A program made the position numbers and the translations under genes. Below are positions 1 to 64,000 of a stretch of 64,000 nucleotides of DNA, piece after piece; within the stretch, counting starts at the first letter, position 1; the number at the start of each line of letters is the position of its first letter. The notes below the pieces were generated by a model that was given only the letters and a program-made list of their open reading frames with translations, was not told the origin of the DNA and ran no database searches. Source of the stretch: Oscillospiraceae bacterium (GTDB taxonomy: Bacteria > Bacillota > Clostridia > Oscillospirales > Oscillospiraceae); contig JAFQZI010000137.1 of NCBI GenBank assembly GCA_017406005.1, positions 1 to 64,000 on the forward strand, read 5' to 3'.

Positions 1-105
1 GCAAACGGAAGCCCGAACCTGAAAAAACTCAGCAATATGGTATGTCCCGCTGTCGAGGAAGATGGACTTGCAGAGGGCTTCCGCACGCTGGGGCTTTTGG
101 AATAA
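1..105 (+). CDS. C-terminal end of an unidentified protein (partial)
   Basis: The first frame is open from the window edge to a TAA at 103-105 and encodes 34 residues ending GFRTLGLLE. The start lies outside the window. Composition looks like ordinary coding sequence, but the fragment is too short to assign a family. The next gene-like feature is a broken phosphoesterase about 120 bases downstream, after a promoter-like and a terminator-like sequence, so this gene probably ends its own transcription unit. Confidence 0.4.
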   Translation, partial: ANGSPNLKKLSNMVCPAVEEDGLAEGFRTLGLLE

Positions 106-151
106 TGCCAAAAAACGGTCAACTTTTGTAGATTTTTCTCTCTGATATTTG

Positions 152-180
152 TTGACTTTTACACAAACTTGCTGTAAAAT
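152..180 (+). promoter_or_regulatory. Predicted sigma-A type promoter
   Basis: TTGACT (152-157) and TAAAAT (175-180) are separated by exactly 17 bases, one mismatch each from consensus. The predicted start near 187 lies only a few bases before the terminator-like hairpin at 194-223. The pair would therefore make a very short RNA unless the terminator is read through into the citrate lyase genes. GTCAAC (118-123) and GTTGAC (151-156) form an inverted pair around it. Confidence 0.5.
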
Positions 181-193
181 ATCATTAATTTAG

Positions 194-223
194 CGGCTGT
201 CCAATGCGTCGGCCGTTTTTTTT
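194..223 (+). terminator. Intrinsic terminator or attenuator
   Basis: A 6-bp stem, CGGCTG (194-199) with CGGCCG (210-215) including one G-U pair, encloses a 10-base loop and is followed by eight T residues. It could end the gene at 1-105, or attenuate transcription from the promoter-like sequence just upstream. Confidence 0.5.
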
Positions 224-225
224 CT

Positions 226-603
226 AAAATACAGGAAAGGTTCCCGGAACTTGCGATTCATGCCGTTCGCGGAAACTGCGATCTTCGGTCTGCCCTTCCG
301 TCCTTTCTGGTATGCATGGTGGGAGGAAAAAGATTCTTTTTAAAGCACGGCCATCTGTATCATGTCAAGCATGATACGGAGTTATACGATCTTTCCCGTG
401 CAGCAAAAGAAAACGCTGCAGATATTATACTGTTCGGACATACACATATTCCGTATATTCAGAGCCTGGACGGGATGTGCATAATGAATCCCGGAAGCAT
501 CGGAAGTTTCTCAGAAGCAAGTTACGGAGTGATAGAAATCAGCTCCGAAGAGTTTCAGTATAAAATTAAAAAGGCAACCGGCAAAGGAACGGACAGGGCT
601 TAG
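226..603 (+). pseudogene. 5'-truncated YfcE/MJ0936-type metallophosphoesterase
   Basis: The frame reads the second half of a YfcE-like phosphoesterase. The GNCD motif occurs just before the first ATG (316), followed by KHGH, FGHTH and MNPGS, all conserved metal-site motifs of the family. The frame is open from 178, but there is no ATG, GTG or TTG before 316. The N-terminal portion with the D-x-H metal ligands is missing. Family members are about 150-180 residues; about 125 are recognisable here. Homology begins directly after the T-run of the terminator at 194-223, which suggests a deletion joined a terminator to the middle of the gene. A short protein from ATG 316 would lack GNCD and is unlikely to be active. 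Confidence 0.8.
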
Positions 604-642
604 AGACACTTATAATAATTACAAAATAAGGAGGAATGCTAT

Positions 643-942
643 TTGGAAATCAAAAAGACAGCGATGGCGGGGACGCTGGAATCCAGTGACTGTCTGGTGA
701 CAGTGGAACCGGGACAGGGCAAAGTGGAGCTGGATCTTGACAGTGCGGTTCTTCATCAGTTTGGGAAGCAGATCCGCAAGGTGATCTTCGAGACGCTGGA
801 CCGGCTTGATGTAACCGATGCGAAAGTTACTGTAGTAGACAAAGGAGCATTGGACTGCACCATCAAAGCGAGAGTGGAATGCGCAGTGTACCGCTCCAAT
901 GATGTGAAAGACAACCTGCCGTGGGGAGGTGCGATCGTATGA
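643..942 (+). CDS. citD: Citrate lyase acyl carrier protein (gamma subunit), copy 1
   Basis: A 99-residue CitD, the acyl carrier subunit of citrate lyase, which carries acetyl and citryl groups on a phosphoribosyl-dephospho-CoA arm. The GTLESSD motif places the attachment serine at Ser14, the canonical position. The start is TTG at 643, eight bases after AAGGAGG (about 628-634); there is no suitable ATG nearby. Its end overlaps citE as ATGA, indicating translational coupling. The arm would be made by CitG and attached by CitX, both encoded near the second citrate lyase locus 29-38 kb away rather than here. A paralogue lies at 31936. Confidence 0.95.
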   Translation: MEIKKTAMAGTLESSDCLVTVEPGQGKVELDLDSAVLHQFGKQIRKVIFETLDRLDVTDAKVTVVDKGALDCTIKARVECAVYRSNDVKDNLPWGGAIV

Positions 943-1838
943 ATCCCAATATGAAGAGACTCCGCAGGAGCATGATGTTTCTGAACTGCCAGAAGCCCAG
1001 CCTCATTAAGGATCCTTACGTCTATGCACCGGATTCCATTCTGCTGGATCTGGAGGATGCGGTAGCCGAGCGGGAAAAAGACGCAGCCCGTTATTCACTC
1101 TACCATGCCCTGCAGGAGATCGACTACCGGGGAGTGGAAAGAGTTGTCCGAATCAACGGCCTGGACACCGACCTCTGGAAAGAAGATATCCGCTGCTCGG
1201 TAGCAGGCGGATGTGATGCCATCCGTATCCCGAAAACGGAAACGGCAAAAGATGTCCAGCTTGTGGAAGAAGCCGTGATTGCGGCTGAGAAGGAATTCGG
1301 CATTGAACCCGGCCGCACGCTCATCATGGCGGCGCTGGAATCAGCCAGAGGCGTGATGAATGCCCTGGAGATCTGTGAATCCTCTTCCCGCCTGTTCGGG
1401 ATTGCCCTGTCCGGAGGAGACTATACGAAAGATTTGCAGACCAAAATCTCCGGCACCGGCGTAGAGCTGATGGGCGCACGGCAGCATATGATTATTGCGG
1501 CAAGAGCTGCAGGGGTGCAGTGCTTTGACACGGTTTATACCAATCTGAACGATATGGAAGGCTTCCGCCGCGATGTGGAAACCATCCACACGATGGGCTT
1601 TGACGGGAAATCTATAGTCAACCCGCGTCAGATTCCGATTGTCCATGAGATCTTCACACCGACTCAGAAGGAAATTATCTTTGCGGAGAAGGTTGTACGG
1701 GAGATCGACACCAAGAAGGCACAGGGAATCGGAGTGTTCACTGTGGACGGCAAAATGATCGACATTGCATTCTATGACGGAGCAAAGAGGACACTCGCGC
1801 TGGCGCGGGCATCAGGCGTATACAAGGGGGAGCTGTAA
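939..1838 (+). CDS. citE: Citrate lyase beta subunit (citryl-ACP lyase), copy 1
   Basis: A 299-residue HpcH/HpaI-family TIM-barrel lyase, CitE, which cleaves citryl-ACP to oxaloacetate and acetyl-ACP. The LLDLEDAV motif near residues 34-41 and the GFDGKSIVNPRQ segment are typical of CitE. An upstream in-frame GTG at 921 exists, but ATG 939 is preferred: it has GGGGAGGT (923-930) before it and forms an ATGA overlap with citD. The gene abuts citF with no gap (TAA 1836-1838, ATG 1839). A paralogue is at 32235. Confidence 0.95.
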   Translation: MNPNMKRLRRSMMFLNCQKPSLIKDPYVYAPDSILLDLEDAVAEREKDAARYSLYHALQEIDYRGVERVVRINGLDTDLWKEDIRCSVAGGCDAIRIPKTETAKDVQLVEEAVIAAEKEFGIEPGRTLIMAALESARGVMNALEICESSSRLFGIALSGGDYTKDLQTKISGTGVELMGARQHMIIAARAAGVQCFDTVYTNLNDMEGFRRDVETIHTMGFDGKSIVNPRQIPIVHEIFTPTQKEIIFAEKVVREIDTKKAQGIGVFTVDGKMIDIAFYDGAKRTLALARASGVYKGEL

Positions 1839-3392
1839 ATGAGAAACGCAGTCGGCCGGGAAATACCCGATGAAATTCTGAAAGCAACAGGCAAGGAGCC
1901 TTTCCAGGGCAACAACTATAAAAACGGAGTGCCTTTCCGCCGTGTGGCGCCGATCATAAGGCCTGTGATGGATAACCAGCACTCCAAGATGGTGAAGGAT
2001 ATCCATGAAGCTCTGGTCAAATGCCATGCCCACAGCGGCATGACGGTCAGCTTCCACCACCACTTCCGCGAGGGAGACCTGATTGTAAACATGGTGATGG
2101 AAGAGATCCACAAAATGGGACTGAAGAACATCACATTGGCAGCCACATCACTCGGCAAAGCACATGATCCCCTCGTACCCATGATTGAAGACGGAACCAT
2201 CACCCGGATTGAAGCCTCCGGTGTACGCGGCAAGATCGGGCAGGCTATTTCGGAAGGAAAGCTGAAAGGTCTCGCAATCATGCGCTCGCACGGCGGCCGA
2301 GTCCGTTCCCTGGTAACAGGCGAGACAAATGTAGATATTGCTTTCATTGGTGCGCCGACCTCGGATGACTACGGCAACCTGAGAGGCATTGGCGGTAAAA
2401 CCAACTGCGGTGTTCTGAGCTATTCCTATGTAGACGGTGACCAGGCAGAATATGTAGTTGCGATTACAGACTGTCTTGTTCCCTTCCCCAACTTCCCTGC
2501 ACATATCTCCATGACGAAGGTGGACTATGTCTGCGTGGTGGATGCCATCGGCATTCCGGAGAAGATAGCAACAGGTGCAGCAAAACCGACTACAGACCAG
2601 CGCAAGCTGATGATGGCGGAGTACTGCACGCAGGTCGTCGTCAATACTCCGTATTTTAAAGACGGTTTTTCCTACCAGACAGGTGTCGGCGGAGCATCCA
2701 TTGCCTCTACGATTTCCCTGACGAAGATCATGGAAGAGCGCGGGATCAAGATGGGCTTTGGAGTCGGCGGGCTTACAAAACCGATGTGTGACCTGCTGGA
2801 CAGAGGGATGGTGCGTGTGCTGATGGATACCCAGGCGTTTGACCTGGATGCCGTCTCCAACGTGATCAATCCGGCTCACCACCGCATCACAGCGGGAGCC
2901 TATGCAAACCCGTTCAACAAGGGAGCCTTTGTCAACAAGCTGGACTATGTGATTCTGGCATCGCTGGAAGTTGACGTTCACTTCAACTGCAATGTTGTGG
3001 TAGGCTCCGACGGTGTGATCACGGGAGCCCAGGGCGGCCATCCGGACACGGCCCAGGGAGCAAAATGCACGATCGTCATCTGCCCGCTGCTGCAGGGGCG
3101 TATTCCGGCAATCTGTTCGGAAGTCACAACAGTGACGACGCCGGGCGAGAGTGTAGATATCGTAGTCACAGACTATGGCGTTGCTGTGAACCCGAACCGC
3201 CACGACCTGCTGGAATGCCTGCAGAAGGCGGATTGCGTGCCGCTGAAGACGATTGAAGAGCTGCGCGACATCGCATACAGCATCACGGGAGAACCGGAAC
3301 CGGTAGAATTTGAAGACAGGGTTGTCGGCATCATCGAAGCCCGCGACGGCACCATCATGGATGTCGTAAGGCAAATCAAAAAGTATGATTAA
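1839..3392 (+). CDS. citF: Citrate lyase alpha subunit (citrate CoA-transferase), copy 1
   Basis: A 517-residue CitF, the acyl-exchange subunit that swaps acetyl for citryl on the carrier protein. It is full length for the family and shows the usual opening NAVGREIP, a KIGQAIS-like stretch, the repeated glycine-rich GVGG loops and a C-terminal VVGIIEARDGTIMDVV. It begins at the base after the citE stop, so D, E and F are made from one message. The paralogue at 33163 shares this domain order but differs substantially, indicating an old duplication or separate acquisition. Confidence 0.95.
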   Translation: MRNAVGREIPDEILKATGKEPFQGNNYKNGVPFRRVAPIIRPVMDNQHSKMVKDIHEALVKCHAHSGMTVSFHHHFREGDLIVNMVMEEIHKMGLKNITLAATSLGKAHDPLVPMIEDGTITRIEASGVRGKIGQAISEGKLKGLAIMRSHGGRVRSLVTGETNVDIAFIGAPTSDDYGNLRGIGGKTNCGVLSYSYVDGDQAEYVVAITDCLVPFPNFPAHISMTKVDYVCVVDAIGIPEKIATGAAKPTTDQRKLMMAEYCTQVVVNTPYFKDGFSYQTGVGGASIASTISLTKIMEERGIKMGFGVGGLTKPMCDLLDRGMVRVLMDTQAFDLDAVSNVINPAHHRITAGAYANPFNKGAFVNKLDYVILASLEVDVHFNCNVVVGSDGVITGAQGGHPDTAQGAKCTIVICPLLQGRIPAICSEVTTVTTPGESVDIVVTDYGVAVNPNRHDLLECLQKADCVPLKTIEELRDIAYSITGEPEPVEFEDRVVGIIEARDGTIMDVVRQIKKYD

Positions 3393-3462
3393 TAAATCTA
3401 AGCATCTTTGAATCGTGTTCTCAAATAATTATTTCTAAAAAATTGAAGGAGGAATATTCTCT

Positions 3463-4866
3463 GTGAGTAATACCTTAGTTGGAATTCTTGGCCTTTTGAC
3501 CATCGTTGCCATCGTTGTTACTCTGTTTAAGAGCAAAACGCAGCCTGCGGTAGCTTTCATCGCCTGGCCTACTGTGCTTGCGCTTATTCTGGTAATTGCA
3601 GGTCGTCATAGCTTCGATGATATTGCGGCGATGATTAAGGCGGGCTTCAACAGCACCGGCCCGACAGCAGCACTCTTCGTATTTTCCGTTTTGTACTTTG
3701 GCTTTATGACCGATGCCGGAATGTTCGATGTAATTATCGGCAAGCTGATGACACTGGTGGGTGACAACGTGATCGGCGTGGCGATCGTCACTTGCATTAT
3801 TGCACTCGTCGGCCATCTGGACGGTGGCGGTGCATCTACTTTCTGTATTGTGGTTCCGGCAATGCTTCCTGTTTACAAAAGAATGCATATGCGGCCGACC
3901 ACGCTTCTGCGGATTGCTGTATTAGCTATGGGCGTTTTGAATCTTATGCCGTGGGCAGGACCTACGATGCGTGCGGCATCCGTTCTTGGCGTGGAAGCCG
4001 GCAGTCTCTGGCAGACCATTCTCCCCATTCAGATTTTCGGTATTGTACTTGCCCTTGCTAATGCTGCTCTTGCAGGCTTCCAGGAGAAAGCACGCGGCGC
4101 TGGTCTTCATGGAAAACTTGCTGAATTAGAGGGTACCATAGAGCTTGAAGAGCAGGCAAAAGCAGAAGTAAACGATCTCGCACGTCCTAAGCTCTTTATC
4201 TTCAATATCCTGCTCACAATTGCCGTTATTGCCATGCTGATCTGGGATGTCTTCCCGAGCTATTACCCCTTCATGATCGGCTGTGTAATTGCTCTGTTTG
4301 TCAATTATGGCTTCAGCGCGAAAGAGCACAAAAAGCTCATCAACCTCCATGCCGGTCCTGCTCTGATGATGTGCTCTACTCTGATGGGCGCAGCTGTGCT
4401 CATGGGCATTCTGACCTCCAGCATGGGTGTTGACGGCAAAGTCATCTCCGCCAAGACGATGGAGCTGCCTGCAGATGCAATCCCCTCCGTGGTGCGCTGC
4501 CTTGCCAATATTGTCTCTTCCATCCTGCCGACGTCACTTGGCAAGCATCTGCCTCTGGTTATCGGTATCCTGTCCGTGCCTCTTGCACTGGCATTTGATA
4601 CTGACAGCTACTTCTACGGTATGCTGCCAGTCATCATCGGTATTGGCCAGGCATTCGGTGTTGAGGCTTTGCCGATTGCGGTTGCTATGGTTGTCTGCCG
4701 CAACTGCGCAACCTTTATCAGCCCGATGGTTCCTGCAACGTTGCTCGGTACCGGTCTTGCGGAGGTGGACATCAAAGACCACATCAAGAACAGCTTCTTC
4801 TATGTATGGATCTTCTCTATCCTCTGCATGCTCTTTGCTGTCATTGTAGGCATTATGCCGCTGTAA
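3463..4866 (+). CDS. CitMHS-family citrate:cation symporter
   Basis: A 467-residue polytopic membrane protein with about 11-12 hydrophobic segments. The segment GHLDGGGASTFCIVVPAM and the following PVYKRMHMRPTTLL match the CitMHS family (CitM/CitH, metal-citrate:proton symport). It starts at GTG 3463, after AAGGAGG (about 3447-3453), 70 bases downstream of citF, and so probably supplies citrate to lyase copy 1. The unit ends at the compound hairpin at 4899-4963. The second citrate lyase locus has an unrelated transporter. Confidence 0.85.
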   Translation: MSNTLVGILGLLTIVAIVVTLFKSKTQPAVAFIAWPTVLALILVIAGRHSFDDIAAMIKAGFNSTGPTAALFVFSVLYFGFMTDAGMFDVIIGKLMTLVGDNVIGVAIVTCIIALVGHLDGGGASTFCIVVPAMLPVYKRMHMRPTTLLRIAVLAMGVLNLMPWAGPTMRAASVLGVEAGSLWQTILPIQIFGIVLALANAALAGFQEKARGAGLHGKLAELEGTIELEEQAKAEVNDLARPKLFIFNILLTIAVIAMLIWDVFPSYYPFMIGCVIALFVNYGFSAKEHKKLINLHAGPALMMCSTLMGAAVLMGILTSSMGVDGKVISAKTMELPADAIPSVVRCLANIVSSILPTSLGKHLPLVIGILSVPLALAFDTDSYFYGMLPVIIGIGQAFGVEALPIAVAMVVCRNCATFISPMVPATLLGTGLAEVDIKDHIKNSFFYVWIFSILCMLFAVIVGIMPL

Positions 4867-4898
4867 AGCGCGTTTCACTCCTTCCTTTTTAACCCCTA

Positions 4899-4963
4899 GA
4901 CAGGACGAAAGGACAAAACCCTTATCAGGGTGAACCCTCACCCGGGTGTTTTGTCCTTTTGTC
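4899..4963 (+). repeat. GACAAAA-arm compound palindrome, copy 1
   Basis: The left arm GACGAAAGGACAAAAC (about 4904-4919) pairs over 16 bp, with one G-U pair, to GTTTTGTCCTTTTGTC (about 4948-4963). An inner hairpin of GGGTG/CACCC lies in the loop. It sits between the citrate transporter and pyruvate kinase, so it probably ends the citrate operon. Related copies lie at 6463, 15632 and 38130; between copies, changes in one arm are matched in the other. Confidence 0.75.
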
Positions 4964-5015
4964 TGAATAAAGACGTTGTCAAGAAGATACAAAATATATA
5001 TAAGGAAATAACAGC

Positions 5016-6431
5016 ATGAGAAAAACAAAGATTATAGGAACCATCGGCCCAGCAAGCGAAGATCCGGCAGTCTTCCGGGAAATGTGCCTTAAGGGGTTGA
5101 ATGTGGCAAGGCTTAACTTCTCCCATGGCACTCATGAAGAGCATCAGAAGAAAATTGATATGATCAAGGCTGTTCGGGAAGAACTGAATCTGCCTATCGC
5201 CATCATGCTTGATACCAAAGGCCCGGAATACCGTATTAAAACATTCCGGAATGAAAAAGTCACTCTCAACGATGGCGATGAATTTACATTCACCACCCGT
5301 GAGGTGGAAGGGGACGAACATATTGTCTCTGTAAACTACAGCGGCCTGGCAGATGATCTGGAAGTCGGAGACAGGATCCTTGTTAACAACGGGCTTGTTA
5401 TCTTTGTGGTTGAGAGGATTGAGGGTACGGAAATCCGATGTCGGGTGGTTGCCGGCGGAGTGCTGAGCAACCGCAAGAGCATGAGCTTCCCCGGCAAGGT
5501 CTTGCGTTCTGTCTTTTTGAGTGAACAGGATAAGGCAGACCTCCTCTTTGGCATTAAAAACGATGTCGATTTTGTGGCTGCTTCCTTCGTCTCTAACAAA
5601 CAGGATATGCTTGACCTTAAGGGCTTTCTCCGGGAGAACGGGGGCGAGAAGATCGATGTTATTGCCAAAATCGAAAACCAGTCCGGTGTAGACAATATCG
5701 ATGAAATCTGCTCAGCCTGCGAAGGTATCATGGTTGCAAGAGGTGACCTTGGCGTAGAGGTGCCTTTCGCTGAGCTTCCTGCGATCCAGAAGTATCTGAT
5801 TACAAAATGCCGTATGCTTGGAAAACGGGTTATCACCGCTACCGAAATGCTTGAGAGCATGATCAGCAAGCCCCGGCCGACACGTGCGGAAATCAGCGAC
5901 GTGGCAAACGCCGTTTATGACGGCACGAGTGCCATCATGCTTTCAGGGGAGTCAGCCGCAGGCAAATATCCAATTGATTCTGTGGGAGTGATGAGCGAGA
6001 TCGCGGAGGAGACGGAACGGCACATTGATTATAAAACGCTCTTCCGAAATCAGGAATTTGCCATTCATAACCGGGTGGATGCCATCTCTCATGCAGCCTG
6101 CACGATGGCTGTTGATCTGGATGCGCATGCTATTGTCGTAACCTCAATCAGTGGGCTGACGGTGCGTATGGTCTCCCGGTTCCGCTGCCCGGTTGATATT
6201 CTCGGGTTGGCTACCAACAAAAAAACCTTGTATAAGCTGGCTCTGTCCTGGGGTGTTCTGCCGGTTCTGACGGAACAGTTCCCCAACATGGAAGTGCTTA
6301 ATTACTATGCTGTGCGCGCTGCAAAAGATATTATGCATCTCAATGCCGGTGACAGGGTTGTTTTGACCGGCGGCAACACGAGCGGGGAAAGTGGCAGCAC
6401 CAACATGATTCGTATTGAAACGATCGGCTGA
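5016..6431 (+). CDS. pyk: Pyruvate kinase
   Basis: A 471-residue pyruvate kinase, converting phosphoenolpyruvate and ADP to pyruvate and ATP. It opens RKTKIIGTIGPAS and contains the NFSHG phosphate-binding motif, the active-site lysine in IAKIENQSG and the MVARGDLGVEVP loop. The length fits a form without the extra C-terminal PEP-utiliser domain found in many Bacilli. The start ATG 5016 has AAGGAAA upstream. It stands between two compound palindromes and may be a single-gene unit. Next to citrate lyase it would link oxaloacetate-derived PEP to pyruvate, but that connection is inference. Confidence 0.95.
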   Translation: MRKTKIIGTIGPASEDPAVFREMCLKGLNVARLNFSHGTHEEHQKKIDMIKAVREELNLPIAIMLDTKGPEYRIKTFRNEKVTLNDGDEFTFTTREVEGDEHIVSVNYSGLADDLEVGDRILVNNGLVIFVVERIEGTEIRCRVVAGGVLSNRKSMSFPGKVLRSVFLSEQDKADLLFGIKNDVDFVAASFVSNKQDMLDLKGFLRENGGEKIDVIAKIENQSGVDNIDEICSACEGIMVARGDLGVEVPFAELPAIQKYLITKCRMLGKRVITATEMLESMISKPRPTRAEISDVANAVYDGTSAIMLSGESAAGKYPIDSVGVMSEIAEETERHIDYKTLFRNQEFAIHNRVDAISHAACTMAVDLDAHAIVVTSISGLTVRMVSRFRCPVDILGLATNKKTLYKLALSWGVLPVLTEQFPNMEVLNYYAVRAAKDIMHLNAGDRVVLTGGNTSGESGSTNMIRIETIG

Positions 6432-6462
6432 GGGAATTCTGCAAAGTAAAAACGGTAGAGAC

Positions 6463-6536
6463 TGACAAAATGACAAAACTCCAGGAATAAAACGGCCTTG
6501 CTTTTCGGCTTTCTCCGGAGTTTTGTCATTTTGTCA
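6463..6536. repeat. GACAAAA-arm compound palindrome, copy 2
   Basis: Arms of 20 bp (6463-6482 and 6517-6536) are perfectly complementary: TGACAAAATGACAAAACTCC and its reverse complement. The 34-base interior resembles that of copy 3, including a small GCC/GGC hairpin around a CTTTTC loop. It lies between convergent pyruvate kinase and yesN genes, where a two-way terminator would be expected. Confidence 0.85.
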
Positions 6537-6631
6537 TGCACTGTTTGTTGCTGATATATGGTGACTTGTTCCATTCCAAAGTGTTGGAGAGATCAATGTT
6601 TGTGCAGTACAGCGCAGTATGATCTGCGGTG

Positions 6632-7420
6632 TTAATTTTGTTTACGATACTGAGAAGGTGATATGCCGGTATAGTTTTTGAAGGCTCTGTTAAAATGAGC
6701 CTGATCCTGATAGCCTACGGCAAGGGCAATATCAATAAGCTTCATTTCCGGATCCTCCATCATTTTTTTTGCATTTTCTATGCGTGTCTGAAGGATAAAG
6801 TCACGGATGGTAATACCAGTTTTCTTTTTAAAAAGAGAGCTGAAATAATTAGGGTGGAAATGAGACTGTTCCGCAATATTTGAAAGGACAAGTTCGTCTG
6901 CATAATGTTCACTGATATATTTCTGCGCCTGTTTTACAAGGTAATCCTCTCGTGCCTTCTGAAAGCGTTTCAAGTCTGAGGCATAGAGCTTCATAATCTC
7001 GATCATCCTGATCATCAGCTGGCTGGAAGTCGGCTGATTTTTAATTTGAGCGGAAAGGTCTTTGTCGGAGAGCTTATAACTGGCGACAATGCGGATCATG
7101 ATTTCATTTTTCTGCATCATATCATACAGAAAATTAGAAAGAAGGCTTTTCCACTGGCTGACGGAAAGAATCTCGATAGATAGCCCGGAGAACAGTTTCC
7201 GGATCTGGTCCTCCATTTCTGCGGTTTCATATCGGAACAGCAGAGCCTTGATTTGTTCCAAATTTTCCTGAATCGACTCTATAGAAAATGGAGCATCACA
7301 AGGGATATCAAAATAGGAAATCTTGGAGGGCATGTCCGGTCCGGCACTGATGCATGAAGCAGGGAGTGTTGCAGTGCTGTTCACCAGTTGACTATGCACA
7401 TTTTTCAGAAGCTCTGTCAT
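6632..7420 (-). CDS. YesN-type response regulator, C-terminal AraC DNA-binding part (split gene)
   Basis: 262 residues ending in two AraC-type helix-turn-helix motifs (from about residue 165: KYISEHYADELVLSNIAEQS through YQDQAHFNRAFKNYTGISPSQYR). This is the output half of a YesN-type regulator. The receiver half is the next ORF upstream (7417-7779). Reading the frame upstream of ATG 7420 gives VYINIMTELLKN, which directly continues the receiver end DYLLKP as in intact YesN proteins. The combined span, 1148 bases, is one short of a codon multiple, so a one-base loss near 7434 probably splits a single gene. The parts also overlap as ATGA, so coupled translation of two polypeptides cannot be excluded. 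Confidence 0.8.
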   Translation of the reverse strand: MTELLKNVHSQLVNSTATLPASCISAGPDMPSKISYFDIPCDAPFSIESIQENLEQIKALLFRYETAEMEDQIRKLFSGLSIEILSVSQWKSLLSNFLYDMMQKNEIMIRIVASYKLSDKDLSAQIKNQPTSSQLMIRMIEIMKLYASDLKRFQKAREDYLVKQAQKYISEHYADELVLSNIAEQSHFHPNYFSSLFKKKTGITIRDFILQTRIENAKKMMEDPEMKLIDIALAVGYQDQAHFNRAFKNYTGISPSQYRKQN

Positions 7421-7779
7421 AATATTGATATAAACGGTTTCAGCAAGTAGTCATAGGCGCCTGTTTTCATGGATTTTCGGACATAAGCATAATCATCATA
7501 GCCGCTTAACATGATAACCTTGCTTGGAATGCCATGGCTTTTTATCAGTTCCAACAGCTGCAGACCGTCCATGTTCGGCATCATAATATCAGAAATAATA
7601 ATAGGATAATACTGTTTTTCTAGATAAAGGACAGCCTGGTGGCCGTCATAGGCTTTGGTTATCTGAAAGGTATCCGGGAAAGCGTCTTCAATTATTTGGG
7701 AGATTCCGTTTATGATATTCCCATCGTCATCAATCAAAAGAATGGGAATGGGCTTCCGAGTGTTATTCGATGTTTCCAT
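7417..7779 (-). CDS. YesN-type response regulator, receiver domain (split gene)
   Basis: 120 residues forming a CheY-like receiver domain: acidic pocket IDDD (17-19), phosphoacceptor Asp64 in SDIMMPNMDG, and the conserved Lys in the terminal YDYLLKP. It stops shortly after LLKP, where intact YesN regulators continue into a helical linker and AraC domain; those parts follow in another frame. The start overlaps the kinase gene by 17 bases (7763-7779), so kinase and regulator are one operon. If the frameshift is real, the receiver would be separated from its DNA-binding output. Confidence 0.85.
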   Translation of the reverse strand: METSNNTRKPIPILLIDDDGNIINGISQIIEDAFPDTFQITKAYDGHQAVLYLEKQYYPIIISDIMMPNMDGLQLLELIKSHGIPSKVIMLSGYDDYAYVRKSMKTGAYDYLLKPFISIL

Positions 7780-9634
7780 ATTCCGACCCCTTATTTGCTC
7801 CTACAGGAGCAGATCCAATTGGAATGCCTGTTTCATTCGGATCAGGCTGATAGGGAAGATATAAGGTCACAATAGAACCTACATTTTTTTTACTGTCAAT
7901 TTCGGCCATATATTCTTCACCGTAATTTAAGAGAATACGTCTGCAGACATTTCTGAGCCCGATACTGATACTGTTTGTATCTCTGATATTCTCTTTTAGG
8001 GCAGATAGTTGAGCTTCATCCATACCAGAACCATCGTCTGATATCTTGAACACGATACGGTCTCCGCTCCGGTACCCCATGATATCGATATTTAAGATCT
8101 GATCTGAAGATGTTATTCCGTGAATGACCGAATTTTCAATAATAGGCTGAAAGATCAACTTGATGATTCTGCAGTTCATCAGTTCATCCTCGATGGCGAT
8201 ATTGGTACGGATTCGGTTTCCGTACTGATAGGAGAGGATGTCCAGATAGATCTTAACCTGCTCCAGCTCTTCCTTCACCAGGACTTCTTTTGTCGTGTTT
8301 CTGAGACCGTATTGGAGATTCTGCCCGAGGAGCTCTGCCATGTCAGCAACATCGTAGTTTTTTTTCAGATAGGAACGCATATGGATCATTTCGAGAGTGT
8401 TGTAAAGGTAATGAGGATTAATCTGGGTTCTCAGCAGTTGCAGTTCTGTTTCCTGCTGCTTTTCCTGTTTCGTTATCACTTCACCGACTAGAGTGCGTAT
8501 TCTGTCTGACATATGGTTAAAAGAATGAAAAAGGTAATTGATCTCCATCGGAAAGCCATGATCTTCTATTGCGGGTTTTTCCTTTAATTCATTCAGCTCA
8601 AAATGATTGCATGCCTCAATCAGACGGTTCATCGCATCCAGTACGTGTCGAACGTTAGACGTAATGATGACCACCATAATAATAAGAATGAGGCCGACAA
8701 TAGCTGTAAAAGTCAACTGGATGCTGCCGATGCTCCCGGTGGCATCGGAAAGGGGTGTCTGCAGGACAATAGAGTACCCGTTATTATGGCGTAGCGTGTT
8801 AACCAGAAAGTATTCGTGTTCTGATCTGTGGATTGTTTTTGACTGAGAGTCTTCTTTCGATACGGTTTCTCGGCCGATTCTGATCTCGTCATATAATGCC
8901 GGATCAGATGAGAGCAATAACTGATCATTCAGATAGATTGCAAAGCTCTGCCGAGGACTCAGACGTAGTGCATGAAATTGGTATAATATGGATTCTATGC
9001 TGATACCCGCCATACAGAATCCTTCAATCTGAATTGTGCTCATATCCATAATACCCCTGCAAACGCAGAGATAGCTGCCATCCACATCCGGCATCCCGGT
9101 ACCAGTGACCTGGGAAGCGGGAATAAGAAATGGTTTACCGGTATGGAAAGACAGGACGGTCTGGTACCACTCGACTTCCTCGGGGATATAGCATACCCTG
9201 TATTCCGAGTAACTGCCATTCTGGACAGCCACACCATGACCATCCCGATCATACAAGGCAATCATCTCTGCCCCACCCTGCCCCAGATGGGTTCTTGCCT
9301 GCTGGCTGAAGTAGGAGTAAAGACGGAAATTCCTGGAAATGCATTGACCTTTCAATGCTTTACTGATGGCAGGATCGTTGTTGACCATTGCCAGAGAGGC
9401 AGGAAACAGAGCGGTATCCGACAGGTGGTTTATAATGTTTTCTACATTTGTCAGCATCTGTTCTCCAGTTTGAAAGTACCGGTTGGACAAGTCGCTGTAA
9501 GTCTGATAGGCAGTCATAAAAACAGAGTACAGAAGAAAGAAAACAGAAATTATAATCTGCAGTATTACGATAACCCGCATTTCTGTTTTGATGGACAGAT
9601 GTCTGTTTTTTATAGATTTTATAATTGAAGTCAT
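7763..9634 (-). CDS. YesM-type sensor histidine kinase
   Basis: A 623-residue membrane sensor kinase. An N-terminal transmembrane helix (about 20-45) is followed by a roughly 260-residue extracytoplasmic Cache-like sensor, a second helix (about 305-330), a HAMP-like region, the His_kinase motif QINPHYLYNTLEMI with the phosphorylated His, and a HATPase domain with N-box IIENSVIHG and DDGSGM. This is the LytS/YesM class that partners with YesN regulators, usually controlling adjacent sugar ABC transporters. It diverges from the binding-protein gene at 9811, which supports that role. Confidence 0.93.
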   Translation of the reverse strand: MTSIIKSIKNRHLSIKTEMRVIVILQIIISVFFLLYSVFMTAYQTYSDLSNRYFQTGEQMLTNVENIINHLSDTALFPASLAMVNNDPAISKALKGQCISRNFRLYSYFSQQARTHLGQGGAEMIALYDRDGHGVAVQNGSYSEYRVCYIPEEVEWYQTVLSFHTGKPFLIPASQVTGTGMPDVDGSYLCVCRGIMDMSTIQIEGFCMAGISIESILYQFHALRLSPRQSFAIYLNDQLLLSSDPALYDEIRIGRETVSKEDSQSKTIHRSEHEYFLVNTLRHNNGYSIVLQTPLSDATGSIGSIQLTFTAIVGLILIIMVVIITSNVRHVLDAMNRLIEACNHFELNELKEKPAIEDHGFPMEINYLFHSFNHMSDRIRTLVGEVITKQEKQQETELQLLRTQINPHYLYNTLEMIHMRSYLKKNYDVADMAELLGQNLQYGLRNTTKEVLVKEELEQVKIYLDILSYQYGNRIRTNIAIEDELMNCRIIKLIFQPIIENSVIHGITSSDQILNIDIMGYRSGDRIVFKISDDGSGMDEAQLSALKENIRDTNSISIGLRNVCRRILLNYGEEYMAEIDSKKNVGSIVTLYLPYQPDPNETGIPIGSAPVGANKGSEYGNIE

Positions 9635-9730
9635 ATTATTCTCTCAGATTCCCTTCTTTCATAAAAAAATCTGTTATGCCAACAGAGTAACATTTTTCTT
9701 TGAATATGGCAAGTAAAGTTTGAAAGTGGT

Positions 9731-9760
9731 ATGAAATATCTGTGGGTTGTATGTTATAGT
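9731..9760 (+). promoter_or_regulatory. Candidate promoter for the ABC transporter operon
   Basis: ATGAAA (9731-9736) and TATAGT (9755-9760) are spaced by 18 bases in the 176-base gap between the divergent kinase and binding-protein genes. The match is modest; a YesN-activated promoter need not have a strong -35. No convincing operator was recognised. Confidence 0.3.
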
Positions 9761-9810
9761 CAATACACAGGGTAGAAACACCCAAGTATAAAATTATTCT
9801 GGAGGGAAAA

Positions 9811-11049
9811 ATGAAAAAACTCATAGCAATGCTTCTTTGCATCGTTTTCGTTGCCTCCCTTGGCGCGAATGCATTTGCGGCGACAGACAAGGTGGCAATC
9901 GAATTCTTCCATCAGAAACCCGAGAATGTGGAATTATACAACACATTGATTGCAAAGTTTATGGAAGAAAACCCTGACATTGAAGTCAACATCACTCTGG
10001 CAGAAACCACGACCACGACCCTGATTTCCCGTATCGCGGCAGGAAATATCCCTGACCTCGTTTCTGTATATCCGATGTCCGCCTCTTACAGGAACATGAT
10101 GAGAGAAGGGATCTATGAAGAAATCACCGATACCGCAATGCTCGACCGTGTGAATCCTTCCGTTATTGAAAGATGCCTGGTTGACGGCAAGATTTACTGC
10201 ATCCCAATGACCATGAACGCATATGGTCTCTACTACAATGTAGACGTATTTAATGAACTCGGTCTTGAAATTCCTGCAACTATGGATGAGATGTGGGAAG
10301 TCTGTGACAAGCTTGTTGCTGCAGGCTATCAGCCGTTTTCTTTCCCAGACAAGAAAACCACCCGTATCAGCCAGATGTTTGACCGTTCTTTGATCGGCTG
10401 TATCGACCATGATTTCTACACCAAGTGCGATGAGCTGTATGCAGGCAATTACGATGTAACCACAGATCCGAATATACGCCTCTATGCAGAGACTATTCTA
10501 AAGCTTAGAGAATACGGAAACCCTGACTCTCTGGGATATGATGATGAACCTGCCTATGAGGAATTCACCAGCGGCAAATCAGTTATGTATATTGATGGCT
10601 CCTGGGCAGTCACTACATTCGAGAAGATGAATCCTGAGCTGAATTTTGACTGCACTGCCATTCCTGTTGTTACCACAGAGGATTTCTGGACTGCAGGTAC
10701 TGTAGATACTGCTTTTGCGATTTCCGCTGAAGCTTCCGCAGAGAAAAAAGCTGCCTGCACGAAGCTGCTGGAGTTTATGCTTCGTGAGGATATCGCTCAG
10801 GAATTCTGTGACGGAGATAAGAACCCGAACCTGATCAAAGGCGTCCAGTATAATGTGGAACAGCTGAAGAAGATTAACGGTTTCATTGATGCCGGCCAGT
10901 TCGGACCTTCCCTTGCAAGTATCTGGACTCAGGACCTGAGAAACAACATCAATGTCGCAGTTCAGGCACTGATCCTGGATAAAGATGTGGACACTTTCTT
11001 AACGGACTTCAACGATATCCTAAAAGAATATTACGAGCCCCAGGAATAA
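9811..11049 (+). CDS. Extracellular sugar-binding protein of an ABC transporter
   Basis: A 412-residue family-1 extracellular solute-binding protein. A Sec signal peptide (MKKLIAMLLCIVFVASLGANAFA) ends with an AFA cleavage site, and no lipobox Cys follows. The mature part has the usual binding-protein features: KFMEENPDIEV, IPMTMNAYGLYYN and a hinge region YIDGSWAV. It is followed by a strong hairpin (11070-11093) and two permease genes, the standard order for CUT1-type sugar importers. No ATPase is encoded here, so a shared MsmX-like ATPase is expected elsewhere. The substrate is unknown; the esterases downstream suggest an acylated oligosaccharide. Confidence 0.9.
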   Translation: MKKLIAMLLCIVFVASLGANAFAATDKVAIEFFHQKPENVELYNTLIAKFMEENPDIEVNITLAETTTTTLISRIAAGNIPDLVSVYPMSASYRNMMREGIYEEITDTAMLDRVNPSVIERCLVDGKIYCIPMTMNAYGLYYNVDVFNELGLEIPATMDEMWEVCDKLVAAGYQPFSFPDKKTTRISQMFDRSLIGCIDHDFYTKCDELYAGNYDVTTDPNIRLYAETILKLREYGNPDSLGYDDEPAYEEFTSGKSVMYIDGSWAVTTFEKMNPELNFDCTAIPVVTTEDFWTAGTVDTAFAISAEASAEKKAACTKLLEFMLREDIAQEFCDGDKNPNLIKGVQYNVEQLKKINGFIDAGQFGPSLASIWTQDLRNNINVAVQALILDKDVDTFLTDFNDILKEYYEPQE

Positions 11050-11069
11050 TTCAATAGGAGCAAATGACG

Positions 11070-11093
11070 AGGGAAAGGGGCAACCCTTTCCCT
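11070..11093 (+). terminator. Stem-loop after the binding-protein gene
   Basis: AGGGAAAGGG (11070-11079) pairs perfectly with CCCTTTCCCT (11084-11093) around a GCAA tetraloop, followed by TTTG. It lies between the binding-protein gene and the first permease, where such hairpins commonly keep the binding protein more abundant than the permeases. Confidence 0.7.
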
Positions 11094-11115
11094 TTGTTGC
11101 AACAGGAGGTACACC

Positions 11116-12003
11116 ATGTTTTCGAGGAAAAACAAAAATCGGGAACGGAACATTACACATTTTCTGTATGTACTGCCGAACCTGCTCTTGTATTCTACGC
11201 TTTCCGTGGTACCAATCGTTCTCGGCTTATATTACAGTTTTACGGACTGGAATGGTATCAGCAAAAAGTATAATATGATTGGCTTTGCCAATTATCTGAA
11301 AATACTTTCAGATAAACGCTTTCGCAAAGCGGTTATTTTTAATCTGCGATATGCAGGAATGCTAATCATCTGTATCATGTTTCTGGCAGTTGTCCTTGGT
11401 TTGCTTTTAAATACTAAAGTCAAAGGGCAAAATGCCTATCGCGCGATTTACTTCTTCCCCGCCTGTATCAGTATGCTGACCATAGGGTTGATTGCTAACT
11501 ATATCTTTTTCCAAGGTGTTCCGAGCATAGGAAAATCGTTGGGAATTGAAGCGCTCCAAAAAAACATCTTATCCAACCGTTCTCTGGCAATTTACGGGAT
11601 TCTCATTACCAATGTCTGGAAAAGTGTCGCAATCCCAACAGTTCTGGTGATTTCTGCATTGCAGACGATTCCGAAAGAAATCACGGAAGCAGCTACAGTG
11701 GATGGCGCAAGCCCTTGGCAACGCTTCTGGCACATTACGGTTCCCTATATCCTGCCGATCCTGAGTATTATCTTTGTCCTTGTCTTGAAAGAAGGACTGA
11801 TGATTTACGATCTTATCATGGCGTTGACTTCCGGCGGTCCGGCGGGAGCGACAGAGAGTATTACACTTTCAATCTATCGTCTCGGATTTGAAGACAGCAA
11901 ATTTGGCTATGCGATTTCGGAAGCGATGCTTGTTGCCATTATTATTGCGATAATCTCTGTCATCCAGATCCGTTTTACCGATAAGCGTAAAATCTACGAC
12001 TAA
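11116..12003 (+). CDS. Sugar ABC transporter permease (MalF type)
   Basis: A 295-residue inner-membrane permease with six predicted transmembrane helices. The cytoplasmic coupling motif EAATVDGASPWQRFWHITVPYI (about residues 195-215) is the EAA loop that contacts the ATPase. The start ATG 11116 follows CAGGAGG. It is 15 bases before the second permease gene. The partner binding protein is at 9811. Confidence 0.93.
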   Translation: MFSRKNKNRERNITHFLYVLPNLLLYSTLSVVPIVLGLYYSFTDWNGISKKYNMIGFANYLKILSDKRFRKAVIFNLRYAGMLIICIMFLAVVLGLLLNTKVKGQNAYRAIYFFPACISMLTIGLIANYIFFQGVPSIGKSLGIEALQKNILSNRSLAIYGILITNVWKSVAIPTVLVISALQTIPKEITEAATVDGASPWQRFWHITVPYILPILSIIFVLVLKEGLMIYDLIMALTSGGPAGATESITLSIYRLGFEDSKFGYAISEAMLVAIIIAIISVIQIRFTDKRKIYD

Positions 12004-12018
12004 AGGGAGGAGAGAACA

Positions 12019-12852
12019 ATGAGAATCAAACCTATTTCCAAAGCACTGATCTATCTTTTCCTAACCTTTGGAGCGATCTGTGTTATTTTCCCTTTTTATC
12101 TGACGGTGGTTTCTTCCCTGAAAGATATGAGCGATATCTTCAGCAACTTCTTTGGCCTGCCCAAAAAATTTACTTTAGAAAACTTCCGGTATGTGTTTTC
12201 CAAGCCGGACTATCTTATCGCTTTGAAAAATACGGTGATCATAACCGGGACTTCGCTGGTTGCCATGATCACCTTCCTGCCCATGTGCGCATACGCAATC
12301 TCCAGAAGGCGGTTCGAATCGAAGTTTTATAATTTCCTTTATTTCTTTATGGTGGCTGGAATTTTTGTCCCGTTTCAGGTGAAAATGCTTCCTCTGATTA
12401 AGCTGATGAGCAAACTTGGCCTTCTGAACCGGTTTGGGGCAATTCTGCTGTATATCGCAAACTCCACCTGCGAAGGGATCTTTCTGATGGTTGGTTTCCT
12501 TTCTGCCATCCCAAGGGATCTGGAAGAGGCTGCCTATATCGATGGAGCTTCCACCAATCAGGTATTCCGCATGATTGTCCGCCCGATTATGAAACCAATT
12601 ATTTCCACGGTTGTTATTAAAAACTCTTTGTGGATCTGGAACGATTACTTTATGCCGTCCCTGGTGCTGAATCAATCCAATCTATATAGAACCTTAACAC
12701 TGTATCAGTATTCATTCCGAACAGAGAATTCAACGAATTTTACGATTGTATTTGCTGTCATGCTCCTTTCTATCCTGCCGATTTTTGTCGTCTACTGTAT
12801 TTTCCAGAAGAAGATTGTCGCCGGGATGCTGGAAGGCGCAGTCAAAGGATAG
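12019..12852 (+). CDS. Sugar ABC transporter permease (MalG type)
   Basis: A 277-residue permease of the MalG/CUT1 class with six predicted helices and the coupling loop EEAAYIDGASTNQVFRMIV. The start has AAAGGGAGGAGAG upstream. It pairs with the permease at 11116 and is followed 11 bases later by an esterase gene in the same operon. Confidence 0.93.
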   Translation: MRIKPISKALIYLFLTFGAICVIFPFYLTVVSSLKDMSDIFSNFFGLPKKFTLENFRYVFSKPDYLIALKNTVIITGTSLVAMITFLPMCAYAISRRRFESKFYNFLYFFMVAGIFVPFQVKMLPLIKLMSKLGLLNRFGAILLYIANSTCEGIFLMVGFLSAIPRDLEEAAYIDGASTNQVFRMIVRPIMKPIISTVVIKNSLWIWNDYFMPSLVLNQSNLYRTLTLYQYSFRTENSTNFTIVFAVMLLSILPIFVVYCIFQKKIVAGMLEGAVKG

Positions 12853-12863
12853 AGGAAGAATAT

Positions 12864-13682
12864 ATGGCTTTGCTTCACATTGATCTTTTTTCTGAAGTTC
12901 TGCAAATGGATACCGGGATATCTGTCATTATGCCGGAGAGAATGCAGGGAATCGGACTTGAAGGTGCTTCTACAGATCAGAAATATCCGGTTTTATGGCT
13001 GCTGCACGGAAGAAGTGACGACCATACCATATGGTTGCGCCGTACATCTATCGAGCGCTATGCGGCACCTTTGGGTATTATGGTTGTGATGCCCGAGGTT
13101 AGTTACAGCCGATATATGAACATGGCATACGGGCCGCGTTACAGGGACTTTATTGCGGAAGAACTGTATCACTTCTGCAAAAAGCTTTTTCCGAATATGA
13201 GCACAGACAGAAAAGACCACTATATAGCAGGCCTTTCCATGGGCGGTGGCGGTGCAATGTTTTTAGGCCTTACCTATCCGGAGCAATACGGGACGATCTG
13301 CATGCTCTCGACCGGAGGAGTTGCACCGCTAGAGGGACTTTGGCGAAGCCAAGGCGGTCAGGATACAGGTTATCGTAAATGTAATCTTGATATCTATGGA
13401 ACCGAAGATTCAGATTCTTTAGCAGGGACGGAATATGATATTCTAAAACTGATTCTGGATACCGCGAATAATCATGATGTGCTTCCAGAGGTCTTTCATG
13501 CTATGGGTACGGAGGATGTCCGTTATCCTGTAGCAATGAAGATCAGAGAAACCTTTGAATCTATCCCCGGGAATCCGTATCATTATGAATACCATGAAGG
13601 CCCCGGAAAACATGAATGGATCTTTTGGGATGAATGGATTCAGAAATTTCTGGAAAGCAGATTTTGCCAGGAGGGGAATTAG
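12864..13682 (+). CDS. Alpha/beta-hydrolase esterase (esterase D / tributyrin esterase type)
   Basis: A 272-residue cytoplasmic esterase with no signal peptide. The oxyanion region WLLHGRSDD and the nucleophile elbow AGLSMGGGG supply the catalytic Ser; an Asp lies in GTEDVRYP and the His in GKHEWIFWDEW. Such enzymes remove acyl groups from sugars, so this one probably deacylates the carbohydrate imported by the preceding transporter. The next gene is a degenerate paralogue. Confidence 0.85.
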   Translation: MALLHIDLFSEVLQMDTGISVIMPERMQGIGLEGASTDQKYPVLWLLHGRSDDHTIWLRRTSIERYAAPLGIMVVMPEVSYSRYMNMAYGPRYRDFIAEELYHFCKKLFPNMSTDRKDHYIAGLSMGGGGAMFLGLTYPEQYGTICMLSTGGVAPLEGLWRSQGGQDTGYRKCNLDIYGTEDSDSLAGTEYDILKLILDTANNHDVLPEVFHAMGTEDVRYPVAMKIRETFESIPGNPYHYEYHEGPGKHEWIFWDEWIQKFLESRFCQEGN

Positions 13683-13683
13683 C

Positions 13684-14394
13684 ATGGCAGTGATTATTCA
13701 CCATTTTTATTCTTCTGCGCTGACAGAATGCAATTCCATGACCGTGATCGTTCCGGTGGAAAAAGCCGAAAGGACTTCCTATCCGGTGCTGTGGTTGATC
13801 CCCCCCTTCGGCGGAGACCATACAGCCTGGCTGCGGCATACCAATATGGAACGTCTTGCAGAAGAAAATGCATTTATGATTGTCATGCCGGATATGAAGC
13901 TGAGCTTTGGTACCGACATGGTACACGGCTTCAAATACCATACGATGCTTACAAAAGAGCTGCCACAGGTTTTGTGTCAGGTTTATCCGGCCGATCTGTC
14001 ACAGCAGATGATTGCAGGAGCGAAAGAAGGGGCATATACTGCTCTGTATTCATCGCTGACTTGTGAAGGGCAATACAGAAAAACCATTGCATTGTCCTGC
14101 GGATCTCTTACAGATGAGAACCTTCCGAAGAATCTTCAGAAGCCATTCTTCTATGCCTTTGGCACGGATAATATGGCTGATCTATCAAATACGGATTATG
14201 ATGTATGTTCTTCGCTCGATAGCTGGAAAGATTTGGATACATGGTTCCTTGCATGGTCCTGCAAAGACACATACCACTCCTCCTGTGAACGCCTTTCCTC
14301 GTATCTCCGTGCAGGGTCCGTAAAGGAGTATAAGGGGGCTTCTTTCAGTTGGAAAGAATGGGAAAGCGTTCTGAAGGATGTTTTCAACGGATAA
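13684..14394 (+). CDS. Esterase paralogue lacking the catalytic residues
   Basis: 236 residues aligning with the preceding esterase along the whole length: VLWLIPPFGGDHTAWLRHTNMERLA mirrors its VLWLLHGRSDDHTIWLRRTSIERYA region, and GSVKEYKGASFSWKEWE mirrors its C-terminus. The nucleophile elbow has become AGAKEGAY, so the Ser is gone, and the region that should carry the catalytic His has lost it. ATG 13684, one base after the esterase TAG and preceded by AGGAGGGG, is preferred over earlier in-frame codons. The frame is intact, which suggests a retained pseudoenzyme, perhaps a binding or partner subunit. Confidence 0.75.
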   Translation: MAVIIHHFYSSALTECNSMTVIVPVEKAERTSYPVLWLIPPFGGDHTAWLRHTNMERLAEENAFMIVMPDMKLSFGTDMVHGFKYHTMLTKELPQVLCQVYPADLSQQMIAGAKEGAYTALYSSLTCEGQYRKTIALSCGSLTDENLPKNLQKPFFYAFGTDNMADLSNTDYDVCSSLDSWKDLDTWFLAWSCKDTYHSSCERLSSYLRAGSVKEYKGASFSWKEWESVLKDVFNG

Positions 14395-14417
14395 AACCAT
14401 TACAAGAGGAAAAATAG

Positions 14418-15572
14418 ATGCAGAAGACACAGGTTATGAAGTTGCCCGTCACGATCATTCGCGGTGGTACAAGCAAAGGTGTGTACATTCTGGAAAATGA
14501 TCTTCCGGAAAATCATGAGGAGTGGGAGCAGATTCTCCTTCGCCTGATGGGCAGCCCGGACAAAAAGCAGATTGACGGCCTCGGCGGATCGCAGTCTGTC
14601 ACCAGCAAGGTTGCCATTATCAAAAAGTCTGACAGAGAAGATGCGGACATTGATTACACCTTTGCACAGGTATCCGTAGACAAGCCACTTGTCAGCTATA
14701 AAGGAAATTGCGGCAATATTTCCTCGGGAGTCGGGCCGTTTGCAATTGAAAAAGGTCTTGTGGAATGCAGGGACGGGGTCACACCTGTCAGAATCTACAA
14801 CACGAATACCGATAAAATCATAGTGGCAGATGTGCACACAAGAGACGGGGAAGTGCAATACAGCGGTGATTTCGCCATTGCAGGTGTTCCGGGAACGGCT
14901 TCTCCGGTAAAGCTCAAATTTGTAAAGCCGTCCGGAACACTGGGGAAAGGCTTGCTCCCGACAGGCAATGCCGTGGATACACTTGATGTACCGGGATATG
15001 GCGAAGTTCAGGTGTCCATTGTTGATGCAGCAAACCCTCTCGTGTTTGCAAAAGCAAAAGATCTTGGCCTTACGGGGAAAGAGCTTCCGGATAATCTGAA
15101 TGCAGATGCCGAAAAGCTTGATCTTCTGGAAAAAGTAAGAGGCCTTGCTGCGGTAAAACTGGGGCTGATTGACGATTACACTCAGTCCGCCTGGGAGACG
15201 CCGGGGATCCCGAAGATGACCTTTGTAGCTGAAGCGGACGACTATGAAACCCCCGACGGGAAAAAGATTTCAAAGGATGAGATTGATCTCCTGTCGCACA
15301 TGATGTCTATGCAAAAGACACATCCCAGCTATGCTATGACAGGCGCTATGTGCACGGCGGCTGCAGCCGTTGTACCGGGCAGTATTGTGAATCAGGTCCT
15401 TCCTGAAACGGTTGACACCCAGTTTATCCGGATCGGGCATCCGGCCGGGGTTCTGGAATGCGGCGTCGATTACACAGAAAACGGAATCGAACCGGACGTT
15501 GAGGATACCTTCGGTTTCCGCACGGCAAATCTCCTGATGGAAGGAATCGCTACTATTCGAATTGAGAAATAA
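14418..15572 (+). CDS. PrpF-family isomerase/tautomerase
   Basis: A 384-residue PrpF/AcnD-accessory family protein with the family opening VTIIRGGTSKGVYI, the YKGNCGNISSGVGPFAIEKG active-site region and the C-terminal GHPAGVLECGV. Known members isomerise trans-aconitate or methylaconitate, methylitaconate, or tautomerise 4-oxalomesaconate; the sequence alone does not decide. It is 23 bases after the pseudo-esterase and may be the last gene of the ABC operon. It is followed by palindrome copy 3. Confidence 0.8.
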   Translation: MQKTQVMKLPVTIIRGGTSKGVYILENDLPENHEEWEQILLRLMGSPDKKQIDGLGGSQSVTSKVAIIKKSDREDADIDYTFAQVSVDKPLVSYKGNCGNISSGVGPFAIEKGLVECRDGVTPVRIYNTNTDKIIVADVHTRDGEVQYSGDFAIAGVPGTASPVKLKFVKPSGTLGKGLLPTGNAVDTLDVPGYGEVQVSIVDAANPLVFAKAKDLGLTGKELPDNLNADAEKLDLLEKVRGLAAVKLGLIDDYTQSAWETPGIPKMTFVAEADDYETPDGKKISKDEIDLLSHMMSMQKTHPSYAMTGAMCTAAAAVVPGSIVNQVLPETVDTQFIRIGHPAGVLECGVDYTENGIEPDVEDTFGFRTANLLMEGIATIRIEK

Positions 15573-15631
15573 AAGCCTTCTGCGGTCTGGTTGCTGCATG
15601 ACTGGAAAAGCATTTGTTTTATAAACCGAAC

Positions 15632-15704
15632 TGACAAAATGACAAAACTCTATGGATAAAGAAGCCTTACTTTTCGGCTTTTCCGGAGTTTTGTCATTTT
15701 GTCA
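15632..15704. repeat. GACAAAA-arm compound palindrome, copy 3
   Basis: Perfect 19-bp arms, TGACAAAATGACAAAACTC (15632-15650) and its complement (15686-15704), enclose an interior with AAGCC/GGCTT that resembles the interior of copy 2. It is placed between convergent prpF-like and tupC-like genes, so it would serve both as terminator. Confidence 0.85.
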
Positions 15705-15760
15705 TGCCCGTATTTGTTTTTTCAGAGATCTGACGGAAGGGGTCTTCGGTTCCCCGCCTG

Positions 15761-16414
15761 TTATACGCCGTAAAATTCAAGAAAACGTCTGGTCTCGTCT
15801 TTTGAAGGGTTGTTCAAAAGCTGCTCTGTTTCTCCTTGTTCTATAAGGCAGCCCTCATGGAGATAAATCATCCGGTCGGCAATTCTGCGAGCCTGCTGGA
15901 TGCTGTGTGTAATCAGAAGCACGGCGCAGCCTGTTTCTTTGCAAAAACTGCGGATCAGTTCTTCGGCGGCAAGAGTTGATTCCATATCCATGGCAGCTGT
16001 CGGTTCGTCGAGAATCAGAAGACGATAGGAACGCATCAGCAGACGGGCAAGAGCCATTTTTGCCGTTTCTCCCCCGGAGAGTTTTTTTGCCGGATGCCGG
16101 CAGAGATGCTCAAGGTTGAGAGCTTTCATCAGATAAGCAAAACGGTTTTTGTCTCCGCCGTTGAGGAGAATGTTGCGTTCCGTGCTCATGCGAAAGGCAT
16201 AGCTCTTCTGGGGCATATAACCCACGGTGATATCCGGAGAAATTCCTGTTTTCTGATCGGACAATTCAATGCCGGCCAGAATCTTCGCGAGGCACGATTT
16301 CCCGCTTCCGTTGGATCCCGCGACCGCGGTAATCTGCCCTTCGGGGATCTCAAAAGCGGGGAGATCCAGCACTTTGCGGATTCCGTATGTTTTGCTGACT
16401 GTAGGAACTTTCAT
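15761..16414 (-). CDS. tupC: Tungstate ABC transporter ATP-binding protein
   Basis: A 217-residue ABC ATPase with Walker A GSNGSGKSC (about 34-42), signature LSGGETAKMALARLL and Walker B LLILDEPTAAMD. It overlaps the permease gene by 4 bases (16411-16414). Together with a TupB-type permease and a TupA-like binding protein, beside molybdopterin genes and a tungsten enzyme, tungstate is the best substrate call; molybdate is the alternative. Confidence 0.85.
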   Translation of the reverse strand: MKVPTVSKTYGIRKVLDLPAFEIPEGQITAVAGSNGSGKSCLAKILAGIELSDQKTGISPDITVGYMPQKSYAFRMSTERNILLNGGDKNRFAYLMKALNLEHLCRHPAKKLSGGETAKMALARLLMRSYRLLILDEPTAAMDMESTLAAEELIRSFCKETGCAVLLITHSIQQARRIADRMIYLHEGCLIEQGETEQLLNNPSKDETRRFLEFYGV

Positions 16415-17097
16415 CTGCTCAGCCTCCTTTGCATCAGGCTGAGGAGTATATTTACAATCAGCGAAAGGCTAAGCAGAATCAGCCCGAGGGCGATACCAAG
16501 TGTAAAGTTTCCGCGGTTTGTATACTGCATAATGGCAGTCGTCATGACATTGGTTTTCCATGCAATTGCTCCGCCGACCATGGAAACGGCGCCTACTTCG
16601 GCAATGGCGCGGGCAAAAGCCAGAAGATATACGGAAAAAATCGGGTATACACATTCGTTGAGCAATAAAAAGAAACGTCTGCCGGCGGAAAAACCGAGGC
16701 CTCTGGCGGTTTCCCGGAGTGAAGGGGCAATATCTGAAACATATGTCTCCATGTTTCCGATGACAATAGGGGTAATCAGGACCACCTGAGCCAGGATCAT
16801 CAGTTTTACGGTGAAGAGCAGCTTCAGATGCCGGAAGGGACCGACTCCTGAAAAAAGCAGATAAAACAAAAGTCCGCAAACAACGGGAGGCATCCCCATC
16901 AGGGTACGGTTTATGACCAGCAGAATACCGCGGCCTGGAAATCTGCCTGTGCCCAGCCAGAGCCCGATCGGAACACCAATCAGCAGTGCGACGACAGAAC
17001 TGGTCAGGCTGACTCTGGCCGTAGTGGAAAGAATATTCAGGAGTTCGCGATCGGCTGAAAGGATCAACTCGATTGCTTTCTGGATGGAAGAACCCAT
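16411..17097 (-). CDS. tupB: Tungstate ABC transporter permease
   Basis: A 228-residue permease with about five to six hydrophobic segments, of the TupB/ModB class; the MGMPPVVCGLL and ARGLGFSAGRRFFLLL segments include the ATPase-coupling loop. It lies 104 bases after tupA, with a stem-loop in the gap, and overlaps tupC. Confidence 0.85.
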   Translation of the reverse strand: MGSSIQKAIELILSADRELLNILSTTARVSLTSSVVALLIGVPIGLWLGTGRFPGRGILLVINRTLMGMPPVVCGLLFYLLFSGVGPFRHLKLLFTVKLMILAQVVLITPIVIGNMETYVSDIAPSLRETARGLGFSAGRRFFLLLNECVYPIFSVYLLAFARAIAEVGAVSMVGGAIAWKTNVMTTAIMQYTNRGNFTLGIALGLILLSLSLIVNILLSLMQRRLSR

Positions 17098-17118
17098 TTT
17101 TCCCGTCCTTTAACAGTG

Positions 17119-17148
17119 ATAGCCCTGGAAGAAAACTTCCAAGGCTAT
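17119..17148 (-). terminator. Stem-loop between tupA and tupB
   Basis: ATAGCC-C-TGGAAG (17119-17131) pairs with CTTCCA-A-GGCTAT (17136-17148) around an AAAA loop, 12 bp with one internal mismatch. There is no T-run on the minus strand, so it is better viewed as an mRNA-stabilising or partial-termination hairpin that favours tupA expression. Confidence 0.6.
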
Positions 17149-17201
17149 ATTACTTGAAATTCCGGAACAAATCAAGAGATTACGGAGGACTTATCCTGTT
17201 C

Positions 17202-18161
17202 TCAGATTGTGCCGTCGTTAGCGACAAAGGTGAGGAAGGTTGCTTTGTCGGTGAGGATATAAGCACCCATCTGCTCTGCCATGACAAGGCATGCGCCCAT
17301 ACCGGCATTTGCGGAGACGTACCAGCCGGTATAGTCGGCAAAGCTTTCTGCATCGGCAGTGATACCAAGCTCTTCGGGCCAGAGAGACAATTCCTTCGTG
17401 TGCGTGCCGGACCCGTCACCGCGGGAGATGAAAGTATACTTGCCGTCGGCAATTGCCTTGAATGCTTCAAGGACATCGGCGGCATCTTTTACACCGGCAG
17501 GGTCAGCTGACGGGCCGCAGAGTACAAAGAAGTTGTACATATAGCTCATACGTTCTTTTTCCATACCGTCGAGCACAGTTGCGAAACCTGCTTCTACAAA
17601 AGCATCCTCCTGCTTCTTTGCATGAACAAGAATCAGGTCAGCGTTGCCCATTTTTGCGTTGGCGATGGATTTGCCGGTACCGGCGGAATAGACTTCGACT
17701 TCGTAACCGTACTTTTCTTCAAAAATAGGCAGCAGATAACCGAGAAGGCCGGAGTCATTCACGGAGGTGGTGGTCGAGAGACGGATCAGCTTTGTTTCCT
17801 CTGTAGCAGCAGGAATCTCGGCGACGGAAACAGGGCGGTCATCCTTGAGATAGAACAGATACTCACCATATTCGGCAAAGCCGTAATTTGCAGCGAGATC
17901 CTCGCCTTCTTCGGAAAGCAGCCAGTTGATGAGTGCTGCCGCGCCGACAGTGTTGAGAGCAACGTCAGGCACTGCATTGCCGTCAGCATCAACAAAAGGA
18001 GCTTCGGGATTTACGGCCAGCAGGGTGTAGGTGTTGATCATGTTGTCGTCAGCCTCTTTGAGAATGCAGGTGTCAACAACAAGACCGTCAGCGGAAGCGG
18101 AAAGTGCAGCAATGCCAAAGAGCATGACCATTGCGAGGAACAGGGATACAGTTTTTTTCAT
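17202..18161 (-). CDS. tupA: Tungstate-binding protein, apparently circularly permuted TupA
   Basis: 319 residues. A signal peptide ends at ASA-D25 without a lipobox. Residues 130-138 (TTTSVNDSG), the SRGDGSGTHTKELSLW segment and GMGACLVMAEQMGAYILTD are TupA hallmarks. In ordinary TupA, TTTS lies at the mature N-terminus and the chain ends with an AVNP...WLLSEEG...F...GEYLF segment. Here that terminal segment comes first (about residues 28-107: LLAVNPE at 47-53, NWLLSEEGEDLAANYGF at 79-95, GEYLF at 99-103), is joined by a Pro/Ala/Glu linker (109-124) to the normal start, and the protein stops at TFLTFVANDGTI, where the moved segment would begin. This looks like a circular permutation rather than a duplication. 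The start ATG 18161 follows TAGGAGG. Confidence 0.85.
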   Translation of the reverse strand: MKKTVSLFLAMVMLFGIAALSASADGLVVDTCILKEADDNMINTYTLLAVNPEAPFVDADGNAVPDVALNTVGAAALINWLLSEEGEDLAANYGFAEYGEYLFYLKDDRPVSVAEIPAATEETKLIRLSTTTSVNDSGLLGYLLPIFEEKYGYEVEVYSAGTGKSIANAKMGNADLILVHAKKQEDAFVEAGFATVLDGMEKERMSYMYNFFVLCGPSADPAGVKDAADVLEAFKAIADGKYTFISRGDGSGTHTKELSLWPEELGITADAESFADYTGWYVSANAGMGACLVMAEQMGAYILTDKATFLTFVANDGTI

Positions 18162-18252
18162 GGATTTACCTCCTAAAAAATAACCTCATTCCATAACAGA
18201 CCGAACGCATAGAACCTGCGCTGAATCTGCTTTTGGAAAGAGGCTCGTCCAC

Positions 18253-18281
18253 CGCTTTTCATAAAAGCGTATTCGATTATA
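18253..18281 (-). promoter_or_regulatory. Candidate tupA promoter and operator-like palindrome
   Basis: In the 212-base gap upstream of tupA, the minus strand has a perfect TATAAT (18276-18281) without a good -35 match. Just downstream, at the predicted start, lies a perfect palindrome CGCTTTT-CAT-AAAAGCG (18253-18269). A site there could be an operator for the HTH regulator at 23831 or a leader hairpin. No established molybdenum/tungsten riboswitch fold was recognised. Confidence 0.35.
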
Positions 18282-18373
18282 TGCAGTTTACCATTTCCTG
18301 TGACTTAAATCAATCATTCGAGAAAAGTGATTGTACCAAACAGCACGAAATAACACAAAATGGCATGAAAATA

Positions 18374-19261
18374 TTAAAGAGCAACCGCTTCCCGGGCAAT
18401 CTGTTCTGCCTCTGCAACCGCGGAATCAACCAGCTCGTGAATATGCCTGCAATTCCCGACAAGGTAGAGCCAATCGGGGCTGTCCAGGGTGCGTATCAGC
18501 TCTCTTTCCGGAATCAGGCCGACAGCAGTGATCAAGGTGTCACACGGTATCTGTTTTGTCTCACCGGTATCGAGATTCTTAACTGTTACACCGGTTATTC
18601 TGCCGGTTCCGTGGATTTCTGTGATAGTGGTGCGATACCAGATCGGAATACGGTAAGGCTCAATACAGCGGTGGAAGTTACGTGCCATACCGCCGTAAGA
18701 AAGATCCTGTTCAAGGATGGCTATAACATGCTTTCCTTCCAGGGTGAAGCGGCGGGCCATGATCATCCCCAGATCTCCGCTGCCCAGAATCAGAATTTCT
18801 TTTCCAAGATTCTGATGATGTAAATTTATGCATTCCTGTGCCTGCCCGGCAGTGAAAATTCCTGCTGGTCTGGTTCCGGCAACCGGCAAAGAGCCAATTG
18901 TTTTTTCACGGCATCCTGCAGCGAGAATCAGCTTTTCAAAAGAGATTTTATCCAGAAGCCCTCTCCTGGAAATAACGGCATATTTTTCGTGAGAGATGGA
19001 AAGCACTTCGGTTCCCGGAAAGAAAATCACACCTGTTTCTCTCAGAGACTCGGTCAGCTGTGATGCATATTCAGGGCCGGTCAGTTCTTTTCCGTACTTT
19101 GCAAGACCGAAGCCCTCGTGGAGACATTGCGGCAGGATACCCCCCGGCTGCATCGATCGATCAACGAGAAGAATACTGTGACAGCCGTTTTTCCAGGCGG
19201 AAACTGCGGATGCAATTCCTGCCGCTCCTGCTCCGACCACAAGAAGCCTACATTCTATCAT
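18374..19261 (-). CDS. FAD/NAD(P)-binding oxidoreductase (GlpB/HcnB-like)
   Basis: A 295-residue flavoprotein with an N-terminal dinucleotide fold (VVGAGAAGIASAV), the GGILPQCLHEGFG segment typical of the HcnB/anaerobic glycerol-3-phosphate dehydrogenase accessory family, and a second nucleotide fold (ILILGSGDLGMIMARR). It overlaps the upstream GlpA-like gene by 14 bases, so the two probably form a complex. In many Clostridia such pairs are followed by a small DUF1667 iron-sulfur gene, which is not present here. The location between moeA and tupABC suggests a redox role linked to the tungsten enzyme, but that is inference. Confidence 0.8.
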   Translation of the reverse strand: MIECRLLVVGAGAAGIASAVSAWKNGCHSILLVDRSMQPGGILPQCLHEGFGLAKYGKELTGPEYASQLTESLRETGVIFFPGTEVLSISHEKYAVISRRGLLDKISFEKLILAAGCREKTIGSLPVAGTRPAGIFTAGQAQECINLHHQNLGKEILILGSGDLGMIMARRFTLEGKHVIAILEQDLSYGGMARNFHRCIEPYRIPIWYRTTITEIHGTGRITGVTVKNLDTGETKQIPCDTLITAVGLIPERELIRTLDSPDWLYLVGNCRHIHELVDSAVAEAEQIAREAVAL

Positions 19262-20690
19262 TTTGTTTGCCTCTCAACAGTTCAGATCCTTTTCCGTCTT
19301 TTGTCACGGCGCTTTCCTCAATCTGCAGCGCTTCTGCCAGAAGCGCTGTTATTTTCTGCTGGCACCGGCTGCCCTGGCATCTGCCCATCCCGGCACTTGT
19401 CCGCCGCTTGATGCCGTCTACGGTTACGGCGCCGCGTCGAACGGCTTCCAGGATTTCTGCCTTTGTTACATCCTCGCAGCAGCAAAAGATATCCCCGTAA
19501 TCCGGATCTTCCAGTATAAGCGTTTTTCTTTCCTCAAAAGACAGGATGTGTGCTCTCCGGATGGATTTGTGGGAGGGATCAAAGGAGGAATTTAGCTCTG
19601 CGCGAAGCTCTCCTGCTATCTTTTCTGCGATTGTTGACCCTAATTCCTGTGCACAGGTCAGCCCCGGGGTTTTTATCCCGATCAGGCTCCAGAAAGTCGG
19701 AGCGGGATGCTCAATCACAAAGCTGGGGATGCTTCTCCCGTCTGCGTACTGCGGGTTAGGCCGTACAGCAGCAAAAGAACGAACGACACCGAAAAGGTCC
19801 AGATTCGGCAGAAGCCAATGAGAGATCTCGCGTACATAAGAAAGGCCGGCTGCAGTTGTTGCGTAGTCTACTTCGTTTTCCCGGTCCGAGGGCCCAAGCA
19901 GGAGATTTCCTTCCACAGTAGGGACGACTGTCAGACCTTTTTCATTTCCTTCCGGTTCGTATTGAAGAATGTGCGAGGGAACTGTATCTGTGTTCTTGTC
20001 CAGCACAAGATAATCTCCTGCTGTGGTAGCAATTCGAACAGAGGGCGGGAATGCCATCTCCTGTACAGCTGCTGAGGACAGCCCGGCACAGTTTATAACC
20101 GCCCGGGTGAAAAAACTGCCGGACTCGGTCTCTAAAAGATAACCGTCTTTCTCTGCTTGAATCCCGGTTACTCTGCAGTTCAGAAAAAGCTGTGCACCGT
20201 TCTGCACAGCATTTTCACAAGCTGCAATTCCAAGCTGCCAGGGGTTTACCGTTCCGGCAGACGGGGCAAAAAGGGCAGAATGCAGGCCGGGAGCAAGCAT
20301 CGGTTCCGATTTGTATGCTTCTTCGGCGGTCAGAAGACAAAGCCCCGGAACCTCGTTCTGTATCCCCTGCCGGTACTTCTTTCGCAGAACTCTGTCCGCG
20401 TTTTCTCCATAACTCAGCATCAAAGAACCGCAGCGACGGAACGGAACATCCAGTTCCTGACAAAGGGTATCAAATGAAGAATTTGCACGGACAGTCATTA
20501 CTGCTTTTGTCGTTCCGGGCTGATGGTCATAACCCGGATAAACGACAGCAGTATTAGCGCGGGAAATGCCTGTACAGACATCCTCCCGCGCCTCAAGGAT
20601 TGCAACAGAAAGCTTCCAGCGGCAAAGGTTTCGGGCTGCGAAACAGCCCAGAACTCCACCCCCGATGACAGCTGCGTCGATGCGCTCCAT
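19248..20690 (-). CDS. GlpA-like FAD-dependent oxidoreductase with BFD-type [2Fe-2S] domain
   Basis: 480 residues. The N-terminal FAD fold VIGGGVLGCFAARNL and a DAO-type body are followed by a C-terminal BFD-like [2Fe-2S] domain with CCCED and GMGRCQGSRCQ (about 425-465). This is the architecture of anaerobic glycerol-3-phosphate dehydrogenase GlpA and 2-hydroxyglutarate oxidase relatives. ATG 20690 is used: it is one base after the TGA of the preceding moeA gene; an in-frame TTG at 20705 would overlap that gene. No strong ribosome binding site is seen, so translational coupling is likely. The actual substrate is unknown. Confidence 0.8.
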   Translation of the reverse strand: MERIDAAVIGGGVLGCFAARNLCRWKLSVAILEAREDVCTGISRANTAVVYPGYDHQPGTTKAVMTVRANSSFDTLCQELDVPFRRCGSLMLSYGENADRVLRKKYRQGIQNEVPGLCLLTAEEAYKSEPMLAPGLHSALFAPSAGTVNPWQLGIAACENAVQNGAQLFLNCRVTGIQAEKDGYLLETESGSFFTRAVINCAGLSSAAVQEMAFPPSVRIATTAGDYLVLDKNTDTVPSHILQYEPEGNEKGLTVVPTVEGNLLLGPSDRENEVDYATTAAGLSYVREISHWLLPNLDLFGVVRSFAAVRPNPQYADGRSIPSFVIEHPAPTFWSLIGIKTPGLTCAQELGSTIAEKIAGELRAELNSSFDPSHKSIRRAHILSFEERKTLILEDPDYGDIFCCCEDVTKAEILEAVRRGAVTVDGIKRRTSAGMGRCQGSRCQQKITALLAEALQIEESAVTKDGKGSELLRGKQNDRM

Positions 20691-20691
20691 G

Positions 20692-22602
20692 TCAGAATAC
20701 GTCAATTATTTCACCGGGACGATCCAGCGTGTAACCGCCCAGGGCATTGATTCTCTCTTTGAATTCCCTGCTCTTCAGAGTACGGATCAGCTGACGGACC
20801 ATTCCAGTGCTCCATGCAACCTCGGGAATCAGCAGATCGTATTCTTCTTCACAAACGGGGATGAAATCGAGGTCATAAAGCTTTGCTGCAGAATAGATCC
20901 CCATACCGGCATCAGCAGAGCCACCGGCAATCTGAACTGCAACAGAGTTATGCGTCATCTCCTCCCGCTCATATCCATAGACGGAATCAGGGTTGATGCC
21001 ATTCTTCTGACAGAGATAGTCCATCAGGATACGCGTTCCGGAACCTTTCTGACGATTTACATAGCGAACACCGTCTTTCGAAATATCAGAAAAAGAACGA
21101 ATCTGAAGGGGATTTCCCTTCTGCAGCATCAATCCCTGCTGGCGGCCGACACAACGCACCAGGTAGACACCTCCGTACGGAAAATACTTTTTAATGTAGC
21201 TGACGTTGTATCGCCCTGTTTCCGTATCAAGCAGATGAATACCGGCAGCATGAGCCTCTCCGCGGCGAACCGCCATAATACCGCCCATTGACCCGACATG
21301 CGCGGAACTGAGATACATATTGTGGTTATCCCGATGAATAAGATCTGCCAGTTCGTCCAGCAGAGGGTCGTGACTCCCAATCACAACGAGAGTACTTTTC
21401 AGTTTCTTTTTCGGAGTAAGAAGGCTGACACGGATTTCTTCTCCGGAGGTATAACCCTCCGTCCCCTGCGGCACCGCGACCATGCCATCGGCTTTCATAA
21501 AAGAGGAGACAACACCGCTTCCGCGGGGGAGAGGAGATGCCATCAGCTGATTGCCGACATAACCCATGCGAACGCGGACGTACTCCTGGTATTTCAGGCC
21601 GGATACAACCTGTCGGGTCAGTCTGGCACGTGTGCGTGAACGGATTTCAGACTCCCGGTTGTACCACCGATCGATCAGCGGGCGGAGAAATTCTTCGATG
21701 ACGATAATGCCCGATACCGGATAACCCGGCACGCCCAGAATCGGGACAGAGCCTTTATAGCCCAGAATAGCGGGTTTGCCGGGTTTTATGGCAATACCGT
21801 GGTAGAGAACTTCCCCGACGTCACGCACTGCAGCAACGGAATAATCTCCACGCCCTGCAGAGGAACCGGCATTCAAAAGGACCATGTCACATTCCGCAGC
21901 TGCCCGGGAAAGCGTCTCTTTGATTTTATCAAACTGATCCGGCACGATGGGGTACGTTTTCGGGTCTGCACCCCAATCCTGCAGCATGGCGGAGAAAATG
22001 GAAGAGTTGAATTCCAGAATATCACCCGGCTTCGGATTGGCACAGGGTGGGATGATTTCATCTCCGGTGGGAATGATTCCTACAACAGGTTTGGCCAGAA
22101 CCTCAACTTCCAGGACACCACCGGCAATCATGGCACCGATTGCTGCAGGGGAAATCTCCATAAAACTCGGCAGAATCATTTCGCCGGCACAGATATCTTC
22201 GCCAATCTGGCGGATATGCTGCCAGGGAGCTGCAGCGGAGTGGATGGTGATGCTCTCATCTTCGTTTTTAACAAGATCCTCTACCATAATAACGGCATCA
22301 CAGCCATCCGGAATAGGATCACCGGTGTCTACAACGGTATATTTTTCTTTTGTTAAAGTGATAGGAGTTGTCTCTGTTGCGCCAAAAGTATCTTTTGCCA
22401 GCAATGTTACCCCGTCCATAGCACTTGCAGCATAGTGAGGGGCGTTGATATGGGCATAGACGGCCTTCGATGTGATGCGGCGATACGCGTCCTGCACACG
22501 AACAGTTTCCGTTTTAGCAGAGAAACCATGTTCAACCAATGTCCAGAGATAATCCTTTTTCGCCTGTTCTACAGGAGTATTCGTCAGATATTCAAACCCC
22601 AT
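20692..22602 (-). CDS. MoeA-family molybdopterin/tungstopterin protein fused to a PBP-like domain
   Basis: 636 residues. Residues 1 to about 410 are a complete MoeA, the enzyme that inserts molybdate or tungstate into adenylylated pterin: SAMDGV, VDTGDPIPDGCDAV, GIIPTGDE, NAGSSAGRGD, KPGKPAILG and GVPGYPVS. About 420-636 is a periplasmic-binding-protein-like domain without a signal peptide, containing NRQKGSGTRILMD and YEREEMTHNSVAVQIAGGSAD, and related to the C-terminal domain of the regulator at 23831. Such MoeA-PBP fusions are known and may deliver or sense the metal oxyanion. The start has AAGGAAGGG; the gene is 14 bases after the other moeA. Confidence 0.88.
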   Translation of the reverse strand: MGFEYLTNTPVEQAKKDYLWTLVEHGFSAKTETVRVQDAYRRITSKAVYAHINAPHYAASAMDGVTLLAKDTFGATETTPITLTKEKYTVVDTGDPIPDGCDAVIMVEDLVKNEDESITIHSAAAPWQHIRQIGEDICAGEMILPSFMEISPAAIGAMIAGGVLEVEVLAKPVVGIIPTGDEIIPPCANPKPGDILEFNSSIFSAMLQDWGADPKTYPIVPDQFDKIKETLSRAAAECDMVLLNAGSSAGRGDYSVAAVRDVGEVLYHGIAIKPGKPAILGYKGSVPILGVPGYPVSGIIVIEEFLRPLIDRWYNRESEIRSRTRARLTRQVVSGLKYQEYVRVRMGYVGNQLMASPLPRGSGVVSSFMKADGMVAVPQGTEGYTSGEEIRVSLLTPKKKLKSTLVVIGSHDPLLDELADLIHRDNHNMYLSSAHVGSMGGIMAVRRGEAHAAGIHLLDTETGRYNVSYIKKYFPYGGVYLVRCVGRQQGLMLQKGNPLQIRSFSDISKDGVRYVNRQKGSGTRILMDYLCQKNGINPDSVYGYEREEMTHNSVAVQIAGGSADAGMGIYSAAKLYDLDFIPVCEEEYDLLIPEVAWSTGMVRQLIRTLKSREFKERINALGGYTLDRPGEIIDVF

Positions 22603-22616
22603 TTCAAGACCCTTCC

Positions 22617-23828
22617 TTATTGATAAATTCTTATACTGGCGCCTTTTGGCAGGCCTTCACAGTCCCGATCGATGATGAAATACCCGTCTGCCCCGGAAAG
22701 CTGGGTAATCAGCCCGGATTTGGAATGTATGGGAAAAGCAAGAAGCTTCTCTCCTTTCCGTTCCAGGTGGCAGGCGTTTATCTGGGCTCTGCCATGGTTG
22801 GCACCGATATTTTCAGCAAGTTCTGCAGATACCGGAAAAACTGTATTCTCTCTGCCGGACAGTTGTGCCAGAAGAGGCAGAATAAAGAGCTTTGTTACGA
22901 AGAAAGCAGCCACCGGATGACCGGGCAGCCCGACGAGAGGCTTATTCCCGGCTTTGCCGAGAATAGTTGGTTTTCCAGGTTTGACGGCGATCCCGTGAAG
23001 GAGAAGCTTTCCCATGGATTCTATAATGCGGCAGGCAGCGTCTTTTACGCCCACACTGCTTCCGCCCGAGAGAATCACGGCATCACATTCTTTTGCCGCC
23101 AGCTCAGTCTTCTTTTGAAGCAGAGCCTCATCATCTACTACAATTCCGTAATTGACAGGTTCTGCCCCGAACTCACGTAAAACTGCAGACAGTAGAGGGC
23201 CGTTTACATCCCGTATCTGACCGGGAGCAGGCTGCTGATCCGGCGGAACAAGCTCATCTCCTGTAGAAATAACCCCGATACGAAGGCGCTTTTGTACGGG
23301 AATCTCTGTTTTTCCGATAGCAGCCAGGGCACCAATGTCCTGCGGGGCAAGAACATGACCGGCTTTCAAAAGCGGCTTTCCGGGAAAAACGTCATCACCC
23401 CGAAAGATCAGGTTCATACCGGGCGTTCCGGGTTTTGAAATTCCGATGGTCCCGTCACCGTAGTCCTCGGTATATTCTATCATGACAACACAGTCGGCAC
23501 CTTCCGGAATCGCACCGCCGGTAGGCACGTAGAAGCAAGTGCCTCTCGGGAGAGGAACGGCAGCTTCTTCGCCCATTTTTATTTCGCCTGCTACAGGCAA
23601 AATAGCAGGGATTGCATCGGAACAGCCAAAAGTGTCGGAAGCACGAACGGCATAGCCGTCCACTGTGGAACGGTTAAAACCCGGCACATATTCCGCTGCA
23701 ACAATATTTTCCGCGAGTACACAGCCAAGAGCTTCAGAAAGGGAGACAGTTTCCGCCTGTTTTGTCAGTGGCTGAAATTCCATTTCGATCAGCCGGAACA
23801 CCTCTTCCGGTGTCTTTACCTGCAGCAT
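22617..23828 (-). CDS. moeA: MoeA molybdopterin molybdotransferase
   Basis: A 403-residue stand-alone MoeA with STVDGYAVRASD, VPTGGAIPEGADCVVMIE, GVISTGDELVPP, LSGGSSVGVKD, KPGKPTILG and GLPGHPVA. It inserts the metal into the pterin cofactor. It lies 2 bases after the regulator gene stop (GGAGG lies in the end of that gene) and 14 bases before the MoeA-PBP fusion. Two MoeA proteins in one cluster are common where tungsten and molybdenum cofactors must be told apart. Confidence 0.92.
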   Translation of the reverse strand: MLQVKTPEEVFRLIEMEFQPLTKQAETVSLSEALGCVLAENIVAAEYVPGFNRSTVDGYAVRASDTFGCSDAIPAILPVAGEIKMGEEAAVPLPRGTCFYVPTGGAIPEGADCVVMIEYTEDYGDGTIGISKPGTPGMNLIFRGDDVFPGKPLLKAGHVLAPQDIGALAAIGKTEIPVQKRLRIGVISTGDELVPPDQQPAPGQIRDVNGPLLSAVLREFGAEPVNYGIVVDDEALLQKKTELAAKECDAVILSGGSSVGVKDAACRIIESMGKLLLHGIAVKPGKPTILGKAGNKPLVGLPGHPVAAFFVTKLFILPLLAQLSGRENTVFPVSAELAENIGANHGRAQINACHLERKGEKLLAFPIHSKSGLITQLSGADGYFIIDRDCEGLPKGASIRIYQ

Positions 23829-23830
23829 TT

Positions 23831-24772
23831 TTATACCTCCGCGATGATTTTACCGAGATCCCTGTAATCGTTGCCGGTGAAATGCCGGATTTCCTTCCGG
23901 AAAGGAGCAGAACGAAGGATTTCCAGGAGTTCTTCTCCTTCGGATGTTTCCAGAAATTCACGATGGACGGCGAGATCAAAGCGCTCCTGAAGAAGAGGGA
24001 TAAAGTCAAGCCCATCGATCTGTCTGGAGATCCTTTCCGTGCCAATGGCAAGATCTGCTTCTCCGGAGGCAATTGCGGCTGCCATCGTCAGGTGAGAGTT
24101 CATTTCTTTCTCATATCCGTTTACCATACGTTTGTCCAGCCCCATACGCTGGAGCTGCCCGTCAAGAAGCACACGAGCGCTTGAACCGTGACGGCGATTC
24201 AGAATGGAGATGTCCCGCCGGGCAAGATCTCGCCACCCATGAATCTCCTTCGGGTTTCCGGCGGTGACGTAAAACCCCTGCGTCCGATAGGAGATGTTGA
24301 TCAGTGAGACCGGGATACCGGGAAGAAGCCTTTTGACAAAGGGAACGTTAAAGCACTTTTCATCCGCGGCATAAAGATGACATGCGGCTGCAGTCACTTT
24401 TTCTTCATACAGGGCAAGGAGACCTTCAAAACTGTTCAGATAAACACGCTGCGACGGAAGAGACTTCTGATGGAGATAGTTGGCAATGATATCAAGAACC
24501 ACATCCTGCCCGGAAATGATAACAGCACCCGATTCTTCCTGCGCCGGATGTAGAAGACTGCTCTGAACTTCTATTTTTTTGACGGGCAGAACACTTTGCT
24601 CATGCCTGGATCGCGCGATATAGGCATCCACATCGTCCTGCGTAAAGCGTACTTTTCTGCCGATCTTGTAGGAATAGATTTCACCCCTTCGGATCAGCTC
24701 ATAAATAGTAGATTTGCTTACGTGGAGAATATCCGCAACTTCCTGCGTTGAGAGAGACTTGTTGAGCGCCAT
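23831..24772 (-). CDS. HTH regulator with PBP-like sensor domain, tungsten/molybdenum type
   Basis: 313 residues. An excisionase/MerR-like helix-turn-helix lies at about 6-50 (STQEVADILHVSKSTIYELI, ending in KVRFTQDDVDAYI). A binding-protein-like domain (about 85-313) includes RHGSSARVLLD and YEKEMNSHLTMAAAIASGEADLAIGTE. The domain resembles the C-terminus of the MoeA fusion at 20692. It probably binds an oxyanion or cofactor and controls the divergent AOR and moeA/tup units. It is the first gene of the minus-strand operon, with GAAGGAGG before the start. Confidence 0.85.
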   Translation of the reverse strand: MALNKSLSTQEVADILHVSKSTIYELIRRGEIYSYKIGRKVRFTQDDVDAYIARSRHEQSVLPVKKIEVQSSLLHPAQEESGAVIISGQDVVLDIIANYLHQKSLPSQRVYLNSFEGLLALYEEKVTAAACHLYAADEKCFNVPFVKRLLPGIPVSLINISYRTQGFYVTAGNPKEIHGWRDLARRDISILNRRHGSSARVLLDGQLQRMGLDKRMVNGYEKEMNSHLTMAAAIASGEADLAIGTERISRQIDGLDFIPLLQERFDLAVHREFLETSEGEELLEILRSAPFRKEIRHFTGNDYRDLGKIIAEV

Positions 24773-25083
24773 AAAAAAGCCTCCTTCGTTTCAAACTCAA
24801 TAGAGGTAGCCCGACACAGCCTTAACTAATATGTATTATATCTTTTTTCACAGAGGGAGACAAGCCATACAGCTACAAATCATACAGCTTGTTTCGTAGT
24901 ATTTCGGTTCAATTCGCACGGAATCTTTGCCTGCTTCATGCAGAGTTTTTCTCATTTCATGTTAATTCACACAAGAATCATGACGGTTTTTTCAGCAAGT
25001 CCATATTTATTGTATAATACATACTGTTGAATTGTCCTTTCAGGATACCATGATAAATAAAAATCTTTTTCAGGAGGTATTGT
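24773..25083. promoter_or_regulatory. Divergent regulatory region between regulator and AOR
   Basis: A 311-base gap without a credible ORF. It contains two direct copies of CATACAGCT (24866-24874 and 24881-24889, 15 bases apart), a candidate operator for the regulator at 23831, and an AOR promoter with TATAAT at 25013-25018 and a weak TTTTCA -35 at 24989-24994 (18-base spacer). The AOR ribosome binding site is AGGAGG at about 25072-25077. Confidence 0.55.
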
Positions 25084-26901
25084 ATGAGCGGCGCTTATTA
25101 TGAAAAAATAGCAAGAATCAACCTGACCACCGGTGAGATCAAGGCAGAGCCCCTGGATCTTGATATCGCCCACAAGTTTATCGGAGGCAGAGGCCTCGGT
25201 ACCAAGATCCTTTATGATGAGGGTGTTGCCACGGTCGATCCGCTGTCCCCGGAAAACAAACTCGTTTATATCACCGGCCCCATGACCGGATCGAATTCCC
25301 CATCCTCCGGCCGTTATATGGTTGTTACGAAATCTCCTCTGACCGGGATGATTGCCTGTGCCAACTCGGGCGGTATTTGGGGTGCAAAGCTGAAATTTGC
25401 CGGATGGGATGCCCTGATCGTCGAAGGCGCAGCTTCTGAGTGGAGCTATCTCTACATTGAGGATGACAAAATCCAGATTCTGGATGCAGGCGAGTATGTC
25501 GGCGTTCTGAGTGAAGAACTTGATGACAAGCTGAAAGAAAAGCACGGAAGTGAATGCTCTGTTCTGAATATCGGCCCTGCCGGTGAAAAGCAGGTTTTGC
25601 TCGCTGCCGTTATGAACGACAAAGACCGTGCTGCCGGCCGTTCCGGAACAGGCGCTGTTATGGGCAGCAAAAAACTCAAGGCCATTGTTGTCAAAGCTAC
25701 ACGCAAGCAGCTGGACATCATTGCCGATGTGGAAGCCCTCAAGGAAGCCAATAAGCGCTGCCTCAAGATCATGAGTGAAAACGCCCTCACCGGCGAAGGC
25801 CTGCGCGCACTTGGCACGGCATCTCTTGTAAACGTCATCAACAGCATCGGTGCACTTCCGACCAAGAACTGGCAGGAAAGCTATTATCCCACGGCAGATC
25901 AGTTCTCCGGGGAAACACTGGCTGAAAAGTATCTGGTCAAGCCCGGTGCCTGCTATCATTGTCCGATCGCCTGCGGCCGTATCATCAAGCACGACGACAA
26001 AATTATCGGCGGACCGGAATATGAGCCTCTGTGGGCCTACGGCAGCGACTGCTGCAACGATGATCTCTACACCATCGACGAGGCCAACCGGCTCTGTAAC
26101 GAATACGGCCTGGATGCTATCGGTGTTCCCTGCACGATCGCTGCAGCCATGGAACTTTATCAGCGCGGCTACATCAAAGAAGAAGAGTGCGACGGTGTTC
26201 CTCTCGAATGGGGCAGCAAAAAAGCGATCGTCGAGTGGACCAAGCGTATGGGCGATCCCGAAAGCCCGCTGGCATGGCTGATGTCCTCCGGTTCCGTTCG
26301 TCTCTGTGAGCATTACGGTCACCCCGAGTATTCCATGAGCGTTAAAAAGCAGGAGATCCCCGCTTACGATGCACGTGCCATCCAGGGTATCGGCATTAAC
26401 TATGCTACAGCAAACTGCGGCGCAGCCCATGTCCGCGGCTATATGATCGCTCCTGAGGTCGTCGGTATTCCGGTACAGCTGGATCGTACCGTCACCGAAG
26501 AGAAGGCTGTCTGGGCCAAGACCTTCCAGGATCTGACCGCTGTTATCGACTCAATGGGCAACTGCCTGTTCACATCCTTTGCACTCGGCGCACCGGAGTA
26601 TACAGATCTGCTTAACGCCGCCACCGGTACCAAATGGACACCCGAGCAGGTGCTGGAAATCGGCGACCGCATCTTCAACATTGAGCGTATGTTCAACAAG
26701 GCCGCCGGCATGAAGCCCGAGGATGACCGCCTGCCCAAGCGTTTGCTCGAGGAACCTGTTTCGAACGGGCCTTCCAAAGGCATGGTCAGCAAGCTCTCTG
26801 TCATGCTCCCGCAGTACTATGAAGCTCGCGGTTGGGTCAATGCGTTTCCGACAGATGAGACCCTTAAGAAACTGGGTCTTGACGAATGCGTGGGAAAGTA
26901 A
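25084..26901 (+). CDS. aor: Tungsten-dependent aldehyde:ferredoxin oxidoreductase
   Basis: A 605-residue AOR, which oxidises aldehydes to acids with ferredoxin, or the reverse, using a tungsten bis-pterin and a [4Fe-4S] cluster. Cluster ligands are C290-x2-C293-x3-C297 (CYHCPIAC) and Cys494 (SMGNC); this spacing matches the Pyrococcus furiosus enzyme. The N-terminal GGRGLGTKIL and the GSNSPSSGRY region are typical. It is transcribed divergently from the moeA cluster and followed by a terminator-like hairpin and cofactor-maturation genes. The physiological aldehyde is not evident. Confidence 0.95.
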   Translation: MSGAYYEKIARINLTTGEIKAEPLDLDIAHKFIGGRGLGTKILYDEGVATVDPLSPENKLVYITGPMTGSNSPSSGRYMVVTKSPLTGMIACANSGGIWGAKLKFAGWDALIVEGAASEWSYLYIEDDKIQILDAGEYVGVLSEELDDKLKEKHGSECSVLNIGPAGEKQVLLAAVMNDKDRAAGRSGTGAVMGSKKLKAIVVKATRKQLDIIADVEALKEANKRCLKIMSENALTGEGLRALGTASLVNVINSIGALPTKNWQESYYPTADQFSGETLAEKYLVKPGACYHCPIACGRIIKHDDKIIGGPEYEPLWAYGSDCCNDDLYTIDEANRLCNEYGLDAIGVPCTIAAAMELYQRGYIKEEECDGVPLEWGSKKAIVEWTKRMGDPESPLAWLMSSGSVRLCEHYGHPEYSMSVKKQEIPAYDARAIQGIGINYATANCGAAHVRGYMIAPEVVGIPVQLDRTVTEEKAVWAKTFQDLTAVIDSMGNCLFTSFALGAPEYTDLLNAATGTKWTPEQVLEIGDRIFNIERMFNKAAGMKPEDDRLPKRLLEEPVSNGPSKGMVSKLSVMLPQYYEARGWVNAFPTDETLKKLGLDECVGK

Positions 26902-26919
26902 GTATACTAAAATAAGAAG

Positions 26920-26945
26920 GGAGAGGCTGCCCGCCTCTCCTTTTT
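26920..26945 (+). terminator. Terminator-like hairpin after AOR
   Basis: GGAGAGGC (26920-26927) pairs with GCCTCTCC (26933-26940) around a 5-base loop and is followed by five T residues. The maturation genes resume 25 bases later without an obvious promoter, so partial read-through would give abundant AOR and less of the accessory proteins. Confidence 0.75.
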
Positions 26946-26970
26946 CTTCTGTACGAAGGGAGTTTTTTTC

Positions 26971-27192
26971 ATGATTGAAGTACGGTTTTTCGCTACGCTT
27001 CGGGAAGGCCGCGGCAAAATTGTTCAGGTTCCGGCTGAAGAAGTCTCCTGCGCCGGAGAAATTCTGAACCGCTTTGCAATTCCTAAGGAAGAAGTGGCGA
27101 TTCTGCTGATCAACGGGTTCCATTCAAAACCGGAGGATTCGGTAAAAGACGGGGATGTCATTGCCCTGTTCCCACCGGTTGGAGGTGGTTAA
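26971..27192 (+). CDS. MoaD/ThiS-like sulfur carrier protein
   Basis: A 73-residue beta-grasp protein ending PPVGGG; the terminal Gly-Gly is the site adenylylated and thiocarboxylated for dithiolene sulfur transfer in pterin cofactor synthesis. It follows AOR and directly precedes a ThiF/MoeB adenylyltransferase, its expected partner. GAAGGGAG precedes the ATG at 26971. No MoaE partner is seen in the window. Confidence 0.88.
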   Translation: MIEVRFFATLREGRGKIVQVPAEEVSCAGEILNRFAIPKEEVAILLINGFHSKPEDSVKDGDVIALFPPVGGG

Positions 27193-27193
27193 T

Positions 27194-27952
27194 ATGCCAC
27201 TTTCGGAGAAACAGAGGCAACGATATGCCCGGCAGCTATGCATGCCGGAAATCGGTCCTGCAGGACAGGAAAAGCTACTCTCATCCAAAGTGCTGGTAAT
27301 CGGCGCGGGCGGGCTTGGCTCTCCTGCAACTCTTTATCTTGCGGCAGCAGGCGTCGGTACCATCGGCCTTGTTGACAGCGATATAGTGGATCTCTCCAAC
27401 CTGCAGCGACAGATTCTGCACAGCACTGAGAAATTGGGTGTACTAAAGGTGGATTCCGGGGCTGAACGTCTGGAAGGATTGAATCCCGACGTGCACATTA
27501 TCCCGTATCCCATAGCCGTCACAGAAGAGAATATCGCAGAGTTGATATCTGATTATGATTTTGTGCTGGAATGCACAGACAACTTTGAAACCAAATACCT
27601 GATCAATGATGCCTGTGTCCGGGCGGGAAAACCATTTTGTCATGGGGCGGTATTACGCTTTTTCGGGCAGATTATGACCTATGTACCGGGACGCGGCCCA
27701 TGTTACCGCTGCGCCTTTCGCCACGCACCCGATCCCGAAAAGGCTCCGGATGCAAAGAAACTGGGCGTGATAGGAGCTGTGCCGGGTGTGATCGGCTGTC
27801 TTCAGGCTCTGGAAGCCGTCAAGTATTTGACCGGAACGGGAGAGCTGCTCGTCGGGAGATTTCTGAGTTTTGACGGGCAAGCCATGGATTTTGAGATTGT
27901 TGAACTGCCGCCTGACCCTGACTGTCCTGCCTGCGGGAAAAACATAAGCTGA
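27194..27952 (+). CDS. ThiF/MoeB-family adenylyltransferase
   Basis: A 252-residue E1-like enzyme that activates the C-terminus of the MoaD-like protein. The ATP-binding GAGGLGSPATLYL motif (about 36-48), DLSNLQRQ, and two CxxC zinc ligands (CYRC and CPAC) are present. ATG 27194 is one base after the moaD stop, with GGAGGTGG overlapping the end of that gene; an in-frame start at 27155 would overlap it by 38 bases. The cluster position assigns it to the tungsten cofactor rather than thiamine. Confidence 0.88.
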   Translation: MPLSEKQRQRYARQLCMPEIGPAGQEKLLSSKVLVIGAGGLGSPATLYLAAAGVGTIGLVDSDIVDLSNLQRQILHSTEKLGVLKVDSGAERLEGLNPDVHIIPYPIAVTEENIAELISDYDFVLECTDNFETKYLINDACVRAGKPFCHGAVLRFFGQIMTYVPGRGPCYRCAFRHAPDPEKAPDAKKLGVIGAVPGVIGCLQALEAVKYLTGTGELLVGRFLSFDGQAMDFEIVELPPDPDCPACGKNIS

Positions 27953-27965
27953 GAGATAAAGGCAT

Positions 27966-29102
27966 ATGGAAGACCATATCCGAAAACTGTATATAGAGGT
28001 TACTTCCCGCTGTAATCTTCAATGCAAGATGTGCTTCCGGCGCAGCTGGGTCGGAGAACGATTCGGGGATCTTGATCCGGGAGTGTTCGAACGGCTTCTG
28101 GACAATGCAGCTCTTCAAAAGACGGAGACGGTCTTTTTCGGAGGGATGGGTGAACCACTTGTCCATCCGAAACTGGCGGAGATGGTCGCTCTTGCCGTAA
28201 AACACGGGAGAAAGGTCGAGCTGATCACAAACGGAACTCTTCTTGAAAAAGGGAGAATAAAGGATCTGCTCAAGGCGGGGATCTCAAGAATATGGGTTTC
28301 CATCGATGAAATCTATGAGAATTATGATAAAATCCAGATCGGCAGCGATTTTGATCTGGTTCGCGGGAATCTTGAGCTTCTGAACACTTTGCGCCGGGGG
28401 ACAGATGTCAGGCTCGGAATGACGGCGGTCGTTATGCGGGATAATATTGCCAGCCTCCGCAGAATTCGTGATTTTGCAGAGTATTTTCAGGCTGATGACC
28501 TGAATCTGAGCCACATGATTCCCAATCGGCGGGAAGATACTTCCCAGGCACTATGGCCGATGTGTGATGTAGCTGCCATCAAAGAAGTCACTGACAGGAT
28601 GGGCCCGGTCTGGCGTGTTGAAAAGCTGGATGAAAGCCGGGATATCCCCATGTTCAAGTTCTCCGAACGTTATAAGAAAGAACTCTTTCCCGATGAAGAA
28701 AGCCTTTTGGAAGCGGAGCTGTTTTCCTGGAAAGGGAAACCTGCTATGAGGCGCATGAACTGCTGCCGCTTTATTGAGGAAGGACATTGCTTTGTCCGCT
28801 GGGACGGTGATGTGTCCCCCTGTATGGGGCTCCTCCATACTGCAGACACTTATCTCGGAGACCATAAGCGGAGAATCTGGCATCAATCGTTCGGCAACAT
28901 CTATCATCAGAGCCTCGAGGAAATCTGGAACAGTGAGGAATACCGCAGCTTTCGGGATCGCGTGCATGAATTCAATTATGCACCGTGCCTGTTCTGCGGT
29001 GGCTGTGAACTGCTGAATGAGAACAAAGCGGACTGCAACGGCAGTCTGGCGCCGACATGCGGCGGCTGTCTGTGGGGTCAGGGGTTTGCGGTTTGCCCGT
29101 AA
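27966..29102 (+). CDS. Radical SAM maturase of tungsten oxidoreductases
   Basis: 378 residues. The radical SAM cluster motif is C16-x3-C20-x2-C23 (RCNLQCKMC), followed by GGMGEPLVHP. The C-terminal part is cysteine-rich (RWDGDVSPC, CLFCGGCELL, ADC, CGGC), as in SPASM-type auxiliary cluster domains. Radical SAM proteins of this kind accompany AOR genes in the family described as tungsten cofactor oxidoreductase maturases; the chemistry is not established. It lies 13 bases after the ThiF gene and ends the AOR operon. Confidence 0.85.
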   Translation: MEDHIRKLYIEVTSRCNLQCKMCFRRSWVGERFGDLDPGVFERLLDNAALQKTETVFFGGMGEPLVHPKLAEMVALAVKHGRKVELITNGTLLEKGRIKDLLKAGISRIWVSIDEIYENYDKIQIGSDFDLVRGNLELLNTLRRGTDVRLGMTAVVMRDNIASLRRIRDFAEYFQADDLNLSHMIPNRREDTSQALWPMCDVAAIKEVTDRMGPVWRVEKLDESRDIPMFKFSERYKKELFPDEESLLEAELFSWKGKPAMRRMNCCRFIEEGHCFVRWDGDVSPCMGLLHTADTYLGDHKRRIWHQSFGNIYHQSLEEIWNSEEYRSFRDRVHEFNYAPCLFCGGCELLNENKADCNGSLAPTCGGCLWGQGFAVCP

Positions 29103-29123
29103 AATTCCCTTATAAAAATATTC

Positions 29124-29147
29124 AGGCGGCGCTTTCAGGCGCCGCCT
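29124..29147. terminator. Bidirectional terminator between AOR and citX operons
   Basis: AGGCGGCGC (29124-29132) pairs with GCGCCGCCT (29139-29147) around TTTCAG, a 9-bp GC-rich stem. On the minus strand it is followed by a T-rich stretch. It separates the convergent radical SAM gene and the citC-citX unit and overlaps the end of the mini-ORF at 29135. Confidence 0.75.
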
Positions 29148-29248
29148 TCCATATGAGGAATCGGGTTGTGCACGGGGCAGCCTTTCTGGCACATGGGGTT
29201 TTTTCAGTTGAGGCAGCGGTTTGCCTCTGAAACAATATGTAATGCCAT
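29135..29248 (-). CDS. Mini-ORF with iron-sulfur motif and an in-frame UGA at a cysteine position
   Basis: After citX, a ribosome binding site (GAGAGGGG, about 29257-29264) precedes ATG 29248. The frame reads MALHIVSEANRCLN, then TGA (29204-29206), then KNPMCQKGCPVHNPIP and stops at TGA 29135-29137 inside the terminator. Without the first TGA it is 37 residues. The motif RCLN-C-KNPxCxxGCPV is the N-terminal [4Fe-4S] signature of glutamate-synthase small-subunit-like proteins, and the TGA replaces its second Cys. It is either a selenocysteine codon in a small Fe-S protein or a nonsense mutation in a remnant. The rest of such an enzyme (about 450 residues) is absent. Confidence 0.45.
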
Positions 29249-29270
29249 GGTTGTCCCCTCTCAGTTTCAT

Positions 29271-29786
29271 TCAGTTTTTAATGTTTTGATCTTCCCGGAT
29301 CAGTTCTTTTACTTTACGAAACAGTTCCGCTGCACTGTGACGGCGTGATCTGGCGCATTCCTGTGCCTGGCGGCTGCAGATCAGACAGGTACGATATCTT
29401 TTTCTTGACAGCTTTCGGCCATCCGGAGTGAGAACATCAATATCAAAAATACGCCCCAAGCTACTCCCGTCTTCAATTTCGCACATCTGTTTTTTCAGAG
29501 AATCAGGGTCGGCATAGATGCTGGCAATCCATTCATCACCGGTTTTTTCATGGATCTCATATTCGCCTGCAATCTCCAAGTTGTTCCCGGATAAAACAGA
29601 CAGAATCTCGTCCTTCCCTGATAGAAAGGCAGCTCTGATTTCCGGATCTGTTTTAATCGGTCCCGGAATATTCAGACAAAATGACAAAATTGGATTTCCT
29701 TTGAATCTCTTCAACAGATCATTCTGCAGTTCCACTCGCCGGTCCCGACAAGCCATCATATCCTGTATGGTTACTTCGTTTGCCAT
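29271..29786 (-). CDS. citX: Citrate lyase holo-ACP synthase (CitX)
   Basis: A 171-residue CitX, which transfers the triphosphoribosyl-dephospho-CoA precursor to Ser14 of CitD. The family signature GSSLGRIFDIDVLTPDG (about 107-123) and NIPGPIK near residue 40 are present. It lies 9 bases after citC. It is the only CitX in the window and presumably serves both CitD copies. Bases 29675-29689 match the core arm of the GACAAAA palindromes, within coding sequence. Confidence 0.92.
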   Translation of the reverse strand: MANEVTIQDMMACRDRRVELQNDLLKRFKGNPILSFCLNIPGPIKTDPEIRAAFLSGKDEILSVLSGNNLEIAGEYEIHEKTGDEWIASIYADPDSLKKQMCEIEDGSSLGRIFDIDVLTPDGRKLSRKRYRTCLICSRQAQECARSRRHSAAELFRKVKELIREDQNIKN

Positions 29787-29795
29787 AGGAATACC

Positions 29796-30842
29796 TCAGT
29801 AATGAACAACATTGCTTTCTGCCCTGATACGGGAAACAATCTGAGCAGCTTCTTCGCTTGCGAAATAGCGATACGTTGTTTCCGGAACAAGCTCCTTAAA
29901 TAACTCTATATCATTATCCTGGATTGCTTTACGGACGGTTGAAGCACTGATTGCCTCACCGTCCTTTTCTTTTCTGGGGACGACAACACAACGAATTCCG
30001 TTTGCAGGCAGTTCTTTTTTCATAATTTCGTTGTAAATCCCGGTGACAAGGCTTCTGGGCTCTTCTCCGACATATCGAACGGTAATACCCAGTACGGCTG
30101 CAATGTGCGTAAAGATCGTCAGATCCAGAAGTGCGTGGCCTCGGATGACCGATTCCTCATCACGCTGAAAGTAGCTTGGGAATGTGGCATTACTGATGAT
30201 ATAAGGCCCGCTGTCATGAATAAACACATTCTTAAGATCCGCAATACCTTCTGCAATCAGGCGTTTTCTGACAGAATAAGGAATCAGACTGGCATCCTCG
30301 CTGACAGCGAAAAGATGAACCACATCATTTTCCAGGGCTGCCTGCTCCACCAGATAGCGGTGCCCTAAGGTGAAGGGATTGGCATTCATGACGATCGCTG
30401 CCACAGAAGATCCTTCTCTGTATTCTTTCTTCAGCCTGTCGAGATAATCCTGAAAACCGGTTTTGCTGTTTTCCATGAAAACAAGTTCGTCCTCAATGCG
30501 AACGATTTCGCGAAACCCCAGATCGGCAAAAAACTTGGCTGAATTACATTTTGTATAAAGATATAAATGCACATTGCCCCTCTGGTACTGCATCTCAATC
30601 AGGTGAGAAACAACGGTATTCATCAGGCCTTCTCCCTGATGCTCATGGGACACTGCCATGCAGCGCAGTGTGTTTTTAAAGCAGCTCCCTGTGGCAATGA
30701 CCTGATCATCGTCATCCACCACGGCACAGGTATAATCCAGATTTCCGTCCAGCCGTATGCCTTCCTGCTGTAGAAGAGAAACAACCTTTTCCTTCATCCG
30801 GCGGTCGGAAGGATAAACTGTTGTAATGCTGTATTCAGACAT
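29796..30842 (-). CDS. citC: [Citrate (pro-3S)-lyase] ligase
   Basis: A 348-residue CitC, which acetylates the thiol of the citrate lyase prosthetic group using ATP and acetate. An N-terminal GNAT-like domain (SCFKNTLRCMAVSHEHQGEGLMN region) precedes the nucleotidyltransferase domain with MNANPFTLGHRYLVEQA and ISASTVRKAI. ATG 30842 is chosen because GGGAGGAAAG lies 7 bases before it and it overlaps the LysR gene by 8 bases, as in a coupled operon. Confidence 0.93.
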   Translation of the reverse strand: MSEYSITTVYPSDRRMKEKVVSLLQQEGIRLDGNLDYTCAVVDDDDQVIATGSCFKNTLRCMAVSHEHQGEGLMNTVVSHLIEMQYQRGNVHLYLYTKCNSAKFFADLGFREIVRIEDELVFMENSKTGFQDYLDRLKKEYREGSSVAAIVMNANPFTLGHRYLVEQAALENDVVHLFAVSEDASLIPYSVRKRLIAEGIADLKNVFIHDSGPYIISNATFPSYFQRDEESVIRGHALLDLTIFTHIAAVLGITVRYVGEEPRSLVTGIYNEIMKKELPANGIRCVVVPRKEKDGEAISASTVRKAIQDNDIELFKELVPETTYRYFASEEAAQIVSRIRAESNVVHY

Positions 30843-31695
30843 GGCTTTCCTCCCTGACAAGATCGATAAATGCCTTTACCTGAGGCAGATCATGAGCCTG
30901 ATCTGTATACATCAGATAAGTAGAGCGTACAAATGGCTCTCCGTCCGAAAAGCTGAGCGGGCGGATAATCCCTTCAAAGCTGTGAAGGCAGATTTCCGGA
31001 ACAACAGCCCATCCGAGCCCGTTTTTTACCATTTCCACACAGGTCGAAATGTTATCCACAACGATCCCAGTGTTGGTAATATGAATATCATTCTCATGCA
31101 GCCACCTTGCAAGCTCTCTTTCAAAGGAGGCGTCTGTTCTCCGGCTGATGAAGGGGACCTGGTCCAGGTCTGAAAGCTCGAATTCCGTATTCATGATCGC
31201 GCATACCGGCTCTCTGCTGATCAGAATCCGATTTTCGTTCCAAAGAAATTCGCCTCTCAGGATAGCCACATCGATGGACCCGTCCAGCACCTTCATATAC
31301 TGATTTCGGCTGTGCCCGGAGATGATATGCGTGTTCACATGAGGATATTTCTTTTTGTACGTTCCAAGCAGGGCAGGCAGCCGGTACTGTGCAAAATTGA
31401 TGGATACACCGGCGTTCAGCGTCCCGCAGATTTCATCCTTCCGGGTTGTCAGCTCCGCCCTCATGGCATTCATGAGTGCGCCGGCCTTCCTCGTGTGCTC
31501 CAGGACCGTTTCTCCTTCCGGCGTGAAATGGATACCCTGCCTCGAACGGAGAAGAATTGTTACCCCCAGCTCCTCTTCTATAGTGACAATTCTTTTAGAA
31601 AGGGACGACTGGGTTATATACAGCCTGTCTGCAGCCTTTGTGATATTGCCTGTCTGGCTCAGGATATCCAGAAGTTCAAAGTCTCTTTCTGTCAC
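30835..31695 (-). CDS. LysR-family regulator of the citrate lyase locus
   Basis: A 286-residue LysR regulator with an N-terminal winged helix (ITKAADRLYITQSSLSKRIVTIEEELG) and a C-terminal effector-binding domain. GTG 31695 is preferred because AAAGGAGG stands directly before it; an upstream in-frame ATG (31743) lacks such a site and the extra residues do not fit the family. It diverges from citD copy 2 across 240 bases, the classical LysR arrangement, and would respond to citrate or a related acid. Confidence 0.88.
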   Translation of the reverse strand: MTERDFELLDILSQTGNITKAADRLYITQSSLSKRIVTIEEELGVTILLRSRQGIHFTPEGETVLEHTRKAGALMNAMRAELTTRKDEICGTLNAGVSINFAQYRLPALLGTYKKKYPHVNTHIISGHSRNQYMKVLDGSIDVAILRGEFLWNENRILISREPVCAIMNTEFELSDLDQVPFISRRTDASFERELARWLHENDIHITNTGIVVDNISTCVEMVKNGLGWAVVPEICLHSFEGIIRPLSFSDGEPFVRSTYLMYTDQAHDLPQVKAFIDLVREESHV

Positions 31696-31800
31696 AGATG
31701 GCCTCCTTTGATTCAATAACGGAATGGAAAAATTCGATTTCAATTCTTATACACTTGCTAATATCAATAGTAGCAAAGATTTAAATAGAATTCAAGAGCT

Positions 31801-31873
31801 TTTATCATTCCAAATGCGACTGGAAAATGATGAAAACTATCAATTTTACAAATGCTCAGTTTTGGTGTACAGT
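31801..31873 (+). promoter_or_regulatory. Promoter of citDEF copy 2 with a candidate LysR site
   Basis: TTTACA (31845-31850) and TACAGT (31868-31873) have a 17-base spacer. Upstream, ATCATTCCA (about 31804-31812) and TGGAAAATGAT (about 31821-31831) form an imperfect inverted repeat, placed where a LysR activator would bind. The site is inferred by position only. Confidence 0.45.
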
Positions 31874-31935
31874 ACGTGACGAAAGCAAGACCCGTTAATA
31901 GCAAAAAACCCGAAAGGGATAACAGAGGAGGAAAA

Positions 31936-32238
31936 ATGGAAATTACAAAAACAGCAATTGCGGGAACGTTAGAATCCAGCGATGCGCAGATCACCGTTGA
32001 ACCGGCAGAAGAAGGTTTGAAAGTCAGCGTCAGCAGCACGGTGATGAATCAGTACGGCAGGCAGATCAGAGATTGCGCCTATAAAACCCTGGAGGATCTG
32101 GGCGTAAAAACAGGCAGAGTTTATATTGTAGATAAGGGTGCTCTGGAGTGCACACTGAAAGCCAGAATCGAATGTGCGGTATTCCGCAGCAATGATGCCT
32201 CGGCAAAAAATATCCCCTGGGGAGGTGCAGTGAAATGA
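31936..32238 (+). CDS. citD: Citrate lyase acyl carrier protein (gamma subunit), copy 2
   Basis: A 100-residue CitD with GTLESSD and prosthetic-group Ser14. ATG 31936 follows GAGGAGGA; an upstream in-frame codon at 31852 would add 28 residues not found in the family. It ends in an ATGA overlap with citE. It closely resembles copy 1 at 643 in the N-terminal 15 residues, then diverges. The enzyme could be citrate lyase or the homologous citramalate lyase. Confidence 0.93.
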   Translation: MEITKTAIAGTLESSDAQITVEPAEEGLKVSVSSTVMNQYGRQIRDCAYKTLEDLGVKTGRVYIVDKGALECTLKARIECAVFRSNDASAKNIPWGGAVK

Positions 32239-33146
32239 TTACACGCAAAAAACCTGAAAAGAACAGACTGCGCAGAACAATGATGTTTATGAATGCGCAG
32301 AAACCCGGCCTCATCAAGGATGCCTATATTTACGGCACAGACAGCATCATCCTTGATCTGGAGGATGCCGTTGCAGAAAACCAGAAGGATGCCGCAAGAT
32401 TTTCCCTTTACCAGGCGCTGAAAAATATCGATTACGGTGACACGGAAGTGATCGTCCGCATCAACGGGCTGGACACCCCGCACTGGGAGGAAGATATCCG
32501 TTGCGTTGTAGCCGGTGGAGCAGACGGAATCCGGATTGCGAAATGTGAAAGCGCAAATGATGTCCACACGGTGGAAGAGCATGTGCTTGCTGCCGAAAAG
32601 GAATTCGGTGTGGAGGAAGGCAGAACGCTTCTGATGGCAGCTCTTGAAAGCCCGAAAGGAATCCTCAATGCGTATGAAATCTGCACAGCGTCCCCGAGAA
32701 TGTTCGGCGTGGCGATTTCCGGCGGAGATTTCCGAAAGAGCATGCATGTCCGCATTGAAGAAGGCGGCATTGAAATGCTCACCGCCCGGGGCATGATGCT
32801 TCTGGCAGCGAGGGCAGCCGGAATCCAGTGCTTTGACACGATGTTCCCGAATATTGACGACATGGAAGGCTTCAAAGCGGAAGTGATCCAGAATCGCAAG
32901 ATGGGCTTTGACGGCAAGAGCATCGTCAACCCGAGACAGATTGAGTTCGTCCACAAAACCTTTGCCCCGACGGAGAAGGAAATCGCCTATGCGGAAAAAC
33001 TGGTTCGCGGCTGCCAGGCGCAGGCCGATGCCGGAATCGGCGTCTACACGGTAGACGGAAAAATGGTTGATATCCCGTTCTTCGAAGATGCGAAACGCGT
33101 GATCCGCTTAGCCAAAGCCTGTGGCGTTTACCACGGCGATCTTTAA
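32235..33146 (+). CDS. citE: Citrate lyase beta subunit, copy 2
   Basis: A 303-residue CitE (HpcH/HpaI fold) that closely parallels the protein at 939: IILDLEDAVAE, VRINGLDT, GFDGKSIVNPRQ and YTVDGKMVD are shared. It overlaps citD by 4 bases. It cleaves citryl-ACP, or citramalyl-ACP if this locus is a citramalate lyase. Confidence 0.93.
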   Translation: MITRKKPEKNRLRRTMMFMNAQKPGLIKDAYIYGTDSIILDLEDAVAENQKDAARFSLYQALKNIDYGDTEVIVRINGLDTPHWEEDIRCVVAGGADGIRIAKCESANDVHTVEEHVLAAEKEFGVEEGRTLLMAALESPKGILNAYEICTASPRMFGVAISGGDFRKSMHVRIEEGGIEMLTARGMMLLAARAAGIQCFDTMFPNIDDMEGFKAEVIQNRKMGFDGKSIVNPRQIEFVHKTFAPTEKEIAYAEKLVRGCQAQADAGIGVYTVDGKMVDIPFFEDAKRVIRLAKACGVYHGDL

Positions 33147-33162
33147 TGAGGAGGACAGACAG

Positions 33163-34731
33163 ATGATAAATGCAGTTGGCAGAGATATTCCTGATTATCT
33201 TCTTGTAAACGGCCGTGAGGTATACCAGGGCAAGAATTACAGAGACGGCAAGACAGTGAAAAAGGCTTCTCCCGTAACCGTTAAGCATGAAAAGCCGGAG
33301 GAGAACAAGCTCTGTGCCTCCATCCGTGAAGCTTGTGAAAAATGCGGGGCTCATGACGGGATGACTTTCTCCTTCCATACGGAGTTTCGTGACGGGGATT
33401 ATGTGGCAGCAATGGTCTGCAAGGTGCTGGTGGAAGAGATGGGTCTGAAGGATCTCCATGTGGCAGCTACCTCTCTGGGGACAGCCCAGAACATCTTCGC
33501 CGATTATATGGAACGGGGCATTATCGTAGAAGCTCAGACCTCCGGTGTCCGCGGAAGAATCGGTGAAGTAATTTCCGGCGGAAAGCTGAAGAATCCTGCG
33601 ATCATCCGCAGCCACGGCGGACGCCCGAGAGCTGTTGAAGCTGGTGAAGTGCATATCGATATCGCCTTTCTGGCAGCAGCTACTTCGGATAACTGCGGCA
33701 ATGCAAAAGGAACCGGCGGAAAGAACAACTGCGGATCCATGGGCTTTGCAATGCACGATGCGAAATATGCCGACCACACCGTTATTGTAACCGATACGCT
33801 GGTACCTTTCCCCAACGTTCCGTGCAGTATCTCTTCTGTAGATGTTGATGCAGTCTGTGTGGTTGATGCCATCGGCGATGCGGCAAAAATCTCCACAAAG
33901 GAAGCCCGTATCACGAACAATCCCAGGGAACTGATGATGGCTGAAAATGTTACAAAGGTTATCGCTGCTACTCCGTATTTCAAAGACGGTTTCTCCTTCC
34001 AGACAGGTGTCGGCGGGCCTTCTCTTGCTGTAAACCGCTATCTTGAAGAAATTATGACCGAAAAGGGAATCAAGATCAGCTTTACGCTGGGCGGTACAAC
34101 GGGTGCAGTCTGTGCTCTGCAGGATAAGGGCCTCGTCGGAAAAATCTGCGACACGCAGGACTTTGACCAGGTAGCTGCAAAGCATCTGGCCGAGCATCCG
34201 GAAAACCATGTGGAGCTTGACCTGAACCAGTATGCCAGCGCAGGAAACAAAGGCGCATATGTCAACAAGCTGGACTATGTTGTGCTCTCTGCTCTCGAAG
34301 TTGATACCAAATTCAATGTCAACGTGATCACCGGATCCGACGGCGTGCTCCGCGGTGCACCGGGCGGCCATCCGGATGCAGCGGCAGGCTCCAAGTGCTG
34401 CATCATCGTCACACCTCTGACGCGCGGCAGGATGGCAACAGTCTGCGATGATGTTGTCACTGTCACAACCCCGGGAGACTGCGTGGATGTGGTTGTAACG
34501 GATTACGGTATTGCCGTCAATCCGGCAAGGCAGGATCTGATTGCATGCCTGGATGAGGCAGGGATCAGCCATGTTACGATTGAAACACTGCGGGATAAGG
34601 CGTATAGTCTTGTTGGGACACCTGATAAACTGGAATGGGAAGACCAGGTTGTTGCAATCGTAGAAGCCAGAGACGGAACGATCCTTGATGTTGTCCGCAA
34701 GGTAAAGCCCCTTGTTCTTGATGAAAATTAA
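33163..34731 (+). CDS. citF: Citrate lyase alpha subunit (CoA-transferase), copy 2
   Basis: A 522-residue CitF. ATG 33163 is used: GAGGAGGAC precedes it and the protein then opens MINAVGRDIP like copy 1; the in-frame codon at 33121 lies inside citE. The conserved segments RGRIGEVISGGKL, FQTGVGGPSL and VVAIVEARDGTILDVV are present. It is followed 23 bases later by a carrier gene. Confidence 0.93.
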   Translation: MINAVGRDIPDYLLVNGREVYQGKNYRDGKTVKKASPVTVKHEKPEENKLCASIREACEKCGAHDGMTFSFHTEFRDGDYVAAMVCKVLVEEMGLKDLHVAATSLGTAQNIFADYMERGIIVEAQTSGVRGRIGEVISGGKLKNPAIIRSHGGRPRAVEAGEVHIDIAFLAAATSDNCGNAKGTGGKNNCGSMGFAMHDAKYADHTVIVTDTLVPFPNVPCSISSVDVDAVCVVDAIGDAAKISTKEARITNNPRELMMAENVTKVIAATPYFKDGFSFQTGVGGPSLAVNRYLEEIMTEKGIKISFTLGGTTGAVCALQDKGLVGKICDTQDFDQVAAKHLAEHPENHVELDLNQYASAGNKGAYVNKLDYVVLSALEVDTKFNVNVITGSDGVLRGAPGGHPDAAAGSKCCIIVTPLTRGRMATVCDDVVTVTTPGDCVDVVVTDYGIAVNPARQDLIACLDEAGISHVTIETLRDKAYSLVGTPDKLEWEDQVVAIVEARDGTILDVVRKVKPLVLDEN

Positions 34732-34754
34732 CGTGATTCGGGAGGATTGATGAA

Positions 34755-36014
34755 ATGGCATTATCAGTAATATCGCTTTTGTGCTTGGTAGGGGCAATTG
34801 TCTTCGGGTTTGTGCGGAAAACAAACGTAGGTCTCGTAAGTCTTGGCTTAGCTCTGGTTCTGGGAACCATCGGCGGAATGAGCGCAGGGGATATCTATAA
34901 AGGATTCCCCTATAAGCTCTTCCTGACATTGATGGGAACGATGCTCTTCTTCGCACTCCTTCAGGAAAACGGCACACTGGAAAAAGTGTCCCAGCTGATG
35001 ACCGGTTTGTGCGGGAAGAAAAAGTTCCTGATCCCGATCATTATCTATGTCGTCAGTTTTGTATTGTCCGCTGCCGGCCCCGGAGCGATCAGCGTTCAGA
35101 CGGTTATGGTACTCTTTGCAGTTCCGCTTGGTATTCACGCGGGAATCAACCCCATTCTGATGGGCGCCATGGCGATCCTCGGAGCAGTGGGAGGAACGGC
35201 TTCTCCCATTGCCCTGACCGGGATTATTGTGGAAGACCTTCTCGCCGATATGGGTTATTCAGGGCACGGAATGCAGATATTCCTTGGAGTTACAGTTGCA
35301 AATTTCGTCTGCGCGGTTGTGACCTATATCGTGTTCAAAGGCTGGAAGCAGGGTATGGCTGAAGATGAGGCAGAAACAGAGAAGGAAAAAGTCCGCTTCA
35401 CAAGCAAGCAAATCATCAGCGTAATCGCGTTGCTTGTCATGGTTGTAGCTGTGGTTGGGTTCTCCTATGACGTGGGCCTTGTGTGCCTGACACTGTCTCT
35501 GGTTCTGATTATCCTGAATGCGGCGGATGAAAAGAAGTCTGTGAAGATGATTCCGTGGAACACGCTGATTCTGATTGCAGGTGTCAGTGTTCTGATGAAT
35601 ATTACAAAGACCCTTGGCGGCATCGATCTGCTGGCAGATCTGCTGGCTTCCCTCATGACGGCTAGGACCGCAGCTCCGATTATCGGCCTCACGGGTGGAA
35701 TTATGTCCTGGTTCTCGAGTGCCAACGGTGTTGTCTTCCCGACACTGATACCCGCTGTACCCAGTATTGCAGAGCAGGTGGGTGGTTCTTCCATCCTCCA
35801 GATGGTGGTTGCCATTGTATGCTCGGCAACGGTTGCCGGTATCAGCCCGCTCTCTACCGGAGGCAGCCTTGTTCTGGCAAGCTACTCTCAGGAGAAGAAC
35901 CCGGATCCGAAGGAAGAATCCAGCATCTTTATCCGGCTCTTCGCCTTGTCTTTCGGCTGCGTTGCTACCGTGTTTGTCCTGACGCTTGTCGGTTTGCTCA
36001 GTTTCCTGGGTTAA
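34755..36014 (+). CDS. MatC/SLC13-like dicarboxylate or citrate carrier
   Basis: A 419-residue integral membrane protein with about 11-12 hydrophobic segments. The N-terminal half resembles the MatC N-terminal domain (NVGLVSLGLALVLGTIGGM, then GPGAISVQTVMVLFAVPLG), and the region with SPIALTGIIVED fits the ion-transporter superfamily. It is linked to citDEF copy 2, so it probably carries citrate, citramalate or another di/tricarboxylate. It is unrelated to the CitMHS carrier of the first locus. Confidence 0.75.
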   Translation: MALSVISLLCLVGAIVFGFVRKTNVGLVSLGLALVLGTIGGMSAGDIYKGFPYKLFLTLMGTMLFFALLQENGTLEKVSQLMTGLCGKKKFLIPIIIYVVSFVLSAAGPGAISVQTVMVLFAVPLGIHAGINPILMGAMAILGAVGGTASPIALTGIIVEDLLADMGYSGHGMQIFLGVTVANFVCAVVTYIVFKGWKQGMAEDEAETEKEKVRFTSKQIISVIALLVMVVAVVGFSYDVGLVCLTLSLVLIILNAADEKKSVKMIPWNTLILIAGVSVLMNITKTLGGIDLLADLLASLMTARTAAPIIGLTGGIMSWFSSANGVVFPTLIPAVPSIAEQVGGSSILQMVVAIVCSATVAGISPLSTGGSLVLASYSQEKNPDPKEESSIFIRLFALSFGCVATVFVLTLVGLLSFLG

Positions 36015-36026
36015 GGAGGAAGCAAT

Positions 36027-37070
36027 ATGTACGCGTATATCGGCTGCAGAACGACAAAAGAGCGCAATGCCCGAGGGAAAGGGATCAGTGTCTATCAGGT
36101 CTTCGGGGATGAGTGGCAGCTCCAGAGCATCCTTGAAGGGGAAATCAATCCTTCTTATCTGTGCCTCAACAAAAAACAGGACCGCCTTTATGCGATCCAT
36201 GGAGATTACAGTGAAGTCAGCGCGTATGCTGTCGGGGAAAACGGGTCTCTCACCAGGCTCGGAACAACCGGTACCCACGGAACAAATCCAGTACACCTGG
36301 TCCTGAGCCCCAGTGAGAAATGGCTGTATGTTGCCAATCTGCAGACTGGGTCCGTGTCTGTAATCCCTGTCCAGGAAGATGGGTCTCTCGGCTTTATCCG
36401 GCACCTCCGTTTTATCAGCGGGAACGGAGGCCCGGGATATGTCTCCCATCCTCATCAGGTACAACTGGACAGAACCGGGAAGTGGCTGTTTGTTCCGACA
36501 CAGGGCAGGCTTCAGGGTGTGGGAAAACTGACAGTTTTCCGGATCCATGAAGAAGACGGGACGCTCGAAGAAACCTTTGTGGCAAAGGGCCGGACCGGGG
36601 CAGAACCGAGGCACTGTGTGCTTCATCCCAACAACCGCTGGCTCTATCTGATCAACGAGAAAGACAGCACAATTGTTTTCTACCACTTTGATGAGGGAAC
36701 AGGCAGCCTGAACCCCCAGCAGATGATCACCACGCTCCCGGAGGATTTCTTCGGAGACGGCTGGGCAAGCGGGATTATCATTGCGGAGGACGGGAAAACG
36801 CTGTATGCCTCCAACCGCAAACATGACAGCATCACGGTTTATCATCTGGATCAGGAAACGGGCAGGATGACCTGGCTGCAAAATATCAAAACCGGTGGAG
36901 GACAGCCGAGATTCCTTACGCTGTCTCCGGACGGAAAGAAAGTCATTGCTGCGAATGAGACCACGGACACGCTGACGGTATTTGATGTGGATCCGGAGAA
37001 TGGAACTCTCGCGGTCGAAAAAATGATAGATACGGAAAGCCCTGTTTGCCTCGTATTCAAAACCCGATAA
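36027..37070 (+). CDS. Lactonase-family seven-bladed beta-propeller (6-phosphogluconolactonase-like)
   Basis: A 347-residue propeller with repeated blade motifs such as GTNPVHLVLSPSEKWLYVAN, GAEPRHCVLHPNNRWLYLIN and GGQPRFLTLSPDGKKVIAAN. This is the YbhE/Pgl lactonase family, which hydrolyses sugar lactones. It is 12 bases after the carrier gene in the citrate operon, where its role is unclear; a second, more divergent member is at 44537. There is no signal peptide. Confidence 0.85.
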   Translation: MYAYIGCRTTKERNARGKGISVYQVFGDEWQLQSILEGEINPSYLCLNKKQDRLYAIHGDYSEVSAYAVGENGSLTRLGTTGTHGTNPVHLVLSPSEKWLYVANLQTGSVSVIPVQEDGSLGFIRHLRFISGNGGPGYVSHPHQVQLDRTGKWLFVPTQGRLQGVGKLTVFRIHEEDGTLEETFVAKGRTGAEPRHCVLHPNNRWLYLINEKDSTIVFYHFDEGTGSLNPQQMITTLPEDFFGDGWASGIIIAEDGKTLYASNRKHDSITVYHLDQETGRMTWLQNIKTGGGQPRFLTLSPDGKKVIAANETTDTLTVFDVDPENGTLAVEKMIDTESPVCLVFKTR

Positions 37071-37080
37071 TTGAATAAAA

Positions 37081-37145
37081 AAAACAGACAGATAAAACGA
37101 AAAACCATTCCTGTAGGGAATGGAAAGACATGAAATCTGTCTGTT
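37081..37145 (+). terminator. Compound hairpin after the lactonase gene
   Basis: AAACAGACAGAT (37081-37092) pairs perfectly with its complement (37134-37145), and inside it CCATTCC pairs with GGAATGG (about 37104-37122). The two-level architecture resembles the GACAAAA elements, but the arm sequence differs. It separates the lactonase from citG. Confidence 0.6.
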
Positions 37146-37226
37146 TTACTTTACGATAGCATTATGGTTTAATATATGCAGATATGTGCAGAATACAGAA
37201 AGCCGGCAAGAGAGGAAGTGATCATA

Positions 37227-38102
37227 ATGAGGCAGGACACCAGAATATTAACAACTGACAGAATTACGGACATAGCTATTGCAGCAACAGAAGCATTGCT
37301 TCTGGAGGTTGCCGCAACGCCGAAGCCCGGCCTTGTAGATCGCCACAATTCAGGTTCTCACACCGATATGGATATCACGACCTTTGAGACCAGCGCCATC
37401 GCTCTTTCTCCGTATTTCTACAGGTTTGCCCTTTACGGTGCTGAGAGTAGAGACCGGGAACCGGAAGACCTGCTTACTTCCGCACGCACTATAGGGATTC
37501 ATGCCGAACAGGCGATGTTCCTGGCAACAAACGGGGTAAATACTCATAAAGGAGCAATCTTTTCCGGAGGTATCCTCTGTGTTGCATACGGGTACCTGGG
37601 AGAAGCAGCCAATGACATTCTGCTGTTGCAGGAGGTCTGCAGACGTATTGCTCAGCCAGTGATGGAGGATCTGCAAAAGATTGATTCTGCTTCTGCAACG
37701 GCGGGAGAAAGGCTGTTTTTGGATCATGGCGTTCTTGGGATCCGCGGGGAGGCAGCGCAGGGGTTTCCCACTGTATTTCAGGTTGCTGCTCCTGCTATGA
37801 GAAGATTTCTGCAGCAGGGCTATTCACGGAATGATGCCGGGATTCTCACCCTGATCCATATCATGGCGGAGCTTCCGGACACCAACGTAATGCACCGTTC
37901 CAGCTATGAGGAAGCGGTTGATCTTCAAAAGAGAATGAAAAATCTGGCAGAAAGCGGGCTGGAAAATCTGCCCTATCTGGAAATTCTGGAAGAGCTCGAC
38001 CGGGAATTTATTCACCGGAATATCAGCCCCGGAGGATGCGCGGATCTTCTGGCTATGACCTACTTTGTTCTTTCAATGGAAAAGTATCTGCAATTGCAAT
38101 AA
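37227..38102 (+). CDS. citG: Triphosphoribosyl-dephospho-CoA synthase
   Basis: A 291-residue CitG, which makes the precursor of the citrate lyase prosthetic group from ATP and dephospho-CoA. The signature ATPKPGLVDRHNSGSHTDMD (about 36-55) and the THKGAIFSGG segment are conserved. ATG 37227 follows AGAGGAAG; an in-frame start at 37176 lacks a site. It is the last cit gene and ends at palindrome copy 4. With citX and citC it completes one maturation set for two lyases. Confidence 0.92.
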   Translation: MRQDTRILTTDRITDIAIAATEALLLEVAATPKPGLVDRHNSGSHTDMDITTFETSAIALSPYFYRFALYGAESRDREPEDLLTSARTIGIHAEQAMFLATNGVNTHKGAIFSGGILCVAYGYLGEAANDILLLQEVCRRIAQPVMEDLQKIDSASATAGERLFLDHGVLGIRGEAAQGFPTVFQVAAPAMRRFLQQGYSRNDAGILTLIHIMAELPDTNVMHRSSYEEAVDLQKRMKNLAESGLENLPYLEILEELDREFIHRNISPGGCADLLAMTYFVLSMEKYLQLQ

Positions 38103-38129
38103 TTCTCTGTTTTAATCAGAAAAGCATAA

Positions 38130-38200
38130 CGGGACAAAAGGACAAAATTCACTCAGGGCTGTCACAAAGCTTCTGTGGGAATATTGTCCTTTTTGTCCCG
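38130..38200 (+). repeat. GACAAAA-arm compound palindrome, copy 4
   Basis: CGGGACAAAAGGACAAAATTC (38130-38150) pairs with GAATATTGTCCTTTTTGTCCCG (38179-38200) with one mismatch and one bulge. The central base pair of the arm is G-C, as in copy 1 and unlike the T-A of copies 2 and 3, a compensatory change. It lies between citG and lrgA on the same strand. Confidence 0.75.
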
Positions 38201-38273
38201 GATAAAATTTCGGTTTACAGCGTTGTCGGAATCGTACTATAATGAAATTCAGAAAAATCTGGAGGAGATGTCT

Positions 38274-38630
38274 ATGAAATACATCTGGCAGATGACCGTC
38301 ATTCTCTCTGTTACCTGCGTGGCAGAGCTTCTGAAATATTTCATTCCGCTCCCCATACCGGCGAGCATCTACGGGCTTGTGCTGATGTTCCTGCTGCTTG
38401 TTACGGGAATCGTAAAGCTGCCGCAGGTAAAGGAGACGGCGGAGTTCCTCATCGAGATCATGACGATCATGTTTATCCCGGCAACTGTGGGGTTGATGGA
38501 AAACTGGGATGTGCTCCAGCCGATTCTGCTGCCTTTGATTGTGATAATTCCGGTGACGACGGTACTTGTGATGGGTGTAACCGGACGCACAGCACAACGG
38601 ATTCTGCGAAGAGGAGAGAAAGAAAAATGA
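38274..38630 (+). CDS. lrgA: LrgA/CidA-family holin-like membrane protein
   Basis: A 118-residue protein with four hydrophobic segments and the family motif PIPASIYGLVLMF. ATG 38274 has GGAGGA 7 bases upstream; earlier in-frame starts extend into the intergenic palindrome region. It overlaps lrgB as ATGA. LrgAB systems have been linked to autolysis control and to export of small acids such as pyruvate or glycolate, which would suit a glycerate/citrate locus. Confidence 0.88.
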   Translation: MKYIWQMTVILSVTCVAELLKYFIPLPIPASIYGLVLMFLLLVTGIVKLPQVKETAEFLIEIMTIMFIPATVGLMENWDVLQPILLPLIVIIPVTTVLVMGVTGRTAQRILRRGEKEK

Positions 38631-39319
38631 ATGAACTGGTTCTTTCTTCCACGACCTTCGGGGTGGTGATCAGCTTCCTCTGCTATGCTGTAGGCTTTGC
38701 ACTGAAGAAGAGATTCAAGATCGCAATTTTCAATCCGCTGCTGATTGCAATTCTCCTGGTTATTGCGGTGCTAAAGCTTTTTCGTATTGAATACAGCAGT
38801 TATTATGCCAGTGCGAAGTATCTGAGTTATCTGCTTACACCGGCTACGGTCTGCCTTGCAGTTCCCCTGTATACACAGCTGGAAAAACTTCGTCAAAATC
38901 TGCCGGCTATCCTCTGTGCATTGGTGGTCGGCGTGCTGACAAGCCTCGTATCCGTGCTGGCTCTCTCCGCCTTATTCAGGCTTTCTCACCAGGAATATGT
39001 CACATTGCTTCCGAAGTCGATCACATCGGCCATCGGGATGGGAGTTTCGGAAGAGCTTGGCGGCTATTCTTCTATCACAGTGGCAGTGATTATCATCTCG
39101 GGGATTCTCGGCAACGTTTCGGGTGATCTTGTGTGCAAATTGTTCCGCATTACGGAACCGATTGCGAAAGGGCTTGGCATGGGGGCGGCATCGCACGCCA
39201 TCGGCACGGCACGGGCTATGGAATGGGGAGAACTGGAAGGAGCCATGAGTAGCCTTGCTATTGTGGTTTCCGGTTTGCTGACAGTAGTCGGGGCATCCGT
39301 TTTCGCGAATTTGTTATAA
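38627..39319 (+). CDS. lrgB: LrgB-family membrane protein
   Basis: A 230-residue LrgB with six to seven hydrophobic segments and the signatures LTPATVCLAVPLY, LPKSITSAIGM and GMGAASHAIGTARA. It partners LrgA and overlaps it by 4 bases. The next gene, glycerate kinase, is 28 bases away, consistent with export or import of a small organic acid related to glycerate. Confidence 0.9.
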   Translation: MNELVLSSTTFGVVISFLCYAVGFALKKRFKIAIFNPLLIAILLVIAVLKLFRIEYSSYYASAKYLSYLLTPATVCLAVPLYTQLEKLRQNLPAILCALVVGVLTSLVSVLALSALFRLSHQEYVTLLPKSITSAIGMGVSEELGGYSSITVAVIIISGILGNVSGDLVCKLFRITEPIAKGLGMGAASHAIGTARAMEWGELEGAMSSLAIVVSGLLTVVGASVFANLL

Positions 39320-39347
39320 CAACAGGATTGTTCAGGGAGATAGAAAA

Positions 39348-40511
39348 ATGAAGTTTTTATTTGCCTCGGATTCTTTTAAGGGGACGCTAACCAGCGAACA
39401 GACAGTGGAACTTCTGGCAAAAGCAGCCAGAGAAGTTTTCGGAGATATTGAATACAGCGGTGTGCCGGTTGCGGACGGAGGAGAAGGAACCGTTGCTGCT
39501 GTGGTTGCTGCAGAGCACGGGGTGTGGATGGAAGCGGAAGTCTACGGCCCGCTGATGGAAAAAAGAAAAGCCAGCTATGGAAAGCTGGACGAAAAACGTG
39601 CAGTTCTGGAAATGGCAACAGCATCCGGCCTGCCGTTAGTTCCTGTGCATCTGCGCAATCCTCTTCTGACGACCACTTACGGGACCGGAGAGCTCATCCG
39701 CCATGCGCTGGATCAGGGGTTTACGGATCTCTCCATAGCAATCGGCGGAAGTGCGACTAATGACGGCGGAATGGGTTGTGCCAGAGCATTGGGCGTCCGA
39801 TTCCTGGACGGTAACGGGAATGCCCTGGAGGGCAGAGGGGAAGACCTTGAAAAAGTCAGCAGGATCGACATCTCGGGGCTGGATCCTCGAATCAGAAACA
39901 CGAAAATCACAGTAATGTGCGATGTGACGAACCCGTTATGCGGAGAAAACGGAGCGACCTATACTTTCGGTGCGCAGAAAGGCGCAACACCGGAGATGCA
40001 GGCAAGGATGGAAGCCGGTATGGTGAATTACCGGGATGTGATTCGCAGACAGTTCGATGTAGATCCTGATCAGATCAGGGGAGCCGGTGCTGCAGGAGGT
40101 TTGGGGATTGCCCTGACGGTTTTCCTCGGAGGGGAAATGAAGTCCGGTATCGAAACAGTGCTTGACCTGATCGGCTTTGATGAACGGCTGGAGGGAACCG
40201 ATCTCGTGGTAACCGGAGAAGGACAGACGGACTGGCAGAGCTGTTTCGGGAAAGTCATGCAGGGCGTGGGAAAACGTGCCAAAGCAAAAGGCGTTACAGC
40301 CGTCGGGCTCAGTGGATCGCTCGGCAGGGATGCTGCACAGATTTTTAACCACGGCATTGCTTCTTTGATGACGACTGTGGATGCTCCCATGCCTCTGGAA
40401 GAAGCGCTTGAAAGAGCGGAGGAATTATACTATCTCGGCGCGGTGCGGATGTTTCGCTTCCTGAAAGCCGGAATGATGCTCAAGGAGAGGTCTGCGTCAT
40501 CTTCTCTTTGA
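39348..40511 (+). CDS. Glycerate kinase (GarK/GlxK family)
   Basis: A 387-residue family-1 glycerate kinase. It opens with FASDSFKGTLTSEQ and contains VPVADGGEGTV, AIGGSATNDGGMGCARALG and VVTGEGQTDWQS. It phosphorylates D-glycerate, usually to 2-phosphoglycerate, feeding lower glycolysis. It is probably co-transcribed with lrgAB and ends at the strong terminator at 40558. Glycerate is a product of aldarate breakdown, in keeping with the sugar-acid genes that follow. Confidence 0.92.
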   Translation: MKFLFASDSFKGTLTSEQTVELLAKAAREVFGDIEYSGVPVADGGEGTVAAVVAAEHGVWMEAEVYGPLMEKRKASYGKLDEKRAVLEMATASGLPLVPVHLRNPLLTTTYGTGELIRHALDQGFTDLSIAIGGSATNDGGMGCARALGVRFLDGNGNALEGRGEDLEKVSRIDISGLDPRIRNTKITVMCDVTNPLCGENGATYTFGAQKGATPEMQARMEAGMVNYRDVIRRQFDVDPDQIRGAGAAGGLGIALTVFLGGEMKSGIETVLDLIGFDERLEGTDLVVTGEGQTDWQSCFGKVMQGVGKRAKAKGVTAVGLSGSLGRDAAQIFNHGIASLMTTVDAPMPLEEALERAEELYYLGAVRMFRFLKAGMMLKERSASSSL

Positions 40512-40557
40512 ACAGATTTAAAAAATACGAATAGTATTCTGTTATAAAAACAAAAAG

Positions 40558-40597
40558 ACCGCATACTGCCATATGAACGTGTCCGGCAGTATGCGGT
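40558..40597. terminator. Bidirectional intrinsic terminator
   Basis: ACCGCATACTGCC (40558-40570) pairs perfectly over 13 bp with GGCAGTATGCGGT (40585-40597), with A-rich and T-rich flanks. It separates the convergent glycerate kinase and RraA-like genes. Confidence 0.9.
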
Positions 40598-40607
40598 TTT
40601 CTGATGG

Positions 40608-41540
40608 TTAAAGGGCTGACTGGGTATCGTTCGGGTCTCCGTTCCGAGCCATCTCGTATTCATGGCTCCAGTCGATGTCACGATATTCTTTGCCGCGTGG
40701 ATCCGTTTTGATAAAGTCCACCAGCAGATCCAGCATCTCCTCTGTCCAGGTGTTCAGATCAATTTGTGCCGTGGTAAAACGGTTTGCCGTGATCATTTCA
40801 AACCCGAAGATGTCTTTAATCTGTGTTTTGGCTCCGTTTTCGACGACTTCAACAACAAGCTGGGGAGGAATGAACAGAACCCCTCCGCTGCATCCATAGA
40901 CAATGTCACCCGGAAGACACAGGGCAGCGTGCTCTCCATCGCCCAGCCGAACCGGGGCATTGAAACCAAGCATTACAAAGTCACGGATCGGGGTCGGATC
41001 AATTCCTCTGTAGTAGACATTGATTCCATCGACTTTCTGCATCTGCTCAATATCCCGAATGCCGCCCCAAATCACTGCTCCGCCGGAATGTGTTTTTGTT
41101 TTAATAGCCGTAGTCAGATTGCCGCCGACAAAGGTCCCTTTGTAAATCTTGTCAAACATATCAATTACGGCGACATCCCGGTCAATCAGAGAATCAATCA
41201 CCCACTGGTTCGGGGTTCCGGAAAAACCCTGGCTTTTTGCCTGAGCCATGGAAGCGGCATAATAATCAGGCCTTTTCGGTCCGTAAGAAGCGGTTACAGC
41301 CCGGCCGATCATTTTACAGTTCAGATCACCGTTATCTTTGAATTCGGGATGGAGGCATTTCATCTGGAGAAACTGATTTTCATATCCCTGCACAAAAATC
41401 GGTTTCCAGAGTTCTTCCAGGGTCATTTTACGGATTTCATCAAGGTATTTGTCCGGCACAAACGGTCTCCCGTCAGGCAGCCGCTCTCCTCTCCATTCGG
41501 GTGTAAGCGCAATAACATCTTCCGGCTTGTTAAAATACAT
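40608..41540 (-). CDS. RraA-like protein (HMG/CHA aldolase superfamily), paralogue A
   Basis: 310 residues of the RraA/menG-like fold, longer than typical (about 160-230) because of N- and C-terminal extensions. The active-site GGIRD is present, with the substrate Arg and the metal Asp; GDIVYGCSGGVLFIP fits the family. Members include pyruvate-releasing 4-hydroxy-4-methyl-2-oxoglutarate aldolases and RNase E inhibitors; with sugar-acid genes around it, an aldolase or dehydratase role is likelier. It is the last gene of a minus-strand unit led by the enolase-family gene. Two shorter paralogues are at 48134 and 51967. Confidence 0.8.
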   Translation of the reverse strand: MYFNKPEDVIALTPEWRGERLPDGRPFVPDKYLDEIRKMTLEELWKPIFVQGYENQFLQMKCLHPEFKDNGDLNCKMIGRAVTASYGPKRPDYYAASMAQAKSQGFSGTPNQWVIDSLIDRDVAVIDMFDKIYKGTFVGGNLTTAIKTKTHSGGAVIWGGIRDIEQMQKVDGINVYYRGIDPTPIRDFVMLGFNAPVRLGDGEHAALCLPGDIVYGCSGGVLFIPPQLVVEVVENGAKTQIKDIFGFEMITANRFTTAQIDLNTWTEEMLDLLVDFIKTDPRGKEYRDIDWSHEYEMARNGDPNDTQSAL

Positions 41541-41561
41541 CTTTTCCTCCTGTTCCGTCTT

Positions 41562-42176
41562 TTACCGATGGTTGTCTTTCAACCGTTCTCCTTCAAAGTG
41601 AGATGTTCTGTTTCCGAACAACTCCCGCAGATTATCAATATTGAAACTCCAGAATGAGGAAGGTCTGGTCCATTTACAGCCCGCCTTTTCCGAAAGCAGA
41701 TTTTTCAGCCCGGTAAGTCCTCCGTCACCATAAACAGAAGAAGCATTCACCATATAGGCAGATTCTTTGGAGATATATAAATACAGGTATTTTTTGTCGT
41801 CGATCAGTTTGATCAGATTCTGATAGGAGATTTCTTTGCTTTTTTCACTGTCCTTAAAACCTGTGGAAGAAAAATAATACTCAGAGGAAGGGAACCTGTT
41901 GTTCATCTGGGCGATTATTTTTTTTGCATTGCTTTTCGGCCTTACGTTTAATCCGGCTATCATCACACAGCCAAGGAACAGACAAAAATATGAGGTGATC
42001 ATGCCCGAACTGAAGGTGAAGACACCATAGGCAATCAATGCCAGAGAAATCAGAATCAAGGTAATCTTTTTCCCGATCTGAAAAGTGTTGTACTGCATTA
42101 GTACCAGCTTTTCAATTGTTTCGGCATTGTGCTTCATCACGGCAGTATAAAGCACTTTTTGCTGCGGGCTGCCCAT
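41562..42176 (-). CDS. YcxB-like membrane protein
   Basis: 204 residues with two adjacent hydrophobic segments (about 39-78) followed by a soluble beta-rich region (YYFSSTGFKD, ISYQNLIKLIDDKKYLYLYIS), the layout of YcxB-like proteins, whose function is unknown. ATG 42176 is used: GAGGGGAG precedes it, and the longer in-frame start at 42266 would run into the upstream gene. It lies between the enolase-family and RraA-like genes, so it may be co-expressed with them. Confidence 0.7.
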   Translation of the reverse strand: MGSPQQKVLYTAVMKHNAETIEKLVLMQYNTFQIGKKITLILISLALIAYGVFTFSSGMITSYFCLFLGCVMIAGLNVRPKSNAKKIIAQMNNRFPSSEYYFSSTGFKDSEKSKEISYQNLIKLIDDKKYLYLYISKESAYMVNASSVYGDGGLTGLKNLLSEKAGCKWTRPSSFWSFNIDNLRELFGNRTSHFEGERLKDNHR

Positions 42177-42208
42177 GGCGGTTTCTCTCCCCTCAGTTTT
42201 CTCGGAAT

Positions 42209-43558
42209 TCAACTCCAGATTCTGTCGTTGGAAAATTCGCGGTTCCACTCCTCCGTGGATTCCCACATCCCGGGGATATTTGTATTGATATGCTCGGCGA
42301 GAAGTTCTTCATTCAGACTCTCGATCCCGAGCCCCGGCCCGTCCGGCACATTGTAAAAGCCGTTTTCCATGATTGGCTTATCTCCGTAAAGGTGAACCAT
42401 ATCTTTCCACCAGGGGATCTCCACTGAATGATATTCTGCTGCAAGCACATTGTGCATTGCTGCTGCCGTATGGATTGCGGCAAGGCATCCGACAGGACTT
42501 TCAGCCATATGCACAGCAACTGCAACACCGTTTTCATCCGCCATATCTGCGATTTTTTTCAGTTCCAGCGCACCGCCGCAGGTAAGGATATCCGGATGGA
42601 TCACAGAAACGCCGCCGCCTTTCACAAGCGGTTCAAAGCTTTCTTTCAGGTAGATATCTTCACCGGTGCAGACAGGGATTGTTGTTGAAGCGCGCAGACG
42701 CTGATACTGTTCGGTATACATCCAGGGAGCGAGGTCTTCAACCCAGGCGAGGTTGTATTTTTCCATCCTGCGGCAGAAACGAATACAGCTCTCGAGCTGG
42801 ACGTGACCGAAATGATCTACCGCCAGTGGTACTTCATACCCAATGATCTCCCTGATTTCTTTTACATATTCTTCCAGGTAATCAAAGCCTTTTTCCGTAA
42901 TCTGAATGCCTGTATTGGGATGGCTTGTGGTGACGATCTGATAACTTATCTGATGCTTCACCATATCCTGCGTTACAGATCCTCCCTGAACATTCAGAAT
43001 GTGGCTGGCATACTTCTTCATATCGTCTATGAATCCGAGAGGGGCACAGATTGCTCCGGGAATGTCCATCAGAAGGCCGATGCCGAGATCCATTTTCAGA
43101 AAGGTAAATCCCATATCCATTCTGCGCTTCAGAGCAAGCCCCATCGCATGGCCGGATTTATCCTTCCCGTCCACATCGGTATCACAGTAAACACGTATCT
43201 TATCTCTGTATTTTCCGCCGAGGAGCTGCCATAAAGGAACACCCCATGCTTTTCCGGCAAGATCCCATAAAGCGATCTCAATTCCGCTCACACCGCCGCC
43301 CTGACGGGAAGGACCGCCGAACTGCTTGATTTTATGAAAAATCCGGTCTACATCACAGGGGTTTTCGCCCAGTATTCGGCTTTTCAGCATCAGCGCATAT
43401 GTCTTGGAGGAAGCATCTCTGACCTCACCGTATCCAATAAGCCCCTGGTTGGTATAAAGCTTTATCAATGTGCAGCGCTTCGGAGCTCCGTCTATATCGC
43501 AGAAGCGTATATCCGTAATCCGAAGGCTGGACGGATCAATTCCTTTACTTGGTGCCAT
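42209..43558 (-). CDS. Enolase-superfamily sugar-acid dehydratase (mandelate racemase type)
   Basis: 449 residues. It has an N-terminal capping domain and a TIM barrel with metal ligands at the ends of successive strands: Asp in AVDHFGH, Glu in WVEDLAPW and Glu in CTGEDIY. FLKMDLG is at the usual acid/base position of strand 2, and AVHMAESP carries a candidate catalytic His. Such enzymes dehydrate aldonates or aldarates to 2-keto-3-deoxy acids, which the aldolase/kinase at 46381 could use. The exact substrate is undecided. The start follows AAGGAGAAG. It is divergent from the SDR gene, with two operator-like sites between. Confidence 0.85.
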   Translation of the reverse strand: MAPSKGIDPSSLRITDIRFCDIDGAPKRCTLIKLYTNQGLIGYGEVRDASSKTYALMLKSRILGENPCDVDRIFHKIKQFGGPSRQGGGVSGIEIALWDLAGKAWGVPLWQLLGGKYRDKIRVYCDTDVDGKDKSGHAMGLALKRRMDMGFTFLKMDLGIGLLMDIPGAICAPLGFIDDMKKYASHILNVQGGSVTQDMVKHQISYQIVTTSHPNTGIQITEKGFDYLEEYVKEIREIIGYEVPLAVDHFGHVQLESCIRFCRRMEKYNLAWVEDLAPWMYTEQYQRLRASTTIPVCTGEDIYLKESFEPLVKGGGVSVIHPDILTCGGALELKKIADMADENGVAVAVHMAESPVGCLAAIHTAAAMHNVLAAEYHSVEIPWWKDMVHLYGDKPIMENGFYNVPDGPGLGIESLNEELLAEHINTNIPGMWESTEEWNREFSNDRIWS

Positions 43559-43638
43559 AGCTTCTTCTCCTTACTTGTTTCTGTTGTGCTTTTCGTCATT
43601 TAGCCTAAATATCAGGCGTAGACTTTAACTCAGTTTAT

Positions 43639-43668
43639 ATATTATTACCCCGATCTTAAGGATGTCAA
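43639..43668 (-). promoter_or_regulatory. Promoter of the enolase-family operon
   Basis: On the minus strand TTGACA (43663-43668) is followed, after an 18-base spacer, by TAATAT (43639-43644). The -35 is a perfect match. The operator-like site at 43672-43688 ends the intergenic side 4 bases from it. Confidence 0.65.
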
Positions 43669-43671
43669 TAT

Positions 43672-43719
43672 ATTTCCCATTGTGAAATAAATTGGGAAAA
43701 GCATTTCATATTACGAAAA
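43672..43719. promoter_or_regulatory. Two ATTTC-N7-GAAAT operator-like sites
   Basis: Site 1 (43672-43688) is ATTTC-CCATTGT-GAAAT; site 2 (43703-43719) is ATTTC-ATATTAC-GAAAA. Their centres are 31 bases apart, about three helical turns, and they occupy the space between two divergent -35 boxes. The same motif occurs at the IclR gene and at the second TRAP operon. Confidence 0.6.
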
Positions 43720-43723
43720 ATGA

Positions 43724-43751
43724 TTGACACTTTCTGCCTCGATGGTATTAT
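43724..43751 (+). promoter_or_regulatory. Promoter of the SDR-lactonase operon
   Basis: A perfect TTGACA (43724-43729) and TATTAT (43746-43751) are 16 bases apart. Operator-like site 2 ends 4 bases upstream of the -35. Confidence 0.7.
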
Positions 43752-43787
43752 TATTTTTAAGAAATCATAGGATGAGAGGCACAGGAT

Positions 43788-44540
43788 ATGTTTGATCTTC
43801 ATGGAAAAACAGCACTTGTTACCGGATCGAACCGAGGCATCGGGAGGTCAATCCTTCTCGCATTCGCGGAATACGGAGCAGATGTCATTCTGCATTGCCG
43901 TAAGCCAAATGATCGTGCAGACCAGGTGCTTGAACAGGCAAAATCTTATGGGGTTGCTTGTCAGGCTGTCTATACGGATCTGTCTGAATCTGACGGGCCG
44001 CAAAAGCTTTACGATGGAGTGAAAGCACTGGGTCTGCAGGTGGATATCCTGGTACTCGGGGCATCTGTCGAAATCCGCAATGACTGGACTGCAATTACGG
44101 ACGAGGAATTTGATCTCCAGGTTAACACCAATCTCCGCGCACCGATGAAGCTGATGCAGCTGTTTATTCCGGAGATGCAGAAAAGGCATTGGGGCAGGGT
44201 GATTACTATGGGCAGTGTCCAGCAGGTGAAGCCTATTCCACCGCTGATGGTTTATTCTGCACTGAAAGCGGCACAGTATAACATGGTGCTTTCGCTTGCT
44301 CCACAGATTGCACCGGATGGGGTTACCATCAACAATCTTGCTCCCGGGGCGATCCGGACAGATCGCAATGCGGAGGCACTGTCCGACCCGGCTTATGAGG
44401 CGCATGTCCGGTCTTTGATTCCTGTCCGTTATATTGGGCAGCCTGATGATATTGCGGCGATAGCCGTCTATCTGGCGAGTGAAGAAAGCAAGTATATGAC
44501 CGGGGAAAACATCATCATTGCCGGAGGAAAAGACCTTTGA
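43788..44540 (+). CDS. SDR-family oxidoreductase
   Basis: A 250-residue classical short-chain dehydrogenase. It has the cofactor motif TGSNRGIG (12-19), the catalytic Ser in ITMGSVQQ, the Tyr and Lys in YSALKAA, and the C-terminal GENIIIAGG. These enzymes reduce or oxidise sugar acids, for example gluconate 5-dehydrogenase. It is the first gene of an operon with a lactonase; a sugar-to-lactone oxidation followed by hydrolysis to aldonate is a reasonable but unproven pathway. ATG 43788 is 36 bases after the -10. Confidence 0.85.
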   Translation: MFDLHGKTALVTGSNRGIGRSILLAFAEYGADVILHCRKPNDRADQVLEQAKSYGVACQAVYTDLSESDGPQKLYDGVKALGLQVDILVLGASVEIRNDWTAITDEEFDLQVNTNLRAPMKLMQLFIPEMQKRHWGRVITMGSVQQVKPIPPLMVYSALKAAQYNMVLSLAPQIAPDGVTINNLAPGAIRTDRNAEALSDPAYEAHVRSLIPVRYIGQPDDIAAIAVYLASEESKYMTGENIIIAGGKDL

Positions 44541-45526
44541 GGACCGTTTATATTGCTTCCCGCGATGAAAAAGGCGGAATTCTGCGGTGTGCCCTTTCCG
44601 AGGACGGGCAGCTAAGCCTGCTGGATACAACACCGGTTGACCGCCCGGCTTATCTCTGCAGAGACAAGAACAAACTCTATGTCCTTTTGAGAGAGCCTTT
44701 TCAGCTGATGAGCGGGCTCAGCACCTATCAGATCAACCCAGATGGCGCCTTATCTCTTACAGGAGAGCTGAAAAGCACCCACGGGCTTTATACCGCACAT
44801 CTTTATGCCCGCGAAGGAAAAGTCTGGGTTGCGAATTATATAGACGGAACTGTGGCTTTGCTTCAGATGGAAAGGGATAACACACCCGTTCAGGATAAAG
44901 TTATTGCTTTTACAGGCAGCGGACCGGATAAAAAAAGACAGCTGAGTTCCCATCCGCATTGCATTGTGCCAACGCCGGATGGAAAATACCTCTGCGTTAA
45001 TGATCTCGGGACAGATCGGATCTATGTGATGAGCCCGGAGCTGGAGCTGATTTTTGTCTGCCAGCTTCCCTCCGGCTGCGGGCCGAGGCATCTTGTTTTT
45101 TCCCGTGACGGAACAGTTGCCTTCTCTTCCAATGAGATGGGATCTTCAGTTTCTGTTTTACGGTACCTCGACGGCACGTTAAAACATATTTATACAGTCT
45201 CCACGCTTCCGGCAGAGTATCAGGGAATCAGTACTGCAGCAGGAATCCTGCTCTCCGAGGGCGGTAATCAGCTTTACGTATCCAACAGAGGGCATGACAG
45301 TGTATCTGTTTTTCGTGTTGCCGGCGAAGAGCTGACACTGGAGGGATTCATTCCCTGTTTCGGCATCTCTCCCAGAGAAATTGCCCTCGCAGGAGATTTC
45401 CTCCTTTGCGGGAATGAGCGCTCTGACAATATCACTGTTTTTTCCCTGAGAGATGGAATCCCCTCTGCTCCCGTTTGCGATTACCAAGTAAAAATGCCAT
45501 GGTGTATCATTGCAAATCAGCAATAA
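44537..45526 (+). CDS. Lactonase-family beta-propeller, second copy
   Basis: A 329-residue propeller starting at TTG 44537, overlapping the SDR stop by 4 bases, with GGAGG 9 bases upstream. Blade motifs include HPHCIVPTPDGKYLCVND, GCGPRHLVFSRDG and GGNQLYVSNRGHDSVSVF. It is a distant paralogue of the protein at 36027. Pairing with an SDR suggests lactone hydrolysis after sugar oxidation. Confidence 0.8.
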   Translation: MRTVYIASRDEKGGILRCALSEDGQLSLLDTTPVDRPAYLCRDKNKLYVLLREPFQLMSGLSTYQINPDGALSLTGELKSTHGLYTAHLYAREGKVWVANYIDGTVALLQMERDNTPVQDKVIAFTGSGPDKKRQLSSHPHCIVPTPDGKYLCVNDLGTDRIYVMSPELELIFVCQLPSGCGPRHLVFSRDGTVAFSSNEMGSSVSVLRYLDGTLKHIYTVSTLPAEYQGISTAAGILLSEGGNQLYVSNRGHDSVSVFRVAGEELTLEGFIPCFGISPREIALAGDFLLCGNERSDNITVFSLRDGIPSAPVCDYQVKMPWCIIANQQ

Positions 45527-45571
45527 TATCCCTATCTTCTGCGTTGATTATTCATAAAACGGAGAATTGAA

Positions 45572-46345
45572 ATGATCAGTGCTTTTCCGACAACAAAAGC
45601 ATACTTTATTGCAGGATTGAGTCTCAGCTTTCTGATTTCTGCAGGCATGATCCATGATGGTAGAAGTTTGCCGGCAGCATTTCTTGGTTTCTTGTTTGGG
45701 GTTTCTATTTCCTGGCTTATCTCTTCTCTGATTGCCTTGACAAATCATAGAAAGCTTTTGAACATCCTTTACAGAGAAATGAAACCGAAAGACTTCATTG
45801 CAGTCTATTATCCTGTTGCAAAAAACGATAAATTAAGAAAAAACATTCATTTCAGCATGATGTGTTTTTTAAGTAATGCATATTCTGCTGCTGGAGAATA
45901 TGATATTGCAATGGAAGTTTTGAATTCGATTCAGGTTTTAGACAGCAGGAAGCAACAACAAAGCAAAGCTATCCTGACAGGAAACCGATGTGATATTTAT
46001 TGTGCGATGGAAAATATCGTTCTCGCGAAAAAAGAGTATTCTGATCTGAAAACAATGGTTAATGCCGGGGAAACGTCTCAGAAATCGATACTTGACCTTT
46101 TGAAAGTAAAAATAAACTTGCTAGAAGAAAATGTTTCAGAAGAGGACTGTGAGATTGTTCGTTCAACCCTGAAAGGAAATCTCACCCCCCTTTTCCAGCT
46201 GCAACTTCGCTATCTGCTTGCGCAGCTCTATGAGCAACAAGGAGAATATGAATTTGCACAGACTTACTATGAAGAAACTGCAAACGGAAACGAACAGCTT
46301 GCAATCGTGAGGAAAGCAAAGATACATTTGAACAAGGGAGTTTAA
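45572..46345 (+). CDS. Membrane protein with TPR-like repeats, function unknown
   Basis: 257 residues. Two N-terminal hydrophobic segments (about 8-28 and 35-56) are followed by a helical region of TPR character (FSMMCFLSNAYSAAGEYDIAMEV and LRYLLAQLYEQQGEYEFAQTYYEE). I recognise no specific family. It has a good ribosome binding site (GGAGAA) and lies between the lactonase and aldolase/kinase genes; base composition is more A/T-rich than the lactonase gene. Confidence 0.65.
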   Translation: MISAFPTTKAYFIAGLSLSFLISAGMIHDGRSLPAAFLGFLFGVSISWLISSLIALTNHRKLLNILYREMKPKDFIAVYYPVAKNDKLRKNIHFSMMCFLSNAYSAAGEYDIAMEVLNSIQVLDSRKQQQSKAILTGNRCDIYCAMENIVLAKKEYSDLKTMVNAGETSQKSILDLLKVKINLLEENVSEEDCEIVRSTLKGNLTPLFQLQLRYLLAQLYEQQGEYEFAQTYYEETANGNEQLAIVRKAKIHLNKGV

Positions 46346-46380
46346 TAAATCTTCACATTTTCAGAAAAGGAGAGCAGAAG

Positions 46381-48090
46381 ATGGATATTTTTGAAAAAAT
46401 CACAGCAAGCGGAATTTTACCAGTCATCAAAGTGGAGAATATTGATTATGCTGTTCCTCTGGCAGATGCTTTGCGAAACGGTGGTATCAATGCGATTGAA
46501 GTGACTGCCAGGAATGAAATTGCTTTCGATGCGATCAAAAAGATAAGGCAGACATTTCCAGATATGGTTATTGGGGCTGGCACGATTATCAACAAGGAAT
46601 TGGTAGACAAAGCTGTAGACGCCGGAGCAGATTTTTGTGTAGCACCGGGTTTTCATCCTGAAGTCACAGAATATAGCAAGGAAAAGAAGATGCCGTTTGT
46701 TCCGGGGTGCTCAACACCATCAGAAATTGAGAACGCTGTTGCATCGGGTTTTTCTGTTATAAAATTCTTCCCTGCGGAAGCAGCCGGCGGAGTCGCAGCG
46801 TTAAAGCTTATCAACGGACCATTCCCGAATGTGAAGTTTATTCCGACTGGCGGTCTAACCTACGATAACATTGGCAATTATTTGAAGCTAAAGTGTGTAG
46901 CTGCATGTGGCGGCAGTTTTATGGCGAAATCAGATACGATTAAGAATGCTGATTGGAGCACAATTACCAGACAATGTGAAAAGGCGCTAAGAATATCTCG
47001 ACAGGCAAGAGGTCAGGAGAAACCTCGCTGCAATCAAAGCGAATATGAAGCAATTTCTGCTGCTACAGGGAAAACTGTGGTTGGGTTTGGAGATATGCTG
47101 GTATCTTTCTCTCCGGATGGTTACCGCCGGTTTATTCAGGCAGATCACATGAACGTGAATTATACCGGAGCAGAAGCAAATGTTTTAGCATCACTTAGCT
47201 GTTTCGGAATGAAAACGGAGTTCGTTACACGCATTCCGAATAATGCAATCAGCATCTGCGCAGTTTCTTTCCTGAAACGCTTCAATATAGGAACTGGTAA
47301 AATCGTATATGGCGGAGACAGGATAGGAGTTATTTATACAGAGCGGGGTGCATCACAGAGGCCTTCCAACGTTGTTTATGATCGAAAACATACTGCAATA
47401 TGTGAAGCAAAGCCGGAAGACTTTAATTGGGACGATATATTCCAAGACGCTGGATGGTTCCATTTTACCGGGATTGCGGCAGGCTTGAGTGACAGTATGT
47501 CAGAGTGCTGCCTTGCTGCATGCAAGGCCGCTAAGGCGAAAGGAGTCATTATATCGTGTGATCTGAATTACCGAAAAAAGCTGTGGTCACAAGAAAAAGC
47601 AAGATCTGTTATGGAAGAATTAGTCAGTTATGCTGATGTAGTTATAGCAAATGAAGAGGACGCAGACAAAGTTCTTGGAATATCTTCTCCTGATACCGAT
47701 GTGGAAACAGGAAAGCTGAATGAAAAGGGATATATCAGCGTGGCAAAACAGATTTGCGCAGGATATGGAGTCAAACAGGTAGCCATTACTTTACGGAAAA
47801 GTCTCTCTGCATCAGATAATATGTGGAGCGCCATGCTCTACGATGGTCAGAATGCGTATTTTTCAAGAGAGTATAAAATTCATATCGTGAACAGAGTCGG
47901 AGGCGGAGATTCCTTTACAGCAGGGCTTATTTACGCACTGGCAAATCATTATCCGCCACAGAGAACAATTGAATTTGCCGCTGCGGCTTCCTGCCTGAAG
48001 CACAGCATAGAGGAAGATTTCAATCTTGTTAGTTTAGAAGAGGTTGAAGCGCTTGTGGCAGGAAGCGGATCCGGACGGGTACAAAGATAG
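46381..48090 (+). CDS. Fused KDPG aldolase and 2-keto-3-deoxygluconate kinase
   Basis: 569 residues with two catalytic domains. Residues 1 to about 210 are a KDPG/KHG aldolase with Glu40 in IEVTAR and the Schiff-base Lys128 in VIKFFPAEA. Residues about 232-569 are a PfkB-family kinase: FGDMLVSFSPDG, CDLNYRKKLW and the catalytic NRVGGGDSFTAG. A short linker (about 212-230) joins them. The fusion catalyses the last two Entner-Doudoroff steps, KDG to KDPG and on to pyruvate plus glyceraldehyde-3-phosphate, in reverse order along the chain. AAAAGGAGAG precedes the start. It serves the hexuronate genes at 55.8-59 kb. Confidence 0.9.
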   Translation: MDIFEKITASGILPVIKVENIDYAVPLADALRNGGINAIEVTARNEIAFDAIKKIRQTFPDMVIGAGTIINKELVDKAVDAGADFCVAPGFHPEVTEYSKEKKMPFVPGCSTPSEIENAVASGFSVIKFFPAEAAGGVAALKLINGPFPNVKFIPTGGLTYDNIGNYLKLKCVAACGGSFMAKSDTIKNADWSTITRQCEKALRISRQARGQEKPRCNQSEYEAISAATGKTVVGFGDMLVSFSPDGYRRFIQADHMNVNYTGAEANVLASLSCFGMKTEFVTRIPNNAISICAVSFLKRFNIGTGKIVYGGDRIGVIYTERGASQRPSNVVYDRKHTAICEAKPEDFNWDDIFQDAGWFHFTGIAAGLSDSMSECCLAACKAAKAKGVIISCDLNYRKKLWSQEKARSVMEELVSYADVVIANEEDADKVLGISSPDTDVETGKLNEKGYISVAKQICAGYGVKQVAITLRKSLSASDNMWSAMLYDGQNAYFSREYKIHIVNRVGGGDSFTAGLIYALANHYPPQRTIEFAAAASCLKHSIEEDFNLVSLEEVEALVAGSGSGRVQR

Positions 48091-48133
48091 AAACAAACAA
48101 AAACTGAAATAAATTATTTCGAAAGGAGAAAAA

Positions 48134-48880
48134 ATGAGCGATCAGCTTCAAGACACCTATGAAATTAGACCTTTGTATGAAGCTTGTCCAAAAGAATGGA
48201 GAGACAGGATACCGGAGTTAGCAGAACGGTATAAAAAACTTTATACTGCATTGGTCTATGATATTATGGCAGAGCAGTACAATCTCCCGGGGCGCTCGCT
48301 AAAACCGGGTATAGGACCTCTCGAAAGAGGAGAACGGAACGGAAAGCTTGCGGGCCCGGCATTTACATCTCGCAGATGTACGACACCGAATACGGATCCG
48401 GCGATCCATAATATCCGCCTTGGGCAAATGAAGAGCATGTGCCAGGGGTGCGTTTTTGTTTCAGACGTCCAGGGGAACAGAAATTGCGGCCAGTTCGGAG
48501 AGATAACCGCTACAGCAATGAGAGCAGCTGGTTGTGTTGGGGCTGTCATTGATGGATCTACCAGAGATTCAGACTATCTCATTGCAATGGGATTTCCGAC
48601 TTTTGTTAGATGGTGCAGTCCTGTGGAAGGGCTGACGCGATCCATAATCGTTGACTATATGATTCCCATTTATGTAGATGGGGTGGACGGAATGCTTCGT
48701 ATTGACCCAGGTGACTGGATGTTTGGAGACGGAGATGGAGTTGTCGTTGTCCCAAAAGAGATTGTTGTTCCTGTGTTGGAAAAAGCAGAGAAGAATTTCA
48801 ACGATGAAAAATTAAGCCGTCGCGCTATGGCGGAAGGAATGAATCCGTTCGAAGTATATAATAAGTATGGGAGATTTTAA
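48134..48880 (+). CDS. RraA-like protein, paralogue B
   Basis: 248 residues of the RraA/HMG-aldolase superfamily with the active-site GAVIDGSTRDSD containing the Arg-Asp pair, and the GDWMFGDGDGVVVVPKE segment. It is 43 bases downstream of the aldolase/kinase and upstream of TRAP transporter 1. RraA-like aldolases release pyruvate from 4-hydroxy-2-oxo acids and would suit this setting. There is a GAAAGGAG site before the ATG. Confidence 0.82.
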   Translation: MSDQLQDTYEIRPLYEACPKEWRDRIPELAERYKKLYTALVYDIMAEQYNLPGRSLKPGIGPLERGERNGKLAGPAFTSRRCTTPNTDPAIHNIRLGQMKSMCQGCVFVSDVQGNRNCGQFGEITATAMRAAGCVGAVIDGSTRDSDYLIAMGFPTFVRWCSPVEGLTRSIIVDYMIPIYVDGVDGMLRIDPGDWMFGDGDGVVVVPKEIVVPVLEKAEKNFNDEKLSRRAMAEGMNPFEVYNKYGRF

Positions 48881-48959
48881 AAAATCAAGAGAAAGAAGCA
48901 AGTAGAATACCAAGTTTATTGCCAACCCAAAAATGAATAAAAATATCAAGTTTTCTGGG

Positions 48960-48988
48960 TTTACATTTCGTCTGATATTTAGTATTAT
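48960..48988 (+). promoter_or_regulatory. Promoter of TRAP transporter 1
   Basis: TTTACA (48960-48965) and TATTAT (48983-48988) with a 17-base spacer lie in the 168-base gap upstream of dctP. A half-site ATTTC (48965-48969) overlaps the -35, but its right half does not match GAAAT. A small palindrome around 49002-49014 (TCGCAAATGCGA) lies in the leader. Confidence 0.6.
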
Positions 48989-49048
48989 TAAAACAGTTCC
49001 ATCGCAAATGCGACAGACAAAAAATAATAAAAAAGGAGAAAAAAGAAA

Positions 49049-50038
49049 ATGAAAAAAATCCTTGCAATGATCCTCGCGTTTGTCATGATTTTTGCACTTT
49101 CTGCTGCTGCGTGTGCTGATTATGACAAGATTACTTTGAAATTTGGAACGTCTTCCGGAGAAACCAGTCTTACTGCAATTGCATTTAATGAGTGGGGTAA
49201 GAGACTCAGTGAGGCTTCCGATGGCGCAGTGAAGGTTGATGTTTATTGCTCTTCTGTCTTAGGGAATAACACAGAGATGACACAGGGAGCACAGCTTGGA
49301 ACCATCGATTTCGTTGTAATTCAGCCTGCAGGAATTGCGGATATGGGTGCGAAAAAAATGAACCTTTTGTCACTCCCGTATCTGTTTAAAAACTATGACC
49401 AGTATTACAACACATTGTTCTCTGAAATCGGAGAGGAACTGCTACAGGACGTAACAGATAACGTTTCCGGACTGATTGGGTTTTCCTACTTGCCAGATGG
49501 CGGGCGTGATTACTTTACAAAAGGTAAGGCAATTACGAGCATTGATGATATAAAGGGCATGAAGCTTCGTATCCAGACGTATGCTATTGACAGTGCTACC
49601 GCCGAAGCGATTGGTTTTTCCGCAACACCGACAGCATTTTCTGAACTCTATTCTGCTCTCCAGACTGGTGTTGTTGAAGGAGCAGAACAGCCACTTTCCG
49701 GTATTGACGGAAATGCTTTCTATGAAGTTTGTGATAACCTTACTCTTGACAACCACACCTACAATATCCCGGTTCTTCTTGTTAGTGAAAAAACCTGGAA
49801 TAAACTGAATGAAGAAACCCAGACTCTTTTGAAAGAGAAATGGACTGAGACCGTTGAGGAATTTTACAGACCTCAGCATGCTGATTATGAAGCAGGTCTT
49901 CTTGAAAAATTCCAGGAGAAGGGGATGTCAGTGCACGAAATTACTGACTATGAAAAATGGGTTGAAGCAGTTAAACCTGTCTGGGCAGAATTTGGCGCAG
50001 GTCTGGAAGATTTAATTGCAGAAGTTCAGGCAAAATAA
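49049..50038 (+). CDS. TRAP transporter substrate-binding protein (DctP), system 1
   Basis: A 329-residue DctP. A signal peptide runs to about residue 23 (ALSAAACA), with a Cys that is only a poor lipobox match. DDIKGMKLRIQT provides the conserved Arg that binds a carboxylate, and ALQTGVVEGAEQP is the family signature. It delivers an organic or sugar acid to DctQM. It is followed by a strong hairpin and the dctQM genes. Next to KDPG enzymes the ligand is probably a hexuronate or aldonate. Confidence 0.92.
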   Translation: MKKILAMILAFVMIFALSAAACADYDKITLKFGTSSGETSLTAIAFNEWGKRLSEASDGAVKVDVYCSSVLGNNTEMTQGAQLGTIDFVVIQPAGIADMGAKKMNLLSLPYLFKNYDQYYNTLFSEIGEELLQDVTDNVSGLIGFSYLPDGGRDYFTKGKAITSIDDIKGMKLRIQTYAIDSATAEAIGFSATPTAFSELYSALQTGVVEGAEQPLSGIDGNAFYEVCDNLTLDNHTYNIPVLLVSEKTWNKLNEETQTLLKEKWTETVEEFYRPQHADYEAGLLEKFQEKGMSVHEITDYEKWVEAVKPVWAEFGAGLEDLIAEVQAK

Positions 50039-50060
50039 AGATAATTGTTCCTACAGTTTC

Positions 50061-50093
50061 AGACGGGGGGTACGGTTCCTGTATCCCCCGTCT
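50061..50093 (+). terminator. Stem-loop after dctP, system 1
   Basis: AGACGGGGGGTAC (50061-50073) pairs with GTATCCCCCGTCT (50081-50093), 13 bp with one G-U, between dctP and dctQ. It lacks a T-run and is likely a stabiliser or partial terminator that raises binding-protein expression. Confidence 0.65.
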
Positions 50094-50146
50094 ACAAATA
50101 GATGGATTCTGCCAGAATGATAAAAAACTGTGAAAGGGGGAGAGAA

Positions 50147-50677
50147 ATGATTAAAGAGAAATCGTGGTATAAAACCCTTCTGAAAATAGCAGAGACATAT
50201 AACAAGATTATTACTTTTCTGTGTGTAATACTCTTGACAGCACAGACGATTTCTATCCTTATTATGGTTTTTGGCAGGTATATCTTTAATCATGTTCCAA
50301 AGTGGAGCGAACAATTTGCTCTTTTTTGTATGATCTGGTTTGCTATGTTCAGCATAGCATTAGCGGTTCGTGACGATTCCCATGTAAAAATGGAAGTGAT
50401 TGACAATATTGTTTCAGAGAAAGCATTGCTGTATTTCAAGCTGTTTGGAATGCTCTGTAATACGATATTTGGGTTTGTTATGGTTTTCTGGGGAATGAAG
50501 TTGGTTATTCTGACATGGCCTACAAAATTATCCGCTTTCAGAATTTCAACAGGCATTCAATATTTCTCAGCTGTAGCAGGGGGCTTTTTCATCATCACCA
50601 ACGCTATTGTCTTCTGCATTGAGATGTTTGTAAATTACCATGATACCCATCTTGCTGAAAGGAAGGTGACTTCCTGA
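50147..50677 (+). CDS. TRAP transporter small permease (DctQ), system 1
   Basis: A 176-residue DctQ with four hydrophobic segments and the motif GRYIFNHVPKWSEQFALF. ATG 50147 is preferred: GAAAGGGGGAGAG precedes it, while the in-frame ATG at 50102 has none. It overlaps dctM by one base. Confidence 0.9.
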   Translation: MIKEKSWYKTLLKIAETYNKIITFLCVILLTAQTISILIMVFGRYIFNHVPKWSEQFALFCMIWFAMFSIALAVRDDSHVKMEVIDNIVSEKALLYFKLFGMLCNTIFGFVMVFWGMKLVILTWPTKLSAFRISTGIQYFSAVAGGFFIITNAIVFCIEMFVNYHDTHLAERKVTS

Positions 50678-51963
50678 TGTCTACTGAAACAATTGCCATT
50701 ACTATTTTAATCGGAGTTTTTCTGGTTCTTTTGTTTTTGAGGGTCAGTGTGGCGGTGGCTATGGGAATTGCTGCCATTTGCACTTATCTTTATTTGCAAC
50801 TTCCGCTTGAATTGATTGTTCAGTATACGGTTGGAGGGGTAAATAACTTTACCTTTATGGCAGTACCGTTTTTTATTCTCGGCGGAGAATTAATTAACCA
50901 GGGAGGCATTGGAGACCGGTTGATCAAACTTGCTGATGAGCTTGTAGGCTGGCTGCATGGCGGTGCTGCCATGGTAAATGTTCTGGCATCTATGTTTTTC
51001 GGGGGAATATCCGGCTCTCCTAATGCAGATATCGCTGCTCTTGGCCCGATAGAAATCAAGCTAATGGAAAGCCAAGGCTTTTCAAAAGAATACTCGACGG
51101 GATTAACCTGCGCGACAGCAGTCCAGGGAATGCTGATACCACCAAGCCATAACCTTGTGATTTATGCAGTCGCAGCGGGGAATGTTTCAATTGGTGCATT
51201 ATTTCTGGCTGGGCTGCCAGCGGGTATATTTCTTGGCATCATGTTAGGGATATTCTCGTTTATCTATGCGAAGCGACGGGGCTACGCCTGCGGTCATCAA
51301 TTTAAGCTGAAAAAGGCATGGAAAGCCTTTTTATCGGCTTTTGGCGGGCTCATGACGATAATTATTATTTTTGCCGGAGTCTCATTTGGTATCATGACCG
51401 CAACGGAGTCTGCAGCGGTTGCTGCTTTGTGGAGCTTTATTTGTGCCTTTTTCATTTATCGAGAGATCCCGTTGAAGAAGTATTATAGTATTGCTTCCGC
51501 CTCTATTAAGACACTCTCAACCATTATGGTTCTGCTTGCTATAGCAAACGCATTTGGATGGGTTGTTGCGTATCTTCGTATACCAAATAAAATTGCTGGT
51601 GCTATTCTAGGCATTACAGACAGTAAAATCCTAATTATTATTTTACTTAACCTTGTAGTTCTTTTCCTCGGATGCATTATGTCTATTAGTTCTATTTTGC
51701 TCATTCTGACACCTATCGTTGTTCCTATCCTCCGTGGGATCGATTATAATCTCGTACAATGGGGAATTGTAATGATTTTAAATCTGGGAATAGGATTGCT
51801 TACACCTCCCGTAGGTGCCGCTCTATATGTGGGCTCAGCAGTATCCGGGATGGGCGTAGGGAGAACAGCAAAAGCTCTTTTACCATTTTATCTAATGATG
51901 GTTCTTACTCTGATTATGCTTGCCTTTGTTCCGGGGCTTACACGGGTTTTTGGAGCGTGGTGA
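50677..51963 (+). CDS. TRAP transporter large permease (DctM), system 1
   Basis: A 428-residue DctM with about 12 hydrophobic segments. Conserved features include VPFFILGGELINQGG, FFGGISGSPNADIAALG, MIPPSHNLVIYAVAAG-like glycine/serine substrate motifs and TPPVGAALYVG. It works with DctP and DctQ for sodium-driven import. It is 3 bases before the third RraA-like gene, so transport and catabolism are co-expressed. Confidence 0.93.
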   Translation: MSTETIAITILIGVFLVLLFLRVSVAVAMGIAAICTYLYLQLPLELIVQYTVGGVNNFTFMAVPFFILGGELINQGGIGDRLIKLADELVGWLHGGAAMVNVLASMFFGGISGSPNADIAALGPIEIKLMESQGFSKEYSTGLTCATAVQGMLIPPSHNLVIYAVAAGNVSIGALFLAGLPAGIFLGIMLGIFSFIYAKRRGYACGHQFKLKKAWKAFLSAFGGLMTIIIIFAGVSFGIMTATESAAVAALWSFICAFFIYREIPLKKYYSIASASIKTLSTIMVLLAIANAFGWVVAYLRIPNKIAGAILGITDSKILIIILLNLVVLFLGCIMSISSILLILTPIVVPILRGIDYNLVQWGIVMILNLGIGLLTPPVGAALYVGSAVSGMGVGRTAKALLPFYLMMVLTLIMLAFVPGLTRVFGAW

Positions 51964-51966
51964 AAA

Positions 51967-52677
51967 ATGAATCTGGAAAAATATGAAAAAATAATGAGTG
52001 AAGCGATGGAGAGGAAACCTTTTCCCATCTCTGACATCGAATTATGTACCAGATACGAAAAGGTCTTTACTGCAGCAGTTAACGATGTTTTGCGGGAAGA
52101 AGGCCTGATTGCCCAAACACTTCCCAACGATATCCTGCCGTTAAGAGAGGAAATGAAAGTCTGCGGAACAGCTTTTACAGTAACAGGATGCCAGAGCCTT
52201 GCCATAAAAAACGAGATGGAAGAGCGAGCTCGAATGCTTGAGTCAATCGAACCAGGGAACATTGTTGTTTGGGATACCGGGAGAGATACAATTTCAGCCC
52301 AATGGGGAGAAATGATGACAAAAGTTTCCAAAAAAAGAGGATGCAGAGGTGCTGTTGTTGACGGAGGCGTTCGAGATACAAACAAAGTATTAGCCCAAGA
52401 TTTTCCGGTTTTCTGCCGGTATCGGAGCTCTAATGGAATGCTCGGACGATTCAGAATAACGGCATGGCAGGTACCGATTATGATTGGAGAAGTTCGGATC
52501 TATCCGGGAGATATTGTGTTCGGAGATATCGATGGAGTTATCATAATCCCAAGGAAACTGGCATATGATGTTTTGCTTCGAGCGGAAACAATTCGAGACA
52601 GTGAGATAGGAATTTCCGAAATGATAGACTCTGGAATGTCGCCTTCTCAGGTTGTGGAAGGCGGAGGGTATTTTTAA
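51967..52677 (+). CDS. RraA-like protein, paralogue C
   Basis: 236 residues of the RraA superfamily with the active site GAVVDGGVRDTNKV and the GDIVFGDIDGVIIIPRK segment. It starts 3 bases after the dctM stop, with no separate ribosome binding site beyond the end of dctM (weak GGTGAA). It is distinct from paralogue B, so the operon may need two different aldolase-like activities. Confidence 0.82.
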   Translation: MNLEKYEKIMSEAMERKPFPISDIELCTRYEKVFTAAVNDVLREEGLIAQTLPNDILPLREEMKVCGTAFTVTGCQSLAIKNEMEERARMLESIEPGNIVVWDTGRDTISAQWGEMMTKVSKKRGCRGAVVDGGVRDTNKVLAQDFPVFCRYRSSNGMLGRFRITAWQVPIMIGEVRIYPGDIVFGDIDGVIIIPRKLAYDVLLRAETIRDSEIGISEMIDSGMSPSQVVEGGGYF

Positions 52678-52707
52678 CATGCTAAACAGGAAAGGAAGAA
52701 ATGATAT

Positions 52708-53430
52708 ATGAGAAGCCTAAAAGGTTTGACAATCGTAATGATGGGAGCGACGGGAGGAATGGGCACAGCTACTGCGCTTCAACTCGCTTCCCCGGGCGTT
52801 AATATCGCATTTTGTTCTTCTAATGAAGAGAGAGTATGTGTGCTAAAGAAAAGACTTGCCGATACAGGAGCAACTGTTTTTGGAGCGGTCGTTGATGTTA
52901 CAGACTGTGAACAGATCAATCTTTTCATGAATTCCGTCTCTGAAAGGTTTGGACATGTTGATGTGCTGATCAATTTTGCAGGCCTTTCCATTACAGCAAA
53001 ACTAAACGATTTCACAGAGGATCAGTTTCATACTGTGATGGACGTCAATGTAAAGGGAATGGTGTTTTCAACAAAAGCTTTTGCCTCCCATGTTGATCCT
53101 GAAAGAGGGGCACTTGTCATCAATATAGGATCTATGGCAGCAAAGAGAGCAAATCAGAATGCGCCACATTACAGCGCTGCAAAGGCGGCAGTGAATATGT
53201 TTACCGACGGATTTGCGCAACAGATGAAATCTCAAAATATTCGGTTCACAGTTCTGAATCCCGGACCGACAGACACCACATTCTTTGAAGGAAGAATTCC
53301 GCCGGAAAAGAGAACCGATTTTATGAAAGCCACCGATATTGCAGAAGTGATCGAATTCGTCATTACCAGAGATTCCAATATCAATTTCCATGATATTTCT
53401 TTTGACAGCTTTGCTTTCTTCAAGCGATAG
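52708..53430 (+). CDS. SDR-family oxidoreductase
   Basis: A 240-residue short-chain dehydrogenase. It has GATGGMG for the cofactor, the catalytic Ser in NIGSMAAK, Tyr and Lys in YSAAKAA, and a substrate loop with NPGPTDTTFF. It sits in the TRAP/RraA operon and may oxidise or reduce a sugar acid. It is not closely like the SDR genes at 43788 or 56802. Confidence 0.83.
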   Translation: MRSLKGLTIVMMGATGGMGTATALQLASPGVNIAFCSSNEERVCVLKKRLADTGATVFGAVVDVTDCEQINLFMNSVSERFGHVDVLINFAGLSITAKLNDFTEDQFHTVMDVNVKGMVFSTKAFASHVDPERGALVINIGSMAAKRANQNAPHYSAAKAAVNMFTDGFAQQMKSQNIRFTVLNPGPTDTTFFEGRIPPEKRTDFMKATDIAEVIEFVITRDSNINFHDISFDSFAFFKR

Positions 53431-53451
53431 AAGAGAAGTGGAGTAATAATT

Positions 53452-54615
53452 ATGATATATCGTGAAGGCGAGACGGAAGGATACCTCCAGCTGAAAAAAA
53501 TGGCGCTTTCTTTTGTTGAACAAATGAAAGTCGGGGAAGAGCCAGGAGCATATAAAAAAGAAGCATGTGAAACAACCCCAAGCACTTATGGGGCATATCA
53601 TGCGGCAATTATTCTTTCTTTGTTTAATGAGTTAGGAAAAAAAGATGGCCAATATCTTGATCTGTGGGCTCAGAGAATAAACAAATTGCAATGTGCTAAT
53701 GGCTATTTCTCAAACCGAATTGAGGATAAAAACAGAGAACGGGGAATTAATGAGCTCGATTCGGTTTGGCATTTTACTCGCGGGATGCTCTGGACACTGT
53801 ATGTTCTCGGCAGGAAGCCGGAAAAAGAACTGCTTTTTCTTGACCGGTTTCTAAACAAAGAGACGATGTACCGTTATGTAAAGGCATATGATTGGAGCAA
53901 TTCATGGGCGGCGGGGAATCAGATCTGCGCATTAAGCACAGCTATGTTTGCATTGAGGGATTTTTACCAGGTGCCATATGTGGATGATGTTTTGGAATAT
54001 GGTATGTTCCCTGCGCTTGAGGAGTTGCTGGATGATAAGACGGGATATTGGGGATGCCAGCTTGGTGCAGATTTGAGGAATGGACAATTTGGGACGATTC
54101 ACGTTCTCCCAACATACTTTATGCAGGGATGGGAATACAGATTCCCTGAACAAAGTGTCGACTCTACGTTGGCTTGTCAGAATCCGGACGGATCATTTTG
54201 GCCGTGCGGGTCAGACTGTCCGGATTTTGATGGTGCTTATATGCTATATAACCTTAGTCTTCTTACGGATTACAGAAAGGAGGATATGGTAAAGGCGGCG
54301 CAGTCCTATCTGCAGCATGCGAAAATGCATTTTTCAGATGATGGAGTGGGGTTTACAATTCACAGGAAAGACAGCTTACCTACTCAATGGAAATCGCGTC
54401 CACATTTCATATGGAAAGATGGAGACGAAAAAGCCCGAGAAGAGATCCGGGATGAAGATCCCTCCAGAGATAAAATCATGCTGGGAAGCTGGTTTTATCC
54501 ACAGTCCATTGCTTTGATTTCTGGAATGCTGGGAAATACGGGGTTTGAAGGACCTTGGAGACTGACACGAGGATGTCTTCATGAGTGCAATGTAGATGAA
54601 GAGCCTTGCTTCTGA
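53452..54615 (+). CDS. Uncharacterised alpha/alpha-toroid protein with QW-like motifs
   Basis: A 387-residue soluble protein without a signal peptide that I cannot assign to a named family. Two motifs of the Q-x2-[DN]-G-[SY]-[FW] type (KLQCANGYFS near 82-91, and ACQNPDGSFWPCG near 240-252) recall the repeats of terpenoid-cyclase-like toroids and of some glycan lyases. DFDGAYMLYNLSLL follows the second. Spaced helical segments fit an alpha/alpha barrel. It ends the TRAP-RraA-SDR operon, so it may act on the imported sugar acid or an oligosaccharide derivative. A terminator follows at 54638. Confidence 0.6.
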   Translation: MIYREGETEGYLQLKKMALSFVEQMKVGEEPGAYKKEACETTPSTYGAYHAAIILSLFNELGKKDGQYLDLWAQRINKLQCANGYFSNRIEDKNRERGINELDSVWHFTRGMLWTLYVLGRKPEKELLFLDRFLNKETMYRYVKAYDWSNSWAAGNQICALSTAMFALRDFYQVPYVDDVLEYGMFPALEELLDDKTGYWGCQLGADLRNGQFGTIHVLPTYFMQGWEYRFPEQSVDSTLACQNPDGSFWPCGSDCPDFDGAYMLYNLSLLTDYRKEDMVKAAQSYLQHAKMHFSDDGVGFTIHRKDSLPTQWKSRPHFIWKDGDEKAREEIRDEDPSRDKIMLGSWFYPQSIALISGMLGNTGFEGPWRLTRGCLHECNVDEEPCF

Positions 54616-54637
54616 AATGATAATACGTTACAATATG

Positions 54638-54657
54638 AGCTGCCTTTCCCGGCAGCT
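54638..54657 (+). terminator. Intrinsic terminator
   Basis: AGCTGCC (54638-54644) pairs with GGCAGCT (54651-54657) around TTTCCC, followed by TATTCTTTATTTA. It ends the TRAP operon, and its position argues that the next gene starts at 54686 rather than upstream. Confidence 0.8.
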
Positions 54658-54685
54658 TATTCTTTATTTACGGAGAAATTCTGAC

Positions 54686-55837
54686 ATGGAGGAAATTGCA
54701 CAAAAAACAAAGCTCCTCTTAAAAGATATGGAGCAGAATATTCGAAGGCTGATTTTTTCTTATATGATTATTGGCCGCTTTCCAAACGACTGGTCGTTTG
54801 AAGCGTATAACGATTACCTTGCAGCCCGTAGCGTTACTCTCCGCTGTTTTATTTTCTGGTTGGATAAAATGGATGCAGACGTCTTAAACCGCAGACAGAT
54901 TTCAACTATGATTGAAGAGAAATATCCCTATGTGTGCGCGAGAGTATATGATACTTTCATAGTATGTCTCAGTTTTGATAGAGCAGACCGGCCGGAAATA
55001 AGATCCGACGGAATAAAGGAAATTATCCTGAGTGAAACCGCATATCCATTTATACAGTGTTTTGAAAGTGAGCCGCTAACGGATTTGTGGCAAATGGTCA
55101 GCACCTATCATGCATTATGTGCAACAGCCGAAAAAACAACCGTTCCAGATCGAGGCGGACGAACTATTCGCCTGTACGCACTGGAACGGGAAGTGTTGGA
55201 TGATACGATTGAATATGAAAGTGATAGTATCAGAGCTGCCCTGGAAGAAATTGCACGATTGATCGATAGAATTAACCGACATGATTGGATTAAAGATCAG
55301 AGCTATTTCTGCTTTCTGTGGCGATACATTGACAGGGGGATCTTTCAGAGATGCGGAAAGCGGGCATCTATCGAGGAGAAGAATTCAATCGATCAAGAAC
55401 TGCAATCTGCGGAAGGCCTGGATGATGCGGTCAATATTTTATGTGGTTTTATTGAAGCAGACGCCCGGGCAGTTGGCCTGTTGAACAGCAATAACAAATC
55501 CAGCAGTTATCATCGGATCATTGAAATGGCAAAGCAGTATATTATCGAAAACTGTGCTGGAGATGTTTCCCTGGAAAGAGTGGCAAGGGAAGTCGGTTTT
55601 TCCAGCTTTTACCTGAGTAAACTATTCAAAAAAGAAGAAGGGGTAAATTATAAAGATTATGTAATATCTGTTCGCATGGAAAAGGCTAAACAACTGATTC
55701 TGGAGGGAAGATTGAACGTCAGCGAAGTAGCAGTTGCGGTCGGGTATAATAACAATACCTATTTTGGGAAAGCCTTTAAAAACTATTTTAATGTCACGGC
55801 AAAGGACATGAGACTTTACAGGAGAAGCAGAGAATAG
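54686..55837 (+). CDS. AraC-family transcriptional regulator
   Basis: 383 residues. The C-terminal about 100 residues form the two AraC helix-turn-helix motifs (GDVSLERVAREVGFSSFYLSKLFKKEEG and NVSEVAVAVGYNNNTYFGKAFKNYFNV). The N-terminal about 280 residues are a helical region with no recognisable effector domain. ATG 54686 follows ACGGAGAAA and lies downstream of the terminator; in-frame codons from 54596 are inside the previous gene or hairpin. It is convergent with uxuA, 9 bases apart, and is a candidate regulator of the TRAP operon. Confidence 0.82.
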   Translation: MEEIAQKTKLLLKDMEQNIRRLIFSYMIIGRFPNDWSFEAYNDYLAARSVTLRCFIFWLDKMDADVLNRRQISTMIEEKYPYVCARVYDTFIVCLSFDRADRPEIRSDGIKEIILSETAYPFIQCFESEPLTDLWQMVSTYHALCATAEKTTVPDRGGRTIRLYALEREVLDDTIEYESDSIRAALEEIARLIDRINRHDWIKDQSYFCFLWRYIDRGIFQRCGKRASIEEKNSIDQELQSAEGLDDAVNILCGFIEADARAVGLLNSNNKSSSYHRIIEMAKQYIIENCAGDVSLERVAREVGFSSFYLSKLFKKEEGVNYKDYVISVRMEKAKQLILEGRLNVSEVAVAVGYNNNTYFGKAFKNYFNVTAKDMRLYRRSRE

Positions 55838-55846
55838 AGTACAATT

Positions 55847-56797
55847 CTAACCGTTCTCAACCGTCTCAAGAATACCTTTCAGGTACCCGATCGCATAGAG
55901 ACGACCCAGGGCATCATAACCTTGATTTACCATTGTCTCGCCAACAAGTGTAGGTACATGGTCAACACGAATGGGGACATCAATACCGCAATTTGAATAC
56001 AGCTTCATAATCTTAGGCATATCCAGATCACCATTATCATGAAAGGTCTCATGGAAATCTGTTTTTGTGCCGGTAACGTTCCTGAAATGAATAAACATTA
56101 TTTTGTCAGCCAATGCCGGAATGACTTTATAAAGATCTTCACCCATAATGTAGTAACAAGCCTGGCAGAAGGTTACGCCGAGATAGGGGCTTTCTACGAT
56201 ATCCCGGACAGCATGTCGTATATTATTATATGAAATCATAATATGCGAAACATCTCCAAGCTTCTGCAAAGGAGGATCATCGGGATGCAGAGCGAGTCTT
56301 ATCCCATATTTTTCTGCTTCCGGAATCACAGCTTTGATGAAATAAGTATAATTGGTCCACAATTCTTCTGAGGAGATAGACGCAGTGATAGGCTGGTACT
56401 CATCCAATTTGAACCCGGTAACCCTTGCGCCACCACGCTCCAGAATGTTATTTCTTGTTCTTGTCCATCCCACATAAGCCATCCAGTTAAAACAGATTGT
56501 ACGGATATCCAGCTCGTCCATAATGGGAAACATCTTCAAGACCTTTTCGATGCATTCATCACGCATGCTGTCACCGGCTTTGATATGATCGTGGAGTGAG
56601 TTGGGCATGGGTTCTATAATAATAGGTTTTATTCCATAATCGACAAAACGTTTGTGAACGGGCAGCCAATCTGACCGACAAGAAGGATCAAAGCCGGGAT
56701 CCTCTGGAAGCCGGATCACACCATGCCTTACACCGAGCTGGCGGCCTATCTCCCATGTAGAATCGGGGGTTGAGCGATAATAGTCTGTAAGTATCAT
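55847..56797 (-). CDS. uxuA: Mannonate dehydratase
   Basis: A 316-residue UxuA, which dehydrates D-mannonate to 2-keto-3-deoxygluconate. The metal and active-site segments LALHPDDPP, IHFRNVTG, ETFHDNGDLDM and RVDHVPT are conserved. ATG 56797 follows CAGGAG and lies 4 bases after the SDR stop; the longer in-frame start would overlap the SDR gene by 122 bases. The protein is a little shorter than many UxuA. It is the last gene of a uxaC-SDR-uxuA unit. Confidence 0.93.
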   Translation of the reverse strand: MILTDYYRSTPDSTWEIGRQLGVRHGVIRLPEDPGFDPSCRSDWLPVHKRFVDYGIKPIIIEPMPNSLHDHIKAGDSMRDECIEKVLKMFPIMDELDIRTICFNWMAYVGWTRTRNNILERGGARVTGFKLDEYQPITASISSEELWTNYTYFIKAVIPEAEKYGIRLALHPDDPPLQKLGDVSHIMISYNNIRHAVRDIVESPYLGVTFCQACYYIMGEDLYKVIPALADKIMFIHFRNVTGTKTDFHETFHDNGDLDMPKIMKLYSNCGIDVPIRVDHVPTLVGETMVNQGYDALGRLYAIGYLKGILETVENG

Positions 56798-56801
56798 TGT
56801 A

Positions 56802-57653
56802 TTATACTCCTGCATGAGCCTGGAATCCGCCATCAACGGCAACAGTTTGGCCAGTAACGTATGCTGACAGACGATCGTCAAGCAGCCAGTCAATTGTACC
56901 CAGTAAATCCTCAGGATTTCCAAATCGACCGGATGGCGTTTGCCTGATTACGCTCTTCCCACGTTCTGTTAGACCGATTTCCGGACTTCCAAGGATTTTG
57001 ATACTACGGTCATTAATAAAAAAACCTGGCGCGACTGCATTGACACGGATCCCCGCATTTGCGAAATAAACGGCTAAAAACTCGGTTAAGTTTACAATAC
57101 CTGCTTTAGCTATTGCATAAGCAGGGACTCTGGTGAGGGGCCTGTAAGAATTCATAGATGCGAAGTTAATTACAGCTCCAGCATTTTCCGCAGCCATCTG
57201 TTTGCCGAAAACACGCATGGGAACGACAGTCCCAATAGTATTCGTCCGCACAACGCTTTCAAAAATATCCATGTCAAGATCAAAAAAGCCTCGCATTTCT
57301 TCGGGCTTTTCGTCGCTTAATTCCAAGGGGTCAAAATAATAGTTTGTCGTAATAGCTTTGTTGTTATTCCCGCCAGCACCATTAATCAGGAATCTGCAGG
57401 ATCCCCATTCTTCCTTCACTTCATCGGCGACTTTTTGTAAGGACTTCTCATCACAAACATCGGCGGTTTTGATCATACATGTTCCATTAACAGCATGAAT
57501 CGAATCGGCTGTTTTTTTTAGTTTTTCAAAAGTTCTGCCAATAAGAACAACGTAACAGCCTCTTTCTGCCAGGTGTTTTGCGATGACAGAGCAAAGCTTC
57601 CCTCCGGCTCCGGTTACTACAGCGACCTTTCTTTCAAAATAAATATCACCCAT
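56802..57653 (-). CDS. SDR-type D-mannonate oxidoreductase (fructuronate reductase)
   Basis: A 283-residue SDR with GAGGKLCS for NAD(P), the catalytic Ser in NFASMNS, Tyr and Lys in YAIAKAG, and a C-terminal VDGGF. The long insertion NNNKAITTNYYFDPLEL after NGAGG is characteristic of SDR fructuronate reductases, which replace UxuB in many Bacillota. It lies between glucuronate isomerase and mannonate dehydratase, exactly where the fructuronate-to-mannonate step belongs. Confidence 0.9.
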   Translation of the reverse strand: MGDIYFERKVAVVTGAGGKLCSVIAKHLAERGCYVVLIGRTFEKLKKTADSIHAVNGTCMIKTADVCDEKSLQKVADEVKEEWGSCRFLINGAGGNNNKAITTNYYFDPLELSDEKPEEMRGFFDLDMDIFESVVRTNTIGTVVPMRVFGKQMAAENAGAVINFASMNSYRPLTRVPAYAIAKAGIVNLTEFLAVYFANAGIRVNAVAPGFFINDRSIKILGSPEIGLTERGKSVIRQTPSGRFGNPEDLLGTIDWLLDDRLSAYVTGQTVAVDGGFQAHAGV

Positions 57654-57670
57654 CGTTTAGTCCTCCCTTA

Positions 57671-59008
57671 TTATTCGATCAATCGATTTGCATTTTCATA
57701 GCATATTGCGCGGACAAGTTCGCATAGAATCTCAAAATCGTTCGGAAACTCACCAAGCTCAGATTTTTGGCCAATCCAGCCACATAGCATCCGTCTGAAA
57801 TAATCATGCCTTGATAGAGAAAAAAGGCTTCTGGAATCAGTAGTCATCCCGACAAAGGTACCTAAAACGCTGTAGGAACTAAAAATATCCAGCATTTCAC
57901 GCATGCCCTGCAGATGATCACACCACCACCAGGCAGGTCCTTGCATAACACCGCGGAAGGAACCGCTTAAAACGGAAAACATAGCATTATCTGAAGGATT
58001 TAATGTATAAAGGATTATACGAGGTAATCCTTCGCGCCCTAGTTCGATATCGTCTAACATCTGCACAAGAGATTCAATGTTGACTGAATTACCGATACAA
58101 GCAAAGCCGCCGGCTCCTCCAGCTGCATTGCGCAATTTTGTGCTGGTATATCGTTGTGCGCCAATATGCAGTTGCATAGTCCAGTTTCTTTGAGCATATT
58201 GCCCGGCAAGAAATCTTAAGAGTGCTGAAGATAGTTGAATTTTATCAGATACGCTTAAGACTTCATCTGAAAGCATTCTTTTGAATCGTTCATCACTCCT
58301 GCCATCGTCTTTTTGATATCTGAAACCATTATCCAAAGCGTGATCGCTGAATCTGCAATTTGCCTCCTGGAATGCATTTAAGCGATGGATTACTGCAGAT
58401 TGGAAAGACTCTAAATCATTTATCTCTATTCCGGTTAATGCAGAAAGCTTTTTTATAAAACTTGGAGATGGTGTAATGAGATCATCCCCACGAAGAGAAG
58501 GTGCCAAACTTTGTATCGAGAAAAAAGCAGAAAGATTATCGAGGATAGAAGCACAAGGTGCAGCGTATTTTATCGAAAACCGATTATAAATCCTAAGGCT
58601 GGAGAAAGCTTTTGTCTGAAGCATTTCATTTGCTTCAGACCAAATTAATTCGGAATTGTTTTTGCAAATTGGAGTTTGAATTTTAAATATTTTTTTTAAT
58701 TCCAATCTGGACCAATCGTAAAGAGGATTTCCAATAAGCTTGGGATAGATTTCACACCAAGCATTAAACTTTTCTCTGTCGGATGCATTTCCGGTAATGA
58801 GGTTTTCATCAATACCGCAAATACGCATAGCTCTATGCTTATAAGGATCGTTTAACAGCCATGCTTCTGAAATGTTCTTATACATCCTGTCTTCAGCGAG
58901 ATCTTTCACTGACAAATGGTTGTGGTAGTCAATTAAAGGTAAGTCAGCTGCAATGGTATAATACAGACGTTCTGCCATAGAGGTAGATAGTAAGAATTGA
59001 TTATACAT
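57671..59008 (-). CDS. uxaC: Glucuronate isomerase
   Basis: A 445-residue UxaC, interconverting glucuronate and fructuronate (and galacturonate and tagaturonate). LIDYHNHLSVKDL near residue 25 contains the metal-binding HxH-like pair, and WTMQLHIGAQR, GDDLITPS and WWWCDH are conserved. It is close to the family length of about 465. GGAGGTAGC precedes ATG 59008. It leads the uxaC-SDR-uxuA operon, downstream of the IclR gene on the same strand. Confidence 0.93.
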   Translation of the reverse strand: MYNQFLLSTSMAERLYYTIAADLPLIDYHNHLSVKDLAEDRMYKNISEAWLLNDPYKHRAMRICGIDENLITGNASDREKFNAWCEIYPKLIGNPLYDWSRLELKKIFKIQTPICKNNSELIWSEANEMLQTKAFSSLRIYNRFSIKYAAPCASILDNLSAFFSIQSLAPSLRGDDLITPSPSFIKKLSALTGIEINDLESFQSAVIHRLNAFQEANCRFSDHALDNGFRYQKDDGRSDERFKRMLSDEVLSVSDKIQLSSALLRFLAGQYAQRNWTMQLHIGAQRYTSTKLRNAAGGAGGFACIGNSVNIESLVQMLDDIELGREGLPRIILYTLNPSDNAMFSVLSGSFRGVMQGPAWWWCDHLQGMREMLDIFSSYSVLGTFVGMTTDSRSLFSLSRHDYFRRMLCGWIGQKSELGEFPNDFEILCELVRAICYENANRLIE

Positions 59009-59040
59009 TTTGCTACCTCCGCGATGATATAAGATACGAT

Positions 59041-59068
59041 TATTCTATCTTAAAACTGCTTTTTTTCA
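59041..59068 (-). promoter_or_regulatory. Promoter of uxaC operon
   Basis: On the minus strand TTGAAA (59063-59068) and TAGAAT (59041-59046) have a 16-base spacer and lie just upstream of the uxaC ribosome binding site. No copy of the ATTTC-N7-GAAAT motif is seen next to it. Confidence 0.5.
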
Positions 59069-59134
59069 ATGTATGATAGTTGTAGAAAATAGTGTTTTTT
59101 TGTCTAATGAAGTAACTATAAAGCAGTCATGTTT

Positions 59135-59872
59135 TTATTCAAATGCTTTTCTACGGCTGATTTCTGCCGCTGCGATTTTTCCGGATTTAATCACTTTTTC
59201 CCGGTATTCCGGGCTGTCTTTCAGATCAGAATACAAGACGCCGAGAGAAGCAATGTTTTTTTCACCATCCATGACTTTAAAAGCGTAAGACTGATGCTTA
59301 TCTGCCGGGACTGAACAGTGGGAGTATCCACGCATACGGATTTTTTTCAGTTCCGCTTCAAGATCCGGCGTCATGACGTCCTTTTTCGATTCGTCAGCCC
59401 TTTTTGCAAGAGTATAGTGAAAGGTTTCAGCGTCCATGAAAGCCATCAACAACCTTCCGGTTGCTGTAGTTTCCAAATCCCCTTGAATCATGGAGCCGTC
59501 GCTCATCGGAAGAATATTATCAGGATCAATATGGAGAATGATATATTTTCTGCCGTTGCAAACAACAGATAGAAAGACTGCTGTATCAAGTTGGTTATGA
59601 AGCCACTTCAAGATGGGGTAGGAAAGTTTTGAAAGAGAATTATAATAGCTTCCATATCGAGAGAGCATGTAAGACCATGGACCAAGGCGATATCCCTCTT
59701 TTCTCGATACCCGCTCAACATACAGTTCCTCACACATTGTATCTACGATATGGGAACAGGTAGATTTATTAAGGTTTGTTTTTTCGGCGAGTTCAGCAAG
59801 AGAGATGGGAGTTTCTCCGGAATTTGACAGGATTGTGAGGATATCCATGGCTTTTTTTACGGATTTGATCAT
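59135..59872 (-). CDS. IclR-family regulator of hexuronate genes
   Basis: A 245-residue IclR regulator. The N-terminal winged helix has PISLAELAEKTNLNKSTCSHIVDTM; the C-terminal effector domain has ILHIDPDN, TATGRLLMAF and GYSHC. KdgR-type members respond to KDG. ATG 59872 is preferred over GTG 59881, since GGAAAAG is only 2 bases from the latter. Its own promoter overlaps two ATTTC-N7-GAAAT sites, indicating autoregulation, and it is flanked by uxaC and a TRAP operon. Confidence 0.87.
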   Translation of the reverse strand: MIKSVKKAMDILTILSNSGETPISLAELAEKTNLNKSTCSHIVDTMCEELYVERVSRKEGYRLGPWSYMLSRYGSYYNSLSKLSYPILKWLHNQLDTAVFLSVVCNGRKYIILHIDPDNILPMSDGSMIQGDLETTATGRLLMAFMDAETFHYTLAKRADESKKDVMTPDLEAELKKIRMRGYSHCSVPADKHQSYAFKVMDGEKNIASLGVLYSDLKDSPEYREKVIKSGKIAAAEISRRKAFE

Positions 59873-59899
59873 AAAACACACAACTTTTCCAATAGAATT

Positions 59900-59948
59900 A
59901 TTTCATAATTTGAAATATACATCAACATAGTATTTCCGTCAATGAATT
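59900..59948 (-). promoter_or_regulatory. iclR promoter overlapped by two operator-like sites
   Basis: On the minus strand TTGACG (59937-59942) and TATATT (59914-59919) have a 17-base spacer. ATTTC-ATAATTT-GAAAT (59900-59916) overlaps the -10 and start region, and ATTTC-CGTCAAT-GAATT (59932-59948) covers the -35. Their centres are 32 bases apart. This is a typical autorepression arrangement. Confidence 0.65.
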
Positions 59949-60074
59949 GCAGAGATTTCATTATTGGTTATTATAAACAAAAAACAGTACCTACTTTTGT
60001 GCAAAGTGCTGAAACAGATCTCATAATAAAGCAGAATTCTCAAATAGTAATGTAAATTATTTACCATAGAAATA

Positions 60075-60126
60075 ATTTCATGATAAGAAATTTATTGACT
60101 TTTCAGTGTTGTAGAAGCATTATAAT
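60075..60126 (+). promoter_or_regulatory. TRAP system 2 promoter with operator-like site
   Basis: ATTTC-ATGATAA-GAAAT (60075-60091) is a perfect copy of the motif. TTGACT (60095-60100) begins 4 bases later. TATAAT (60121-60126) is 20 bases away, long for sigma-A; CATTAT (60118-60123) gives 17. The operator-to-(-35) distance matches the SDR promoter at 43724. Confidence 0.55.
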
Positions 60127-60221
60127 ATAGGATTGATAGAATGTCTGTTTGGTTTTATCGTGCATAAAGCACGCTAAAATAATACCCGAAAACCGGGAAA
60201 TAAAAGAAAAGGAGCAAAAAA

Positions 60222-61217
60222 ATGAAAAAACTCATCGCATTCGCACTTGTCCTGACGCTTATTTTGTCACTGGGTATAACCAGCGCATTTGCAAAGTCTG
60301 ACTCTGTTGTACTTCGTTTCGCATTTTCTGAAGCACCAGAATCACAGACGGCAAAAATCATGGCAACCGTAAAAGAAAACGTTGAAGCAAGGACGGAAGG
60401 CCGTGTTATTATTGAGCCTCACTGGGCAAATGAGCTTGGCTCTATTGCTGACGCCATTGAGCAGATTACACTTGGTGGAAATATTGTTTCTTCTACCTCT
60501 GCTTCTTCCTGGGCACCGTATGGCTGTGATGATATGACAGCAATGGACTCCATGTTTGCTTTCTCGTCCACGGATGAAATTGCGAGATTTAATGAATCCG
60601 ATATGTGGAAGGCAATGGTTAAAGAGATGGAGGAAAAGGGCAATATTCACATGATCTGCATGAACTGGGCAGCTGCTCCGCGTGTAATCATTGCCAACAA
60701 GCCGATCAACTCTGTGGAAGACCTGAAGGGCTTCCTGGTTCGTGTTCCGACCAACACCTATGCAGCATGGTTCTCTGCACTTGGCGCAGCACCGGTTTCC
60801 GGAATCCCGTTTGCGGAAGTGTACACCAATATTGAATCCGGTGTTATTGAAGGCGCAGAAGCACCGTTTGCAACCCTTTCTGACTACTCTGTATACGAAG
60901 TTGCAAAATATGCATTTACTTCAAACCACACCTATGCTGCAGCTTGCTTTGGTACTTCTACAGCGATCTGGAACCTGCTTTCTCCGGAGGATCAGGCAGT
61001 TGTAACAGAGGAGCTCACTGCCGGCGGTAAAGAGTTTACTGCTATGTGCGCAGCATCCAACGAAGAGTATATGAAGGCATTTGAAGAAGCCGGAGTTACC
61101 ATTGTAGTTCCTTCTGAGGCAGATAAAGAAGCCTTTGCAGCAGCTGCTGCTGAAGCAGCAGTTACACTCGGTCTCCGTGAAGGAGTTATGGACGAGATTA
61201 AAGCTGCAGCTAACTAA
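60222..61217 (+). CDS. TRAP transporter substrate-binding protein (DctP), system 2
   Basis: A 331-residue DctP with a signal peptide ending TSAFA-KSD, without a lipobox. EDLKGFLVRVPTNTYAAWF holds the carboxylate-binding Arg, and NIESGVIEGAEAP is the family signature. It is controlled by the promoter/operator at 60075-60126 beside the IclR gene and diverges from uxaC, so hexuronate (glucuronate or galacturonate) is the likely ligand. Confidence 0.92.
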   Translation: MKKLIAFALVLTLILSLGITSAFAKSDSVVLRFAFSEAPESQTAKIMATVKENVEARTEGRVIIEPHWANELGSIADAIEQITLGGNIVSSTSASSWAPYGCDDMTAMDSMFAFSSTDEIARFNESDMWKAMVKEMEEKGNIHMICMNWAAAPRVIIANKPINSVEDLKGFLVRVPTNTYAAWFSALGAAPVSGIPFAEVYTNIESGVIEGAEAPFATLSDYSVYEVAKYAFTSNHTYAAACFGTSTAIWNLLSPEDQAVVTEELTAGGKEFTAMCAASNEEYMKAFEEAGVTIVVPSEADKEAFAAAAAEAAVTLGLREGVMDEIKAAAN

Positions 61218-61239
61218 TTAACACCATATTATCCTATGA

Positions 61240-61267
61240 AGGGGAAGGGGAATACCCCTTCCCCTTT
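61240..61267 (+). terminator. Stem-loop after dctP, system 2
   Basis: AAGGGGAAGGGG (61240-61251) pairs perfectly with CCCCTTCCCCTT (61256-61267) around an AATA loop, followed by TTAAAA. This is a strong hairpin between dctP and dctQ, the fourth such hairpin after a binding-protein gene in the window. Confidence 0.75.
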
Positions 61268-61322
61268 TAAAAAACAATTTATAGCTATCTACCTTGATTA
61301 GATGTCGGAAAGGAGTGAAACA

Positions 61323-61931
61323 GTGAATAAAGTCTTAAAAGGACTAAAATGGTTCATTCTGCATATAGAAGAAGTTATCGCATGCATTGCGCTGAGCATT
61401 ATGCTCTGTGTTATCTTTTTCAACGTTATCATGCGATATATTTTCAGAAATCCGCTTAACTGGTCAGACGAACTATCAATGATTTGTCTTGCCTATGTTA
61501 CATTTGTGGGTGGGGCAGCAGCGTATAAGAAAAACCTTCATTTCGGCATTGATATTATTCTTGATAAATTGCCAGAGAAAGCCAGAATGGGAATCCGAAT
61601 TATAACGAATTTTGTTTTTATCATTTTGTTCGGATATACGTGTTATCTTGGATGGGTACTTACGAAAGGTGCTGTTAAGAAGTTCAATTATTCCGGCTGG
61701 TCTTATAAGATTATGGATTTTGCACTTCCTCTTGGTTTCCTTAGTATGTGTATTTATGCTGTTCGCTTTTTCATTATGGCATTTACAGATCCCAAAGCAT
61801 ATAAACATCGTTATGAACAAACATATGAAGAAGAAAATGTGGATAATGAGTTAATCAAAACCAGTGAAGAGATGTTTCGAAAAGCGGAAGCAATCGATGC
61901 AGATGAAGGAGAAAGGAGGAATGAGAAGTAA
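61323..61931 (+). CDS. TRAP transporter small permease (DctQ), system 2
   Basis: A 202-residue DctQ with four hydrophobic segments and MRYIFRNPLNWSDELSMI. GTG 61323 is preferred: AAAGGAG (61309-61315) sits 7 bases before it, while the ATG at 61302 has no site. It overlaps dctM by one base. The C-terminus carries an extra acidic helical tail (SEEMFRKAEAIDADEGERR). Confidence 0.88.
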   Translation: MNKVLKGLKWFILHIEEVIACIALSIMLCVIFFNVIMRYIFRNPLNWSDELSMICLAYVTFVGGAAAYKKNLHFGIDIILDKLPEKARMGIRIITNFVFIILFGYTCYLGWVLTKGAVKKFNYSGWSYKIMDFALPLGFLSMCIYAVRFFIMAFTDPKAYKHRYEQTYEEENVDNELIKTSEEMFRKAEAIDADEGERRNEK

Positions 61932-63226
61932 TGTCGGGTATGACAGTTTGGCCATTAATTGTGGTAATGATTCTCTTCTTTCTTGGGATTCCATGCTCTT
62001 TTGCAATGATGATAGTGTGCATTCCTTATTTCCTTTCTGACCCGTATATTTCTGCAACAGTAATTGCACAGAAACTTATAGCGCAGTGTGAGTCCCAGTC
62101 ATTATTGGCAATTCCGTTTTTTATTACAGCAGGCTCTATTATGAACTATTCCGGAATCTCGGAGAAACTTCTGGAATTTGCTGACGGGCTTGTCGGTCAC
62201 CTGACAGGAGGCTTGGGCCATGTAAATGTTCTGCTATCGACACTGATGGGTGGAATATCCGGATCCGGGGCTGCTGACTGTGCGATGGAGTGTAAGGTTC
62301 TTGTCCCTGAAATGTTGAAATATGGGTATTCAAAGCCGTATTCTGCAGCAGTAACTGCCTCTACTGCCTGTATTACGCCTATTATTCCGCCTGGAATTAA
62401 TCTGGTTTTATTTGCCTGTTTATGTGAATGCTCTGTCGGGCGTTTGTTAGCTGCCGGATATTTACCTGGCTTGCTTTTGTGCCTTGGGATGATGCTTGTA
62501 AACCATATAATATCCAAGAAGCGTGGATATAAAGGGCACAGAAAAAACATGATGTCGGCGAAAGATCTCGGTAAGCTGTTTTTGAAATCTCTATGGGCTC
62601 TTTTTCTTCCCTTTGGCCTTATAATGGCGCTTCGTTTGGGAGTATGTACTGCTACGGAGGGCGGAGTATTAATGGCTTTTTATTCTCTTTTTGTAGGAAA
62701 GTTCGTCTACAAAAAGCTTGAATTAAAAAAAATTCCGCAAATGCTTCAAGATGCAGTCAATTCCACAGCGCCTGTTATGATGGTGCTATGTGCAGCAAAT
62801 CTTTTCAGTTATTATATGAGCTGGGAAACGATTCCTGCAAAGCTGACGAAATTTCTCATTGCAGCGACGGGAAACAAATATGTGTTTTTGCTGTTTTGTA
62901 ATATCTTGTTCCTGGTGATTGGCTGCTTCATGGACGCAATGGCTGCTATGATTGTCATTGCACCATTGCTGGCACCGGTTGTTAAAGCGTTGGGGATAAA
63001 CATAGTTCATTTCGGCTTGATGATGTGTCTGAATGTTGGACTGGCTGCAATAACGCCACCATTCGGGACATATATTTTCCTCGTTTCAGGATTGCTGAAG
63101 ATGAAAACGGCAGATATGATAAAAGAAATATGGCCATTTATAGGAATAGCAATCGTTGTTCTTCTCCTGGTTACTTATGTTCCATGGTTTTCCCTTGCGA
63201 TACCAAACCTGATGTATGGAGCATAA
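61931..63226 (+). CDS. TRAP transporter large permease (DctM), system 2
   Basis: A 431-residue DctM with about 12 hydrophobic segments, including IPFFITAGSIMNYSG, LMGGISGSGAADCAMEC and TPPFGTYIFLVSGL. It starts one base inside the dctQ stop with AAAGGAGG shortly upstream. It completes the second TRAP importer and is followed 18 bases later by an acyltransferase-type gene. Confidence 0.93.
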   Translation: MSGMTVWPLIVVMILFFLGIPCSFAMMIVCIPYFLSDPYISATVIAQKLIAQCESQSLLAIPFFITAGSIMNYSGISEKLLEFADGLVGHLTGGLGHVNVLLSTLMGGISGSGAADCAMECKVLVPEMLKYGYSKPYSAAVTASTACITPIIPPGINLVLFACLCECSVGRLLAAGYLPGLLLCLGMMLVNHIISKKRGYKGHRKNMMSAKDLGKLFLKSLWALFLPFGLIMALRLGVCTATEGGVLMAFYSLFVGKFVYKKLELKKIPQMLQDAVNSTAPVMMVLCAANLFSYYMSWETIPAKLTKFLIAATGNKYVFLLFCNILFLVIGCFMDAMAAMIVIAPLLAPVVKALGINIVHFGLMMCLNVGLAAITPPFGTYIFLVSGLLKMKTADMIKEIWPFIGIAIVVLLLVTYVPWFSLAIPNLMYGA

Positions 63227-63244
63227 CATTGAAGGTAAGAACGC

Positions 63245-64000
63245 TTGGAAAAGATTTTTTGTGATCTTGAAAAAGAGGTCGATAATGAATTCCGGGAAAA
63301 AGGGACATTCTTTCTGGAGCGGGAGTATATTCTTTCGCTGCAGGAGGAGTTGAATGTTTTCCCACGAATAATAAACGATCTTCTTACTGCTTCAGACAGG
63401 ATCAGAAAAGACAAGGAAGCAGCACGATATGCGTTGCTTGTCTATAGAGCGATGAAAGACAGGGAAGCTTTCAAAAAGAATCTGCCCCTGGTGGATTTCC
63501 CTGAAGATCATCCCTTTTTACCGCTTTTTTGCCTGCTGCCGAGCATCAGACCGACGTTTCGTTTCTTAAAAGAAAAAAGTGTTCCGCAGGATATAATAGC
63601 GAAGACATTAAGCCAATACGAAACCTGTGTGTTTCTCTATTCTGAGAGGTATAATCGCTTAGGCCTTAATAAACGCTATTTTGACTGGCTGCAGTATTAT
63701 GTGGATTGTGAAATCCTCGATATCGACAGACTTCGTTTTGAAATGAAGCGGTTGTATGACCCTGTTTCGCTTGTTGAAGATCGAAGAACAGAAACCCGAT
63801 TTCTGCTGTATCATGATCCGCAGAATCTTCCTGATCATGAAAGCAAATGCGGAATTGAAGGGAGACCTGTTTCAGCAGATGGCCAGATTGGCAGTGAAAC
63901 AGAACATTACCCGGAAGACAGATATCGGATATTAATTCGTCCGGGAGACCAATGCCTCGGTGTGCATATTCCGGAAGAAGGAGAATTTTCAGAATCAGCT
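63245..64000 (+). CDS. Acyltransferase-like protein of the DUF5596 type (partial)
   Basis: An open frame runs from about 63245 to the window end (252 codons, incomplete). TTG 63245 is the likeliest start, with AAGG a few bases before it, giving MEKIFCDLEKEV; the frame is closed at 63236. Features such as REYILSLQEELN and the late RPGDQCLGVHIPEEGEFSESA match gut-Bacillota proteins with acyltransferase-like N-terminal and GNAT-like C-terminal domains. Their substrates are unknown, but they often accompany polysaccharide-degradation genes. It is probably in the TRAP operon. Confidence 0.65.
   Translation, partial: MEKIFCDLEKEVDNEFREKGTFFLEREYILSLQEELNVFPRIINDLLTASDRIRKDKEAARYALLVYRAMKDREAFKKNLPLVDFPEDHPFLPLFCLLPSIRPTFRFLKEKSVPQDIIAKTLSQYETCVFLYSERYNRLGLNKRYFDWLQYYVDCEILDIDRLRFEMKRLYDPVSLVEDRRTETRFLLYHDPQNLPDHESKCGIEGRPVSADGQIGSETEHYPEDRYRILIRPGDQCLGVHIPEEGEFSESA

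Follow-up and report, generated by a model that had tools for sequence, protein, structure and literature searches.

The permuted gene lies on the minus strand at positions 17202..18161 of the window, the 64,000 nucleotide stretch of an Oscillospiraceae gut bacterium which was analyzed here, and encodes 319 amino acids followed by a stop codon. It was identified as tupA from the ORF list, from NCBIfam and PDB (phmmer) searches, and by profile-profile comparison and a rotation scan. After a gap of 104 bases it is followed on the same strand by the gene for a TupB-like permease (16411..17097), which scores 149 bits against NCBIfam TupB, below the cut-off of that model (320) and above that of the general subfamily NF038017, and then by an ABC transporter ATPase in the position of TupC (15761..16414). 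Both genes expected beside a tupA are thus in place. The gene very probably specifies the binding protein of a TupABC-type tungstate importer, with a circularly permuted polypeptide. Rfam gave no match in the window at gathering scores.

On the other side of tupA are two moeA-like genes for molybdopterin metal insertion (20692..23828, minus strand), the first of which has a PBP_like domain at its C-terminus, and a gene for a member of the aldehyde ferredoxin oxidoreductase family (25084..26901, plus strand), which is a family of tungsten enzymes. Together with an HTH regulator carrying a PBP_like domain, a ThiF-family protein and a radical SAM/SPASM protein these occupy positions 20692-29102, a probable tungsten-enzyme cluster. 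Since the genome (92.9% complete) has two AFOR_N matches and none to PF00384, tungsten is the likely cargo of the importer.

The protein begins with a signal peptide (residues 1-24; 18090..18161) which, judged by eye, ends in SASA, is of the AxA type and lacks a lipobox cysteine. Residues 25-108 (17838..18089) align with the C-terminal end of canonical TupA and carry AVNP at 49-52 and GEYLF at 99-103. A linker (residues 109-124; 17790..17837) lies between the two old termini, and residues 125-319 (17205..17789) match the first three quarters of canonical TupA and carry TTTS at 130-133 and, at the C-terminus, TFVANDGTI. These are the features from which a sequence-only reading had proposed a circularly permuted TupA, namely an end segment directly after the signal peptide, TTTS at 130 and an end at TFVANDGTI, and all are present in the ORF. 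The same reading had the linker joining the old ends; we can add that its length is constant, the distance from LF to TTTS being 28 residues in 102/102 ORFs that showed both motifs. The permuted proteins also possess a DADGN-rich insertion of 11 residues (residues 55-65, window 17967-17997, with DADGNAV at 58-64), which bears some resemblance to a calcium-loop pattern; it is missing from canonical TupA and shorter in the Bacillales locus L103.

Evidence for the swapped order

The long segment is readily recognized. In phmmer searches against the PDB the whole sequence matched the TupA chains 3muq and 3lr1 with E values of 1e-44 and 5e-43, respectively, residues 124-312 aligning near positions 5-178. 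The front residues fell at the ends of these two chains (30-89 on 183-231, and 26-54 on 180-208), these hits being individually non-significant (i-E 28 and 210). In the search with NCBIfam TupA (NF041772, 266 positions) residues 125-315 were placed on positions 16-192, and the 84-residue front piece (25-108), submitted alone, had as its sole NCBIfam match positions 199-253 of this profile (E 0.0036). The protein thus covers 16-192 and 199-253 of the profile, that is, it is homologous to TupA over its full length, with the order swapped relative to the canonical N-to-C arrangement.

The decisive evidence comes from the comparison of profiles. A profile of 103 permuted front segments matched the last 73 columns of a profile of 44 canonical TupA sequences with an E value of 8.6e-20, the runner-up place having E 0.65 and five column-shuffled controls 0.09-0.62. 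A smaller front profile of 35 sequences gave 6.9e-20, and against the PDB its only matches below E 0.1 were the TupA chains 3kn3, 3muq and 5my5, in each case at the chain end; 3lr1 was absent from these matches. In a rotation scan scored with an HMM built from 31 canonical sequences, the mature window protein scored 198.6 bits in its native order and peaked at 241.3 bits for starts at residues 112-118, which lie within the linker, while four canonical control proteins peaked no more than three residues from zero rotation.

Each segment is present once. A six-frame scan of the whole window found one occurrence of each, the only other front-segment match having an i-E of 3.5, and a second C-terminal segment would not fit into the 104 bases that separate tupA from tupB. 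The earlier argument that one copy of each part means permutation thus holds, no second in-frame C-terminal segment being present in the window, and duplication in place of permutation is ruled out. An origin of the front segment in another family is likewise ruled out by the NCBIfam, PDB and Pfam searches; the best Pfam E value among 35 front segments was 0.0043 (SBP_bac_11, in 8/35). Since its two segments each occur once, are homologous to the parent and have exchanged places, the window protein is confirmed as a natural circular permutant of a TupA-type tungstate-binding protein. We name it TupA-type rather than an equivalog member because its score of 127 bits does not reach the equivalog cut-off of 400, a value reached by no match, canonical ones included, in 398 genomes of the phylum. 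The permutation accounts for the fact that the best NCBIfam alignment covers only a portion of each of these proteins.

Lobes, ligand pocket and membrane anchor

In Desulfovibrio (D.) alaskensis TupA, lobe A is described as residues 2-76 and 201-251, lobe B as 91-200 and the central strand as 77-89 (PMC5517513). Tyr201, the first residue of the second part of lobe A, aligns with Tyr45 of the window protein in the phmmer PDB alignment. Through these published limits, window residues 26-44 would be equivalent to the final part of lobe B and residues 45-108 to lobe A's second part, which eliminates a cut exactly at the lobe boundary. The new cut would therefore lie within lobe B, before its last strand, leaving both inter-lobe crossovers intact. 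The old termini, both in lobe A, would have been joined by the 16-residue linker, and the new termini would be in lobe B, from which the signal peptide or lipid anchor would hang instead of from lobe A.

The ligand residues given for TupA are Thr9-11 and Ser12 (the TTTS motif), His59, Arg118, Thr124 and Asp170 (PMC5517513). All eight are kept in the window protein, as T130-T132, S133, H180, R247, T253 and D305. Across the 95 distinct permuted sequences seven of these positions are identical in 95/95, and the eighth, position 132, is occupied by Thr (93 sequences) or Ser (2). With the oxyanion pocket residues retained, and the crossovers probably too, the permuted TupA is predicted to keep its fold, to shut around tungstate like a trap of two lobes and to pass the anion to TupB.

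Inspection of the 105 permuted ORFs by eye gave 75 with a lipobox-like cysteine, 21, the window's included, with a signal peptide lacking one, and 9 which were left unassigned. Among the 15 other binding proteins of the same genome a signal peptide is readable in eight, none of which has a clear lipobox; the lack would thus be a habit of this genome rather than an effect of the permutation. Signal peptides of the AxA type without a clear lipobox were noted in the window TupA and at L168, L170, L172, L174, L175, L178, L179 and L181. These are unusual for a Gram-positive relative.

Distribution and history of the permuted gene

The earlier reading had suggested looking for the same order in related genomes, and it is found there. 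Among 300 genomes of the bacterium's own family, 46 (its own included) have a match at E 1e-10 or better. Of these matches 34 are full-length permuted proteins, 68-84% identical to the window protein apart from its own gene, eight consist of the long segment only and four are diverged or truncated. Thirty of the 34 permuted genes were checked as ORFs, the other four being judged by query range alone. At the level of the class 47/391 genomes match, again counting its own, and add three full-length permuted genes (G883, G1048 and G731), the remaining 43 having the long segment only. A genome-contig scan, of which the best 80 of 83 relatives were kept, contributed the permuted loci L031-L105, the canonical L106-L108, and L109 and L110, which are canonical with a weak C-terminal match. 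The named permuted loci belong mostly to Oscillospiraceae (37) and Lachnospiraceae (11), with lone representatives in Coriobacteriales (L066, from a co-assembly bin) and Bacillales (L103).

In 103 of the 105 permuted loci (L001-L105) the front segment precedes the long one in a single unbroken ORF with one copy of each. In the other two, L095 and L104, the order is the same but the frame is interrupted, and they are classed with L164 as frame-broken or contig-cut permuted genes. Since some genes were taken twice from two collections, the 105 loci represent 95 distinct sequences. All 46 canonical ORFs containing both segments (45 distinct) show the opposite order. The gene tupB adjoins tupA in 97/97 permuted loci with at least 800 bases of room, eight loci being too short, and tupC comes next in 64/64 of those in which TupB was found and at least 1600 bases were available; among canonical loci with room, searched with the window TupB, tupB adjoins in 36/48. 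The permutation is a genuine inherited rearrangement, carried by related bacteria.

We constructed trees from the long, the front and the joined segments. In all three FastTree phylogenies the 95 permuted sequences separate from the full set of 45 canonical sequences. Support for this group is low with the long segment (0.28) and amounts to 0.77 (front) and 0.84 (joined), values as printed after re-rooting, by which labels can shift. Mixture-model trees, calculated from a subset of the rows (17/95 permuted, 40/45 canonical), place the permuted rows in one group with SH-aLRT values of 97.5 (front) and 99.7 (long). Because the permuted sequences group apart, a single origin is simplest, and the simplest history would be one permutation of tupA within an existing operon. 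The grouping compatible with one origin, like the segment order and its conservation, the single copies, the pocket residues and the operon, follows directly from the sequences. In the mixture model the permuted sequences further group with the canonical L106, L107, L108 and L152, with support of 99 for the long segment and 0 for the front segment, the latter having 68 columns. In the TupB tree, too, the permuted operons are neighbors of L106-L108; L152 has no adjoining TupB.

The permutation would have arisen in two steps, a tandem duplication of tupA that kept the reading frame and then the loss of the outer parts. Tandem pairs of canonical tupA occur at three of the 30 loci L111-L140 (L128, L138 and L140), so that starting material for such a route is available. 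No duplication intermediate was present among the sequences examined; a 720-amino acid frame of genome G356, considered as one, proved to be canonical TupA behind GGDEF and HD domains.

Tandem pairs would equally provide for a fusion, in which another TupA gene, distinct from the first, supplied the front segment and the protein's own C-terminal end disappeared. The front-segment FastTree points in this direction, placing L118 and L136 nearer the permuted group than L106-L108 and L152, and favoring L118 as neighbor with support of 0.999. This hint of separate origins for the two segments was not upheld under the mixture model, which groups both segments with the same four canonical sequences, the front-segment branch having support 0. 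We regard a fusion as unlikely, and the topology is permuted in any case. An artefact of assembly or binning, or the addition of an unrelated N-terminal domain, might be suspected because the window's genome is a draft of 174 contigs with an estimated contamination of 6.6%. The unbroken frame in 103/105 loci and the presence of the permuted gene in a single-contig genome (G078; L030, L165) rule out an assembly chimaera and, with the E value of 8.6e-20 for the front segment, make any such explanation exceedingly improbable.

A different question is whether the permuted protein still belongs to a tungstate importer or has come to bind another oxyanion, such as molybdate, or to act in sensing. 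The permuted group has insertions of its own, among them DADGNAV, there are diverged permuted relatives lacking the pocket residues (L160-L163), and specificity for tungstate versus molybdate is not readable from these sequence data. Against this stand the seven invariant pocket positions, the tupB gene beside every permuted tupA with room for it, the nearby aldehyde ferredoxin oxidoreductase and moeA genes, and a genome devoid of PF00384 matches at its 92.9% completeness. A change of role is in our estimation rather improbable, and we retain the permuted tungstate-binding protein as the preferred interpretation.

Diverged relatives and known permutants

Four proteins of the permuted type have diverged considerably. 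L160 (4865-5965) is a full-length permuted protein with 27% identity to that of the window; it lacks TTTS and SRGDxSGT, and neither TupB nor TupC was found beside it. L161, L162 and L163, from the bacterium's own family, contain lobe A only and have lost TTTS, yet their alignments to the permuted profile run through the junction and its linker, with E values of 3e-21, 1e-22 and 3e-18, respectively. By eye they start at the equivalent of Tyr45 and finish at the central strand. Orthologues of these lobe-A-only lipoproteins are L183-L187. In genus g84 the lobe-A-only gene occurs in five of nine genomes; its product has a lipobox-like signal peptide, and a gene for a similar membrane protein comes next. 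The one downstream of L162, which overlaps the lobe-A gene by four bases, belongs to DUF308 (PF03729, E 2e-23), an assignment that covers this neighbor alone of the five. In the genus of L161 the gene occurs in one of five genomes, that of L161 itself. For the lobe-A-only genes dN was lower than dS in 10/10 pairs, barely so in one (0.64 vs 0.66).

The permutation sets the two parts of lobe A side by side, so that this normally split lobe becomes contiguous. We incline slightly to the view that the permutation served as a stepping stone, lobe B being lost later to give a family of lobe-A-only lipoproteins without TTTS, located before DUF308 in g84. If so, a permuted binding protein seeded a new single-lobe family, and these derivatives offer a natural test of whether permutation opens a route to the loss of a lobe.

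The window protein shares with canonical TupA (3lr1, 3muq, 5my5, 3kn3; NF041772) homology in both segments, the ligand residues and the tupB/tupC neighbors; its identity to canonical L108 is 57% in the long and 47% in the front segment. It differs in the reversed order of the segments, the additional linker and insertions, the missed equivalog cut-off and, according to the published lobe limits, in having termini that would lie in lobe B rather than lobe A.

Permuted binding proteins are already known. TpMglB-2 (Tp0684) of Treponema pallidum is described as a circularly permuted glucose-binding protein for which the class "Type Ic / Cluster Bc" was proposed, and its function and ligand-induced closure were demonstrated (PMC4990184). 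Like the window protein it is a natural permutant of the binding protein of an ABC importer, and it has relatives in Gram-positive and gut bacteria (PMC4990184). It is a Type I sugar binder with a fourth crossover, the permuted part of which is 13% identical to its counterpart (PMC4990184), whereas the window protein would be an oxyanion binder of the TupA type, homologous by sequence in each of its two segments and retaining both crossovers. It does not fall within the Type I sugar-binding fold, its Pfam and NCBIfam matches being PBP_like_2, SBP_bac_11 and TupA. The CPSARST report lists a circular-permutation family of the glycine betaine binders 2B4L, 1R9L and 1SW1 and the molybdate binders 1AMF and 1ATG (PMC2395249). 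That case too concerns permutation among binding proteins, within the betaine binders and towards the molybdate binders, and was found by structure at less than 24% identity (PMC2395249); the present one is readable in the sequence, within one family and the same operon. A permuted tungstate or type II binder was not reported among the open-access matches listed, and a tungstate-binding permutant of the TupA type appears to be unreported.

This natural permutation can be read from the sequences of a single family and operon type, for which both forms are available together with candidate sister sequences and the cut point. It is therefore testable how a shift of the termini and membrane tether from lobe A to lobe B affects the closing of the trap, its affinity and the delivery to the permease, and the permuted and canonical pair provides a way to study how permutations arise.

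One canonical relative has an unusual architecture. At L166 (1218-3377) a frame of 720 amino acids contains GGDEF and HD (HD_5) domains and then TupA, no signal peptide intervening, and the product is possibly a cytoplasmic tungstate-sensing c-di-GMP protein.
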